A DNA stretch of 64,000 bases from Branchiostoma floridae. Its lineage: Eukaryota; Chordata; Leptocardii; Amphioxiformes; Branchiostomatidae. A program made the translations under genes and the position numbers. The stretch lies in the NCBI RefSeq assembly GCF_000003815.2, contig NC_049988.1, forward strand, positions 16,467,808 through 16,531,807, in the 5' to 3' direction. Shown here piece after piece: positions 1-64,000 of this stretch (position 1 is its first letter; each line of letters starts with the position of its first letter). The notes beneath the pieces were generated by a model. That model was not told the origin of the DNA. It saw only the letters and a list, made by a program, of their open reading frames with translations, and ran no database searches.

Positions 1-1963
1 CAGTCGACTTTCGTCACATTTTCTCACTAACAGTAGTCGGCATAAGCTTGACAAAGCAGTCAAGGACTATCACACATTTCGGGAAATACAAACATGTTTC
101 AAGGCTATAAGTCATCTTCATCAGGTTCAGAGCAATGTGATCTTACTGAAGATGAAGAGCTCATCTTTCACTGGCCGTGAAAGTGAAGATAAACGAATGT
201 GCAGAAGTAGATTTCTCTTTGCCCTCCGCTACAGTACATCCATCAGTTCTACTGCCGTGTGGGTAGACAAAAGCTGCAAATAAATCTACACATCCAGACG
301 CACGAGGTTTGGTACTAGCAAACATAAAAAGGTTGTCAGCCACCGATTTACTATCATAGTACAATTTGTCCTCCGGCTTAATGACCAGTTCCTTAAATCG
401 TTGAACAACACAAAGATCGCCGCGAATTTTCGACAAATATTTCATTCTGAGAAATTGCATAGATATGCAAATTGCAGTGTCAAGATATCAGCAGTATGTT
501 TCCGTAAGCCCTGGTCTTCTTTAGATTCATTGTTGCATTGTGTAAAGAATTATTTCATTATCTTTGACAAACAGACTATGTTTTGGGTGCAATTTGTTTA
601 TGGATAGGAGAACTCGAGAAGTTATGTATGGTATTTGGTATGTAGGTAGGGGTCGGTGAAAAGGAGGGCAAGTTCGAGCTTGTGCATTCTAGAAATGCTA
701 TGGTTGTGCGTTTTGAATAGTAAATAGCTCTTGGAACAGAGAGATTCCATGCTGTTTAAAAGACTGTAAAAACACTATCAAAGGACATACCACAAATCCG
801 CAAAAGCATTGGAACGCAGTGACAGGTGTTTTTGGAATTGTTGTAATTGTGCAACAAACAAAAACAGTCCAGACATGGTATTTGTTAAAAAAAGCCTTCA
901 CAAGCAAGCGGTAATTTAACTTTCGACAATGACAATTCTGATTTGATTATATAGATGACATGCTCTGAACATTATCAAATTGATGCGAACATGCAAGAAA
1001 ATACGTTGGGCAAAAAGGTGCATTTACCCTAAAATATAGGTAGTCACCAGGAAGGTTGAACAAATGAGTTAACACACAAAAATATGGTAAACCAAAGAAA
1101 AAGGTTCTTTATTCTTGATCCTTTCCATCTAATTCTTAGACATTTGAAGGCTTCACTTAGTGTTCAAAATACGTCTTCTTACTAGCTTAGTTGTACCTGC
1201 AAAAACTTACAATAGGAAACTTAGGCATATGGATTCTATTGCCTCAACATCGAATTTCAGACATTCTTTGCAATATACATCACATGTTTGCTCATTTTTA
1301 ATCTTCTTTGTACGATTAACATCAGAGTTAAAAACGGTTCTTTTCGGAAACAGATATCAGCTGACGCGAGAATGGGGGTCATCCATCTAACCAATTATTT
1401 GCGGCCTTATGTACAAAAATATTTGCTGCTGGCAATTTCAGTCTAATTTCCCTTTACTTTAATCAACCGTGGATAATGATCTAATGTACGGTGACCGATA
1501 AATTGGACATCAGCTATTATTAGTGATTTCAAACTCGGCCTACGGCACATTTCTAAAGTAGGACAACTCGTGCGTACGTGATACCCTTTATTTTGGCATA
1601 TCACGGCGCTTCTGCTAACTTAATGTAATTGATGCACGCATTGGGAACACAGGGATTACGTTTTGAAATGCTACACCCCTTATAAGTGACTATAGTTCTG
1701 TACATTATTAAACGGAAAATTTCATTAACATTACAAGAATATCTATGATTAAGCCTGTAAACATACCCTTAATACCGTGCTGAGGGCAACAGTACTTACT
1801 AAATTATTTTGCCTGAATTGACAATTCAGGTGGCATTATAAAGTAATTACGGTTCCAGTTCCCTAGAAAGCTTCTCCCAATGTCGTTGAAGAGGTTCATT
1901 AGTTAGGTATGGATACATGAGAGCATGAGAGTAGGTCACTCTTCTACTTTAAGTTTACCTAAT
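1..1963. other. No feature recognised
   Basis: Open frames here are short and without domain or splice support. I cannot see an exon, palindrome or tandem array. Confidence 0.35.
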
Positions 1964-2041
1964 CTCCAAGCAGATCCTACGGTAGCATAAGATAGTATCA
2001 AAAGCTGGCAGAGGAGTGAAGCCGGCCTAGGGGTGTGTTTC
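1964..2041. mobile_element. Left half of a CTCCAAGCAGATCC MITE
   Basis: CTCCAAGCAGATCCTACGGT, AAGATAGTATCAAAAGCTGG and GTGAAGCCGGCCTAGGGGTG match one arm of the family. The other half is replaced by the LINE tail, which suggests a LINE insertion with deletion or a recombination. Confidence 0.8.
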
Positions 2042-2072
2042 GCTACCCAAATAGCCCCACAAGGTCTAACAT

Positions 2073-2103
<31 letters not shown>

Positions 2104-2465
2104 GTGAGGTCCCGGGATAGGGCAGACATGCCTCCGGCCTGGCACGGAAAGACTCAATATATAGTGGGAGCAATCGCTACCTTGTCATGCAGGCATTTCC
2201 AGTCTGGAATGGTTCTGGGGAAAAAAATAAAAATTATAGGCGTCTGTGCGAGCGTAAATGGTCTGGTATCTAAGGTGATGACTCCCTCGTGTTCGCCTTT
2301 GAGTAGACTATGTATGTTTATATCGAATTTGTAAAAAAAGGTGAGGCGGTTGTGATTCCTCCTTCTTTCGGAGAGAAAAGCCAGTGACTGCAGGTCTTTG
2401 AGCACTCCGTACATGATGTTCCATGAGACACCGAAAATTTGGAGGTACGTGTTCAAGCCTTTCAA
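2042..2465 (-). pseudogene. 3' end of a non-LTR retrotransposon, minus strand
   Basis: On the minus strand LSERRRNHNRLTFFYKFDIN and FFPRTIPDWKCLHDK match the same LINE C-terminus as at 28109. The tail ends in the same GGGGCTATTTGGGTAG motif, interrupted by a GT/G run at 2071-2105. Decayed and truncated; it adjoins half of a CTCCAAGCAG MITE. Confidence 0.8.
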
Positions 2466-2469
2466 AGAC

Positions 2470-3480
2470 TCAATGATTGAAGAATATTCTAGTTTTACAG
2501 TCTTCTCTCATTTATATGATAGCTTGGGTCAGAGAAAGCTGATGTTTTTCTCATCTTTCTTGCACGGAAAGCCACATCTTGGCTTTAATACTTGGCCATT
2601 ATCAGTTTATTTCACCGTGATTACGACTGAAGATAACATAAATAGATGCCAGTCACGAAGAAAACATAAGCTGCAACGGCAGTGCAATTTGCAGCCACTT
2701 AATGGCTTAAATGGCTCTAAACTCACTTAGTGATCTACTTTGCACGAAGGTATAGTCATAAAAAGTATAGTCATGGGTATGGGAAGCACGCAACAGGAAG
2801 AGAGCTTCTGGTTGACATGTACTGTTCGCAGTAACGACAGCGGGCTTTCTAATTTGTGCCGTTTTGTTGATGTCTCGCAGCATAGAAAGTCCGCTAAAAC
2901 GCCTTAAAAACGTCAAGATACAGCCGAAGCCTGTTCTCTGATTGGACAATACCCTTCCATAGCCCCATATTGACAGACTTCTTGTTGGACCCCTTATTTG
3001 GGGGAAGGGGGTGGTGGCGCTAATTCGCGACTTTGATATTGAGCTAAGGAGATCATTTTGCCACCGCTGACCCTCAAAATACGTACCAGCGGAACAACAG
3101 AAAGGTGTCACTTTAGTTGCTTGATTCATGGAAGTAGAAAATTAATCGCACTCTGGCAACATCTTTGATCATTTCATGTCTTTCTTGTTTTCAGTTTTAA
3201 TATAGCTAAGCAAAATTGTTCAAAAGTATTTAAAACTTGTTGCACTGTAATTATCCTAATCGCCTTGGGGTTAACAACATTTTGATAAGAAAAACAGATG
3301 CCTTTTGGGACGCGGAAAAGAACTAATTTGTTCTAATGACAGGTTCGTCAAGGTAATTGACACCCTCCGGCCAATCTAATTACATTATTGGTAAATGACA
3401 CATGGGAAACATATGTTCATGCCTCATTTACTTACGAAAAATACATACGGCACTGCATTCAAATACCTAACATCGAGTAT
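2470..3480. other. No feature recognised
   Basis: The 140-codon minus-strand frame at 2707-3129 has no recognisable domain and unremarkable composition. Confidence 0.3.
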
Positions 3481-3687
3481 CATAATTCCACCAGGTGCCA
3501 TAGTACCGCCACCTAAAAATCGTTAGTATAGAGGTCTTCCCATCTTCCCAAGATTGCCTTGAACACCGAATGCTAATATCCTAAATGTCATACAATTCAG
3601 ATATTTAGGTGTTGAAGACAATCTTGAGGAGGCCTCTACAATAACGTTTTTGGAGGTGGCGGTATAATGACACCTGGTGGAATTATG
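3481..3687. mobile_element. 207-bp MITE with CATAATTCCACCAGGTG ends
   Basis: CATAATTCCACCAGGTG and CACCTGGTGGAATTATG; GTACCGCCACC and GGTGGCGGTAT; GAAGACAATCTTGAGGAGGC and its inverse further in. A full palindrome. Confidence 0.9.
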
Positions 3688-4029
3688 CGAATGTATGTTA
3701 CATATGCATTTTTCTACCTTTGCTAATGGAAGATATTCCTCACCTAACGTCGTAAAAACTTACTAGAAGCTTTCCGTTGTTCCGCTGATGCACAGTGATT
3801 TATTGTGTCGTTTAAGCAGGACATTGATCTGCATACCAATCGACTCTCGGAGATATATGCCAGGGTCTAGAAATATGCATCGTCTTTAAACCAGGCATAA
3901 CTCTCAATAAGGAAGGGACTTGAGAGACTTGAGACTTTTTTGGGGGGGGGGGGGGCAAGGACATTAGCTTATGTAATAAATTTACTTCGATGTCCCAGAT
4001 AGAGAGGAAATACACACTTTACGTATCAC

Positions 4030-4199
4030 CTCCAGGCAGATTTACCAGTGGCATAAGATAGCATCAAAGCTGGCTAATAAGGAGTAGAGCTGGCCAAAGG
4101 GAGTCATCGGCCACTGGGGAGCCAAACACACTCCTAGGCCGGCTTCACTCCCCTGGCAGCTTTGGTACTATCTTATGCTACCGTAGGATCTGCTCGGAG
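4030..4199. mobile_element. CTCCAAGCAGATCC MITE copy
   Basis: CTCCAGGCAGATTTACCAGT to ACCGTAGGATCTGCTCGGAG with the family's AAGATAG, AGCTGGC and AAACACACTCCTA interior. Confidence 0.88.
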
Positions 4200-4629
4200 A
4201 TTACGTACAGCACCAGTGGGTACAGTTAGTAATGCAGAACACCATCCTTTGAATATATATGAAAGACCTTCTACAAGAAGGGCTAGTGATAAACGTATCG
4301 GATTCTGCAGGCTCTTTCCTTTCTAGGCCACTGTGTGGTGTATAGACGCCATGTTATATGTGCACATCGCTTCAAAGTAGGCCCATGATCCATCAACGTT
4401 GTACCAAATGAAATGTATACGTGCCAAGGGGCCTATTTAGTATAGCCCATCTTCTGCCCCCGTCATCATTTTCTGTTTGAGTTCTCTGGAGTTCTGGAAA
4501 TCGTGTTGAACAGAGGTTCCAGAAGCTTAGTTCTGATGAAACGCGGCTTCCACATCAGTAGTTAGGAAGAAAAAGGCAGATTTGGGGTTCAGAAGACGTT
4601 TGCTGGTGGAATGGTGAAGGCTTATCCAT

Positions 4630-4860
4630 ATTTGTACAGCCGGTATAACCGCCCTTTGGTGTAACACGCCAGCTTTTGTATCTGGGTCTGTATAGCCAGT
4701 ATAACCAACCTTCGGCGTAACACCAACTTCGAAAGCACGCGGCGCGGCAGCAGCTGGATATATTACACTGAACGTCGATGTAGGTTAGACATCCAGGTAA
4801 AAAGATACGCCAAAAAGTTACTCAAGCAACTACTTTTTGGCGTATTTCACTGAACGATCC
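4630..4860. repeat. GGTATAACC/GCGTAAC direct repeats and a GCCAAAAAGTTACTC hairpin
   Basis: ATAACCGCCCTTTGGTGTAA and ATAACCAACCTTCGGCGTAA are diverged direct repeats about 60 bp apart. At 4804-4846 ATACGCCAAAAAGTTACTCA pairs with AGTAACT-type inverse ending TTTTTGGCGTAT. Confidence 0.7.
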
Positions 4861-5164
4861 GTCACTACTAGCTTTTGCACATCTATCAACAGGCGAAATA
4901 GATTTGAGTTTGAGAGTATGTTGTGTTGGTATTTCTATAAAAAAAGTACAAAAGACAAGCCTATGAACTAGTAATGATAATGATAATGTCGGCAATACTG
5001 GTTCTCTTCACACGACGTCACAAAAAACGTAGTAACGTATTCAGACTATGCATGATATATAAAGTGATCAGCTACCTGTTCAACGCACCGACTACTTACT
5101 GTCTAATTCCACATCAGAAACGAGCAAGAAATAGTAATGCCTTCGAAGTCATCTACCTAAGATT

Positions 5165-5207
5165 GTGTGTTTGTGTGTGTGTGTGTGTGTGTTTGTGTGT
5201 GTGTTTG

Positions 5208-5260
<53 letters not shown>

Positions 5261-5335
5261 GTCTGTGTGTGTGTTTGTGTGTCTCTGTGTGTGTGTGTTT
5301 GTGTGTGTGTGTTTGTGTTTGTGTTTTTTGGTCAT
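5165..5335. repeat. GT microsatellite with TTTG interruptions
   Basis: About 170 bp of (GT)n broken by TTTGT and TCTGT. It yields Cys/Val or His/Thr open frames that are not genes. Confidence 0.98.
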
Positions 5336-6939
5336 TTTGTATGACATTGTAAGTGTTGAGAAGCGTTGGGGGTCACTGCCCTACTTTGCCCGCGCCTCAC
5401 CTCGACGATCGATAAAATACATGACCACCATGATCGCAACGACTTCTTAAAATGTTTCGTGGCAAGTTAAGCACTTCTAGTGGATCCGGAATATGTAAAG
5501 GTTATACTCATGATTGCACCCGTCTGTAATACCTATTGTGCTTTTCAATTACTTGTACTACCACCTCCGAACCCGGCGCGTGTATATTCTGACACGGTGA
5601 AGTAGATGTACCTTATCCAAATGGTTTCATAGATCACAAACTTTCACACCAATTACGTGTCTGTAATCTATGAATAGGTTGTGCTGTTGCACAGCAAGTT
5701 GTGCTGCATCAACAGGCATTTTAAGCCCCTGGCAGCGCCTATCTCCTCTCCAGGGCAATGATGATGACCCTATATGAATAGTACTTAGGAATCTGCTATG
5801 ACCAGGTGTAGGCCTCTCGTAACTTTTAGAAATAAAGGTCAGGAGTACTTGTTAAGTAAATGACATTTCTCTAAACTATGTAATACATTTAATCCTGCAG
5901 TGGCTGAATGGTCGGCAAAGGCCGGGAGTACATGTTAAGGAAAAGTCATTTCTCTAAACTATATGATGCATCTAATCGCCGAAAGGGTGACGAAGGTCGG
6001 AGAAGGTTAATGATTCGGGGACCCGGGCGGCACTTATCTTCGTTTGTGTTAAGCACACGTCAATTTAAAACTAGCTTAATGGTTTTCTGACGTGAAAGGA
6101 TTATGTGAAAAGTAATGGAGAGATTGTTGCGTGTCTTGCTACGAGATTATAGGATAATGAATGGCCTAGATAAAGTGAGAATGGGTCACTGATGTGGCGG
6201 AATTTGTCGGTAGCTGAGATCTTATTACTGACGTCACGTGTTCGTAAGGTCACGTGACCACCGTGACCATTCATTCTACCCTGAGAAAGGCTTAAGTAGA
6301 GATATACCGAAGGTCGGCGTTTTTTGTCATGTTGGATTGCATGGAAGCTATTAACTATATTTCACATCCATTGTGATGACACTGTGATGACACGGTGATG
6401 TAACTGATGCATATGTCAATTACGTTCATGAACTTTCAAAAGCTAACGTTACATGCATTTACAGACTTGCAGTAGTGAGTACCTCGCACGCCGTGTGGGA
6501 GTTAAATGGCCTCAAAGGCGTCACCGCAATTCGTCATCATAGCTGGGGCAGCTAGCCAAAATATCAACGACCTCAGTGTTGTACAGCACTCTGTAAAACT
6601 TCCTCTGCTGAAAAGCCCTTTCAAGTGGCATGCTGCGGAAACAGACGTAAATTATTAACTGCGACTACTCCCACGGTCCTTTGATGTTCGGTCAAAGGAA
6701 TTGAGGATAATTTGGTGAATGACTGAAAGGCGAGACCGGATCGCGCTTGAAGGCGCTCTTACCTTTCTCAGCTGCTTGGGGAAACTGGACCTTTTATTGA
6801 TTTTTGTCGCGTGGCGAGCTTCCGTCAGATCTATTACAGCTGCCCCGAGGCAGGTGCTGTCGTGTCTTTGTGATGTAGTTCGGGGACGCAGATGTACTTA
6901 ATGATTTACCTTGACTGTAAGCGCCGTCGTTAGACAGGG
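5336..6939. repeat. Mostly unique DNA with one ~90-bp tandem pair
   Basis: GACATTTCTCTAAACTATGT (5861) and GTCATTTCTCTAAACTATAT (5944), with GGAGTACTTGTTAAG/GGAGTACATGTTAAGG before each, form an 84-87 bp pair. GTGATGACACTGTGATGACA occurs near 6373. Nothing coding recognised. Confidence 0.55.
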
Positions 6940-7930
6940 CACGTGAGAGAGCCAGTCTGGTGGCTCGCGGCTATCGGATCAGACTACTGTGAGTGTTCCG
7001 CTTTTCTGTTTTATCATTTGGCATATATGTATACATTAGTTTGCATGATAATTTACTGGTGTCTCAATGATATCAGTTCTTAGTGTCAGTCCCATTTGAT
7101 AGGAACATTTCTGGCTCACGGCTAACGAATCCGACTTCTGTATGATCGAAGAGTTTTTTTCTGTTTCATTAGACATACATGTATGCAAAGTCTTGTGTTC
7201 ATTTTCCCCTATAGCTATAGGCATAGTTAGTTTGTATGATATTCTGATGACATGTTTTTGGTATTATCATTATAGAAGTTGGCTTAGCTCCTTCGAGTTT
7301 TTTCGTATGCTTAGTGCCAGTCCCATTTGACATTGGTGTCTATCGGATCCGACTGCTGTGAGTGTTCTTCTTTTCTTTGATCATTAGGCAATCATGTGTA
7401 CAAAGTCTTGTCTTCATTTTCCCCTATAGGCATAGTTAGTATGTATGGTATTCTGATGACATGTATTTGATATTATCATTATATAAGTTGGCTTAGCTCC
7501 TTCGAGTATTTTCTTATGTTTAGCGCCAGCACCATTTGACATAGGTGGCAAGCTACTATCGGATCCGTCTGCTGTAAGTGTTTAGGCATACATATATTCA
7601 AAGTCTTGTGTTCATTTTCCCCTATAGGCATAGCTATTTTGTATGATATTCTGATGACATGTTTTTGGCATTATCATATAAGTTGGCTTAGCTCCTTCGA
7701 GTATTTCCACAGCGCTAGCTCCATTTGATAGGAACATTGCTGGCGCGTGGAAATCGGATTTGATTGCCGTGAGTGTGGATTCTTTCTGTATCATCAATAG
7801 GCAAACAATTGTACACTGTCTATGTTCATTTCGCACCATAGTTAGTTTGCATGATGGCATGCAGATTTGTCTTTTGGTTCGCCCCTTCGAGTATTCTCTT
7901 AGCGCCTGCTCCATTTGATTTGGAGGTCCC
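6940..7930. repeat. Diverged ~200-bp tandem repeat, about five units
   Basis: GGCTTAGCTCCTTCGAGT at 7281, 7490 and 7685 (spacing 209 and 195), and TCGCCCCTTCGAGT near 7879. TATCGGATCCGACTGCTGTG, CAAAGTCTTGTGTTCATTTT and ATTCTGATGACATG accompany each unit. Confidence 0.88.
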
Positions 7931-8199
7931 AGCCGGCTGAACGTCTCTAATGATTCCCAAAATACCCATGCGCCTGCTCAGATACACGCTTTGTTTGACG
8001 TTTTCTGAGGTCATATCCGTATTATGATCATCATACGATCGAAAACTAAATTAAGATGGCAGCGGAAAAGGGATCTGTTGCCCTCAATAACATTTAGATA
8101 TGAGCTAGATTTATCTACAGCTAACACTTTATCTCATTGATTTCTTTGTTTCTTGCTGGTTCTGATTATTTAATCTAAAATAGTTTGTACTAGTTCAAT

Positions 8200-8640
8200 C
8201 TTCGTGACCAAGATGTGCTGTTAGACATCGAAAATTTGGAGGTACGTACTTTACCTTTAAAACTGTTGGACTGTTGGAAGAAAATTGGTAGTAACTGTAT
8301 ACAAACGTAACTGATAAACCTCTTCAACGGTATTTGTACGCCTGGTATTGTACTCTTGTTGTATGATCGCCGTACAATAAAAACTGAGGGCGAAATATTC
8401 GTGTTTGGGTCATATACTTAGATTCTAGTCGGCCGTTTGTCCTTCCCAGCCTGCTTTACAATCATATGACTTTAAAAATTATTTTTTTATGAGAAGTCCA
8501 CCTCCGCCCCCACAGTTGTCAGTAGGGCAATCACAGTTGGAAGTAGTTCAATTTGCTAGAGTTTTAGGCGTAATCTTGCAAGCCGATCTCAAGTGGTCCG
8601 CTCATGTTAACTCTACAGTCGCTAAGGCCAACCGTACTAT
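8200..8640 (+). pseudogene. Non-LTR retrotransposon remnants
   Basis: 8489-8635 reads VVQFARVLGVILQADLKWSA then HVNSTVAKANRTMY, the post-catalytic RT segment (LGVxLxxDLKWxxHV...KANR). 8330-8395 looks like a LINE 3' tail (TTGTATGATCGCCGTACAAT then AAAA). The two pieces are out of order, so they are separate insertions or rearranged. Confidence 0.65.
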
Positions 8641-8824
8641 GTATCATACACCAATTCAGCCTTGTATGGCTGCAATGATATGTACATGTATATGCGCACT
8701 TGTTTGGCGCTAATAATTCAGTTATTCAGTCATTCAAAATAGTACGACGGCGTACGACTAATGTGACGTCACCATTAACGAACAGATAACACGCCTTGTG
8801 ATCATATTTGCTCACGTGTGTTAA

Positions 8825-8885
8825 GGTGAATTTCCCACTGCACTTGGGGCACCAGTGCGGCACTGCGGGGTTCGTAGATGATTCA
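8825..8885. mobile_element. Solo arm of the co-varying-arm MITE family
   Basis: CCCACTGCACTTGGGGCACC then AGTGCGGCACTGCGGGGTTC equals the arm of the 38874 copy. No core or partner arm follows. Confidence 0.75.
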
Positions 8886-9604
8886 ACAAATTTCGCAATA
8901 GGTCATTTCAAAGAAGGTCATTTTGCAAAACTGCACATGGCACAATAATACTAACCTCCCAAGACTTGTGTGTGGCTCATCGCGATGCCAATATAACCAG
9001 GTATACTACATGTATCTATTGTACCTCAATTCTAGGTTAATAACATGAACTCGAAGACATGTCTATTTTGTATTCGTTTCTGTTATGGAATCAGATAATA
9101 GTCGATGCGTTGGACATTAACGAGATATGGCGAATGATAAACACGGCCCAGAGGACTATGATGATCTGTGTGTCTAGTCTGCCGACTGTAGGCAATGGTC
9201 TGGAATATTAGCACCGTGACCCAGTCTGGTTCGTGTTGGGGATGACGTCCATTAGGACAGCCAATGATGACCTTAGATGATTGTCGAGCTCGGAGTTAAA
9301 GAGTCAAAAGGTATTGGTAGATTAATCAGTTTGGAGTATCTATGATTTTTGTTCTCGACATTAAGAGGAGCATTATCGTTTATTAAAACTTGTCTAGATG
9401 TCTTCGTTTTTAAGTAGCGAAAGATATTTATTTTCCTGTACTCGTGTGTTTCTGTCGAGTGGCAAGTGATGGCACTTCCAAAACGAAAATAGCAAAATGG
9501 TTTGTTGCCCGTGATAACACACCGTTTAGACATTTGTAAAGATAACTTCTATTCACTGAGACAAGTGTTGAGTACATGTTATTCATAAACTCTGGTCTGT
9601 TGCG

Positions 9605-9735
9605 TCGATGAAGTTCTATAGGCATCCAGGTAGTAAGATACGCCAAAAAGCAGTTACTCAAGCAACTGGATTCGATTTTGTAAACGGCCAGACGTTTCAG
9701 ATAACATCCGTTATCTTTCGTCAGTAACACTGAAG
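9605..9735 (-). repeat. Dispersed repeat with AGTTGCTTGAGTAACTGC (minus orientation)
   Basis: The reverse complement reads GTGTTACTGACGAAAGATAA, GTCTGGCCGTTTACAAAATC, ATCCAGTTGCTTGAGTAACT and GCTTTTTGGCGTATC. It is the same family as 50840-51020. Confidence 0.85.
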
Positions 9736-9989
9736 TGATCTGAGAGAAACTGATATTTTATAGTCTAACTAACTATGAATGCAAAAGAGCTGAAGACAAT
9801 TTTGAATTCTAATTGGAAACAAAGGTAAAGCGAAGCTAAGACGGGTCTGGTTTGTTGGTTTGGTTGCTGATTCCTCTTATCGAACTTGTGCTTTTGAGTA
9901 TTTTAGCACACTTAAATGACTTTCCTAACGAAAGTACCAAGATTTGTACTTTTATGCAAAGCACGACAATGTCGTTTGCAAACATCAGA

Positions 9990-10520
9990 TTTTCAAACAT
10001 TGAATCATTGACATGGTTTTGTACTATTGACCCTTCGGGAAATTCCCAAACTGAAAAAAAGTTAAAAACTTACGTCAATCTGGCATTAAAGTTGTTCTTT
10101 GAGTATGTATCTAGATCGCATTGGCTAAATGTGGTTTTGTACTATTGGCCCTTCGGGAAATTCTTCAATAGAACCAATTGTTTAAACGTTGTCTAGTCTT
10201 GTACTATTGACTAAATTCTCCAATGGAACCAAATGTACAAGCTTGAAGGAGCTTTGGTGAAAGTTGCTTCCTTTTACGAGCCTTCAATGACAGTTTGGCA
10301 TCAAAGTTGTTCTTTAGTTGTTGACTATGCATCTCGATCGCATTGGCTAAACGTGGTTTTATACTATTTATTAGCCCTTCGGAAAATTCTCCAAGGTACA
10401 AACCTGCATCCATCTAAAGAAGCTTTCTTTTACGAGCCTTCAATGGTATCAGTCTGGCCTCAAAGTTTGGTTGTTAAGTTTGTATCTCGATTGCAGTGTT
10501 TAAATGTTGCCTGGCAGCAT
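9990..10520. repeat. Diverged tandem repeat around TCGCATTGGCTAAA
   Basis: GATCGCATTGGCTAAATGTG at 10113 and GATCGCATTGGCTAAACGTG at 10335, with GTTTTGTACTATTG(G/A)CCCTTCGG at 10017 and 10133. TTTTACGAGCCTTCAATG occurs at 10271 and 10428. Probably old duplication units of 100-220 bp. Confidence 0.75.
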
Positions 10521-11083
10521 GGGACATCGGAACACCTGCTCGGGAACAGGAAACACCATTTGTGCACTGAAGCCGAGCACTTTGGCGCCTGGAGGTGCTG
10601 AAAGAAATTTCTCCAGGGCAGACACCCTTCCCGCGGCAAATTTCCTGGTTGATCGATCGCACGATTGGGATGTGCCAGGTGTTGGAGATGTCAGCTAGCG
10701 TCCCTCTGTGATTTGTGAGACTAACGATACCCCTAGCTTAAAACAGATCCTCTTGTGCGGAGAGTGTGACTGTGATTGATCGAGTGTTAGATAGGTTCTG
10801 GAAGTACCACGTATGCGGGTTTCACCCCAAGGATCACCAATGATCCCTCCTGTTTGGCAGGCCATTCTTTATTGTCAACCTACAGAATCCCCTTGTCCGC
10901 AGAGGTATGGGTTATGTCTTGTCGTTTTCGTTTTCTTCTACTAGGTACTTGACGTATACAATGACAAGTTATGTAAATTCGGCAAGGCACACTATGTCTT
11001 ACGACTTTTATCAAAACTTTTAAAGAAACTGGTAAGTCATCGCAGGAACTGCTAACTTTTCGATTTCGGAGGATTGGGTCTCA

Positions 11084-11310
11084 GCAGTAACGACTGAATG
11101 ACTGGGTGGTGAACATACGGTCGAGAGGTCATAAGTTCGATTTCTGACATTCTTGGCTAGACATTGTTTTCTTGGGTTAACACTACTTTCCTGACTCCTG
11201 GTGTGAAAGGAGGTACGTGGCCTTGGTTGATGAGATGAAAGGCAGTCAAAGGAGAGGGATGGGCTCCACTTTGCCCTTAGGCTAGATACTGAAGATAACA
11301 ACTTACACTT
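11084..11310 (+). mobile_element. tRNA-derived SINE copy
   Basis: GAGAGGTCATAAGTTCGATT resembles a polymerase III B box. TTTTCTTGGGTTAACACTAC and GTGTGAAAGGAGGTACGTGG are body sequence. The head is too decayed to fold as a tRNA. Confidence 0.55.
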
Positions 11311-12654
11311 TCCGTACAGGCTACCGCACAGCTATGGGCTAACTAGTATTCGGTAGAGTGGACTCAATCATCAGCTAACCGACATCTATCGCACCACAGT
11401 CATCCCTTAGTAAGACATCTGAAGCCACATAGTTCCCGTTTAAGACCTTTTATTCAGCATGTCGGCTTTGAGGCGACCTAGTTTTATCAATGTAATGCAG
11501 ATGGGTGTATGTTTTGACACCTCGGCTTTCCTTTATTCCCCGTCTAATGGAGTAACATTGAGTGCTTTATAAGCATGACTTACACATGCAGAAGTTAACT
11601 ATACCACAGAATTGAAGAAGCTCATTCAAGAGGCGCCATTTTGATCGATGGAGTCTTAAATTGGTTTAGGGCAGGCCTTTCTGTGGTTTCCCCTAAAAGA
11701 ACTTCATTGATTTTTCTCGCTCTTGTCTGTCGCCGTGCGAAATCCTCTTGTCGACAAAGGTCCGCCGTTACTTTTACTTCCTACGCCTTGGGATTGTCCC
11801 CCAGGAATTAGGTAACAGAAGGGTAAAACCTATTTCTGTCCGAAAGCAGCTTTGAAAGTGATACGGTTGAACGGTAAGCCCTACATGCTGGCGGTGTGTG
11901 GTTATATAAGATGGATTATACAGGATGTATGCTTTTCTGCCCACTCTTGGTGTGGTCACGCTGAGTTTTATTACAGTACAATCCCCAGTCTGTAATCAGC
12001 ACGAGTACAGCATGTACGGTTGCTGACCTTTGGTGCTCCAGTGAAAAGGCACATACTAAACGACGCCCCACTGACTAGAATGAATGTCATTATATTCTAA
12101 CAGTTTTTACTTCAAAGTACATCATTTCCCTCCATTCCGTACCTTAAACCACAAGGTAGGCTGGCTAAAATTTTTCATCTTACCTTCATATTTAGTACTG
12201 TCAATGCTGTCATTATGGGAGCTTTAAATCTTAAAAGTTTTGCACTGAAAATTGAGCTGAGAATCTTGAAAAGCTAGAGAACATGTCCTTGAATATAAGA
12301 CCTAGTCCCTTTGAGATATATGATATGATTTCCGTTGGGCCAAAAGTTTATAGGCCATAAATTCTTTTATATAACAGATATCCAAAAGGCATAGTTGTAT
12401 GGGAAAGTGAAGCCTCTATGGACATTAAAACAACTTAAAGTCAGTACCTTATATACCCAAAACCTCGAACGCTAGAAGAAAAACGATTTTTTTGCTACGA
12501 CTGCAAGTTGCAGTTAAATCAATTCAAGATGATTGCTAATTTGTTCTTGTTCTGAGAGGTTCTTCGCTCGCCTGTAAAATTGATACAGATTGCTATTTAC
12601 TGATCCGTAGGTAAAGGGCTGACAGCTAAGATCTTGAGTAACTCTTGATCTAAC
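11311..12654. other. No feature recognised
   Basis: I see no array, palindrome or exon that I can support in this stretch. Confidence 0.35.
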
Positions 12655-12795
12655 ACCCCATACACATAGCGTTAATAGAAATAACTGTATAACTAAGGAC
12701 GGCGTTAGGCAGTCGTTGCTCTGGTAGGTTCGTGTCCTTTCATCCTAGGATGACCTGCGTTATTAGCAGTGCTGTGTCGAGGACAACGCCAAGCG
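12655..12795 (+). repeat. ~140-bp dispersed repeat, also inverted at 29125
   Basis: CACCCCATACACATAGCGTT, AACTAAGGACGGCGTTAGGC, AGTCGTTGC and GTGTCCTTTCATCCTAGG all appear as reverse complement at 29125-29275. Here it lies just upstream of the CpG-rich exon candidate. Confidence 0.9.
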
Positions 12796-12838
12796 CGCAC
12801 GGCCCGCCGTGATCAGCGTGGCTTGGACAGGCGCGATG

Positions 12839-12956
12839 CGTCATGGGAATGTGCGGTCCAAGATCCAAGATGGCGGCCTCCACAGATTATCGGATCTGAC
12901 GAGATTACACACGAACACGCCTGGAAATGTATTCATTCCACGTAACCCGTTCTACA
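12839..12956 (+). promoter_or_regulatory. CpG-rich 5' exon candidate with YY1-type motif
   Basis: A GC/CpG-rich patch (GCGCGCACGGCCCGCCG at 12794) precedes CCAAGATCCAAGATGGCGGC, an AAGATGGCGGC sequence like the YY1 site found at many TATA-less promoters. A strong donor, CTACAG|GTAGGT, lies at 12955-12962. In one frame ATGGCGGCCTCC stops after nine codons (an upstream frame). The frame that would join the 16981 exon starts at the ATG of GGAAATGTATTC. Confidence 0.5.
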
Positions 12957-13287
12957 GGTAGGTCTAATATTCATCAAGGCATCGTTTTTGACCTTCTTGA
13001 TCATAAATGAGGCATAGAAAAATCATAATCCATTCTAAACAGATTTAACAATTTTTCACCCCGGAGGTCTCTCCGGCCTCCTTGACAATTTCCACCTTGT
13101 TTCCACGTTACTAATATTTTTTACTGGTGCAGGTACATTATAACGTTACATGATAGGTTCCAGGGCCCAGTTGTCTCATTGATACTAATGCATTTGTTTT
13201 GAAAATCCGAGGTTACAAGGACAATTTGTATGCAATTGTAAGCCCTCAGAGTTCAGGTTATAACGCTGATTGCGGTTACTAAAATTA

Positions 13288-13491
13288 CTGTAAATGCAGA
13301 AATGTTCGCGGTGGATTAATGTTCACGGTTTTCGGGGTGACCACTTCACCGCGAACTTAAAACCACCGCGAACATTTTTCTATTATGATATTAGACTACA
13401 GTCTATGGTGTTACCGCAAACTTCCACCGCGAAAAGTCCCTTTTCCCACTACTGCAAAATTAAATCCCCGCGAACTTAAATGTATTTACAG
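13288..13491. mobile_element. Mariner-like MITE, copy 1
   Basis: CTGTAAATGCAGAAATGTTC to ATGTATTTACAG, flanked by TA on both sides (13286-13287 and 13492-13493). The interior is a set of GTTCGCGGTGG/CCACCGCGAAC inverted blocks. Confidence 0.9.
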
Positions 13492-13894
13492 TATACAGTG
13501 TACTTGTACCGTGTTACATAATAGTATGAGTAGTACTAAGTATTAGTCTCTAACAGACTCCAGAGGTCGCTGGAAAAACTGTACATATTGAACAAATACT
13601 GAAATAGGAGTCAGGTGGCTAAAGGTATACATAATGAGCTTGTGACTGTGATAGCTGGGTAGAGTAGAGTAGATAGATAGCAGAGTACTGACTGAAATGC
13701 CATTGCAACTTTTTTGTCCCTATTTGGCTAAATCTTTCTCTTTTTCATCCAGCAATACGTCTGCTTGGAGACTCACTAAATATCTCAATTGGTAAAATCA
13801 AGGAGGTAAAAAAAGGCGCAAACAGTGACACAACTGAATGATCTGTTGTGATGTTTGGTGTTTGATTGTGGGATATATATATATAGAAAATAAG

Positions 13895-14025
13895 AATACA
13901 ACACGGTGTATTACGTTTGACCCGCAGGTCGGATCGCCTGACGGTCGAAGGCCTTTGACCGTTGGGCAATCCGATCTGTGGGAGGGCTGGGACCGAGGGT
14001 GATGCGGAATACACCGTGTTGTATT
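13895..14025. mobile_element. Hairpin MITE with AATACAACACGGTGTATT ends
   Basis: AATACAACACGGTGTATT is mirrored by AATACACCGTGTTGTATT. Between them, CCGCAGGTCGGATCGCC and GGCAATCCGATCTGTGGG form inner arms. Confidence 0.85.
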
Positions 14026-14154
14026 TTAATTATGTTATACCCACCTGAGAAAACACATATTTGGATGATATGTTGTTCACATAGAAATTATCTAGTGTCA
14101 CATATGTGCTATATAATCTATTATTAAGTATTAATGTTTAAACTTAGATTGTAC

Positions 14155-14440
14155 AGGTTTGGGGGCTTACTGGTCGAAGAAAATAACAAGTGAAGTTGAG
14201 TAGAGTCTAGAGTCATTCCTACCAAGTTTTAAAGCCAATTGTAAAGAGGCACTTAGCGTTGTAGGATTTCAAAATGCCAGTGGCAGACTAATACAGATTT
14301 CTGTGTAGTGAAATGGACCATTGGTTTGAGTATCGTCCATTCACAAGTTTTCACATACTGAATCAGGTCCAACCTGATCCTCTGGACCTGAACCGGACCT
14401 GGACGGTCCTGAATTTTATGTAACCCACCCCTAGTTCATG
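14155..14440. mobile_element. Fragment related to the hAT-like element at 26867
   Basis: Shares GGGGCTTACTGGTCGAAGAA, GAGTAGAGT, GATCCTCTGGACCTGAAC and the end ACCCACCCCTA with 26867-27376. Its left end is missing. Confidence 0.75.
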
Positions 14441-14573
14441 CCGTACCCGTAAGAAATTCTTGCCAATCCAGTAATGGACTGGAAATTATTTTTTAAGTTG
14501 AACCCAGAAAATTGAGCATGATACATCATGTTAACTTTTGTTAAAAAAGAGGAGTCATCCGATTTAATTATAA

Positions 14574-14963
14574 GGCCTAGGAAAAAAAATGTTGTGTTTC
14601 CTGTTTCAGTCCTGAAAAAATTAGGGTCGGTAGGTAGGGATTATCTTTTTTTTTCTTGTATTTTTTTTTAGGCTGGCCGAAATTCTAGTGATACATATTT
14701 ACAATACAGTTGAACAAAGTAAACTGAAATGTATGATGACACTTGTCTTTCAATGTCAAACTTTAATTTTGTGCATGATAGATACATTTATCCTTCATTA
14801 GATGGGACAAGCAGTGTTTTACTTCAATAGGAAGCAGGCCAAATAAAAATTCTAACTGGAAGCTATGTGACTCCACTGCCCACCCAAAAAAAAAGTCTAG
14901 GGTCGGCAGGTTTTTTTAGGGTAGGTAGGGAAACAGGAAACACAACATTTTTTTTCCTAGGCC
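14574..14963. mobile_element. 390-bp MITE with GGCCTAGGAAAAAAAATG ends
   Basis: GGCCTAGGAAAAAAAATGTT, GTGTTTCCTGTTTC and TAGGGTCGG are inverted at the other end (GAAACAGGAAACACAAC, TTTTTTTCCTAGGCC). The interior is not repeated elsewhere in the window. Confidence 0.82.
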
Positions 14964-14964
14964 T

Positions 14965-15165
14965 AACCCAAAACTCACTCAGGTGAAAATGTGTACCTAG
15001 GGTCAAATGGAGATCCTGTGTTTTGTGAGAGCCCCACCCTGAGCATGTAAAAGAACCTGTCACACTTATTGAAAAGAGTAGGGGACCTTCCCGGTGTGAG
15101 TAGATCAAACCTTTCCTGCTAAATGGAGAAGGGAATTTCCCTATTGAGTCAGTCAAACTTGCTGA
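14965..15165 (+). mobile_element. SINE body fragment
   Basis: GAGAGCCCCACCCTGAGCAT, CACACTTATTGAAAAGAGTA and GTGAGTAGATCAAA match the SINE tail at 56413-56545. No tRNA-like head here. Confidence 0.65.
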
Positions 15166-15504
15166 AACTTGATGTCTCTGACTTGGGGAGAAGAGATGCT
15201 GCTACAATGGCCTTTTACTGAGCAAACCCGTCAAAAAATGTATATCCATGAACTGGTTACCTGTACCATGAAGATTTACCATAGATCTGTTATTGTCATG
15301 GTGCTAGTGACTCTGCAATCTGCATTTACAAGTTTTCTCATTTTGGTGGTGCACATCTTGAAAACTAATAGGAGTTTGTGTATAAAAATAATAAAGGTTA
15401 CATATTTGAAAGACTGTGTTTTTCCTTTTGCCGCCTTTGGGCAAAAGTGCCACGTTAACTCTTGTCACCACATATGATATAGGCGGCATATACTTAATGA
15501 TATA

Positions 15505-15712
15505 CTGTAAATGCAGAAATGTTCGCGGTGGATTAATGTTCGCGGTTTTCACGGTGACCACTTCACTGCGAATTTAAAACCACCGCGAACATTTTTCTAC
15601 TATGATATTAGATTCCAGTCTATGGTGTTACCGCGAACTTTAATCCACCGCGAAAAGTCCTTTTTCCAGCTACTGCGAAATTAAATCCCCGCGAACTTAA
15701 AAACATTTACAG
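15505..15712. mobile_element. Mariner-like MITE, copy 2
   Basis: Same family as the 13288 element, roughly 90% alike by eye. Ends CTGTAAATGC and CATTTACAG, TA flanks at 15503 and 15713. Confidence 0.9.
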
Positions 15713-16279
15713 TACTAGTTCTAGTAGGTTGGGCAAATTGCCAATCCCAATCTGCTGATTTTACCTCAAAAAGGTATCCTGACTTGTTATACCAGGATTT
15801 GCAAATTTGGATCAATCCTGTACCTGGGTAAATCCCATTTCAAGGTCTGTTAGTATCATTGTCACAAAAATGTACTACAGGTACACACTTGTGTGTTTAA
15901 AAAAATAGAATGTCCCAAAATAAGATCCTAGCAAAGTCGTTTTTATGCTAGTCTTTTCTTGCTCTCTCTATCTGGTTTACCTAGCACATATATCTGTATG
16001 CCTGTTTCTCATCCAGAGTATAATACTAGGTAGTCCTTCAGTGTAATAATACATAATGCAGCTGCCTACTCTGGTGTACTATAGGCAGTATATTCATTAT
16101 CAGAAGGACTCTAGCAGTAACACTAACAGGCTAAAACCTCTTTCCAGAAAAGAGCAAATTTTCAAACATTCACCATATTTTCTTTATATCTGTCATTGAT
16201 TTTTATCTACCCACTCATTATTCAGTATGGAACTTGGAAGACAGTTCATAACCACTGCCTTCAACGAGAAGTCAACCCC

Positions 16280-16479
16280 CACAAATTTTTTCGCAGTGGT
16301 TTTATGTTTGCGGTTTTCGCGTTGCCAATTCACCGCAAACTTAAAACCACCGCAAACATTTTTCCATGGCAGTAAGAGACTACAGTGCATGGTGCTACCG
16401 CGAACTTAAAACCACCACAAACAGTCCTTTTTCCAGCTACTGCAAAATTAAATTCCCACGAACTTAAATGAATTTACAG
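16280..16479. mobile_element. Mariner-like MITE, diverged copy 3
   Basis: GTTTGCGGTTTTCGCG, CCGCAAACTTAAAACCACCG and a right end GAATTTACAG|TA. The left end is decayed. Confidence 0.8.
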
Positions 16480-16606
16480 TAATAATGAAACAATTTGTGT
16501 AATAGATAAGTCTTTTTTTCTAATACGAAGGGTGTGGTAGCACCAATATCGCTTATTTTGACAGCGATAAACTCACTACTATAGGTACCAATATACTGAA
16601 TATGAG

Positions 16607-16614
16607 TGTGTGCA

Positions 16615-16666
<52 letters not shown>

Positions 16667-16770
16667 TGTGTGTATTTGTGTGTACAGTGTGTGTGTATAC
16701 TATTTGTGTGTACAGTGTGTTTGTGTGTGTGTGTGAGAGAGAGAGAGAGAGTATATGTGTGTTTGTGTTT
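16607..16770. repeat. GT/GA compound microsatellite
   Basis: (GT)n of about 25 pure units, GTTT-interrupted runs, then (GA)9. Confidence 0.98.
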
Positions 16771-16980
16771 TGACAATAGTCCCTGTATTTCATTAGTTAG
16801 GTCTTTATTTGTTGTCATAAGATCACAGGACACGATACTTACTTACTTACTATATATCAGATGTATTTCAATAGGCACTGACAACAAGGCTATACAGTGA
16901 CTTTGCTTTGCAACCTTCACCAGAATCATGTCTATTACAACACTGAAATATTTTAATTTGTAATGTTGTTGTTGCTATAG

Positions 16981-17092
16981 GTGCTGATGACACTCAACCC
17001 AGGAAGGCCATCAGTGCACATGAGATGACAGCAGATGAGAAGCTGATTATGCAATGGATTACCTGCTTCTACCTGCAGATGGCAGAGTTATA
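16981..17092 (+). CDS. Candidate terminal coding exon of a small unrecognised gene
   Basis: After a TTGTTGCTATAG acceptor the only long frame reads GADDTQPRKAISAHEMTADE, then KLIMQWITCFYLQMAEL and TAA. Joined to the donor at 12956 it is in frame with MYSFHVTRST, giving a protein of about 47 residues; extra exons in between are possible. Codon-like composition, an acceptor, a stop and an AATAAA at 17830 support it. I do not recognise the product. The 3' UTR would be about 750 bases. Confidence 0.4.
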
Positions 17093-17829
17093 ATGAACAC
17101 TAACCAAGTCCCAATTTCTTTAATATGCATAAACAATGAGTCTGTAAAAAGATAAACAGCTAGTAGAACTAGAAGCGTGCCTTTCTGTGATGCACTGTGG
17201 TACTATGGCATTTATTATGACTCAGATTTAGATGCTTTGAAATCATAGCTCTTTGGACTGTAGATGTAATTGTCATGTTGAAGCTAATATGTAGCATGCA
17301 GTATCGTAGATGCAATGTTGTGAGGAGCCATTTTGCATATCCATATCTACAAATATCTTGCAATTATATACTTCATGACTATATGTATGCTGTCAGTAAC
17401 TGTAAGTCCCTGAGGCATGACTGATTGACCAAGGAAGCAGAGCACTTTCTGATGTTCGAATTCTGTGTTTTATCAAAACTCCATTGAACAGGTAGCTATG
17501 GAGAGGGGTGAATTAATTGTGTGTTTAAGATACTCTCCAGGAAATGTTTAGGTATATAATGTTGAGCAATTCCTGATGAAATGATTCTTTAAAAAAAACA
17601 GTACATTTCATGCTGTAAGTGTAGAGCTTTTCACCCTACATTGTACACACATGTATGAGATCATTGTCAATGTGATGGGATCTGGTGTGTATCCTGCTAT
17701 GCAATGCTGACTTAAAGTGTTAATGACATCAATGATAGCAATGTAGCAACATTTAGCAATGTAGCAACATTTTGGTGATTGCAATCCATTGAGATAGAAT
17801 TACTAATTGAAAATAGAACTTTGCACTAA

Positions 17830-17835
17830 AATAAA
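17830..17835 (+). terminator. Possible polyadenylation signal
   Basis: AATAAA 740 bases downstream of the TAA of the 16981 exon, shortly before a MITE begins. Consistent with the end of the small candidate gene, but a single hexamer is weak evidence. Confidence 0.35.
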
Positions 17836-17868
17836 CCCTCCTGGTGTTATTGAATATAAAACCAATTG

Positions 17869-18281
17869 AAGATCATACTTCCAGCTCTTGTTTCCAGGTT
17901 GTCACCAGGTAATTGAATTAAACATTGATTGTAGCTGCACTGGCTGCGGACCGTCAGTTGTGGATGAAACTTGTGATCAAGTGCTCTGCCACCGACTGAT
18001 GATGAGGATGATGATGTTGAGGACTACAATGATTCTTAACTTGCCACGGTGGCTTGCGAAAAAATAATTTTGGGAAGCAAACTAAGCAAATATTTTTGTA
18101 TCTTGCAAGTATGTGTTATCTCCTTAAACTAAGCACAGTGTGCTCATCAACAGTACTTTTTAGCAACACTCGATGTCTTGTTCTGAACCGGCCGCAGTGT
18201 TCAATGAGATGTCATTGAAGTAATAATCAATGCTCAATTCAATTACCTGGTGGCAGGAAACAAGAGCTGAAGTATGATCTT
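17869..18281. mobile_element. MITE with AAGATCATACTT ends
   Basis: AAGATCATACTTCCAGCTCT with TTGTTTCCAGG and CACCAGGTAATTGAATT at the left; ordered inverses at 18222-18281. The interior includes a GATGATGAGGATGATGATG run. Confidence 0.85.
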
Positions 18282-19067
18282 TGACAGGGTTTGATGTTCT
18301 ATAACATCATACGACTAGTCGACTGTAACTTTGGTCTGTGTTCATACAAGAATACTATTACCGGCAAAGTTAGTAATAAAATTATGTATTTTGGTGTCAT
18401 AGACACTTAAAGTATGTCACGATGATGGGGGTAAGAAGAACAAAATTGATTTTATTTTTAAAAGCTTTTATTTTGCTTTCATTTCATATTGAAATGAATA
18501 ATCTGAATCATTATTGCTTTACCTGTCCATGTCTGTACGATACATAACGGTAATTCATGAATTTTCCTTATTTGCATGCATATACAAAAATAAGTGCCAA
18601 CACAGGACAACATCCAGTTGTGCATTGTATATAAAGGTATGAACAAGTTGGCCTCTATTTTGCAGGTAGACAGTTATTGATCTAGATCCTTTTTGTCAAG
18701 CTTTATTTTGCTGCAGTCAAATCGTCAAGAAATAAACAGTGGTCTTTGGGAAAAAATCTGCTTCTGAGGTCCATGGTTTTTAGGGTAGTTAAGCAGCCAT
18801 CATCAATAATTTTGAGTGAAGGGTAAATCAGTTGCTTCTTTAAGTTACCATGGTGACGTAAGGTTATTTACAGTACTGAAAAGAAAGCCTACCATATGCA
18901 TGGTGTTGAAGTCATGTTTTTGGATAGTGACACAGAATCTTCTGACATTGCAAATAACTTTACGTTCTTAGTGGTATTTTGCCTATGTATGTTCCTTTTT
19001 TTTTATAGAGAAAGCTAAATTTGCTATTCAGATGCAAGAACAGCAATTTTTCCATAAAACATAGATA

Positions 19068-19768
19068 TCGCGAAACAAAGTCTGATTTCCTTCAAACCAA
19101 CTTGATTGGGTACGGAATAACTTCCTCACATCTCGTATACCCTCTTTTTGTCAAAAAAGCTAAATTTGGCCCTTTGAACCAAAAATAGCAGATTTCAACC
19201 CAAAAATGAGATGTCGACAAACGATGTCCGATTTCCTTCGAACCAACTTTACTGAGTGCGGAATAACTTCCTGACATCTCGTTCACCTTCTTTTTGTCAA
19301 AAAAGCTAAATTTGGCCCTTTGAACCAAAAATAGCAGATTTCAACCCAAAAATGAGATGTCGACAAACGATGTCCGATTTCCTTCGAACCAACTTTATTG
19401 AGTGCGGAATAACTTCCTCACATCTCGTTCACCCTCTTTTTGTCAAAAAAGCTAAATTCGGCCCTTTGAACCAAAAATAGCAGATTTCAACCCAAAGATG
19501 AGATGTCGACAAACGATGTCCAATTTCCTTCGAACCAACTTTACTGAGTGCGGAATAACTTCCTCACATCTCCTTCACCCTCTTTTTGTCAAAAAAGCTA
19601 AATTTGGCCCTTTGAACCAAAAATAGCAGATTTCAACCCAAAAATGAGATGTCGACAAACGATGTCCGATTTCCTTCAAACCAACTTTATTGAGTGCGGA
19701 ATAACTTCCTGTCAAAAAAAAGCTAAATTTGGCCCTTTGAACCAAAAATAGCAGATTTCAACCCATCC
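19068..19768. repeat. 146-bp satellite, about 4.7 units
   Basis: The landmark ACGATGTCC recurs at 19221, 19367, 19513 and 19659, exactly 146 bp apart. Units contain GAGATGTCGACAAACGATG and GGCCCTTTGAACCAAAAATA, with only a few substitutions. The last unit has an internal deletion. Confidence 0.97.
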
Positions 19769-19939
19769 TAGTTCAAATTATGATGTTCCTGTGTTGATTG
19801 AAACGTGGTCTATGTGACTCTAAGGGGTACTGAAAACGAACAATGCCATGTACTTTTGCGCCTTTTGAAGACAGGTACTAGATGGATCGATTGTTACGTA
19901 CGGAGGAAGGGAGAAATATCGGAGCTGTTAACAGCACGG

Positions 19940-21740
19940 GTAGGTCAATATATAAAGCTAGTTTTGATAACCTTTCGTCTACAGTTACTAATGCTATTTT
20001 CACCCCGCTCAAAAGACACCAAATGATGCAGGGTTAGAGGTATATATCGTAAAATAGACGCAGGTTTCCATAGAAGTCTTTCAAAGACACTTTCATTATG
20101 CCAACACTTTCATTTTGAGTGCCTGCACTCAAACGTTTTGGAGATATTTGAACGCAAGGTCAATAATGCGTGAGTTCTTATCTGAAGTTCAACTGCATAT
20201 ATCTCAATACCAAAGTACAACCATCATATGGTATTTCAGATCACAACTAAGCACACTTTCATGCCTATTTCAGCCAAATTTGAAGTAATTCTGTGGTAGT
20301 TTGAAGGAGATACAAAAGTAAGAGACGTTTTAGCCTTGCGTAAATCGAGGCCGCTTGTCAACTGCACTTGTTCGCATGGACAATTTCGGGCGAAATTCTA
20401 CCGCATCAAAGGTAATTGCGTTTTTCTCTGTAAGACGAGAAAGGAGTGAAATATCTCAATGAAATTTTCAGGAAAGCCGGTTAGTACGCTTATCTAGTTG
20501 TGTTCCTAATAGGTTTTCTCTCGCTTTATTCTGTTAGGAGATATAAGGCTTTGAACTATTGTCATTTTCACCCCGCTCAAAAGCCCACCTTCGGAAAGTA
20601 GGTTTTACCCCAAACTCCCTGTAGGGTTAGATACATAAAGTAAAAAGGACGCAGTTTTTCATAGAAGTCTGTCAAATACATTGTCATGATGCCACCACTT
20701 TCTTTCTGACTACTTTCAATAAAAGATTTTGGAGATATTTGAACTTTTATTTGGACGCAAGGTCAAAAATGCGTGATTTCCTATCAGAAGTTCAACTGCA
20801 CGTATCTCGATACCAAAGTACAAACATCATCTGACGTTTCAGATCCTAGCTAAGTACACTTTCATACATATTTCAGCCAAATTTGAAGTAATTCTGTGGT
20901 AGTTTGAAGGAGATACAAAAGTAAGAGACGTTTTAGCCTTGCGTAAATCGAGGCCGCTTGTCAACTGCGCTTGTTCGCATGGACAATTTCGGGCGAAATT
21001 CTACCGCATCAAAGGTAATTGCGTTTTTCTCTGTAAGACGAGAAAGGAGTGAAATATCTCAATGAAATTTTCAGGAAAGCCGGTTAGTACGATTATCTAG
21101 CTGTGTTCCTAATAGGTTTTCTCTCGCTTTATTCTGTTAGGAGATATAAGGCTTTGAACTATTGTCATTTTCACCCCGCTCAAAAGCCCACCTTCGGAAA
21201 GTAGGTTTTACCCCAAACTCCCTGTAGGGTTAGATATATAAAGTAAAAAGGACGCAGTTTTTCATAGAAGTCTGTCAAATACATTGTCATGATGCCACCA
21301 CTTTCTTTCTGACTACTTTCAATAAAAAATTTTGGAGATATTTGAACTTTTATTTGGACGCAAGGTCAAAAATGCGTGATTTCCTATCAGAAGTTCAACT
21401 GCACGTATCTCGATACCAAAGTACAAACATTATATGACGTTTCAGATCCTAGCTAAGTACACTTTCATGCATATTTCAGCTAAATTTGAAGTAATTCTGT
21501 GGTAGTTTGAAGGAGATACGAAAGTAAGAGACGTTTTAGCCTCGCGCAAAGCGAGGCCGCGTGTCAACTGCGCTTGTTTGCATGGACGATTTCGGGCGAA
21601 ATTTTACCGCATCAAACGTAATCGCGTTTTTCTCTGTAAGACGAGTGATATATCTCAATGAAATTTTCAGGAAAGTAGTTTAATACGCTAATCTGTGGTG
21701 TTGATAACTTTGCTGTTGCTTGATTCTGTTAGGAGATATG
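19940..21740. repeat. 603-bp satellite, three units
   Basis: The landmark TAAATCGAGG (CAAAGCGAGG in the third unit) occurs at 20341, 20944 and 21547, exactly 603 bp apart. Units 1 and 2 are nearly identical over long stretches. Unit 3 diverges and carries a small deletion near 21644. No coding frame is kept through the units. Confidence 0.97.
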
Positions 21741-21830
21741 AGGCTTTGCACAGAGGCCTTAAGAATCAAAGTGAGGGATGTGATGAACAGGAAGTGGCGT
21801 AAGTTTTTCATTCATGGTTATCACGGTTAT

Positions 21831-21998
21831 CTCAAGCAAATCCTACGGTGGCATAATATACTAGTAGTACATGTATCATTAGCTACATGTAGCCAAGGGG
21901 TGTAGCCGGCAATGTGGTGTCAATTGTCTCCTTGGCTGACCACATGCCTTGGCTAGCTTAATGACACTATCTTATGCCACCGTAGGATCTGCTTGGAG
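21831..21998. mobile_element. CTCCAAGCAGATCC MITE copy
   Basis: TTATCTCAAGCAAATCCTAC and GTAGGATCTGCTTGGAGATA. It begins shortly after the 603-bp array ends. Confidence 0.88.
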
Positions 21999-21999
21999 A

Positions 22000-23902
22000 T
22001 AAGTTATCAAGCACTCCAGGCATGGGCAACATACACTGTCTAACAATGTAGCTTTATATGGGCATGATACTGTAAATAATGGTATTATAAAATAAGTTTT
22101 CTAAAGCTAAGTATAGAAATGATGAAATGAATAATTGTTTTTCAGTGTTTAACGTATAAACTACTGATGGATATTCATAGCAGAACAGAACATAGCAGAA
22201 CATACTACAAACAGTAATCTAGAAAATGTGGAGTAAGTATTCTAAGTCAGACTAGATAGTATGTAAATCCAGGACTGCCTGAAAATCAGGTCCAGCTTGA
22301 TCTGTGTGTACGTTCCTGGTAAAACAAATGAAGTGAAGTGAAGATAATAGACTTATTTTGACTATTGTTAAGTGTTTCCAAGGGTTATATTAGAATTGCT
22401 GGTGGTAGGGGGGGGTGGGGTGGATTATTTCTTAAAAATGTATGTTTCTGCGACCAAAATGTGCACTTCAGTGAATGGTATGTTGGGAAAGACTCAATGA
22501 TACCCATGTCAGGTCAACCCGTCAACGTCTTTGAAATCTAAAATAATTCCATTTTCTGGCCTGTATATTACCTTTGTTGGGCAAGGTCATTGAAAAAACA
22601 ACCTATGACCCTATATACACTGCACATCAAACACATTTGAAACAAATGAGTAAACAGGTATTGTTCAGTTTTAATAAGTGTTCTAAATATGGTGTATCAA
22701 ACTATCATGAATATACAGTATCCCAGTAAATGTCGTACTCCTATTGGAGAAGGACATTTACAGTCTTCAAATACAAATCAGTCTATACAACTAGGTAAAA
22801 AAAAGATTTATCTCCATAAACTTAACATCCATCACTATTCTTCAGCGTCGCTAGAATGAACTGGCAGAACAATTCAATGCAGGTACATCTAACTAGACAA
22901 ATGGTTGAACATATGCAAATGTTACTCAACATACAGTATTACACTTATCAGTACAAAGTACTACAGTATCGAAGAATATAAAATATTGTGCTAAATACAG
23001 CATACATTATGGCACTACTATTATAGCTTTATACAGGTTTAGAGGCTTCTTGCGACAACTGTATACATGTGCCACTCAGAGTCAGATGACTTGGTATCAA
23101 ATGGAATTGGCATCAAAGGAACCAATTATTATACAACCCCACACAGATTTTACAAACCATCAGGACACTCTACTCCTAAACAAATCTACATGTCAACTTC
23201 AACTTTTTCTATATACAGTACATGTACATGTACATGTAGTCTTCTGTCAAGCCAAAAATGTTGTTAACAACTTAAGCTGGTGCTTTGACCATTCTATGGA
23301 CAGGTGACAGGGGGATGCATGAAGAGCTCCATCTCCTGCTGTGTAATCAGCTTCTCCACTTCTGCCAATACACGTTTTCAGACATCAATGCCCTGAAAAA
23401 AAATCTGTCCACAGTGATGTACTTCTGACATGTGACTTCTGATCAAACACTAACACTCAGTCACCCATTCAATCTTTTTCTCAGGTTTATAAGGTCACAC
23501 CAATTCAAGCAATTGGTTCTCAGAATTGCCCATTCCTATTTTTCCAAAAATGAAACAAAAAATTCAACACACTTGCCATTCAGCATATTATCACCATTAC
23601 AAATAACTTTCCAGTATGGTAAATTGGCTTACAGACAAGTATAAGCTCATTACTTGGCACATCCATCATTGCAGTGAATTTTTTCAATCATGAAGACATG
23701 TTAAATACATTAAAACTGTACATACAGGTGCAGCTACTGCAAAGAGGTAACTTTTGTTTGCTTTTTTTCAAGCTGACAATGTATTATTCTTCATGTTTGG
23801 TATTAGCCCTTATTTAAAGCTTTTGCAAGTTTTTGCAATTTCTTGCTGGCCTTGTTGTTAATCCAAGAGCTGTCAAATTGAGCTTTTGTGGCCTAAGTTG
23901 TA
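22000..23902. other. No gene recognised
   Basis: AT-rich. Contains a small hairpin at 22727-22757 (AAATGTCGTACTCC...GGAGAAGGACATTT), a CATGTA run at 23217-23240 and a diverged GGTCACACCAATT end at 23487. That end resembles the terminus of the MITE at 23904. Confidence 0.4.
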
Positions 23903-23903
23903 T

Positions 23904-24271
23904 AAGGCCACACCAATTTAATTTCTTGGTTCACGGATTTTTTCATAAAAAATATGGAGCGAAAGGGCGAAATAAAAATAAAAATAAAAATTTTAAAATG
24001 GTTGGGGTAAAGGTAACGACTAATCCAAAACATAACGAAAAAAAGTTTTCAGCTTGAAAAAAGTACAAAAACACTATTATTGTACAGTAACAGCACCTGT
24101 ACCCACACTTTAAGGAGATTATAATATAAAGGCCAATTTGCTACCCCGGAAAGTTGGTGAATGGTTTCATTAATTGTGAAAATTTGCTGAGTGGTAATTT
24201 TTATTTTTATTTTTTCCAAAAAATTGGAGCGAGCGAATCCGTGAACCAAGAAATTAAATTGGTGTGGCCTA
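23904..24271. mobile_element. 368-bp MITE with GGCCACACCAATTTAATTTC ends
   Basis: GGCCACACCAATTTAATTTC with TTGGTTCACGGAT at the left; ATCCGTGAACCAAGAAATTA with AATTGGTGTGGCC at the right. AAATAAAAATAAAAAT runs sit just inside both ends. Confidence 0.9.
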
Positions 24272-24379
24272 ATAAATCTGTAAAATACCTTGCCTGGTCT
24301 CCACAACAACAAATCATAAAAATATTACACATATGGTATTTTTTAAGCTGGTGCCAAGACTAGGGAACCATGAAAATTG

Positions 24380-26169
24380 TACATGTATGGTATTTGCCTG
24401 GTATAAAGACCAACAAGCCATACATATATTACCTGTATGGTACCTTACCTGTATAACCCACACAACTGCTACCTGTACGGTATCTTACCTGGTCTCCAGA
24501 CAAACAAGCCAAACAACTGCTACCTGTGCGGTACCTACAGTAACCTGGTCTCCAGATCAACAAGCCATACAACTGCTACCTGTACGGTACCTTACCTGGT
24601 CTCCAGACAAACAAGCCATAAAACTGCTACCTGTGCGGTACCTTACCTGGTCTCCAGACCAACAAGCCATACAACTGCTACCTGTACAGTACCTTACCTG
24701 GTCTCCAGATCAACAAGCCATACAACTGCTACCTGTACGGTACCTTACCTGGTCTCCAGACCAACAGGCCATAAAACTGCTACCTGTACGGTACCTTACC
24801 TGGTCTCCAGACCAACAAGCCATACAACTGCTACCTGTACAGTACCTTACCTGGTCTCCAGACCAACAAGCCATCCAACTGCTACCTGTACGGTGCCTTA
24901 CCTGGTCTCCAGACAAGCAAGCCATACAACTGCTACCTGTACAGTACCTTACCTGGTGTCCAGACCAACAGGCCATAAACCTGCTACCTGTACGGTACCT
25001 TACCTGGTCTCCAGACCAACAAGCCATACAACTGCTACCTGTACGGTGCCTTACCTGGTCTCCAGACAAGCAAGCCATACAACTGCTACCTGTACAGTAC
25101 CTTTACCTGGTGTCCAGACCAAAAAGCCCATAAAACCTGCTAACTGTACGGTGCCTTACCTGGTCTCCAGACAAGCAAGCCATACAACTGCTACCTGTAC
25201 AGTACCTTACCTGGTCTCCAGACAAACAAGCCATACAACTGCTACCTGTAGGGTGCCTTCCCTGGTCTCCAGACAAGAAAGCCATACAACTGCTACCTGT
25301 ACAGTACCTTACCTGGTCTCCAGACCAACAAGCCATCCAACTGCTACCTGTACGGTACCTTACCTGGTCTCCAGACAAGAAAGCCATACAACTGCTACCT
25401 GTACGGTGCCTTACCTGATCTCCAGACAAGCAAGCCATACAACTGCTACCTGTACAGTACCTTACCTGGTGTCCAGACCAACAGGCCATAAACCTGCTAC
25501 CTGTACGGTACCTTACCGTGGTCTCCAGACAAACAAGCAATACAGCTGCTACCTGTACAGTACCTTACGTGGTCTCCAGACAAACAAGCCATAAAACTGC
25601 TACCTGTACGGTACCTTACCTGGTCTCCAGACAAACAAGCCATACAGCTGCTACCTGTACAGTACCTTACCTGGTCTCCAGACAAACAAGACATAAAACT
25701 GCTACCTGTGCGGTACCTTACCTGGTCTCCAGACAAACAAGCCATAAAACTGCTACCTGTACGGTGCCTTACCTGGTCTCCAGACAAACAAGCCATAAAA
25801 CTGCTACCTGTACGGTACCTTACCTGGTCTCCAGACCAACAAGCCATAAAACTGCTCCCTGATGGTACCTTACCTGGTGTCCAGACCAACAATCCATACA
25901 GCTGCTACCTGTACAGTACCTTACCTGGTCTCCAGACAAGCAAGACATAAAACTGCTACCTGTGCGGTACCTTACCTGGTGTCCAGACCAACAATCCATA
26001 CAACTGCTACCTGTACGGTACCTTACTGGCCTCCAGACCAACAAGCCATACAACTGATAACTGTACGGTACCTTACCTGGTCTCCAGACCAACAAGCCAT
26101 AAAAGTGCTACCTGTACGGTACCTTCCCTGGTCTCCAGACCAACAAGCCATACAACTGCTACCTGTACA
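24380..26169. repeat. 51-bp minisatellite, about 34 units
   Basis: Unit: CTGGTCTCCAGACAAACAAG, CCATACAACTGCTACC, TGTACGGTACCTTAC. From 24547 onward the spacing is almost always exactly 51, so frames stay open on both strands (17-residue repeats); these are not genes. Two bases in the middle (GACAAAC or GACCAAC, CATACAAC or CATAAAAC) vary between units. The array resumes after an insertion at 26799-26860. On the minus strand each unit contains CAGGTAAG, a consensus splice donor. Confidence 0.97.
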
Positions 26170-26178
26170 GTACATTAC

Positions 26179-26789
26179 TGGTCTGCCTAAACACCACAAA
26201 CGACTCAGAAACACCACAAACGACCACAAACGATCTAATATGCAGTGTATATGGGTCAAAGACCTTGTGTGGCGCTCTGGAGACATTGTTTACACATTTA
26301 TGAATTTAGAAAATGCAGCAAGTCCTACGTATTCACCAGTTATTTCGAGTTAGTCCGCAGGTTTCAAGATCAAAGCGATTCTTTGCCGCCATGTTGGATC
26401 GCCCGTGCTAGGAGTCTGCATGGGGAAGTCCTCGATACCTTCCACGGTTCCATAGACGACAGGATGATAAAACTAAGGACGCTGTTCATAGATTATAGCA
26501 TGACACAACTCTATCATTGTCAACTTATAAAACTTGTATAGTAAGTGTTTTTCAGCCTCATATGCAGGCACGCATTCATTGACAGCGTGCTCAGCCATCG
26601 TGACTGATCTTGAAACCGGCGGATTAACTCGAAATAACTGGTGAATATGTAGGACTTGCTGCATTTCTTAAATTCATAAGTGTGTAAACAATGTCTCCAG
26701 AGCGCAACACAAGGTATTTGACCCATATACACTGCATATTAGAGTCGTTTGTGGTGTTTCTGAGTCGTTTGTGGTGTTTAGGCAGACCC
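26179..26789. mobile_element. 611-bp non-autonomous DNA transposon with 9-bp target duplication, copy A
   Basis: Inserted in the 51-bp minisatellite: GTACATTAC before and GTACCTTAC after, a 9-bp duplication with one change. Ends TGGTCTGCCTAAACACCAC and GTGGTGTTTAGGCAGACCC, with arms of nearly 200 bp (CAAAGACCTTGTG, GCGCTCTGGAGACATTGTTT). The 9-bp duplication suggests a Mutator-like family (inference). Confidence 0.9.
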
Positions 26790-26866
26790 GTACCTTACCT
26801 GGTCTCCAGACAAACAAGCCATACAACTTCTTCCTGTACGGTATCTTACCTAGTCTCAACTGTTAC

Positions 26867-27376
26867 TAGCGGTGGGTACTGGTATAAAACCGTTTTCTCT
26901 TGTTGGACCAGTCCAGAAAAAACGGACCTGAAATAATTCAGTGGACAAGACCAGATGTTGGACTGATTAAAAAATGAACAGATTATACTGGCACTATGGC
27001 GGCAGACGTACACGTGTTTTGGGGCTTATTGGTCCAAGAAAATAGGAAGAGCGAAGTAGAGCTGAGTAGAGTTGGTAGTCATTTTTATCAAATTTCTACA
27101 GTCATATGTGACGATGGTCTAGTGTTGTTTACGTGCAGATAGGATACTCTACCAAACAGATTCCTTTTCAGCAAAATTTACCATTGCTTTGATTCACCAA
27201 TCATTATTTAATAGGTCTAGGTTCAGATCCGGACCTGGACCTGATCCTCTGGACCTGGACCTGAATTTTCTGTAATCTCCAAGCAGTATCATAAGCTGTG
27301 GAAAGTCAGTTTAGCCGACAGAGGAGTAAATTGGCCACGTGATTAAATTTTCTGTACCGGTACGTACCCACCCCTA
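26867..27376. mobile_element. 510-bp hAT-like element with 8-bp target duplication
   Basis: ACTGTTAC flanks both sides (26859-26866 and 27377-27384). Ends TAGCGGTGGGTACTGGTA and TACGTACCCACCCCTA. It holds a CCTGGACCTGAT/GACCTGGACCTG repeat block and a scrap of the CTCCAAGCAG family at 27279-27340. No transposase frame. Confidence 0.9.
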
Positions 27377-27458
27377 ACTGTTACCGTAATAAGCTGTTTG
27401 GTATATCTTACCTGGCTTTATGGCAGGAAAAAATTAAGGAAAATGTGAAGATGTGAAT

Positions 27459-28091
27459 CGGTCTGCCTAAATACCACAAACAACCACAAACGACTCGGAA
27501 ATACCACAAACGACTCTAAAATGCAGTGTATATGGGTCAAAGACCTTGTGTTGCGCTCTGGAGACAAATGTTTAAACATTTATAAATTTAAAAAATGCAG
27601 CAAGTCCTGCGTATTCACCAGTTATTTCAAGTTAGTCCGCCGGTTTCAAGATCGAAGCGATTCTCGGCCGCCATGTTGGATCGCCCGTGCTAGGAGTCTG
27701 CATGGAGAAGTTCTCGATACCTTCCACGGCTCTATAGACGACAGGACGATAAAACTATGGACGCTGTTGGTTCATAGATTATAGCATGGCACTATTCTAT
27801 CATTGTCAACTTATAAAACTTGTATACTAAGTGTTTTTCAGCCTCAAATGTGAGCAAGCACGATCCAACATGGTGGCCAAGAATGGCTTTAATCTTGAAA
27901 CCGGACTAACTCGAAATAACTGGTGAATACGCAGGACTTGCTGCGTTTTTTAAATTCATAAATGTGTAAACAATGTCTCCAGAGCGCCGAACAAGGTCTT
28001 TGACCCATATACACTGCATATTAGAGTCGTTTGTGGTCGTTTGTGGTATTTCCGAGTCGTTTGTGGTCGTTTGTGGTATTTAGGCACACCC
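27459..28091. mobile_element. 633-bp non-autonomous DNA transposon with 9-bp target duplication, copy B
   Basis: GATGTGAAT occurs exactly at both flanks (27450-27458 and 28092-28100). Ends CGGTCTGCCTAAATACCAC and GTGGTATTTAGGCACACCC. Same family as copy A; the interior CCGCCATGTTGGATCGCCC is shared. Confidence 0.92.
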
Positions 28092-28108
28092 GATGTGAAT
28101 TCAGTTTA

Positions 28109-28456
28109 TTGCTGTCATTACCAATTCCGAAAGGAGGAGGTTACACCCGCCTCACCTTTTTCTATAAAGTAGTTAATAATAATATCAATATAGAGGCCAG
28201 TAATATTCTCAAGCCTGCCCATGGGCGCACCCGGGGTAGTCACGACTACAAATACCAACCCATATTTGCACGTACAGACATTTACAAAAACTCGTTTTTT
28301 CCACGCACAATTCCTGAGTGGAATGCCCTGCCTGGCACGGTTGTAAGTGCTCCCAACGTTGAGTGCTTCCGTGCCAGGCAAGCGGCTTGCCCACCCTAAC
28401 CCGGGAGCCTAAGCTTCCCCCCTACGATGCCCCATGCGGGGCTATTTGGGGGTACC
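28109..28456 (+). pseudogene. 3' end of a non-LTR retrotransposon (reverse transcriptase C-terminus)
   Basis: The frame reads GGGYTRLTFFYKVVNN, then TRGSHDYKYQPIFARTDIY and KNSFFPRTIPEWNALP, then stop at 28399. This is the usual end of Jockey/CR1-type LINE proteins (RTxxYKxSFFPRTIxxWNxLP). A GC-rich 3' tail, CCCATGCGGGGCTATTTGGG, follows. 5'-truncated, as usual for these elements. Confidence 0.85.
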
Positions 28457-29124
28457 CTTATGCAGATGCAGAATTCAATATCATTTCGCTGCAATTCATT
28501 TTGACCTACGTTTTTGGGGGAATGAAATTATCTTTTTCAAAACATAAATGCATTACATTGCATACATACATTCCATAGCATACATAAGTCACTGCCTAGC
28601 TAAACCTGAGGTATAAACTAGGCCTCCTTTATAATAACCAGTCTATGAGGTTATAGAATACTGATGCTGCCTTACCTCTCATAATAAAAAACACCGGGCC
28701 GTGCACCACATAATTGAAACCAATACAAAGAAGCTGAAAAAGTAATATCGTTTTAAAGATGGCCAAATACCTACCCATTTATTGATCATGATGAGAAACA
28801 GTAACGTTAGGTTGCGAATTTGTCCGAGCTCGAGCTGCTGACGCCGTGGAATCGCTAAAAAATACGATAGTCGAGGGCAAAAGTTACCCGTTGGTTGTTA
28901 AACCGTTACTATTTGACGATCCCACCATAAGCAGAAGAACTTCACACTGTAGCAGCAGACATTTCCATGTGTTTTTCGGTCCTGAATAGTTGGCAAACTT
29001 CCATGCATGTCCACGACGGCACAGTTCGATTTCCGAAATATGGTGGACATGACTGGTGACCCGTAGTCCAGATGACCTAGGAGCATGACCTACGGCCTGT
29101 GAACTCCTGGTTATTCATATGGAA
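28457..29124. other. No gene recognised
   Basis: 28797-29100 is more GC-rich than its surroundings and has an open minus-strand frame of 62 codons (MSTIFRKSNCAVV...). I find no domain and weak evidence for coding. Confidence 0.3.
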
Positions 29125-29275
29125 GCGCCCCCAATTCAGCGTTGTCCTGGCACCAGTACTGCTGTTAACTTCTTTGACCCTAGGATGAAAGGACACGGTC
29201 CTACCACAGCAACGACTGCCTAACGCCGTCCTTAGTTGTACAGTTATTTCTGTTAACGCTATGTGTATGGGGTGG
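29125..29275 (-). repeat. ~140-bp dispersed repeat, inverse copy of 12655
   Basis: CCTAGGATGAAAGGACACGG, AGCAACGACTGCCTAACGCC and AACGCTATGTGTATGGGGTG. Close to the other copy in sequence and length; no inverted ends of its own were found. Confidence 0.9.
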
Positions 29276-30600
29276 ATCTAAACCAAGTTGATTCCTGTAG
29301 ATGCCTCCATGAAATGATGTGTGGCACACTGCATGCATCGCTTCGTCTGAGACACAGGGCAAAATATATCACATTTACCGTAGCATAGTACGTGTACACG
29401 GGGGCATTTGAAAACATTCTGCTGATTTTTAAAATTATGATTAAAAGATAAGACGTTTGACGATAAAATCTCAAGATGTTTGACAGTAACATCTCAAGTT
29501 TTTAAAAAAGTCAAAATGTTTGAAAAAATCGCATAATGTTTTGCAAAATCTCGCGATGTATGAATAAACCTCAAGGTTTTTTCAACAATATTTTCAAGAT
29601 GTCAAAACCTGTGCTGAACTAAATGTTGACATTTTGAATAAAGATCGACATTTTTATTTGATCTGCAACAATAATCTCTCTTTTTTAATGTCTGGCCATC
29701 AAGTCTAAGTGCTACCTTTCGTCTAGGTCAACGTAAACTCCGTGGCTGGCTGCTATAGGCGGAATTTAATCAGGCTAATTTTGCCTATAATAACAGCACA
29801 TTATATGAATTTGAACGTATATTGCTTTGACATTTTCTTTCACCACTTGTCTATTTATATTGTATCCAATAACAGTGATTAACTCTCATATTTATATAAT
29901 CTTCAGCCATTTGCACAGCATAATGCCGTCTGTTCTTGAAGAGCGAGACGTTTAAACATGTGCCACTTGGCCAACTGTCAAACTTTACACATGTTTCATT
30001 CCACACGATGGAACTTTGCCCTACTGCAAGCACTATTTCAAACCTAGTATTCAAGATGAATGGCAATTAAGACCTGTTGCGCTGGCATTCCTCAGGGCAT
30101 CTATATCTAATAAAACACGCTATGTCGTGCTACCACCATCTGGACTTAGACTTTTGACAGCCGCGCCGATCAATTTTCTTCTCTGTTAGAACATTAAAAG
30201 GTAGGGGCATGGCTATGCGTCAACTATGAATAATGATAGCAGTAGAGTACATACGGTTCACTCAAAAGACTCAGAGGATCACGAATAGTAACTTAGAGCA
30301 CCTTTGTGGTTTAACAGAACCCCTTTCTATTTTTCATGCACTTAACTTCAAAGGTAGGAGGTAAACTACCAGGAGCGTAAATATTACTCTTGTGTGAACT
30401 TGATGAGAAAACTTTAAAGAATTGTGCACCAAAATGAGACTTCAGCGAAGTATGTGAAGGAGATATTTGGGAATTCGTGAGATGTTGATTAACTGAACTT
30501 AAGTTGACTGGGAGCTAACAGGACATAGCCACACTCGTAAATATGCCGAAATTGTCTTCTCCAGGGTTATATTAGCTATTTATTTGCATTCACATTTCCT
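29276..30600. other. No gene recognised
   Basis: 29450-29650 is a degenerate simple repeat around TCAAGATGTTTGA and TCTCGCGATGT. The rest is unremarkable. Confidence 0.4.
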
Positions 30601-30602
30601 TA

Positions 30603-30830
30603 ATGTGGCGTAACTGGTAGAGCGTTCGGCTTGGAATCGAAAGGTCATGAGTTCGATACCCACCATGCCCCGTAGTTGTGCCCTTGGGAAATGCACTTAA
30701 CACGATTTTCCCTGACGGTGGAGTGACGCCCACTGAGCCTCTTCGGCTAATCTGTCTAACTGTGTGCCCAATACACACAGCGGATTTGGTGCGCCAACAT
30801 GCCAATATCTGCACATTGATCTAAAACCAA
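30603..30830 (+). mobile_element. tRNA-derived SINE, best-preserved copy
   Basis: The tRNA-like head has TGGCGTAACTGGTAGAGCG as A box and GAGTTCGATACC (30649-30660) as B box. The anticodon arm TTCGG-CTTGGAA-TCGAA can pair. The T stem does not pair well and there is no 3' acceptor match, so it is a SINE head, not a tRNA gene. Body: CCCTTGGGAAATGCACTTAA, shared with 56150. Confidence 0.75.
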
Positions 30831-32079
30831 GAACCGTTAAAGTTTTTTTCGTGATTCACCTCTCCCCTAACCTAACCAGTTCCATAGCTCATTAGCCACA
30901 GGGGAAGCATGCCTTGCACATGTTTTTCTGTAGTCCCATCATATAAGATTTCAAGTGATATTTCTTACCCATTCTCATAAAAAAGTCACATTTATACTCC
31001 TTCTAGTGATATACCTCTTGGCATTTAACAGGCAGAATTCATCGAGGATCATGGACTCAGGTCTACAGACTGCTGTTTCTTGAAAACACCTCCACTTCGC
31101 ATCACCTCTCACTTGGTCGTATTCAGAACCCACTCTAACCGTCCAAATGAAATACTACCGGCTAAACTTGGAATTCCAACATACTTTTCTTTCATATCCT
31201 AGCTGGAAGATCTTCAACACTCGTCACTTTTCAAGCTTAAGTACAAACATCCCCACCTACAGTGAAATGTACCGTCGTCCATTTTAGGCTTACTGGAACT
31301 TCAGGCAACACCAACTGTTACATGGAGACCAATGCCATCATTAACTCGGCACGCGCAGCAGTAAATCCTCTTATAACGTAGATTCGGTCGATAATTAGAT
31401 ATTTATTACCCATTTCCATTTCCGGGTTCCATTGGGAATCATTGCTTACTGTGTAATGTATTGTTAACCTTTGCAAGAAGTGCCAGTTCCCACCGTGCCG
31501 AATTGAAAATCCATGCACACCGTGAGAACTGGATATAAGCTCCTTGGGGCACTTTTTAGGCTCAAGTGAAACTTTAAACCTTACATTTTTCAACTCGCGC
31601 TGATTGTCCTTGATGCACCGTTAATGGGTCTCCAACCTTGCCGAGCTGCGTTTTCGGCACCTCTCAGGGCTGACTTGAAAATCCATGCTTACTATTGGAG
31701 ACAAGTAATACAAAGAAATGTATTTTTTATGGCAAACGGATTTTGCTTTCTGATTTCTAGGACAGAAAGAAGAATCCTCCTCAAGTCATAGCTTAGAATT
31801 GATCCGTTGTCCTGACGTGACTCGAACATGGCTAGTATGATCTTATCATTACTGCTGTTGCAATTTGGTACGTTTTCTAGCCTTTGGCGACGCCAAAAAA
31901 TCTAGCATCAAATGTATCGAAGCTGGGGATCTTTTCAGGTTGTGATTGTGCCACTTTTCAACATCATAGATGATGCCGGCAGTATCTCCCATAGCTGCCA
32001 CACATTAAATGATGGTCCCTGCCGAATGCTCAATGTTAAATAATCTTCATTGAAAAACTTGAAAAGTAGTAAGAGGCTG
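30831..32079. other. No gene recognised
   Basis: No exon or repeat I can support, up to the tandem array. Confidence 0.35.
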
Positions 32080-34118
32080 ACATAAAACGCAATGCAATAC
32101 CAACTTTTCTTAATCAAATGAGCTGAGATTTGGCTCAAAGTTATAATGAAAAATGTTTCCCTTAATCTGTTGTTCAGATCTGTGTAAGTAAATGAGTCGT
32201 AAGAGGGTGCCATCAACCGTATTGCAATAGCAAGTTCATTTTTTTAAATAAAATGAGTAGAAATTTGACTCAAAGGTAATAAAAACAAATGTCTTGATGA
32301 GACTGAAATGTCGTTCAGGTCTGTAAGAGCGAATGAGTACTAAGAGGGTGCCATAAAACGTAAAACAATAGCAAGTTCAATTTTTTGTTGATAAAATGAG
32401 TTGAAATTTGGCTCAAAGTTATAAAGGAAAATGTCCCCCTTAATCTGTTGTTCAGATCTGTATGACTGAATGAGTAGTAAGAGGGTGCTATAAAACATAA
32501 TGCAATAACAAGCTAATTTCTTGTTGATAAAATGAGTAGATTTTGACTCAAGGTTAATAGAGAAAAATGTCTTCCTGAGACTGAAATGTTTTTCAGGTCT
32601 CTACGAGTAAATGAGTAGTAAGAGAGTGACATAAAATGTAATACAATAGCAAATTCATTTTTTGAAATAAAATGAGTTGAAATTTGGCTCAAATGCGATA
32701 AAGAAAAATGTCTTTCTGAGACTAAAATGCCTTAATTTGTTGCTCAGGTCTGTATACGAGTGAATGAGTAGTGGGAGGGTGACATAGACGTCATGCAATT
32801 ATAGCAAGTTCATTTTGAAAAAAATAAAATGAGTTGGAATTTGGCTCCCAGGTAATAAAGAAAAATGTATTCCTGAGACTGAAATGCCTTATTTGTTGTT
32901 CAGGTCTGTAAGAGCGAATGAGTAGTAAGAGGGTACCATAAAACGTAATGCAATATTAATAGCAAGTTCATTTTTTGTTAATAAGAGGAGTAGAAATTGG
33001 ACTCAAAGGTAATAAAGAAAATGTCTTATTGACACTGAAATGTAGTTCAGGTCTATAAGAGTGAATAAGTACCAAGAGGGTGACATAAAATGTAATACAA
33101 TAGCAAGTTCATTTTTTTTTAAATAAAATGAGTTGAAATTTGGCTTAAATGTAATAAAGTAAAATGTCTTAATGCGACTGTAATGCCTTAATTTGTTGCT
33201 CAGGTTTGTAAGAGCGAATGAGTAGTTATAGTGTAACATAGACGTAATGCAATTATAGCAAGTTCATTTTTTGTTAATAAAATGAGTTGAAATTTGGCTA
33301 AAAGGTAATAAAGAAAAATGTCTTGATAAGACAAAAATGCATTAATTTGTTGTTCAGGTCTGTACGAGTGAATGAGTAGTTAAAGTGTAACATAGACGTA
33401 ATGGAATTATAGCAAGTTCATTTTATGTTAATAAATTGAGTTGCAATTTGGCTCAAATGTGATAAAGAAAAATGTCATGATAAGACAAAAATACATTAAT
33501 TTGTTGTTCAGGTCTGTATGAGCGAATGAGTAGTGAGAGTGTAACATAGACGTAATGCAATTATAGCAAGTTCATTTTATGTTAATAAAATGAGTTGAAA
33601 TTTGGCTCAAATGTAATAAAGTAAAATGTCTTAATGCGACTGAAATGTCTTAATTTGTTGTTCAGGTCTGTAACAGTTAATAATTAGTGAGAGGGTGACA
33701 TAGACGTAATGCAATTATAGCAATTTCATTTTTGTTAATAAAATGAGTTGCAATTTGGCTCAAATGTGATAAAGAAAAATGTCATGATAAGACAAAAATA
33801 CATTAATTTGTTGTTCAGGTCTGTATGAGCGAATGAGTAGTGAGAGTGTAACATAGACGTAATGCAATTATAGCAAGTTCATTTTATGTTAATAAAATGA
33901 GTTGAAATTTGGCTCAAATGTAATAAAGTAAAATGTCTTAATGCGACTGAAATGTCTTAATTTGTTGTTCAGGTCTGTAACAGTTAATAATTAGTGAGAG
34001 GGTGACATAGACGTAATGCAATCATAGCAAGTTCATTTTTTGTTTATAAAATGAGTTGCAATTTGGATCAAATGTGATAAAGAAAATGTCTCCCTGCGAC
34101 TAAAATTCCTTAATCTGT
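32080..34118. repeat. Tandem array with 137-158 bp units, 14 copies
   Basis: CAAGTTCATT (or a near variant) occurs at 32231, 32372, 32509, 32650, 32805, 32963, 33104, 33259, 33413, 33567, 33721, 33874 and 34028. Early units are about 141 bp, later ones 153-155. Units contain AATAAAATGAGTTGAAATTT, GGCTCAAATGTAATAAAG, TTAATTTGTTGTTCAGGTCT and GAATGAGTAGTAAGAG. A roughly 307-bp pair of units is itself duplicated (33560-33870 versus 33870-34028). Confidence 0.96.
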
Positions 34119-34883
34119 TGTAACAACTTGGACGTTCGTAATACGCAATGCGACCAGTAACCTATAGACATATTCATCATTTTGACACGCTCGTAATCTT
34201 AGTCTCTTGCAGTAACTTTAAGTAGATCAGACGGACCTACGTCTCACAGACTTCTAAGGGTGTGATTATCTTGGAATTAATCCGTACAAATATGTACTAC
34301 AAATATCTACTCTTAGAAACATATGTGCCTTTGCCTTTGTATTAGATTTTCAAAGTTTCATTCAATTAAAAAATGGACCTGATATGATACAGATTGCATT
34401 ACTGTCTGACTCGACTGACTCAAGGCATTTGCACTTGTGATTTACTGTGAAGTATTTCGCTCTTAAAGACCTAGAGTCTGTGCTATATCTCTATCTTTAG
34501 ACTGAAATGCGATACGCCCTCTTACTTTGATTTACTCTGAGACCTGCACCTCTTGGCCCTTTTTACTTTTGGCTGAACGTTGAAAAATCGCGTCAAACTT
34601 AGGCCTATAGGGTCACTGTCATTGATTGAAGATCTGTAGTCTTCACCTAACATCTGTACATTGTCGTTTCACCTCTTTACCACTTCACAGGCGGAACGAA
34701 GGATCTACATCCGCCGATAGAATTGAAAGCCAGGTCTTCTTGGTACTTTCGTTTTGAACTGCGAACCCCCACGGCTGGCGAAAGCTTACGTGTGTCCAAT
34801 TTCCTTGACGTATTCACGCAAGACGTTAACGTTGACTCGCTCCATACAAGAATCGTCTTAACGGAACAGGCGTGAGGAAGAAG
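34119..34883. promoter_or_regulatory. Upstream region of the CRF receptor gene
   Basis: No TATA box at a plausible position was seen. 34679-34883 is GC-richer than its surroundings and probably contains the 5' UTR; a possible 3' splice site, CCACTTCACAG, is at 34679-34689. The tandem array ends 765 bases upstream of the start codon. Confidence 0.4.
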
Positions 34884-34928
34884 ATGGCAAGGCTGCAACT
34901 TCTCGGCTTTGCTTGGATACTCGCACAG
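34884..34928 (+). CDS. Crhr: CRF receptor exon 1: signal peptide
   Basis: Encodes residues 1-15, [15 protein letters not shown], a hydrophobic signal sequence, ending phase 0 at CAG before the donor GTACGAG. The start has a good context (A at -3, G at +4). A pyrimidine-rich tract ending TTCACAG at about 34689 could be an acceptor for an upstream non-coding exon, so the true transcription start may lie further 5'. The TGACGTAT string near 34815 resembles a CRE half site, but this is weak. Confidence 0.75.
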
Positions 34929-37900
34929 GTACGAGGTGGATTATAACTGTCTAGTACATTTATCTCTATTGATATTTCATATTTACATCTCTATCTAAAG
35001 GTAGTATCTCACCGCACTTGGGGCACCGGTGCGGCACTGCGGGGTTCGTTCACGGCAGCGCTGTTGTGTTATTTTCTACGATTTTTTTATAATTTGTATA
35101 TTGCGTATTACGTAAGAGTATGACCCAGAAGACAACAACAAAATACACAAAACGTAAGAAAAGTCGTTCTTAATCTCTAAAATTCGTTGAGTAATCTTTC
35201 GAACGCCGCAGTGCCGCACTGGTGCAGTGATATATATACAGTCAAACCTGCCCAAGACGACCACCCGGGGGACCGGACAAAAGTGGTCCATTTGGACAGG
35301 TGGTCGCTGAGAAGAGTATCGACTCAAAACATGCCCGATGCAAAGTATAAATGGTTTCCGTTGTACATGTGTATTTAATGGCAAGTAGCAAGCACACTGC
35401 ACGCACGCAAAGAAGCGAGGTCTTTAATGTCAAATACAACACGCACACTGTAAATTGTAAATCTAACCCCAAGCTTTTATCGAGCTTTTATACGATACAG
35501 TGTTTTAAAGCTCAAGTATTTGTACACTAACGTTTTTGACAGTAAGGGAACTTTGATGCTGTCAGTTACCATACAAGCCTTTATGCGTCGCTATGTTCTT
35601 GATCTGAAATAACTACGGTGCACCTTTCGAATTTGATGCCCGGTATTTCCCGATAGCGTACCGCGGGTGAATGTACAGTACAGTTGGACAAAAGCACTCA
35701 CACGTACAGATCTTTCTTAAAAAGGTATGAGCTACACAGATCTTTCTTAAAAAAGTATGAGGCTACATACGTTTCAGCATTCCTTCACTTGATAATGATA
35801 TAGATTTAAAAAAAAAAACTTCTGTAACAACTAAATTCGGATTTTCTTACAACGATTTTGGCACAAAATCGCGCTAGTTATCATCAAATATCGATGAAAA
35901 CCTCAATTTTGAAAATGATGTGGTCGTTATGGGTCCCAATTTGGGCCGGTCGCGGTCGCGTTGACCAGGTGGTCGTTGAGAAAAGGTCGCTTAATGCTTA
36001 CGTCAATGGGAAATAAAATCGGGACCGAGAAAAAGCGGTCGAAATGGCCAGGTGGTCGCTGAGAAGAGGTGGTCGCTCGGGCAGGTTTGACTGTATATAG
36101 TCCTTATAGATAATAGACACGCCTCTTTATTTCAAAACATTAGACCTTTTGCAGTTGGATACGTCTATCTTTCCAATAGTAAATGAACTTCGCATATATC
36201 TTTCGCTATAAACTTAAAAAAAATCCTATTAATGTTCTACCTATTGCACTACCTATGTAATAGGTCTTTCAGTATAGCTGTGATTTTGATACGACTTTTC
36301 CTCGTCGTATACAAAGTATTACGCTACTTGTTAAAGACATTAGCAGATTCTTACTTTGACTTTCTAAAAGCTTTCCATACTCATAATTTACTATTTGCAA
36401 ATGTCAGCTTATGCCATGCATGAAACGCCCAAACCCTTCACCCACACAACCCCGTAACTCAAAAATGGCAAATCCTGTTCCTGCATGTAGATGTAACTTG
36501 CATCCTTAACCCTTAAGTTTGCACAAGGTTCATTCCACAGTCATCAGCGCTACTGTAGAGAACTTTTGACGTAAATGTGTGTTTAGCGGATTGAACTGTA
36601 AAGTGCACTGTAATACATTTTCCTCCCGTGTACGTGGCCCTATTAACCTTAAGGTACCATTTCTTACGTTCGCCAAACGTTAAGAGTTGTGTTAGGACTC
36701 GTTGCCAACATTACGCCGTACGAATGTACAGTAAATGTCAATTCGATTTTGGGGGTCAATAAAACGAAAATGGTACCCGTGCGGGAAGTAGCCTATCTTA
36801 CAGAGAAACTTTGCTAATGTCTTGGAAATTCGAAAACCCATGTATTACTTGTAATTTTATCCGGGAGAGAGACATATTTCGTGTTTCTTGTCGCCTAACA
36901 GCTTCATTCACTGGACCTTATGGACTATTGAGAGCCATGTAGCAGAGAAATAATGGCCTCATTTGAGTAACACTTTGAGACTATAAGAGTTGCCTTTCTC
37001 ATTCTCACGAAATTGCTTGGTAGTGATGGTGAAGAAATGTCGTGGATGGGCTTTTGTCTGATTCAGTTACGGGAAATAAAGCCAACATCACGTCCTACAG
37101 TCGAAAATGTCGGTTTCAATACGGAGCCATCGAAACGAGAACTACACCGACAACTGGCCTATCGCTACTTTACAGAGAAATACTTAGCCTATAACGTCTT
37201 GCAAATGTAAAACACAGGTCTAATGTCATGTAATTGTACCTATTTCATGTTTCTGGTCGCCTCATCGCAGCATCAACTACCGAGATAAGTAACACATAGA
37301 AACGATTAGAGTCAACTTTCTCGTTTAAATTTCACCAGATTGCTTGAAAGTAACAGTCGAGGATTGACTTGGATGGGCGTACTTCTGCTACGGTTGTCAA
37401 CCGTGTACTTTTAATGATGCCATTACGCCGTACAAACGAAATTGTTTTGGAGTATACTCAAGGAGACCTGGACCGAAAACAATCTGTCACTTTCTCAGTT
37501 TTACAGCAAAATGTTGCAAAGTCAACGTCAACACGCTTGTTTAATAATAGTTATAATCTTTATCGCACATTCATGCCCGAGGGCCAATTGCATACAAAGT
37601 AAAGAAGTAGTGGTATACATAAGCATAATTAACGAAGAAGGAACATGATACCCATGGATAAATCAAAAGGGAATATTTATAACGACTAATCTAAATCTAT
37701 TTTTACTTAAGCTGTTTAATAAATGTTCTCCTTTCGTGGTTTTGCTCACGCCAAATCACCTTGAATGCATACCTTATGAACTGTTTGGTGGCACAAAATA
37801 ATTTCCCCATTCATTAGGATCTGGAAATGATGAATAGTAACTTTCCTTCAACTGAAGGTTTCCTGCCGTTGTGTATGAAAAGAAACAGACTGAGTGTAAC

Positions 37901-40900
37901 GGAACTTCCTCCATCTCCATCCACTCGCCGTCTTTAATGATGTTCTCGCGACTACAGTTCCGGAAACGATTTCCAGATTAGACCTTTCAGACGAAAATGT
38001 CAGTGTGATTTTGTAGTCTGCGAAACGAGGTCTGGGTCGACAGTCAGCTTATCACTGCCTCACAGCAATACGCGTTAAAAGGGCTACCAATTACAATGTT
38101 AAAGCGCATGTTTAATTCAGTAATTGTTCTCCTTCGTGCTCCTGTTTGCGCAGCTTCTTTAATTGGAGACCCTTTAGAGGCTGCGAATAGCACGAAGATA
38201 ATTCCTCCATTGGTAGATTCCCATTGGGACTATGAAAAGTTACTTTTCTCATGAAAAGTTTGCTAAATTGCCTTGGCAGTAGCACCTAAGAGTAGAAATG
38301 TGATCCGTCAAATGTTGCCAGTTGAATCTATACTAAGATGAGCGGAAAGACTAAACAGAGGCAGTGTATACATCATTTCGATGCGTCGGGACCGTAATCT
38401 CCAAGCAGATCCTACAATGGCAAAAGATAGTACCAAACTGGCCAAAGAGTGTAGTAAGTCAAGAGGTGTACATTTGCCATGTAGCCAAACACACTCCTAA
38501 GCCGGCTTCACTCCTCTGCCAGCTTTTGATACTATCTTATGCTACCGTAGGATCTGCTTGGAGATCTGCTCTGACCGGTGCCCATCTCCGTTTCATAGCC
38601 CTGGGGCCACACTTAGGTCACTACAGCAGGGGGCTAGTCCACTGATAGTGTTTAGCTTCCATACTATTTCTCTTAACAGAGAAAGAAGTATGTACAATTT
38701 TAAAGAGTCTTTGATAATATCTATCTGGAAAAGGCCAGCAGGCAGACCGAGGAAGAGATGGTTACACAAAATCACTGGGATAACCAGAAATGAGGAACCA
38801 AAACATCCAAGCAGTCAGGAAAATGGATGAGGAGAAAACAGAGTGCAAAACGTCCATAAAGGAGCTGACAATGTAAGGTGGTATCTCACTGCACTTGGGG
38901 CACCAGTGCGGCACTGCGGGGTTCGAAAGGGTACTCTTCCACTTTTAGGGACAAAGAACGAATTTTCTTTCGTTTTTTTTTTTGTATTTTGTTGTCTTCT
39001 AAGTCATACTTTTGCGTATCAAACAATATCTATATTATAACACATCGGCGAAAATAACACAACAGTTCCGCAGTGAACGAACCCCGCACTGCCGCATGGA
39101 TGCCCCAAGTGCAGTAAGGTACCATCTTAAAGGCCTTAAAGCACCAGGGTGAGAAGCAGCACCTATAAGGAGTGTCTTTGGTGAGCTTTATGTCTGTAAC
39201 AGTATGACCTTCCTCCTGCAACAGTATCCGATGATTCATCACGTAGCATCAAATTTTTATCCATTCAAAATGAAGTCGAATGTGATATATGACACAAACT
39301 CTGCTTCAAGTCGTAGACATTCAAAAGTGCAAAATCCCATCTCAAGTATTCTGAACAATCACACGGCATAAGTGAAAGCAGCATTGTTAAACGATGTGAT
39401 CAGACTGTTTCATCGTCAATTATCTGCCCTAAGCTGTTCTCGAGGGCAGTGTCTCTTTTCATGCAGGTCTCATCTGGCCACTGTATGCCACAGATAAGGT
39501 GTAACACTCCTGATGAATAATGCAAGCTCTTCTAAAGCTCTAACATGTGAATGTCCTCGTATATATAACGGAACCGAAATTACAAGGGATAGGAAATATG
39601 TCTTCCTGACACCAATAACGGTATTTATGGCTTTGATACGCGCACTTCCTTGATAGTCCAAATTAAAGATTTATGAGATAAGATCCTCGTGCATGAAGTG
39701 CAGTACGAGAGGTAACGTAATATACAGTTCCGTAATAAATTATTAAGTTCCGTAATAAATGATAAAGCTTTGATTTGTGAAAACCGTCGTAAATATAAAT
39801 AAACCTGAATAAGAAGGAATTGATTAGTTGCCGATGCCAATAATAGCAACGGCAATGACAGCATGATCAATGATGTACTCTTTTTGATAGTCCAGATAAT
39901 AGAAAAGTGACATGATCAATTTACTTTAATGCAGATGAAATGTAACTCATTTTACAGTCTCCAAATATCAACTAGGAGTAGGAGTATATTCTGTAAAACT
40001 TTATCCTGCTCTTTTTTATAGTCGAGATAATAATGCAGACGAAATGTAACTCATTTCATAGTCCCAAACATCTCCTAAATGTAGGTGTAGGATTACATTC
40101 CGCAAACTTACCTTAATTTTAACTAATGTTCAACAAAAGTGCACATACAGCTAGGTTTGCAACAGCTGAAATTGAAAGTTTAGTTCAATTTAGTTTCTCC
40201 TCTGGGGGTGACACCAGGATTTCCTTAAAGAAATGCTCGTCCACATCGAGTCCTGTGACCTTCATAAGTAACTTCTTAAGTGTCAAGGAAGGACGACCAT
40301 GCCTACGATGGTCGTCCGTTTGCAAGACAGTATGATTTGGTGATGTTGATCTTGTGTAACTTCCTAAGTGTCAAGGAAGGGCGACCATGCCTACGACGCT
40401 CGTCCGTTTGCAAGACAGTATGATTTGGTGATGTTGTTCTTGTGCCCGCAGCTACCTGCGTGGACTTGCTATGGACAGTCCTTGCGGACGAGGCAGTACA
40501 CATTGCAGGACATCAAGAAGCTGATCTGCCTCAGAAAGCACGTGGACACTCGCACAGATTCTGTCGGTAAGTTTATAATCAGTATGAGCAGTAGTCATCT
40601 GCCGAATGTGAATGTTGAGTCATTTACTTGATGAAATCATTGAGAAACAAGGATTGGTAAACAAGTCAACATTGTGTTCAGTAATAAGAGATTACACTTA
40701 CAGTTAAAGGTATATTAGGATATTTTACAGTGTAAGGGTACATTGTTAAGATAACAATATGTAATATACCTCCCTATCACCTATATCATTCGCAGCCAAT
40801 ATTGTATGTATAGACTATAGAGCCTGAAAGTGGTTTGTACTATTTCTGTGTTATCAGCAAGTAGTCTGACACAACATTCTGGCTTTGTCCCACTATGTGT

Positions 40901-43900
40901 TTTGTTTTCATATGCATATCCTAGGGTCTGCATCTACAGTTACAGTATTACTAGTAGATGTTACTTTATAGCCAGTGTCTTGTACAATATACTTACGTTT
41001 GCCTTACATTGTAACCGTTGTAAACTTGACTGACTTCTACATGTCCAGGTGAGTGGACAACATACGTCTTGGTTTAACCGTACAGCATGGGGACCACCAT
41101 TACGTCATATTCACGTGACTGCAAACACTCTATACTATAGTATACCTTACCCATTCTACCTGCCCTGGCTTGATGTGTAATTCCTCCTGGGATGGCCTGA
41201 CGTGCATTCCAAGACAGTTTGCAACATGCTTCTTGGTTTAACCGTGAAGTATGGAGGACCACCTTTGCGTAATAATCACATTGTATGCTGTACTCAGTAC
41301 CTGCCCAGGTGTGACATGTAACTCCACCTGGGACGGCCTGACGTTTTGCTTGTTTGTTTGATTGTTTGTTTATGCTGTATTTACCTGCCAAGGTGTAATA
41401 TGTAACTCATCCTGGGACGGCCTGACGTTTTGCTTGTTTGTTTGATTGTTTGTTTATGCTGTATTTACCTGCCAAGGTGTAATATGTAACTCCACCTGGG
41501 ACGGCCTGACGTTTTGCTTGTTTGTTTGATTGTTTGTTTATGCTGTATTTACCTGCCAAGGTGTAATATGTAACTCCACCTGGGACGGCCTGACGTTTTG
41601 CTTGTTTGTTTGATTGTTTGTTTATGCTGTACTTACCTGCCCAGGTGTAATATGTAACTCCACCTGGGACGGCCTGACGTTTTGCTTGTTTGTTTGATTG
41701 TTTGTTTATGCTGTATTTACCTGCCCAGGTGTGAAGTGTAACTCCACCTGGGACGGCCTGACGTTTGGCTTGTTTGTTTGATTGTTTGTTTATGCTGTAT
41801 TTACCTGCCAAGGTGTAATATGTAACTCATCCTGGGACGGCCTGACGTTTTGCTTGTTTGTTTGATTGTTTGTTTATGCTGTACTTACCTGCCCAGGTGT
41901 GAAGTGTAACTCCACCTGGGACGGCCTGACGTTTGGCTTGTTTGTTTGATTGTTTGTTTATGCTGTATTTACCTGCCAAGGTGTAATATGTAACTCATCC
42001 TGGGACGGCCTGACGTTTGGCTTGTTTGTTTGATTGTTTGTTTATGCTGTATTTACCTGCCCAGGTGTGAAGTGTAACTCCACCTGGGACGGCCTGACGT
42101 TTTGCTTGTTTGTTTGATTGTTTGTTTATGCTGTATTTACCTGCCAAGGTGTAATATGTAACTCCACCTGGGACGGCCTGACGTTTTGCTTGTTTGTTTG
42201 ATTGTTTGTTTATGCTGTACTTACCTGCCCAGGTGTGAAGTGTAACTCCACCTGGGACGGCCTGACGTTTGGCTTGTTTGTTTGATTGTTTGTTTATGCT
42301 GTATTTACCTGCCAAGGTGTAATATGTAACTCATCCTGGGACGGCCTGACGTTTGGCTTGTTTGTTTGATTGTTTGTTTATGCTGTATTTACCTGCCCAG
42401 GTGTGAAGTGTAACTCCACCTGGGACGGCCTGACGTTTTGCTTGTTTGTTTGATTGTTTGTTTATGCTGTATTTACCTGCCAAGGTTATATTGTAACTCC
42501 ACCTGGGACGGCCGGACGTTTTGCTTGTTGTTGGATGGTTTGTTTATGCGTATTTTACCGCCCAAGGTGTATTATGTAACTCCACCTGGGACGGCCGGAC
42601 GTTTTGCTTGTTTGTTGGATGGTTTGTTTATGCTGTACTTACCTGTCAAGGTGTAATATGTACTTCCACCTGGGACGGCCTGACGTTTTGCTTGTTTGTT
42701 TGATTGTTTGTTTATGCTGTATTTACCTGCCAAGGTGTAATATGTAACTCCACCTGGGACGGCCTGACGTTTTGTTTGTTTGATTGTTTGTTTGTTTGTT
42801 TGTTTATGCTATACTTACTTACCTAGGTGTGACGTGTAACTCCACCTGGGACGGCCTGACCTGCTGGCCGCCCACTCCGGCGGGTAGAGTCGTGCACATG
42901 TCCTGCTTCCCGGAGCTCCGCGGAATCCCGTACGACACCACCGGTAAGTATATGGAATACATAACATACAAAACAAACAAACAAACAAACAAACAAAATG
43001 ACCTGACGTGCTGGCCGTCCACCCCTGCCGGGAGAGTCGTGCACATGTCCCGCTTATCGGAGCTCCGCGGCATCCCGTACGACACCAGCGGTAAGATCAT
43101 GGAAAACATAACATCCAAAACAAACAAACAAACAAACAAACAAACAAACAAAGTGTTATGTTAGCATGAAAGCTCATCTGTGTTGGTACATGTCCTGCGG
43201 TAAGCTCATGGAAAACATAATGTACGTTAAATCATGATAATAGTAATAATGATGATGATGATAAGCTCATGGAGAACTTAAACATACATTCATCAAATAG
43301 TAATAATAGTGATTATGATGATGATGATGATGATAATGATGATAATGATGATGATGATGACGATGATGACGACAATGATGATGATGATAATAATAATGAC
43401 ATTTAGTTATTGCAGGTTGATGCCCGAAGGCTCCTTGCAAATAAAACAATTGAAAGTAAAGGCTTGTAACTGTAAAGTAAAGAAGGAAAATGGTAATTAT
43501 AGATAAATCAGGGAAATAGCATCTATTCTGAATCTTCCTCTACTTATACTTTTCAATAGTTCAATAACAAATTCAATAATTTATTGAATTAGATTTATTG
43601 CATGTTCATACCAGAAACTTACGTATACATTGAGCTCCTGTTAAGGTAGTGCAGAGCCTAAAGGTGCGCTCCCACCGCACTTGTGTCAAGCTTGCGTCAC
43701 TGTGGGATTTGAAAGTTACTCTACGAATTTCAGAGATAAAGAACGAATTTTCTTTCTTTTTGTGTATTTTGTCGTCTTCTAAGTGATACTCTTACGAATT
43801 ACGCAATATCTGAATCATAAGAAAAATCGGAGAAAACGACAAACAGTGACGCAGTGAACGAACCCCGCAATGACGCAAGCTTGACACAAGTGCGGTGGGA

Positions 43901-46900
43901 GCGTACCTCATTGAAGAGCCGAATACCCAAGATGTATAGAGTCGTTGTTGGCCATCTACATATTTGCTCACTGTTTGTGACTGATTTCTAGGAACTGCGG
44001 AAGTGTCCAAATATAAACATTACAGATACCCATATATGAGGCTGTGAAATGGCGTCAATGAGATAAGGTTCAATGTGGTACCTCAGACAGACAGGCTCTC
44101 CTAGACCCTTTCATCATTATAAGTACCGAGACGTGTTTGTGTGTGGTAGCCACAGGCCTTGATGTGCACCTTTAGTTAGATAACGTTTCAGAGACACCAC
44201 CTATTGAACTTCACTTTCAATTACTTACCACTAGCACTACAGAGACCTCTTCAGACCTTTACGTCAGTCATATATAGCCAAGGACTAAGAGACAGGCGCG
44301 ACAAAAAAGTATTGAATGACGATAAAGCCTTATCCCACCAAACAGACGCCGACATAGCGCCAATACGCGACAATCCAATCTCGTTGGGAGGTCTCGCGAG
44401 ACTGTAATCTGGCCGCGCGCGCGCGTGATTTGACAGTCGGACGGTAACAGCCTTCAGCAGCCCGCGGCTAACAATGGCTTCTCCCAACATCGACTCGATC
44501 GAGTCAACTTCAGAGATTCGTTGTGCTATTATTTAGCAACATCCGCCGGTAAATCGGCATGCCATGAGTAGATGATATTGTTGTGAACCTATGGACTCGA
44601 TATCGTGCTGTAAATTTGGCGTAAATTTGCAAATTTCTGGTCATTTTCACAATTTTTGCAGGCGGTTTATGCTTGCTTGTCGTGAGAAAAACGTGCATAT
44701 AGGCGCGTCGCCTTACTTGTAGTTACTCGGATAAGTTTGGCTCAAGCCGTAAAAATATCCCACAAAAGCGTACAAGTACCATTATTGGATCATTGTAGAT
44801 CCAAACTCGTAAGACTTTCGGCGATTTTGACCGTAAATTAGTCGATGGCAACATATCGACTTTGGGAGTTTACGCGTACGTGAGTTGGGGAGGGGGGCGT
44901 GTTTCCGCGTATATCTATATGCGTTCGTTTTGATCAAGGCGGAGTTACTTTTCCGACTATGATTTCAGTTTTCGCCGGATGAAACTCCACAAAAACGTGC
45001 ACATATCGATGTAGGGTCCTTCTGGGTAGAAATCTAGCATGATTTTGGCGGCTTTGTGGCCGACTTTTTTGGTTAACTTAATATGTAACGAGTGGGTGTG
45101 TCTGCAAATGTATAAAGTTTGGCATTTGCTGTTCTTTTTCAGATCAAAGCGTCGCGATCGAAATTCACATCATCAGGGAAATACTGCAAAGCCTATGGAT
45201 GCAATAGCCGTCAGTCCAAGTGTGTCAATGAAGAGAAAGTGCCAACATGCATCATATTTTTCGAGATCCCCCCAAATGTACTTGATGATAACACGTTACT
45301 TAAGCACTGGGCTTGTCTGGTAAAAAGACAGCTCGGAAGGGATAATTTCACCATGAACATGAAATTAGAAATGTGCGTTTTTTATACTTTTTAACGGGAA
45401 ATGTGTACATCTACTGCATGTATTTCCAGTAACGCATTCGTGTATTCATTGTGTCCCCATTCAAAGAAAGGACTCACGCTAAAATAGGCAGTCCAGAATA
45501 AGACATTTTTCTTAACAAAGGTAGACAGCAGTGCAGCACTCAAGAGGTCACACAGGTACCACCACCAAGTGCAAGGGAATGTCTATTGCTGTAACTTAAA
45601 TTGGGCGGACTTCGTTGTCTACTTTGGCAGGGATAATTTATTCTGCGAACGAATTAAAGTAGACTCAGAATGGCAGAAGAAGAATATCCCAAAGCTTGAC
45701 CACTTTCACAAAACAGCCATACTACCGGAGCTGTTCACTCAAAGAGCCAAAGGAGGTAAGAAACTCTATGGTATGTATGAAGAAAGACTGATTGTTGATG
45801 CAGAGTGTCCAGACCACTGCATCAGCAGAATACAGTGGACTACTATGTATAGCACAGGGAAGTGGACACCTTACCTGTCTTAGGTCTGAGTAGGACGATG
45901 TCTCATTAGTTGCAAAAATTATGCCACACAAAAACAGTTAGAGATGTTGAAAGTTCACATTTTAATACAATGTACATTTGAATGATTATGTGTATGAAAC
46001 ATTACCATTTCCCAAAAGTATTACTTATCGGATGCTTATTTTTGTCAATACTGTAAATTCTGTGAGAACTTGTCTATCATTTGGAAAAAACACTAATGAT
46101 ATATACATGTAATTATCATTTCTCAAAAGCATGAGTTGCAAAGCTCTACGAGATCGAGTAAGAACATATGTTAAGACATCTTTTATAAAACTTAAAATAC
46201 GGCTATTGCATCCATATGATTTGCAGTATTTCCCTGATGATGTGAATTTCGATCGCGACGCGTTGATCTGAAAAAGAACAGCAAATGCCAAATGTTATAC
46301 ATTTGCAGACACAAGGCCCACTCATCACGTATGAAGTTAACCAATAAAAAGTTGCCCACAAAGCCGCCGAAACCATGCTAGATTTCTACCCAGAAGGACC
46401 CTACATCGATGTGTTCACGTTTTTGTGGCCTGGAGTTTCATCCGGCGAAAACTAAAATCATAGACATAGTCGGAAAAGTGACTCCGTCTTGATCAAAACG
46501 AACACATATACACGGAAACACGCCCCCCTCCCCAACTCACGTACGCGTAAACTCCCAAAGTCCGATCTGTTGCCATCGACTAATTTACGGTCAAAATCGC
46601 CGAAAGTCTTACGAGTTTGGATCTACAAGGATTTTACAAGCTTTTGTGGGATATTTTTACGGCTTGAGCCAAACTTATCCGAGTAACTACAAGTAAGGCG
46701 ACGCGCCTATATGCACGTTTTTCTCACGACAAGCAAGCATAAACCGCCCGTCAAAAATTGTGAAAAATGATCAGAAATTTGCAAATTTACAGCACGATAT
46801 CGAGTCCATAGGTTCACAACAATATTATCTGCTCATGGCATGCCGATTTACCGGCGGATGTTGCCAAATAATTGCACAACGAATCCCTGAAGTTGACTCG

Positions 46901-49900
46901 ATCCAGTCGATGCTGGGAGAAGCCATTGTTAGCCGCTGGGCTGCTAAAGGCTGTTACCGTCCGACTGTCAAATCACGCGCGCGCGCGGCCAGATTACAGT
47001 CTCGCGAGACCTCCCAACGAGATTGGATTGTCGCGTATTCTCCTCGGGCCTTCACTACTGCAGTAAACACATGCTTAACCTTTCAGAGAAACTACTTAGA
47101 TAACGGCATTGCGCAACAACATTCTAGCAATTTCCTCCGTGAGATGTGATTAGATGGGACTTTTAGAATTGACGACTGACTACGTTTCTCTGTCAAAACC
47201 CCACAATTTAAGAAATACAAAAAGTTTCTAGATAGTTGATAGTTGATACTTCACATACGTGGTAGGTCATGGGTGGTTTTACATCTTAATGCCTCACTGT
47301 TTTACTTCACTTGATCTTGCATTGTGTGGCTGCTCTTATTGTTATTACTGTTTGTTAATCCAAGACATTTTACCATTGTTTACGCAAAATCTCTCATGGG
47401 AATTAACCATCAATAATGCTATATCCTTGATATAAGTCTTAGTGACTGATTTTGATACTGTAATTTATGGTTGCTATAGTATTCACCATTAATGGTATTA
47501 AGTGTGATTTAATTTTACACAATATATTCACACCTGTCATAATTTCACAATCCAGTTTTCCACTTTAGAAAATGGATTATAACTGATAAATACGTCTTGT
47601 TCGCAGAGAACGCGACAAAGCTCTGTCAGTTGAATGGCACCTGGGCACGGAAGGCTGACTACAGCCACTGTCGTCCGGTCGACAAAAACTCCAGCGTGGA
47701 TGGCATCAGTGTACGTCTTGATCTGTTAATGATTGTTCATATTTTTTTTTTACAATCAAATGTATGTAGTTTAATGAACATTTTTACGACGGAAATACAG
47801 TATTTAAAGCCAATTCACGTTGTCAAAAATACATCAAACCTTCAGACACACTATTGATAAATGTGTTATTCAATCTTCAATTTTACGTTGTCAAGAAAAT
47901 ATAAAACCTTTTCTTAAAGACACATTATTCATAAATGTGCTATTAAGTCTGGAATTGCAAGTTGTCAAGAGAGTATCAAACTTTTTCTGACAGACACATG
48001 TGCTATTCAGTACAGATAAATGTGCTATTCAGTCTCCTTTTTTCCATGTTGTCAAAAAATATCAAACCTTTTCTTACAGACACACTATTGATAAATGTGT
48101 TATTCAGTCTCGAATTTTACGTTGTCAAGAAAGTATCAAAGCTTTTCTTACAGACACAATATTGATGAATGTGCTATTCAATCTCCAATTCCACGTTGTC
48201 AAGACAAAATCAAACCCTTTCTAAAGGCCCCCTCTCACTTGACGTGCGGCACGCTTGCGGCATTGCTGCGTTCGGAAGATGCTCAACGAATTTCAGAGAT
48301 GAAGAACGAATTTTCTTACTTGTTGTATATTTTGTCGTCTTTTATGTTATACTTTTACGTATTGAGCAATATCTGAATCATAAAAAATCGAAGAAAATAA
48401 CAAAACAGTGACGCAGTGAACGAACGCAGCAATGCCGCAAGCGTGCCGCACGTCAAGTGAGAGGGGACCTTTACAGACACATCATTCAAAAATGTTTTAT
48501 TCAGCCTATAATTCCATAATGTCGAGAAAGTATCAAACCGTTTCTTACAGACACACTATTGATAAATGCGTTATTCAATCTCAAATTTTACGTTGTCAAG
48601 AAAGTATCAAACCGTTTCTTACATACACACTATTGCTTAATGTAATATCCAGTCACCAATGGGCAATGGAAATTAGAAGGTTATTTCGTTATAATACAGA
48701 GTGCTGATATACTTAAGAAGGAAGGCACAGTACATTCAGAGTCCCGTAGCTGAACGCCCCATAACAGTATTTGAAAGTAACGGTCATATTTTCTTCTTGC
48801 AGAGGCATTGGGAACAACACCTGGAGAACGCCAAGCTACTCCAAGACATCGGGCACGCTATCTCACTCTTCTGTCTGGTCTTCGCTTTCGCGCTGTTCGC
48901 TTACCTGAAGTGAGTACGTGGGAGTGTACAGTACCTGTTAATAAGGCCCCCTTTCCACCAGACGGCGATCGCGCTGCGCTCTCACAGCGACCTAAATAGG
49001 TTATGTGTAACCTTCGCTTTCACCCTGGGTATATCACACAAAACGTAAAAGTGTGACTGAGAAGACAAAAAAATAGAAAGTGTAAAAAGATTCGTTTCTT
49101 TTCTATGCAATGCGTTGACGGATATGTCAAATTTGAGGTCGCAGAGAGCGCGCGGCGAAAGCACCGTCCTAGTGGAAAGGGAGTATAACATCCTACCGCA
49201 TCAACATCATGGCAAGTAGAAAGGACCTTGATAAAATCGATTTTCCTTTCAAACGGTAATGTGAAGCCGTGTTGCAAATCTAATTGATCGTATCGCTTGC
49301 GGTAAATTAGAAGCTTATCACACAAATCCGACAACTCATCCTCTAAACGGTCTAGTAATCCTCTTGCAGTATCTGTGCCAGATTGATATATAAGGCTTTC
49401 ATAGGGCAAGGTTGTCACGTACCTGAAACTTTTTTACAATCAAATATTCAGCACGTTTAAGACGGAATCGGGAATCACATATTATGATTATAGAATTGAA
49501 AAAAAAAATCATGTATTTCTTGTAATCAAACTGAAATGTAATTTCTTGTACTGAAAAGGAATGGGTCTTGATATATCTTCGTATCATAACCTCTTTATCA
49601 TGTTATGTACATGCAAGATAATCCACAAGTAGATTTACCAGTGGCATAAGATAGTATCAAAGCTAGCTAAGGCGTACAGCTGGCCAAAGGGAGTCATCAG
49701 CCACTGATAGCCAAACACGCCCCTATGTCGGCTATACTCCTCTGCCAGCTTTTGATACTAGCCAATGCACACTCCTATGCCGACTTCACACCTCTGGCAG
49801 CTTTTGATACTATCTTATGCTACCATAGGATCTGCTTTGAGATTGCAATGCAAGGTAGCGTCTGGGTTAGAAGCACAGCGTATGTCTTTCCCCATGATAA

Positions 49901-52900
49901 CAGCCCAGGATCAGAGTTTACAAGATAATAACAGGCACAAAAACCTATCATCTTTGCGTCTGACTTTTTCATCATTCCCCATTTTGTCCTGTTGTGCCCG
50001 GACACCAGGTCGCTTAATGCACTCTCTGGCAAGTAGCCAAAGTGCACATTCGTATCACTTGTAGAGGAGAGGAATATGAAATTACGATGTTACGTACTGT
50101 GCAGTCAATACGTTACCTTAGTGTGGTAAAATCTGGCACTTTTTCGAAAGTATGTGCAGATGTACATTTTATATAGCCATTATATGGTATTCATTATCAT
50201 TAGGGCCCTTTTGTCATTCATATACTAACCATGTAGGAATAGGATACAAATACCAACATGAAGGCAAGGCAATGTAAATCATATAATGGTGTCTATAGAG
50301 GAAGCATCAAAGGTATCGTTACTTTATGGCCCTTTTGTAAGGAGCAGCTCCATGATAAGTGTTAGTATGCTCCCAAGTTACCAGTAAAAGACTGTCTATA
50401 TTCTCTTTGAGTTCATCAGCGGATAATGGTAGTTCCGTATAACCCAATCATATATCCGTGGATAGCATGGTGTTATGTCTAATACGTTACAAGATCTTAC
50501 TACTCTGCATGATTGATAAGCCCAACAAAGTTAGTGATATTCACGAATCAAGTACGTGTACAGTGTTTTTATGTAACCCAACAGTTGTCTAGTACATGTG
50601 TAACGTGTGGACAAACGCCTACCGTCATCACGGTCCAGTTTTTAAAATAATTACCAAAACAGTTGAGTAGCCTTGTTTTGTGGTGAATTGAAATAAATAA
50701 AAAAAGCAAGTCTTTGATAACATTGCGGTCCACATTCAAGGCAGTTTTATAAATTTGTTGATAAATTATGAACACCTCAGTGTCACTGACATAAGGTAGC
50801 GGATTGTACCTGAAATATCTGAACGTTTCCAAAATCATATCCAGTCACGTCGATGAAGGCTAGACTGGTGTTACTGACGAAAAACGACGGAGGCGGCCAT
50901 AGTTTGAATCGTCTGACCGTTTCCAAAAGCATATCCAGTTGTTTGAGTAACTACTTTTTGGCATATCCAGTTGCTTGAGTAACTACTTTTTGGCATATCC
51001 AGTTGCTTGAGTAATTAATATTTGTCGTTTCTGATTACCCGCATGACCAAACTTCATTGACGTATTAACATTGAACTTCTTGTTTGTTTAGAAGCATCCG
51101 CTGTACGAGGAACAACATCCACTGGAACCTGGTGGCGACGTTCATCCTGCGGAACACCAGCTGGTTCATCACGCAGGAGGTCCTGACAGTGGAGGCAGTA
51201 CGGGACAAAAGTGTCAGTACTATAGTTACCTCCGTAAAAAAGGAAGTATTGTGTTTGGTCTGCGCTGTTTGCCTTGATGTACGTTCGCAGATATTTAAAT
51301 GTTGTGGAGTGCCAGGATGTAAGGCCTACTCTCCAAGCAGAGGTTAGGCTCCGACTGTTTTTTTAAACGTTTTGTCAGTCGTTCTTATCGGGCTTTCTAT
51401 TATGTATTTTATCTTGCTGTGTCAAAACCTTTGGCTGGCGTACTTCAAGAAAAATGACAAAATAGAAAGCCCGATAAGAACGACTAAAAAACGTTAAAAA
51501 AAACAGCCGGAGCCTAACCTCTGCTTGGAGGGGAACATGCGGCTCCAGCGTCTTTTCTGAAGATGTGGCGTAAGTGTGAACGGTTGGCTTGAGGTCTCCT
51601 TCTCCACATATATCTACTCTGCTTGGAGAGTAGTAAGGCCTGCATACGTGCCTAGGTGCTAAGGTCAGGGACTGGCCCCTTTATTACTCCTCTCCGTCGA
51701 GTTTCTCCACGTCGCACGGACCTGTGCTCTTACTGGTTTTCGCTGTCCTAAGACCCAGCTTAATGTTGTTGTTTTTTTGGTGATCTAGTCCTTCCAACGC
51801 TTCGGAGCTCTACCACGTGGTTTTTGGTTTTGGAACTCCTGGTTGTAGACTTTATGGACCAATCGATGTATCTGGTGGTCTCTTCATTACATGTCCGAAC
51901 CACCTTAATTAACATTCTTAATCTGATGGCATTGGCATTCTAGTCGTTACCCGCAATTGACAAGGTACGAAAGTTTGCCAAACACTGGTCCAAAAGTTTT
52001 CTCCAGGAATGGGGAGGCTGACATGGCCTTAACCTAAAAAAGAATGTACAGAATTAGCGAGAAATCTACAACAACGAAGAAAACAAGACATTCCCAAAAA
52101 GTCAAGATTAAATGATCTTGTTTCTGTGATGTTCAATCTGCTTTTCTAGTAGCCTGACTAAAATCGCGCACCTATAGCTAGCGGCCGGCCTTACGGTGAG
52201 GGGGTCAGTAACCCCAGCCAGCGAGGGATTGTGCAAACACAGGCTACTTTTCTACCACCTGTAAAACTTCTGTGCGTAAATGATATGAGGTCATTCACTG
52301 CTTCAGTCACTGGAGTGACTGTAGCAAAGAACAAGGCAATTACTGTACACTACTGCCGCATTGCTAAGTAGGGCAAGCCCTCTGCCACTCGTGTCGTTCC
52401 GTGATCATCCCTCCGTGCAACGTCGTGTTAAGAACTGTAAAAACGTCCAGCTTTTTTTTTTCAGTCACTGGAGTAGCAAATGCAAGGCAATTACCTGTAC
52501 AAGACTGCCACGTTGCGAAGCGGGGCAAGCTCTCTGCCAATGCTGTCGTACCGAGATCATCTATCCTTGCAACTTCGTATGAAAAAGAGCAACAACATCC
52601 AAGTTTTCGGGTTTTTCAGTCACTGGAGTAGCAAAGAGCAAGACAATTGTACATGACATGATTGCGAAGCAGGGCAAAGCTCTGCCATTCTGTCGTACTG
52701 TGATTAGTTCTCCATACAACATCGTGTTCCCTGTATGATTCATTTAGATTCAGATCGATGATTACTGGATTCTCCAGTATCATCTGGTAGAAGCAATGGG
52801 CTCTTTGGGGGAATCAATTGTTTTTATGGAGCACAACGTCTAGCGCTAGTACATTGAGCACGTCTTCGATAGCCCTTTGCTCCATATTCAATGCACTTTT

Positions 52901-55900
52901 CTTAACTTACGAAAAACTTACATTTCAGTCATTTGAGTATCAAAGGGAAGGCAATTACCTGTACATGACTGGCACGTTGAAGAGCAGGACAAGCCCTCTG
53001 CCATTTCTGTCGTGCTATGATCATCTCCCCGTGCAACAACATGTCTCTCGTATGCTTCATTTAGATTCGTCGATAATGGGCTCTTTTGGGGAATCAATTG
53101 TTCTTGAACACAACAGTCGTCGAGTTCTTGAGTACACTTGAGTACGTCTTTGATAACCTTTTGCTCCATATCCAATGCGCTTTCCCAAACTAAAGTAGCA
53201 AAATGGCTGGCAGTTACCCTGGGGTACCCGGACATGACATTGCGAAGAAGGGCAAGCTCTCTGTCATTCATGTCGTACCATGATCATCTCCCCGTGCAAC
53301 AACATGTCTTTCGTATGATTCATTTAGATTCAGGGCTATGATGCGTGGATGTCTCAAGTACTAGTATACCACATTTATCTGGCGGAAAAGATTGGGCTTT
53401 TCTGGGGATAAAACTGGTTGTTAAAACTAATAAAAGTCTCTGCAAAAAATAGTCACGAAGTCTATCATTGAATTTGGTCATTGACAATTCGTCCCATGGT
53501 TCGTCTTATTTTCTTATCCTTTCTGAACAAGAATTAATTGGGTAGATCATCACATTTGCGTACACAGCGTATCTAATCATTGACCTGAATCCAAACGATA
53601 GCACGGGAAACACGTTGTAACATTGGAAAATGGGCACAGTACGACTAGAATAGCAGAGGGCTCGCCCTGCTTTGCTTTTTTGGCAGTAATGCAGAGGTAC
53701 AGGTCTTTACTAACAGGCTTTCAATCATGATCCTTCTCAAGTTACAATAACCCGAAAACCCCATGTCATGTGACCTGAACGGAATTGAGATGTCATGTCA
53801 AAAGTGCCTTGTAATCAGTAGATCAACCCCGTCACGGTTGAGAGAAGGCTGATGATCCCTAATTAGCGGTCTCTTACACTTCTCATTTAGGAAATAATCC
53901 AACTCAAAGGTTTGAACTTTGACTATGCAAAAAGTTTGGACTTTGTCCAAACAAAAAGTTTTGCACTTTGTCCAAACAAAAAGGTTTGCACTTTATCCGA
54001 ACAAAATGTTTGGTCCAAACAAAAAGCTTGGACTTCTAAATTTGCTTCTACGCAAGAGATCGTAAACATAACTGTGCACGATATTTCTATCTCTTTGATT
54101 CTCCTGTCGATTTTTCGACAGATGAGCAGGCAAACAGGCACTTGCCGGTGGTGGGTTCGGCAACCAGTTTGCTTGACTGTTCTGTTCTGTACTTTACAGT
54201 GGTACTGCCGGGCAGTGGTCACCCTCAACAACTACTTCACTTCCACCAACTTCTTCTGGATGTTCGTGGAGGGGCTGTACCTCCACATCATGGTGGCTGA
54301 TGCGTTCAACTCGGAGAGGTTCAACCTGGGAGTTTATGCCATGGTCGGATGGTGTAAGTACGAACAGTTTTCGCGATGTTGTTAAAGACAGGCATTTTTC
54401 TGGTTATGGTACGAAGCTGCAATTTCATTTGTGTGATCATAGATATCTTTATGATCAAACTGTTTTCTTTTGAAATGTTTCCATCTCTTTACTCAGTTAC
54501 TATGGTGGGATGGTGTAAGAACGAACAGTGTTCGTGAGATTGTTCAAGATAGACCTTTTCTTGACCCTCTTTGGTAGATTTCCAGCATTTGTATAAGTTA
54601 AGATAGACGTTTGGTTATGTATATAATGTATATGTATGTCCACGGTAGATGTAAAAATATAATGGGATCTCCTCAGTATGGAGCACAGATCCTCACAGTG
54701 TCCATTAACGCAGTGACATAATGGTAGGGTCGCTTTCTGTTATCCGGATAATGGCCACACAAGGTGATTGTGGGGACAGAGATAATGAGATTGTGCGGGA
54801 TGACATACAGATGTCATCTAGAAAGCACTGGCTCCATGTCGTTTGGCATCAATTATTCACACGACAGAAATAGAAGTCATCTATTTCGTATCGTGGATGT
54901 CAAGAAATGTCGATTATTACATCTTTCTATATGCATTGAAGACTCCTAGACTCATAAACATATTTGAGTAAATAGCAACTTGAAGACAGACAGCAGACTG
55001 TGCTGCAAAATACATGACAGTGTCATGAATCATGTTTATCGCACTTGTCCAACTATTTTGTTCTAATGCCAAAGGAAGTCGAGTAGAGTAGAGTAGATAC
55101 TAAGTTCCAGCTCTAGATACGATTCCTGGTGTCTCAACACATTTGAAGCGATCCTGTGCTTCCAATTTTATGTAAAATGTTCAATCACTGAACTTATAAT
55201 CTCTATATGATGATTTTGCTAGGTATGCCCGTACCCATCATTGTAGCCTGGGTTCTGGTGAAGGTCCTTGTACAAGATGAGGGGTGAGTGATTATTCTGG
55301 TTATCATACAATTTTACACTTCCGTGCACAGAATAAAGCGATTACCAACAAGTCCTCTAATCCTTTTCAAGTTGTAATGAATGACCCAAAGCCCATGTCA
55401 CACATCCAGACCGGAAGTGTGACGTCAGTAACGGGTCAAAGGTGCTTGGAAGTTGGTATCGGTAGGGAAAACTACTTTGAAAAAATGATGGGGTCTTTAA
55501 TTTGTTGTATCACTTGAGTTATTGCCAAGAACCTGGTTCAGTTCAAGTCCCGACTGTCCAAAAATGTCCGGGGAGCCGTAAGGTGTTCCATGGGGTCACA
55601 TAGGTGTCACGCCCGAAAGAGCCCAAACAACCCGTGCAACTGCCAGGCATGGCCCCCTTTTCCGATCGGGACCTAAGCCTTAGGCCAAGGTCACATTTCC
55701 AAACCGGGGCCCGATTGAAATGTATACCTAGAAATATACACAAATCAAACCCATGAATCTTATTTTGGAATTTTGTGTATTTTGATGTCTTTTTATCATT
55801 CTTTTTCCCTCCCGAAAGCTACACGACCGGGCCCCGGTTTGGAATTGTGAACAAATATTTGTCTGTATGTCACACAAGCTACATACACATTGCTATTAAA

Positions 55901-58900
55901 TGTACTGTGACCCTACTGATATTTGTGAAACCTCTACACAGGTGCTGGGTCGGTTCCAACTATTATGACTACATCTTCCATGGACCGATCATTCTCATCT
56001 TACTGGTTAGTTGTTTGTTTGTTTGTTTATTTACTCATAATGTTTAGTGTTAGTCAACCGTGGCGTCGGTGTGGCGTACTGATAGGGTGTTTGGCCCAGA
56101 ACCTAGAGAATCTTTAGACATGTGTCGTTGTCGTGTCGTTGGCGTTGTGTCCTTGGGAAAGGCACTTTAATACTACACGACGTTTCTCACTGCATTCACG
56201 TGAGATGAGTACTTAGATACGGTTAATGATGTCCTTCGGATAGGTAGTCTCCAAGCAGACCCATCGGTGCCTTAGAGATAATATATCAAAGCTGGCAAAG
56301 GAGTATAGCCGGCCAAAGGGAGATAGCCGGCTAAGGGAGTCAAACGGGCACCGGACTAATCCCTGGCCAGCTTTGATACTATATCTAAGGCACCGTTGGG
56401 TCTGCTTGGAGACTACGTATAGGGTGTTAAATGCATGGAGGTGCCGTGCTTGAGAAGAGCCACACCTCGAGCACGTAAAAAACCCACCACACTTATCGAA
56501 AAGGCTAGGGCTTGTTCCCGTCGTGAGTGGATCAGATATATATCCAAAGAGAGTAAGAACAGAAAGTAACAAAGAATATTGTTCATAACTGTCCATTGTC
56601 ATTGTATATCTACTATGTTTATACCATGTACTTGCAATTAGCCCTCGGGCACGAACGTGCAAATAAACTTTTTATATGTCCCAGATATGGAGCTTGCACA
56701 GTTTAGTACAAACCTGGTGTGCACGCCTTGATGTGGTTTACAATAAAGACAAACCATCGCAATCCCCTCGATGCTCTGTCATATTGGTAAAACCAATTTG
56801 CTTGTCAATATCTAAGCAGTAATAAGCATCATATGTACAAATTGCTGCAGGTAAATTTCATCATACTCGGTAACGTCGTGAGAATACTGGTCCTGAAGCT
56901 ACGGGCAAACCCTGAGAACCCGGAGAGCGCTCACTACAGGTGAACATTCAATCTTCGTTTGTTTCCCAATATATTCATCTCTAGAGGCATATCATAAGGC
57001 TTTACACCCGATAACGAGCAGTGATTCTCTGTCTAATACAATTTTCCCCTACTAAATCATCTTCAACGCATAATGTTTTCAACTTTAAGTACGTGTGTCA
57101 ACAGGAAATCAATACATAATCACAATCTCTACAACTGGATTTTAAAAAAAAAAACGGAGATTTACTTGCGGACGTTTTGAGTGACATACATCACTTTTCT
57201 TCGGCGTTTCTTTTTAATCCAGTTGTAGAGATTGAATTGTATTTGTATACAACGTTAACTACGTGTGTATTTGTGTTTTTTTTGTTCACTAGAAAACGTA
57301 TTGTGTGTGTAGAATTTTATGTCTTTGCTATCTGTCTGCACTCTTTTTACATGTATCTGTTAACAATTTATGACTGTTTCTGGAGACTATATACTAGTAT
57401 TCTTATCTCCAAACAGATGTTAAAAGGCGAAATGTTTTCCAGTCATTTGCTCCTTAGGCCACACTGACTTAACTCAATGGATGACAAACGTGTGTGCATT
57501 GGGTTTCGTCTGATCTAAAAAAAAATACTGTGGCCATAGGTGACCCAGATTCATCGGAATTTTATGCTTGCCAGGGGATCTGCTGTCCAGGGTAAGGGTG
57601 CACATATTCAGGGCAAGGGGCCACAGCACCCTTGCTCCCCTCTTTAAACAAGAAATATTAAAGCCAATATTGAAATTGCGATAAAAATCATGTCTGGGAA
57701 AGAATGGACGGGATGTTAAGTCCTGCAGTTTAGCAGCATTTTTTGCTGGATTTTTTATTTTTTGCCCTGTCGCATTACGTGTCCAGAATGTGATCCATAA
57801 AATTAAGTCAGCGTGGCCTGAAGAAACGTTAGGTTTTGCCTGTCTACATCTGCCTGGGGATTGACTGTGTTCTCTTGAACGTACGTAGCTACTGTTCTCA
57901 CTGACTGTACTTATACTCACCTGTACCACTTAGACTAACGTCACATCTCCAAACTGGGCCCGGCTTGGCTGTAGTTTGGTGTCTTTTACATAATTCTTGT
58001 CGTTCCTGACCGCTACCCGGCCGGGCCCCAGTTTGGAAATTTGAGGTTGGCCTTACTGAGCACTCCTGTCGTTTGTGTGTCTCCATGTAGCTCGCCCAGT
58101 CCGGGTGGATCTACCTCTCCACGGCGCGCGTCCTATAGGCTGCGCTTCAGGTACTTTAAGTACCTTTACATAAGTTACACTGAACTATTTTCTTGGTACT
58201 CCGTGTATTCCTAATCTGTGTGATGATACATAACAGTTGATAACACTATCTAAACGACGATGGCAAAGACGTTGTTAGTTATGCTACATGTAGCGTTACA
58301 TTTTCACACCCATGGTCCGGTTGAGCTGTTCAAAATTAAATTAAACTATGTATAAAAAAACATGGAAAAAACTTTGCTTATGACGATTTGTTTAACTTTG
58401 GTGAATTTTTTGTGTAAATTGCCCAACCGGGCCCAGGTGCCACTATTGCATAGTGTGAAGGAGTCTTGAGTTCCTGATGTTGGCCTGTTCTTATGAGCCT
58501 CGAATTCTGGATGTATATATGCATACACAGATATTCTAAAAGTAGATAAGTATTGTGATTTTTTAAATCATGTATTTTCATTGTTGTTTATCCTTAAGCA
58601 TACTGCAATTCAGCCGATGTGGGTGGGCTGCTATTGTATGTAATAAATCATTCTATTCTATTCTATTCTATTCTATTCTGTTCTTTTCTATTCTTTTCTA
58701 TTCTATTCTATTCTATTCCGTTCTATTCTGTTCTATTCTATTCTATTCTATTCTATTCTATGCTGTTCTATTCTGTTCTATTTTATTCTATTAATATTCA
58801 TTCTAGCATCAAAGCAGCGAAGGCTACAGTGGTGCTGCTGCCTCTGCTGGGGATCACGTATGTGCTGTTCATGGTCCATCCCAGCGGACAGGGCACGTCC

Positions 58901-60472
58901 AGACTCGTCTTCATCTACTTCAACTCGTTCTTCCAATCATTCCAGGTACAACTGGTTTATTAGCCTCTACCAGGCTTTGTGGATCGTTGGTCAAATAGTA
59001 GAAATTGGACAATTACAGGGAGTCGGCTGGCCAGAGGAGTACGTGGGTCGTGTACTTTCTCCCCTGGCCTGCCGACTCATCTAGCATATAACTTGATCAA
59101 CGATCCGTGGAGCCTGGTAGAGGCTTCTGGTTCATGGCTACAGCCTTATAAAGGTCAATGCAAGCGTCAATTCTACGTGTTTAATGTAAAAAGGTACCAT
59201 TAATTCTCAGTAGTAAAGGAACCCGGTACTCAATAATTTTGCGAAAGTAGGAAAAGGTTAACATTGGGCTATTACTAGTATTTCTTTTTTTTTCATATGT
59301 CGATAGATTGGTTACAATCAGTTTAACATTTAATTAATCAGCAACATCTAATTGATCAGTTTCCAAAACGCCAACATGATAGCTTTATTTTTCGTAGGTT
59401 TTTGGGTCACTAATTTTGTTTTCTGTTTTATTCTCAGGGCACCTTTGTATCAATCATCTACTGCTTTACCAACGCAGAGGTAAATATCAATGGTGAATAA
59501 TCGGCAATGGCTTTGTAGAACATTGCTAAACTTTCTTTCAACACAAAAGTACACACAGATAAAATTTGCAACGACCACTGTTGCCTTCTTCAGGATCGAT
59601 TCAATACTGATTGATAAAATTTCAACTGATACAGTATTGATTCTGAAGAAGGAGGCAGTGTTCGTTGAAAATTTGATCCGTGTGTACGAGTACTTTTGTG
59701 TTTGAAGAAAGTTTAGCAGTGTACTATGATTACTATCAACACAAACCTATTGCTTTCTTGACGTCCGTTATGCAAATGTGACTCGGAGAGCAGTGAATCG
59801 TAATTTATTGTAGAAAGTTTATAGTGACCCCCGTCTCTGTTGAGGGATGGTTATAAAGTCCTGAGGTGGATGCCGTCTTTCAAGGAAAAAGTCTGAGTCA
59901 CTCGTCCTATCTTCATACCGTGGACGTCATAGAAGAAGTAGATTGGTCATTCCATGACAGGCTGGAATTGGACATTCGAAAATTTTGTAAAGTCTAAATT
60001 GGAATAATATCTTGTTGGAACGTGCAAATCAATCGACCCAGAATGACTTTTAACTTTAAAGTTATGTCTCAGTTTTAATCAATGATTTTACAGTGGTAGT
60101 GAAATTTATACTGATTGCAAAAATCAGTTACTCAAGCAACTAGATATGCTATCACATATAGTTACTCAAGCAGATGGATATGTTGCAACAGTTGCTTGAG
60201 TAACTGCTTTTTGGCAATCAGTGTAGATTACTTAACTTTTTTGGGAGCAATAAGTGTGAATTGCTAAACATTTTGGCATATCTTATGATCAGGATGTCTA
60301 ACCTTCACGAGGTACCTGCACTGAATGTTGCATATAGTAGACGGAATCTTGTATATTACAATAACATTAGAAAGTCTTTTAACTTGATGCAATTTTTTAC
60401 TATCTACAGATCCGAAATGCCGTCAAAAGGAGGATACATCTGAGTCGCTGTAGACAGCAGGATTTTGTCTAG
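34884..60472 (+). CDS. Crhr: CRF (corticotropin-releasing factor) receptor-like class B GPCR, whole gene span (exons listed separately)
   Basis: Joining 13 exons (34884-34928, 40452-40566, 42827-42943, 47607-47710, 48803-48909, 51092-51197, 54200-54353, 55223-55283, 55942-56005, 56851-56939, 58807-58945, 59438-59479, 60410-60472) gives 1206 nt, 401 residues plus stop; every junction is GT/AG and phases agree. Family knowledge: class B receptors bind a peptide hormone with an N-terminal domain and signal mainly through Gs and cAMP at the plasma membrane. Seen here: signal peptide (1-15), cysteines 41, 57, 66, 80, 99 and 114 matching the 1-3, 2-5, 4-6 disulfide pattern, NxS/T sites at 58, 94, 102 and 120, TM1 to TM7, and the TM3/loop-2 cysteine pair 201 and 271. 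The strings [31 protein letters not shown] and FIYFNSF are characteristic of CRF/DH44 receptors rather than PTH, secretin or calcitonin receptors. Length matches vertebrate CRF receptors (about 415). The C-tail is unusually short. Confidence 0.92.
35001..35232. mobile_element. Palindromic MITE, co-varying-arm family, copy 1 (intron 1)
   Basis: Left arm GCACTTGGGGCACCGGTGCG; right arm GCCGCAGTGCCGCACTGGTG, truncated at its outer end where the element at 35239 begins. Confidence 0.85.
35239..36093. mobile_element. 855-bp non-autonomous DNA transposon with CAGTCAAACCTGCCC ends (intron 1)
   Basis: The ends CAGTCAAACCTGCCC and the inverse GGGCAGGTTTGACTG are followed inward by GACCACC/GGTGGTCGC blocks in inverted order. 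Flanked by TA (or TATATA) on both sides, as expected for TA-targeting elements. No transposase frame is seen in its interior. Confidence 0.8.
36100..38398. repeat. Intron 1: unannotated DNA with strongly diverged ~330-360 bp repeats
   Basis: Phrases such as ATTGCTTG, AGTCGAAAATGTC, TTGGATGGGC, CATTACGCCGTAC and TTTACAGAGAAA reappear at roughly 330-360 bp intervals between 36640 and 38300, suggesting an old tandem array. No exon recognised. Confidence 0.4.
38399..38563. mobile_element. CTCCAAGCAGATCC palindromic MITE, intact copy (intron 1)
   Basis: 165 bp. The ends CTCCAAGCAGATCCTAC and GTAGGATCTGCTTGGAG are followed inward by inverted AAGATAGTA and AGCTGGC/GCCAGCTT blocks, the standard form of this family. 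Sister copies at 4030, 21831, 49622 and 56249. Confidence 0.92.
38874..39127. mobile_element. Palindromic MITE, co-varying-arm family, copy 2 (intron 1)
   Basis: The arm TAAGGTGGTATCTCACTGCA with GCACTTGGGGCACC is mirrored by GCCCCAAGTGCAGTAAGGTA near the other end. The core contains ACAAAGAACGAATTTTCTTT and TTTGTTGTCTTCTAAG. Confidence 0.9.
39128..40267. other. Intron 1, no recognised feature
   Basis: AT-rich, with a short direct repeat TTCCGTAATAAATTATTAAG / TTCCGTAATAAATGATAAAG near 39727-39765 and a diverged pair of GCAGATGAAATGTAACTCAT blocks near 39931 and 40031. No exon seen. Confidence 0.4.
40268..40443 (+). repeat. 88-bp tandem pair abutting the exon 2 acceptor
   Basis: Two copies (40268-40355 and 40356-40443) of a unit beginning GTAACTTC and containing AAGTGTCAAGGAAGG and TTGCAAGACAGTATG. 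They differ at only a handful of bases. The second copy merges into the polypyrimidine tract of exon 2; the first lacks the acceptor AG at the equivalent place. Confidence 0.9.
40452..40566 (+). CDS. Crhr: CRF receptor exon 2: start of hormone-receptor domain
   Basis: Residues 16-53 plus one base (phase 0 in, phase 1 out). It begins [10 protein letters not shown] and contains Cys21 and Cys41; Cys41 takes the place of the first conserved cysteine of the domain and Cys21 is extra. Acceptor is CTTGTGCCCGCAG, donor is GTAAGT. It is preceded by an 88-bp tandem duplication that runs almost to the acceptor. Confidence 0.82.
40567..41299. other. Intron 2, proximal part
   Basis: AT-rich and unremarkable until about 41157, where a diverged copy of the downstream 84-bp unit begins (GTGTAATTCCTCCTGGGATG). 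TCTTGGTTTAACCGT is repeated at 41068 and 41231. Confidence 0.45.
41300..42820 (+). repeat. 84-bp minisatellite derived from the exon 3 splice acceptor and coding start
   Basis: GGACGG landmarks recur at 41331, 41415, 41499, 41583, 41667, 41751, 41835, 41919, 42003, 42087, 42171, 42255, 42339, 42423, 42506, 42589, 42673 and 42757: 18 copies of 84 bp (two of 83), then the real exon 92 bp later. Each unit reads TTACCTGCC[A/C]AG, GTGTAATATG or GTGTGAAG, then TGTAACTCCACCTGGGACGG, followed by a TTTG/GATTG tract. The exon 3 acceptor and codons for CNSTWDGLT are thus included. In the receptor frame each unit ends in TGA. A diverged copy sits at 41157-41206. Some units form a 252-bp higher-order repeat (three units). 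Confidence 0.95.
42827..42943 (+). CDS. Crhr: CRF receptor exon 3: core of hormone-receptor domain
   Basis: Phase 1 in, phase 1 out; residues 54-92. It carries Cys57, Cys66 and Cys80 with the family signature [12 protein letters not shown] followed by PAG. Acceptor is ACTTACCTAG, donor GTAAGTA. Its first 30 or so bases and its acceptor are repeated 18 times immediately upstream, and its 3' two thirds plus donor are repeated downstream, so this exon sits in the middle of its own debris. Confidence 0.93.
42980..43230 (+). pseudogene. Duplicated 3' part of CRF receptor exon 3 with donor, plus a second remnant
   Basis: 43000-43090 repeats the exon from CTGACGTGCTGGCCG to the donor (GTAAGAT), reading [16 protein letters not shown] then [14 protein letters not shown]. 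It lacks a 3' splice site (an AAAC run precedes it) and has Arg in place of the conserved Cys80, so it should not make a working domain. The AAAC microsatellite following exon 3 is copied too. A further scrap, ACATGTCCTGCGGTAAGC with the following intron bases, is at 43186-43220. Confidence 0.88.
43286..43400. repeat. GAT/AAT trinucleotide microsatellite (intron 3)
   Basis: Impure GATGAT and AATAAT runs. They produce His- or Met-rich open frames that are not genes. Confidence 0.95.
43657..43913. mobile_element. Palindromic MITE, co-varying-arm family, copy 3 (intron 3)
   Basis: The left arm CTCCCACCGCACTTGTGTCA is matched by the inverted right arm. The core has AGAGATAAAGAACGAATTTT, TTTGTCGTCTTCTAAG and ATCTGAATCATAAGAAAAAT, which are shared with the copies at 38874 and 48224. 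Confidence 0.88.
45140..45371 (+). pseudogene. THAP-type zinc-finger coding exon of the transposon
   Basis: After a TTTTTCAG acceptor the frame reads [18 protein letters not shown], then FFEIPPN and [15 protein letters not shown]. This has the C-x4-C start, FxxP and Trp of THAP DNA-binding domains. The final C-x2-H would need a following exon; an in-exon GTGCGT donor is at 45372. Its first half is also present in the right arm on the minus strand (46200-46290, GKYCKSYGC), which then runs out of homology. Confidence 0.65.
45545..45755 (+). pseudogene. YqaJ-like recombinase/exonuclease domain fragment
   Basis: [32 protein letters not shown] and [13 protein letters not shown] match the order of motifs in the YqaJ (lambda-exonuclease-like) family: the QVQG strand, the DFVVY strand and the final LPKL..F....LPEL helix. 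Upstream catalytic residues are not present. A GTAAG donor follows at 45756. Likely the second protein of the transposon rather than a host gene. Confidence 0.65.
47607..47710 (+). CDS. Crhr: CRF receptor exon 4: end of hormone-receptor domain
   Basis: Phase 1 in, phase 0 out; residues 93-127. [13 protein letters not shown] then KADYSHC gives Cys99 and Cys114, matching the vertebrate CANGSW...YSEC pattern, plus three N-glycosylation sequons. Acceptor TTGTTCGCAG, donor GTACGT. Confidence 0.9.
47800..48655. repeat. Degenerate ~73-bp tandem repeat in intron 4, interrupted by a MITE
   Basis: ACACTATTGATAAATGTG, TATTCAGTCT, TTTTACGTTGTCAAGAAAG and TATCAAACCTTTTCTTACAG recur in order about every 72-78 bp from 47800 to 48222 and again from 48472 to 48655. 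The gap is filled by the palindromic element at 48224-48472. The array is entirely intronic. Confidence 0.85.
48224..48472. mobile_element. Palindromic MITE, co-varying-arm family, copy 4 (intron 4)
   Basis: Near-perfect arms CCCCTCTCACTTGACGTGCG and inverse around the same core (GAGATGAAGAACGAATTTTC, TTTTGTCGTCTT). It is inserted in the 73-bp array. Confidence 0.9.
48803..48909 (+). CDS. Crhr: CRF receptor exon 5: stalk and TM1
   Basis: Phase 0 in, phase 2 out; residues 128-162. Reads from [11 protein letters not shown] into the hydrophobic segment [21 protein letters not shown], which is TM1. Acceptor TTCTTCTTGCAG; donor is taken as AA|GTGAGT because this restores the SIRC motif with exon 6. 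Confidence 0.9.
48944..49187. mobile_element. Palindromic MITE, co-varying-arm family, copy 5 (intron 5)
   Basis: Arms CCCCCTTTCCACCAGACGGC and ACTCCCTTTCCACTAGGACG (inverted). The core is in the opposite orientation to the other copies (CACAAAACGTAAAAGTGTGA, GAGAAGACAAAA). It begins 30 bases after the exon 5 donor. Confidence 0.8.
49622..49841. mobile_element. CTCCAAGCAGATCC MITE with internal duplication (intron 5)
   Basis: The ends are decayed (CCACAAGTAGATTTACC and ATAGGATCTGCTTTGAG). The right half is partly duplicated (CTATGTCGGCTATACTCCTC and CTATGCCGACTTCACACCTC, each followed by CTGCCAGCTTTTGATACT or GGCAGCTTTTGATACT). Confidence 0.85.
49842..50839. other. Intron 5, no recognised feature
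   Basis: I see no exon, palindrome or array in this stretch. Confidence 0.35.
50840..51020 (+). repeat. Dispersed repeat with TTGCTTGAGTAACTACTTTTTGGC (intron 5)
   Basis: GGTGTTACTGACGAAAAACG, CGTCTGACCGTTTCCAAAA, then three tandem ATCCAGTTGCTTGAGTAACT units. It is the reverse complement of the repeat at 9605-9735 and has a tandemly expanded end. Confidence 0.85.
51092..51197 (+). CDS. Crhr: CRF receptor exon 6: first intracellular loop and TM2
   Basis: Phase 2 in, phase 0 out; residues 163-198. [14 protein letters not shown] then [15 protein letters not shown] is nearly the vertebrate CRF receptor ICL1/TM2 sequence. Acceptor TTTGTTTAG, donor GTACGG. An open frame continues about 150 bases past this donor, but the sequence after it does not look like the family. 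Confidence 0.93.
51331..51530. mobile_element. 200-bp palindromic MITE (intron 6)
   Basis: The ends CTCCAAGCAGAGGTTAGGCT and AGCCTAACCTCTGCTTGGAG enclose inverted AACGACTGACAAAACG/CGATAAGAACGACT and CGGGCTTTCTATT/AATAGAAAGCCCG blocks. The first 8 bases match the other CTCCAAGCAG family; the interior does not. Confidence 0.9.
51531..52299. other. Intron 6 without recognised features
   Basis: Contains a stray CTCTGCTTGGAGAGTAG palindrome near 51614-51634, which resembles paired ends of the preceding MITE without an interior. Nothing coding recognised. Confidence 0.4.
52300..53330. repeat. Diverged ~155-300 bp tandem repeat in intron 6
   Basis: The block CAGTCACTGGAGTAGCAAA, GCAAGGCAATTACCTGTACA, GCAGGGCAAGCTCTCTGCCA, TCGTACCGTGATCATC and GTGCAACAACATG recurs at about 52300, 52463, 52616, 52925 and 53195. 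Each copy is reworked, and a second block (CTTTGGGGAATCAATTG) accompanies the later ones. Confidence 0.8.
53331..54199. other. Intron 6 distal part
   Basis: At 53925-54035 the phrase CTTTGTCCAAACAAAAAGT is repeated about five times in short variants. The rest is unremarkable up to the exon 7 acceptor. Confidence 0.5.
54200..54353 (+). CDS. Crhr: CRF receptor exon 7: TM3, second intracellular loop, start of TM4
   Basis: Phase 0 in, phase 1 out; residues 199-249. [19 protein letters not shown] followed by [10 protein letters not shown] is TM3, with Cys201 the expected partner of Cys271; ends AMVGW. The first extracellular loop is some residues shorter than in vertebrates. Donor GTAAGTA; a degraded copy of the last bases and donor lies at 54496-54560. 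Confidence 0.94.
54496..54560 (+). pseudogene. Degraded duplicate of the exon 7 3' end and donor
   Basis: ATGGTGGGATGGTGTAAG and about 35 following intron bases repeat the end of exon 7 at 54340-54390 with a few changes and a 3-nt deletion upstream. It is preceded by an acceptor-like TTTACTCAG. Too short to encode anything useful but it keeps a usable donor. Confidence 0.8.
55223..55283 (+). CDS. Crhr: CRF receptor exon 8: TM4
   Basis: Phase 1 in, phase 2 out; residues 250-269, including [14 protein letters not shown], equivalent to the vertebrate VPFPIIVAWAIGK stretch. Acceptor TTTTGCTAG, donor GTGAGT. Confidence 0.92.
55684..55850. mobile_element. MITE with AAACCGGGGCCCG ends (intron 8)
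   Basis: GTCACATTTCCAAACCGGGG at the left is answered by CCGGGCCCCGGTTTGGAATT at the right. The same family is at 57937. Confidence 0.82.
55942..56005 (+). CDS. Crhr: CRF receptor exon 9: second extracellular loop and TM5 start
   Basis: Phase 2 in, phase 0 out; residues 270-291. [16 protein letters not shown] then IILILL; the CW pair of loop 2 and the YIxxGPxIL motif are class B hallmarks. Acceptor CTCTACACAG, donor GTTAGT. Confidence 0.92.
56060..56560 (+). mobile_element. tRNA-derived SINE interrupted by a MITE (intron 9)
   Basis: The head and mid region (TGGCGTACTGATAGGGTG, GTGTCCTTGGGAAAGGCA) run to about 56248. The SINE resumes at 56413 with GCCACACCTCGAGCACG and CACACTTATCGAAAAGGC. 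Similar body sequence occurs at 15000-15165, and the CCTTGGGAAA motif at 30680. Confidence 0.75.
56249..56412. mobile_element. CTCCAAGCAGACCC MITE nested in the SINE
   Basis: CTCCAAGCAGACCCATCGGT to ACCGTTGGGTCTGCTTGGAG, with TAGT/ACTA just outside, so the palindrome may extend to a TA target. The insertion splits the SINE described around it. Confidence 0.9.
56851..56939 (+). CDS. Crhr: CRF receptor exon 10: TM5 end and third intracellular loop
   Basis: Phase 0 in, phase 2 out; residues 292-320. [20 protein letters not shown], then PENPESAHY, equivalent to vertebrate [20 protein letters not shown]. Acceptor AATTGCTGCAG, donor GTGAAC. It can join in frame either to 58807 or to the cassette exon at 58091. 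Confidence 0.92.
57124..57236. mobile_element. Short inverted-repeat element (intron 10)
   Basis: CAATCTCTACAACTGGATTT and AATCCAGTTGTAGAGATTGA bracket AAAAAAACGG and GGCGTTTCTTTTT. The compact palindrome resembles a MITE of about 110 bp. Confidence 0.7.
57937..58056. mobile_element. MITE with AAACTGGGCCCGG ends (intron 10)
   Basis: TCACATCTCCAAACTGGGCC and GGGCCCCAGTTTGGAAATTT in inverted orientation. It ends about 35 bases before the candidate cassette exon, so part of that exon's pyrimidine tract lies just outside it. Confidence 0.82.
58091..58150 (+). CDS. Crhr: Candidate 60-nt cassette exon, 20-residue insert in third intracellular loop
   Basis: Between exons 10 and 12 lies a GC-rich 60-nt segment with a pyrimidine-rich acceptor (GTGTGTCTCCATGTAG) and donor CAG|GTACTT. 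It is open and phase 2 at both ends, so including or skipping it keeps the frame. It would insert [19 protein letters not shown] between Ser residues. The insert is Ser/Pro/Arg rich with an RRAS sequence, a consensus for PKA. Skipping gives a standard-length loop, so it is probably alternative. It is inferred from signals and composition only and could be a chance open segment. Confidence 0.55.
58657..58800. repeat. TTCTA pentanucleotide microsatellite next to exon acceptor
   Basis: About 28 units of TTCTA with TTCTG and TTTTC variants, ending at the TTCTAG that serves as the exon 58807 acceptor. Length variation here could alter that acceptor's pyrimidine tract. Confidence 0.95.
58807..58945 (+). 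CDS. Crhr: CRF receptor exon 11/12: TM6 and TM7 start
   Basis: Phase 2 in, phase 0 out; residues 321-367. [19 protein letters not shown], then VLFMVHP, then [12 protein letters not shown]. This is the most conserved region of the receptor. The acceptor (TTCATTCTAG) directly follows a TTCTA pentanucleotide microsatellite, which serves as its pyrimidine tract. Confidence 0.94.
58961..59126. mobile_element. hAT-like MITE with TAGCCTC ends (intron after 58945)
   Basis: TAGCCTCTACCAGGCTTTGT and the inverse AGCCTGGTAGAGGCTT, with GATCGTTGGTCAA/TTGATCAACGATC next inward. Flanks CTGGTTTAT and CTGGTTCAT form an imperfect 8-9 bp target duplication. It sits 15 bases after a splice donor. Confidence 0.8.
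59438..59479 (+). CDS. Crhr: CRF receptor exon: end of TM7
   Basis: A 42-nt phase 0-0 exon encoding [14 protein letters not shown] (368-381), matching vertebrate GFFVSVFYCFLNSE. This small exon is typical of class B genes. Acceptor TTTATTCTCAG, donor GTAAAT. Confidence 0.92.
59518..59722. repeat. 205-bp inverted repeat (intron before last exon)
   Basis: CATTGCTAAACTTTCTTTCA, AACACAAAAGTAC, CACACAGATAAAATTT, CTTCTTCAGGATCGATTCAA and ATACTGATTGATAAAATTT each have an inverted partner in the right half. Probably a MITE with decayed ends. Confidence 0.8.
60118..60215. repeat. Palindrome of the GTTACTCAAGCAACT family (last intron)
   Basis: Three instances of GTTACTCAAGCAACT or its inverse, with AAAAATCAG and CTGCTTTTTGGCAATC at the edges. 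The same motif occurs at 4804-4845, 9640-9675 and 50930-51020. Confidence 0.8.
60410..60472 (+). CDS. Crhr: CRF receptor last coding exon: short cytoplasmic tail
   Basis: [20 protein letters not shown] then TAG at 60470-60472. IRNAVKRR aligns with the vertebrate VRSAIRKR helix 8 start, after which the frame ends about 30 residues earlier than in vertebrates. The vertebrate PDZ-type end is absent. An alternative downstream exon is possible but I could not identify one. Confidence 0.8.
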   Translation: MRNAVKRRIHLSRCRQQDFV

Positions 60473-61039
60473 TGATCTTCAAATGAACAGAGAAATATCT
60501 TTTGTAAGGTTTTATACGCCTTTTCCGTACACAATGTAATGCACTTATCAACAAGCTTTTGGTCAGGCATGTTATCCCTCAAGTTATAATGACTCAAACA
60601 AATGTCACGTGTCCTGTCCGACATTGTGACGTAAGCAACGGGTCAGAGGTGCCCGGCAGTTCGTATCAGCCCCCGTCTCGGCTTAGGGATGGTCGGTAAG
60701 TCCCTTATTAGGTGGTCTTTTACACTCACATGGTGACGTAATTCTGTTCAATTAATCCAAACTTTGTCGGGAGACGTGTAAATTGTGTACCGAAACAGCG
60801 TATAAAATCTTTGCACGTCAGTTACCGTTACACTAACCTTAATTTAAATAAGACAAAATATCTATTTTCATAGTTTATGATGACAGTCATGCTGAATGTA
60901 AACCCCTCGAGCATTATAAACCACGCTATGACTAGATCAATGGGACCTAAGCGGATGTATATTCATAGTATGTGTTTCATAGAATACTGATATGGAAATT
61001 CAAAGAATTTAAGATAAGACCAAATTAATTACGAATGTC
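60473..61039. other. CRF receptor 3' flank or UTR
   Basis: No canonical AATAAA close to the stop codon. GTGACGTAAGCAACGGGTCA (60627) resembles GTGACGTCAGTAACGGGTCA at 55420, and the text around them (GGTGCCCGGCAGTT, GGTGCTTGGAAGTT) also matches. This indicates a dispersed repeat of about 200 bp at 55360-55490 and 60560-60700. Confidence 0.6.
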
Positions 61040-61047
61040 GTTACACC

Positions 61048-61247
61048 TAGCCTCCATAGCAGGCTCTCTATGGCCTATTTTGGAACTTTTGCTGGCCATT
61101 TCTTTTTGTACTGGGTCGTTGATTGCTGGCCTTTCCTGATCTACATGGCCGGCTGTCAGAAAAGGCCAGCAATCAGCGACCCAGTACAAAAAGAATTGGC
61201 CAGCAAAAGTGCCAAAAAAGGCCAAAGAGAGCCTGCTATGGAGGCTA
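61048..61247. mobile_element. 200-bp hAT-like MITE with perfect 8-bp target duplication
   Basis: GTTACACC lies at 61040-61047 and 61248-61255. Ends TAGCCTCCATAGCAGGCTCT and AGAGCCTGCTATGGAGGCTA. The arms run almost to the centre (GGTCGTTGATTGCTGGCCTT / AAGGCCAGCAATCAGCGACC). Arms are nearly identical, so it is young. Confidence 0.95.
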
Positions 61248-61255
61248 GTTACACC

Positions 61256-63150
61256 GTGATTGCATCAAATGCATCAGACTACAACGTTATGATAAATGTA
61301 TAAAGCACATCATATGTTATCGGGATATGGTGACAGTTGTCTGGGAACATGTCCAAAATTGCACGGTACTGAATACAAGGATGAGCTGCTTTGCGATGCA
61401 CTTTATTACATACTGAACATTCCATGGAGATGTAGAATTGTATTGTGGTATGATTTACTTCGTCCAAGTTGTGATGTCATGGGAGGAACAAGAATTAGCA
61501 TTGCGTAGTTGAATCAGTCTGAATATTGACTTATTTTTTATATAATTATTTTCCTGAGCAAATTTTGATCATAAAAATCAAGTTTTCTCCTTGAGAGGAC
61601 TAAAGCATGCCATATGCATTTTGGAAATCTGGCGTAATATTGTGACCTTTGGCATGCTTTTACCTGAAGTTGACCTCCATATTTCAGTTGAAAGCTGGAC
61701 TGATCCATCAGGACACGGGGGGTGAAATGCTGGTATCACAACAATCTTCTGGCTGTAGCTCTTAAGCAACACAAATCTGAAAAATCCAGGTTTTCAGTGA
61801 ATGTAAAGACTTGAGGTTTAAAGTGTGGGTAAACGTGTTTTACATGTTTTACCTGTGTTGTATAGAAATGTCCATTGCTAGTTCCTCACCTTATGTGTCT
61901 GTACGGCAACGTCATTAACTAGAAAGGCCGACATTTGCTTAAGAGCAAATACAGCATATTTCAGCCATACCCCTTCCCACGCAACATTGGACTGTTCCAA
62001 ATCACCCCTGCGCAAAAATGGAACATCCTCTTAACAGTACATTATCCCCCAAAGTGGACTGGTATTGTGAATTGACTCCAGGTAAAAACAGAGCTTGCTT
62101 CTATTTTTCAGAAAATGACAATAATCACACCTTCCATTCAGAAAATTTTCATCATGACTGAAAATTGTTGAATGACTTCATGTAATGTCATTAACAATTT
62201 TCAGTACGATAACTAGGTGTAAGTTTAAAAAAGTATAAGCTCCTTGTGATGTGGGTACATTTATTATTGCAATGAACTTTTTTTATTCAAGTAGGGCATA
62301 CGATTTAATAATTATCAAGCAGGTGCAGGTACTGTAGGAGCGTTTGTTTTCTTCAAGCTGTAAAACTGTTAAACTGTTTTACTTTGTATGCAATCAACCA
62401 TCGAGCCTATTCTTATTTTAGTTTAACAACTTCCTGCCAGACCCGGAAGATACGATTGAACCTTGTTCGAGGATTTATTTTCGTCTGTCTGGTCAGTCTG
62501 GTCATACCCTGGCGCTGAGAGTGTTTTATTGAGCTGAAACTCTGGCAGTTTAAAGTTACTTACAATTTAAATGTTCAAAGTTTATGTCAAACAATAACAG
62601 CACTAGGAAATGTGGCCACTATAGACAGGTGGTCACTATAGAGAAAATGCTGATCTATTGACTAGGAGCCATACGTTACACATGATTTCAGTACACTGAT
62701 CATTAATCATATAAACATTGCACAGGTAAGCCAATTGTTTAGATGTACAATTAAGTTCAAATAATTCTGAAGAGAAATATTGATGAGAAAATAATCATTC
62801 TCGCCACTGTCTAACTTATAATTACGTATCAAAACTAAACGCAGATTTTCTAACTAACGCACCTTTCGCCGACTTCATCATAGGACCGCCGGCTATCAAT
62901 CAAACACGGCTGTTGATTAGACTTAGAGTTTCAAACAGTCATGTGCTGTGTGCCAGTTGACAGCGAACTTCATGCTACGTGATGTTTTACATTGCTTGGA
63001 CCTTCTTTCCTACAGCGGTGCTTCTACAAAATATTTAGACTGTAACATTGAGTTTTATAGAATAGAATTTGACGCAGAGCAGCGTTTTTTGCTGGGTATT
63101 TTTTTTTAAACATGTCCGTGGGAATATCAGCGAGGCGGCGACGTAGGGAT
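61256..63150. other. No gene recognised
   Basis: Contains a small stem near 62150-62215 (GACTGAAAATTGTTGAATGA / GTCATTAACAATTTTCAGTA) and GTGGCCACTATAGACAGGTG at 62610, a motif like the GGTGGTCGC blocks of the element at 35239. No exon recognised. Confidence 0.4.
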
Positions 63151-63154
63151 ATCA

Positions 63155-63999
63155 GACCGTCAACAAAAGTCGCACGGCGGCTAACGGCGCAGCGAAGATA
63201 CTAGCGCTATAAATAAGCGCTTCAACTAAGGATGGCAACCCGTACAATATTTTTGTATACTGTTGAGCTATGTAAAGTTTGTTGTTTATGAGGTTTTAGT
63301 TGTCTTTGAAGCTTTGACCCGAAATATTTTAAAGTCAAACTGCTGAAGAGAAGTAAGTGACTGCTACGATTATCGTAGATATGGCCCTAAAAGAACTGAT
63401 AAAAGAAGCCTTCTCAATAGCCTAAAATGCAAGAGCTTCCGGGGGGGCTTTGCCCACCTGGGTCCCCCCCCACAGTGGCCCTGCCCCTGGACCCCGCCTG
63501 GGACATTCGGCGGCCCCCGGACCCCTGTCCGACGCTTTGAAAAAATCCTGGCGAGAAGTCTGTACGGCCTGAGTCTTCAAGTTAACGTTGTGTGGTCCCG
63601 CTTATGAATATTAATTAGCCTTCGCTTTCCTCTTCGCTGATTGGCTGAACCATTAATTGAATTAACTCTTCCTGCCGGCTAGACGCAGGTGCAGATGTCG
63701 GCTCTGTGGGGTGAACGTCCGAAAGGTCACGGCATGGAGAACGAAAGAAAACCAATTTCCCCTAAAAAAAGTGCTGTAATTAAGCCTTTTACAGTACTTT
63801 ATGCCAAAAATTTTACTTGGATCATTTTACCAACTATATTATGCCTATCTATACCAAATGTTACTCATACCAGGGTACAGGGGTGCAAAATATACCGTTA
63901 TAAGACCGTCAACAACAGTCGCACGGAGCTAACAGCGCAGCGAAAATACCATCGCTAGCGTTTCAACTTCGGATAACAAGTTATAAGTACTGTTGAACT
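63155..63999. repeat. ~750-bp spaced repeat pair with a GC-rich stretch between
   Basis: GACCGTCAACAAAAGTCGCA with GCTAACGGCGCAGCGAAGAT (63158) and GACCGTCAACAACAGTCGCA with GCTAACAGCGCAGCGAAAAT (63904). In between, 63434-63535 is a C/G-rich block (GGGGGGGCTTTGCCCACC, CCCCCGGACCCCTG). Probably two copies of a longer element cut by the window edge. Confidence 0.7.
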
Positions 64000-64000
64000 C

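What the first reader, a model, noticed from the sequence alone, without database searches (positions are those of the whole stretch)
41157..42943. An 84-bp minisatellite built from the gene's own exon 3 acceptor and coding start: 18 decoy exons
The sequence shows 18 tandem units, each with a 3' splice-like AG and the codons for CNSTWDGLT, the strictly constrained start of the hormone-binding domain. They run right up to the real exon 3. In the receptor frame each decoy opens V(K/I)[14 protein letters not shown] and then hits TGA. A spliceosome scanning from intron 2 meets decoy acceptors before the true one, so this may set the ratio of full-length to truncated receptor, or act as a length-variable splicing regulator. 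The 84-bp length (a multiple of 3) and three-unit higher-order repeats point to recent unequal exchange. I know of no comparable case in a CRF receptor.
Basis: seen in the sequence. Interest (0 to 1): 0.9.

Follow-up and report, generated by a model that had tools for sequence, protein, structure and literature searches.

The report
Splice-boundary minisatellite in amphioxus receptor gene
A lancelet stress-hormone receptor gene carries 18 tandem copies of the start of its own third coding exon, a striking example of a repeat type already described in lancelets and most likely a by-product of DNA duplication, not a proven splicing switch.

Summary
The array is real. 18 tandem units (13 distinct; 84 bp, except one of 82 and one of 92) start at 41309 and run to the true exon 3 at 42827-42943. 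Each holds about 34 bp of the exon 3 start, a TTTG-rich filler and the end of intron 2 with an AG. All 18 keep the AG, 7 as CAG and 11 as AAG. All 18 reach a stop before true exon 3, 15 of them after 17 residues. The higher order is two- or four-unit, not three-unit.
The kind is known. Tandem repeats across exon-intron boundaries in amphioxus are called "mirages" (globin paper, section read; PGBD5 paper), and reported RT-PCR suggests normal splicing. This is a large new member, in a CRF-receptor-like gene.
I find no evidence for splicing regulation; no RNA is held here to test it. Best reading: a passive mirage, with the true exon chosen by its strong donor.

The parts
40452..40566 (+). Exon 2 of the CRF-receptor-like gene, donor GT at 40567, ends in phase 1
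41168..41206 (+). Old diverged copy of the exon 3 start ([13 protein letters not shown]); acceptor position reads TG
41309..42826 (+). Array of 18 tandem units (84 bp; unit 15 is 82, unit 18 is 92): about 34 bp of exon 3 start, TTTG-rich filler, intron 2 end with AG
41729..42409 (+). Stretch where CAG|GTGTGA units recur every 168 bp (41729, 41897, 42065, 42233, 42401): each is acceptor-like and weakly donor-like, so 168-nt decoy exons are conceivable
42485..42650 (+). Units 15 and 16 with clustered changes (several T to G) and a 2-bp deficit; possible sequence error
42771..42805 (+). TTTG tract upstream of the true acceptor, complementary to the AAAC tracts of intron 3
42827..42943 (+). True exon 3 (117 bp, start of the hormone-receptor domain), donor GT at 42944
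42971..42997 (+). First AAAC tract, in intron 3
43002..43090 (+). Partial duplicate of the 3' part of exon 3 (78 of 89 bases identical), in frame, one cysteine changed to arginine; weaker donor at 43091
43118..43152 (+). Second AAAC tract, after the duplicate

Best explanation
It is a 'mirage' minisatellite. A stretch spanning the end of intron 2 and the first ~34 bp of exon 3 was duplicated in tandem with a TTTG-rich filler, then multiplied and homogenised by unequal exchange (inferred from the unit pattern). The decoy acceptors are by-products: the transcript normally joins exon 2 to the true exon 3, because only that acceptor is followed within ~120 nt by a strong donor, so only it is defined as an exon (inferred). 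Occasional use of a decoy gives an early stop (shown from the sequence) and the message is probably destroyed (inferred).
For: Local origin: away from the locus only TTTG/AAAC tract pieces match (capped search). Unequal exchange: identical units at distances of 2, 4, 6 and 7 units, lag-2 and lag-4 similarity, and a last unit (18) that differs from all others by 14-27 columns. No sign of constraint on the decoys' coding part: in units 1-14 the first 38 columns hold 5 variable ones, the other 46 hold 3. 11 of 18 acceptors are AAG; that AAG is disfavoured is recalled. Exon 3's donor scores 6.4, the best in-array donor 3.9. All 18 decoys give a stop before exon 3. The HRM exon of the adjacent opposite-strand paralog has no tandem repeat on it. 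Other amphioxus genes carry such structures and are reported to splice normally.
Against: 6 of 18 decoy acceptors score above the true one, and all lie nearer exon 2. No RNA data are held here, so exclusive use of the true exon is not shown. Homogenisation can hide or mimic constraint, so the lack of constraint is weak evidence. In 77 sampled exon loci only this one has a repeat reaching into the coding match, so such arrays are not so common that this one can be waved off as background.
Confidence: 0.72

Rival explanations
1. Decoy-exon regulator: units with CAG|GTGTGA act as weak exons (acceptor plus donor, 168 nt apart) that engage the spliceosome and slow or lower intron 2 removal, so array length tunes receptor output.
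For: Five CAG|GTGTGA units at 168-nt spacing score 2.9-3.7 as acceptor and 3.9 as donor. Multiple weak splice sites inside a retained intron are how the decoy exon of human OGT is described (passages).
Against: Published amphioxus mirages are reported not to disturb splicing. The donors lack the usual base at +4. No retention data. No sequence constraint on the decoys visible.
Confidence: 0.13
2. RNA hairpin clamp: TTTG in intron 2 and AAAC in intron 3 pair, close exon 3 in a loop and promote its skipping or circularisation. Exon 3 is 117 nt, so skipping keeps frame.
For: 42730-43010 folds at -109.1 kcal/mol, z -7.35, 0 of 200 shuffles as good. The duplex of the true pre-acceptor with the intron 3 start is -48.3; 0 of 1509 random 60-mers from other loci reach this, and 1 of 1509 reaches -34.5, the level that 15 of 18 decoys reach. 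Mean unpaired probability of the donor is 0.11.
Against: The pairing rests on the low-complexity tracts. Without the AAAC tract the true site's energy is reached by 34 and the usual decoy energy by 130 of 1509 random 60-mers. TTTG/AAAC tracts occur at many other places in this genome. No relatives were available to test conservation.
Confidence: 0.08
3. Assembly artefact: the copy number, or the whole array, is inflated or collapsed.
For: Units 15 and 16 look noisy. Tandem arrays are easily mis-assembled; the globin paper reconstructed one mirage from trace data because the draft version appeared aberrant (passage, cut off in the output).
Against: 13 of 18 units are distinct and the order is not a simple copied block. 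The downstream duplicate and the old copy show independent events of the same kind. One search found no second copy of the locus.
Confidence: 0.05

Closest known systems
Amphioxus 'mirage' minisatellite of globin gene BflGb6 (PMC3087553, section 16 read)
   Same: Tandem duplicates of the 3' end of an intron plus the 5' part of the next exon; AG/GT signals in many units; inner units homogenised, cluster edges not
   Different: BflGb6 has 6 or 3 units of 150-160 bp by haplotype; here 18 units of 84 bp, in a different gene family
Globin gene BflGb9 mirage (same paper)
   Same: Duplicate of an exon's 3' boundary (157 bp), as in the downstream copy here
   Different: Here both boundaries of the same exon are duplicated
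Adh3 and troponin C mirages (known only through PMC3087553 and PMC3902484; originals not read)
   Same: Splice-boundary repeats reported not to give aberrant mRNA; Adh3 reported somatically unstable
   Different: Other genes; Adh3 units reported as 10-72 bp
Lancelet PGBD5 repeats (PMC3902484, passages and section 17)
   Same: Imperfect 60-bp and 108-bp tandem repeats at splice sites, with copy numbers that differ between genome sources
   Different: 2-7 units
Decoy exon of human OGT intron 4 (PMC12017769, passages)
   Same: Weak acceptors and donors inside an intron
   Different: Shown by experiment to control intron detention; single decoy, not a minisatellite

Membership tests
Amphioxus mirage minisatellite | Tandem repeat unit spans an exon-intron boundary | tested here: met
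   18 units, each with intron 2 end, AG and exon 3 start
Amphioxus mirage minisatellite | Units lie next to the real exon in the same gene | tested here: met
   Array abuts exon 3 at 42827; away from the locus only tract pieces match
Amphioxus mirage minisatellite | Inner units homogenised, edge units divergent | tested here: inconclusive
   Units 2-14 differ from one another by 0-8 columns and unit 18 from all others by 14-27, but edge unit 1 differs from units 2-14 by only 2-6, and units 15 and 16, not at the edge, are divergent too
Amphioxus mirage minisatellite | Copy number varies between haplotypes or cells | not testable with these tools
   One assembly only; one search found one copy of the locus
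Amphioxus mirage minisatellite | Normal mRNA splicing despite the repeats | not testable with these tools
   No RNA data
Amphioxus mirage minisatellite | Host is a cephalochordate | tested here: inconclusive
CRF receptor gene (class B1 GPCR) | Hormone receptor domain and 7tm_2 matches on successive exons | tested here: met
   HRM 66.9 bits on a joined translation of exons 2, 3 and part of 4; 7tm_2 51.3 and 36.6 bits on two further exons
CRF receptor gene (class B1 GPCR) | Closest solved relatives are CRF receptors | tested here: met
   Best chains CRFR2 1u34 (E 1.6e-14) and, for CRFR1, 2l27 (3e-13), ahead of calcitonin receptor 5ii0 (1.9e-8); no receptor tree was built
Decoy exon (intron retention) | Paired weak acceptor and donor inside the intron | tested here: met
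   CAG|GTGTGA units at 168-nt spacing, by a recalled generic matrix
Decoy exon (intron retention) | Intron is retained and depends on the decoy | not testable with these tools
   No RNA data or experiment

The most novel reading that the evidence does not exclude
The array is a length-variable splicing rheostat. Repeated weak decoy exons (CAG|GTGTGA every 168 nt), with TTTG arms that can pair with the AAAC docks beside exon 3's donor, compete with the true acceptor, so germline or somatic copy number sets how much full-length receptor is made against truncated or exon-3-skipped messages.
Probability: 0.07. Interest if true: 0.8.

Novelty: new member of a known kind. Interest (0 to 1): 0.36.

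Why it matters
Mirages were reported in a handful of amphioxus genes and proposed as a source of new introns. An 18-unit case in a hormone receptor, with both boundaries of one exon duplicated, is a good natural test of how a spliceosome ignores near-identical decoy acceptors and of how such repeats arise. If the decoys were used, a hypervariable repeat would set hormone-receptor dosage.

Tried and rejected
Rejected: a dispersed repeat or transposon (one search finds only tract pieces away from the locus). Rejected: three-unit higher-order repeat. Thought weak: recursive splicing through the decoys; joining exon 2 to a unit leaves TCG|GTGTGA (score 0.2) or TCG|GTGTAA (-3.6). Considered: a transposon-like insertion with CCTGAC(GT) on both sides, because the upstream units stop matching exon 3 at exon position 34 and the downstream duplicate begins at the same motif; two ordinary tandem duplications explain it too, and I did not test it further. 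Considered: units mimic the U1 RNA 5' end (recalled). TA[CT]TTACCTG occurs 16 times in the array, not elsewhere in the window, and 0 times on the given strand of 253,833 bp of other loci; one founding event, multiplied, explains this, and pairing with the donor part alone is not unusual.

Controls and their limits: the 'near-acceptor' set mixes orientations, because minus-strand loci were not turned (seen), and the random set held N; I dropped both and used the 1509 N-free 60-mers. One search cut unit 15 one base too early; one search repeats it in the right register and replaces its counts (13 distinct units, not 14). The repeat survey covers 77 loci: 17 of 17 HRM, the best 30 of 134 7tm_2 and the best 30 of 142 myosin matches; 6 contain N. 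It is biased to strong, partly single-exon matches and cannot give a genome rate. With 40 nt added on each side, 3 of 77 have a repeat near the match (this locus, L017, L058); in L017 and L058 it stops outside the match. A positive control on the published globin mirage was planned and not obtained.

Paper searches for comparable cases and background. In their listings I saw no mirage in a CRF receptor; the library holds only openly licensed papers and the listings are capped. The amphioxus GPCR paper (PMC2246102, passages) says that CRF-group receptors are present. The C. elegans minisatellite paper (PMC4039745, passages) links one intronic minisatellite to multiple alternative splicing; the amphioxus huntingtin paper (PMC2206037, passages) mentions tandem repeats only as an assembly problem.

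Full report
What is there. The window lies at C10:16467808-16531807 of a 513-Mb genome, taken to be Branchiostoma floridae from its size (recalled). TRF finds a period-84 array at 41298-42860, 18.5 copies, score 2567. In the register of the exon there are 18 units with exon-like starts from 41309 to 42735, followed by the true exon 3 at 42827; 13 of 18 are distinct, and all are 84 bp except unit 15 (82) and unit 18 (92). Each matches the exon 3 start for about 34 bp with one to three mismatches (three units compared), then has a TTTG-rich stretch and an intron 2 end. Outside the regular array, at core 41188, is an older copy with TG in place of the acceptor AG.

The gene. A joined translation of exons 2, 3 and part of 4 hits the hormone receptor domain (66.9 bits), and two further exons hit 7tm_2. 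The best solved relatives are CRF receptors 2 and 1. Exon 3 is one of 17 HRM matches in the genome at E up to 0.01. A further HRM match lies about 53 kb away on the other strand; 9.9 kb around it hold five small tandem repeats, none on the match.

Reading consequences. With exon 2 joined to each unit, 15 of 18 units stop after 17 residues and the other three after 30, 31 and 45; all 18 stop before exon 3. All keep AG: 7 CAG, 11 AAG; the true site is TAG. With a recalled generic matrix, 6 of 18 decoy acceptors score 2.9-3.7, the first unit 0.8, the true site 2.1, and ten AAG sites between -0.3 and 0; the unit at 42485 was scored one base out of register and is left out. Donor-like sites scoring at least 2 in the array are six CAG|GTGTGA at 3.9; exon 2's donor scores 4.9 and exon 3's 6.4. 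These scores are rough: the matrix was not trained on this species. They also cut against the passive reading, since several decoys look no worse than the true acceptor.

Evolution. Units 6, 8 and 12 are identical, as are 4 and 11, 9 and 13, and 10 and 14. Mean differences are lowest at lags 2 and 4 (shuffle p 0.021 and 0.016), not 3 (p 0.69). In units 1-14, 5 of the first 38 columns and 3 of the other 46 vary, so nothing suggests that the decoys' coding part is being kept. Units 15 and 16 carry clustered changes that may be errors.

The other edge. TRF also reports a 147-bp, two-copy repeat at 42855-43144: the 3' part of exon 3, its donor and the AAAC tract are duplicated once. The copy matches in 78 of 89 bases, with 6 synonymous and 5 amino-acid-changing codons, one of them cysteine to arginine. 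It stays in frame with exon 3; its donor scores 3.8. The lost cysteine suggests that 42827-42943 is the working exon. The upstream units stop matching, and this copy begins, at the same exon motif (CCTGAC), which is noted but untested.

RNA structure. TTTG and AAAC tracts are inverted repeats around exon 3. The exon with flanks folds at -109.1 kcal/mol, z -7.35. The duplex between the true pre-acceptor and the start of intron 3 reaches -48.3, against a minimum of -36.3 in 1509 random 60-mers; 15 of 18 decoys reach -34.5 to -36.3. Without the AAAC tract the advantage nearly vanishes (34 of 1509 as good as the true site). So a stem is possible, but it is owed to simple repeats that occur at many places in this genome.

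How special. Among 77 exon loci of three families, one (this) has a direct repeat reaching into the coding match; segments of the same loci 700-1300 nt away have repeats in 4-11 of 77. Repeats are thus commoner outside exons, as expected; this case is uncommon in the sample, but the kind is published.

What is known. Ebner et al. 2010 (PMC3087553, section 16 read) describe tandem duplications of intron 3' end plus exon 5' part in BflGb6 (6 and 3 units by haplotype) and of an exon's 3' boundary in BflGb9, call them mirages after Adh3, say that the data suggest regular splicing is not disturbed, and propose them as a source of new introns. The PGBD5 paper (PMC3902484, passages, section 17) adds PGBD5 and names Adh and TnC. 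The original Adh paper is not held. The array meets the two structural features of a mirage; divergence of the edges is met at one edge only; haplotype variation and splicing could not be tested, and the host species is inferred.

Mechanism. Best supported: a passive mirage, with the true exon picked by exon definition (0.72). Shown: array, frame, stops, site sequences. Inferred: exclusive use of the true site, decay of decoy messages, unequal exchange. Rivals: decoy-exon regulation (0.13), hairpin clamp (0.08), assembly artefact (0.05). The finding is a large, clean new member of a known kind; the regulatory claim remains open and is directly testable with RNA reads.

Noticed in passing
window 24458-26184: A second long minisatellite, 51-bp unit, 33.7 copies, whose unit holds CTTACCTG and TCTCCAG; in the six frames 5 to 30 stops, so not a long open frame.
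   Followed up: partly
window 40268-40444: An 88-bp two-copy tandem repeat (94% matches) ending just before the acceptor of exon 2 (exon starts 40452): a near-boundary duplication at the neighbouring exon.
   Followed up: no
window 32105-34121: Tandem array reported with 154-, 307- and 461-bp periods.
   Followed up: no
window 19073-19710: 146-bp unit, 4.4 copies, 94% matches.
   Followed up: no
C10:16555044-16563585 of the own genome (L009, L056): HRM and 7tm_2 matches of a second class B receptor on the opposite strand next to this gene, without a tandem repeat on its HRM match.
   Followed up: partly
L058, from -540 to -25 relative to the myosin match: A repeat array (offsets mostly stepping by 18 bp) ending 25 nt before a myosin-head match that itself contains stops; not checked for a splice boundary.
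   Followed up: no
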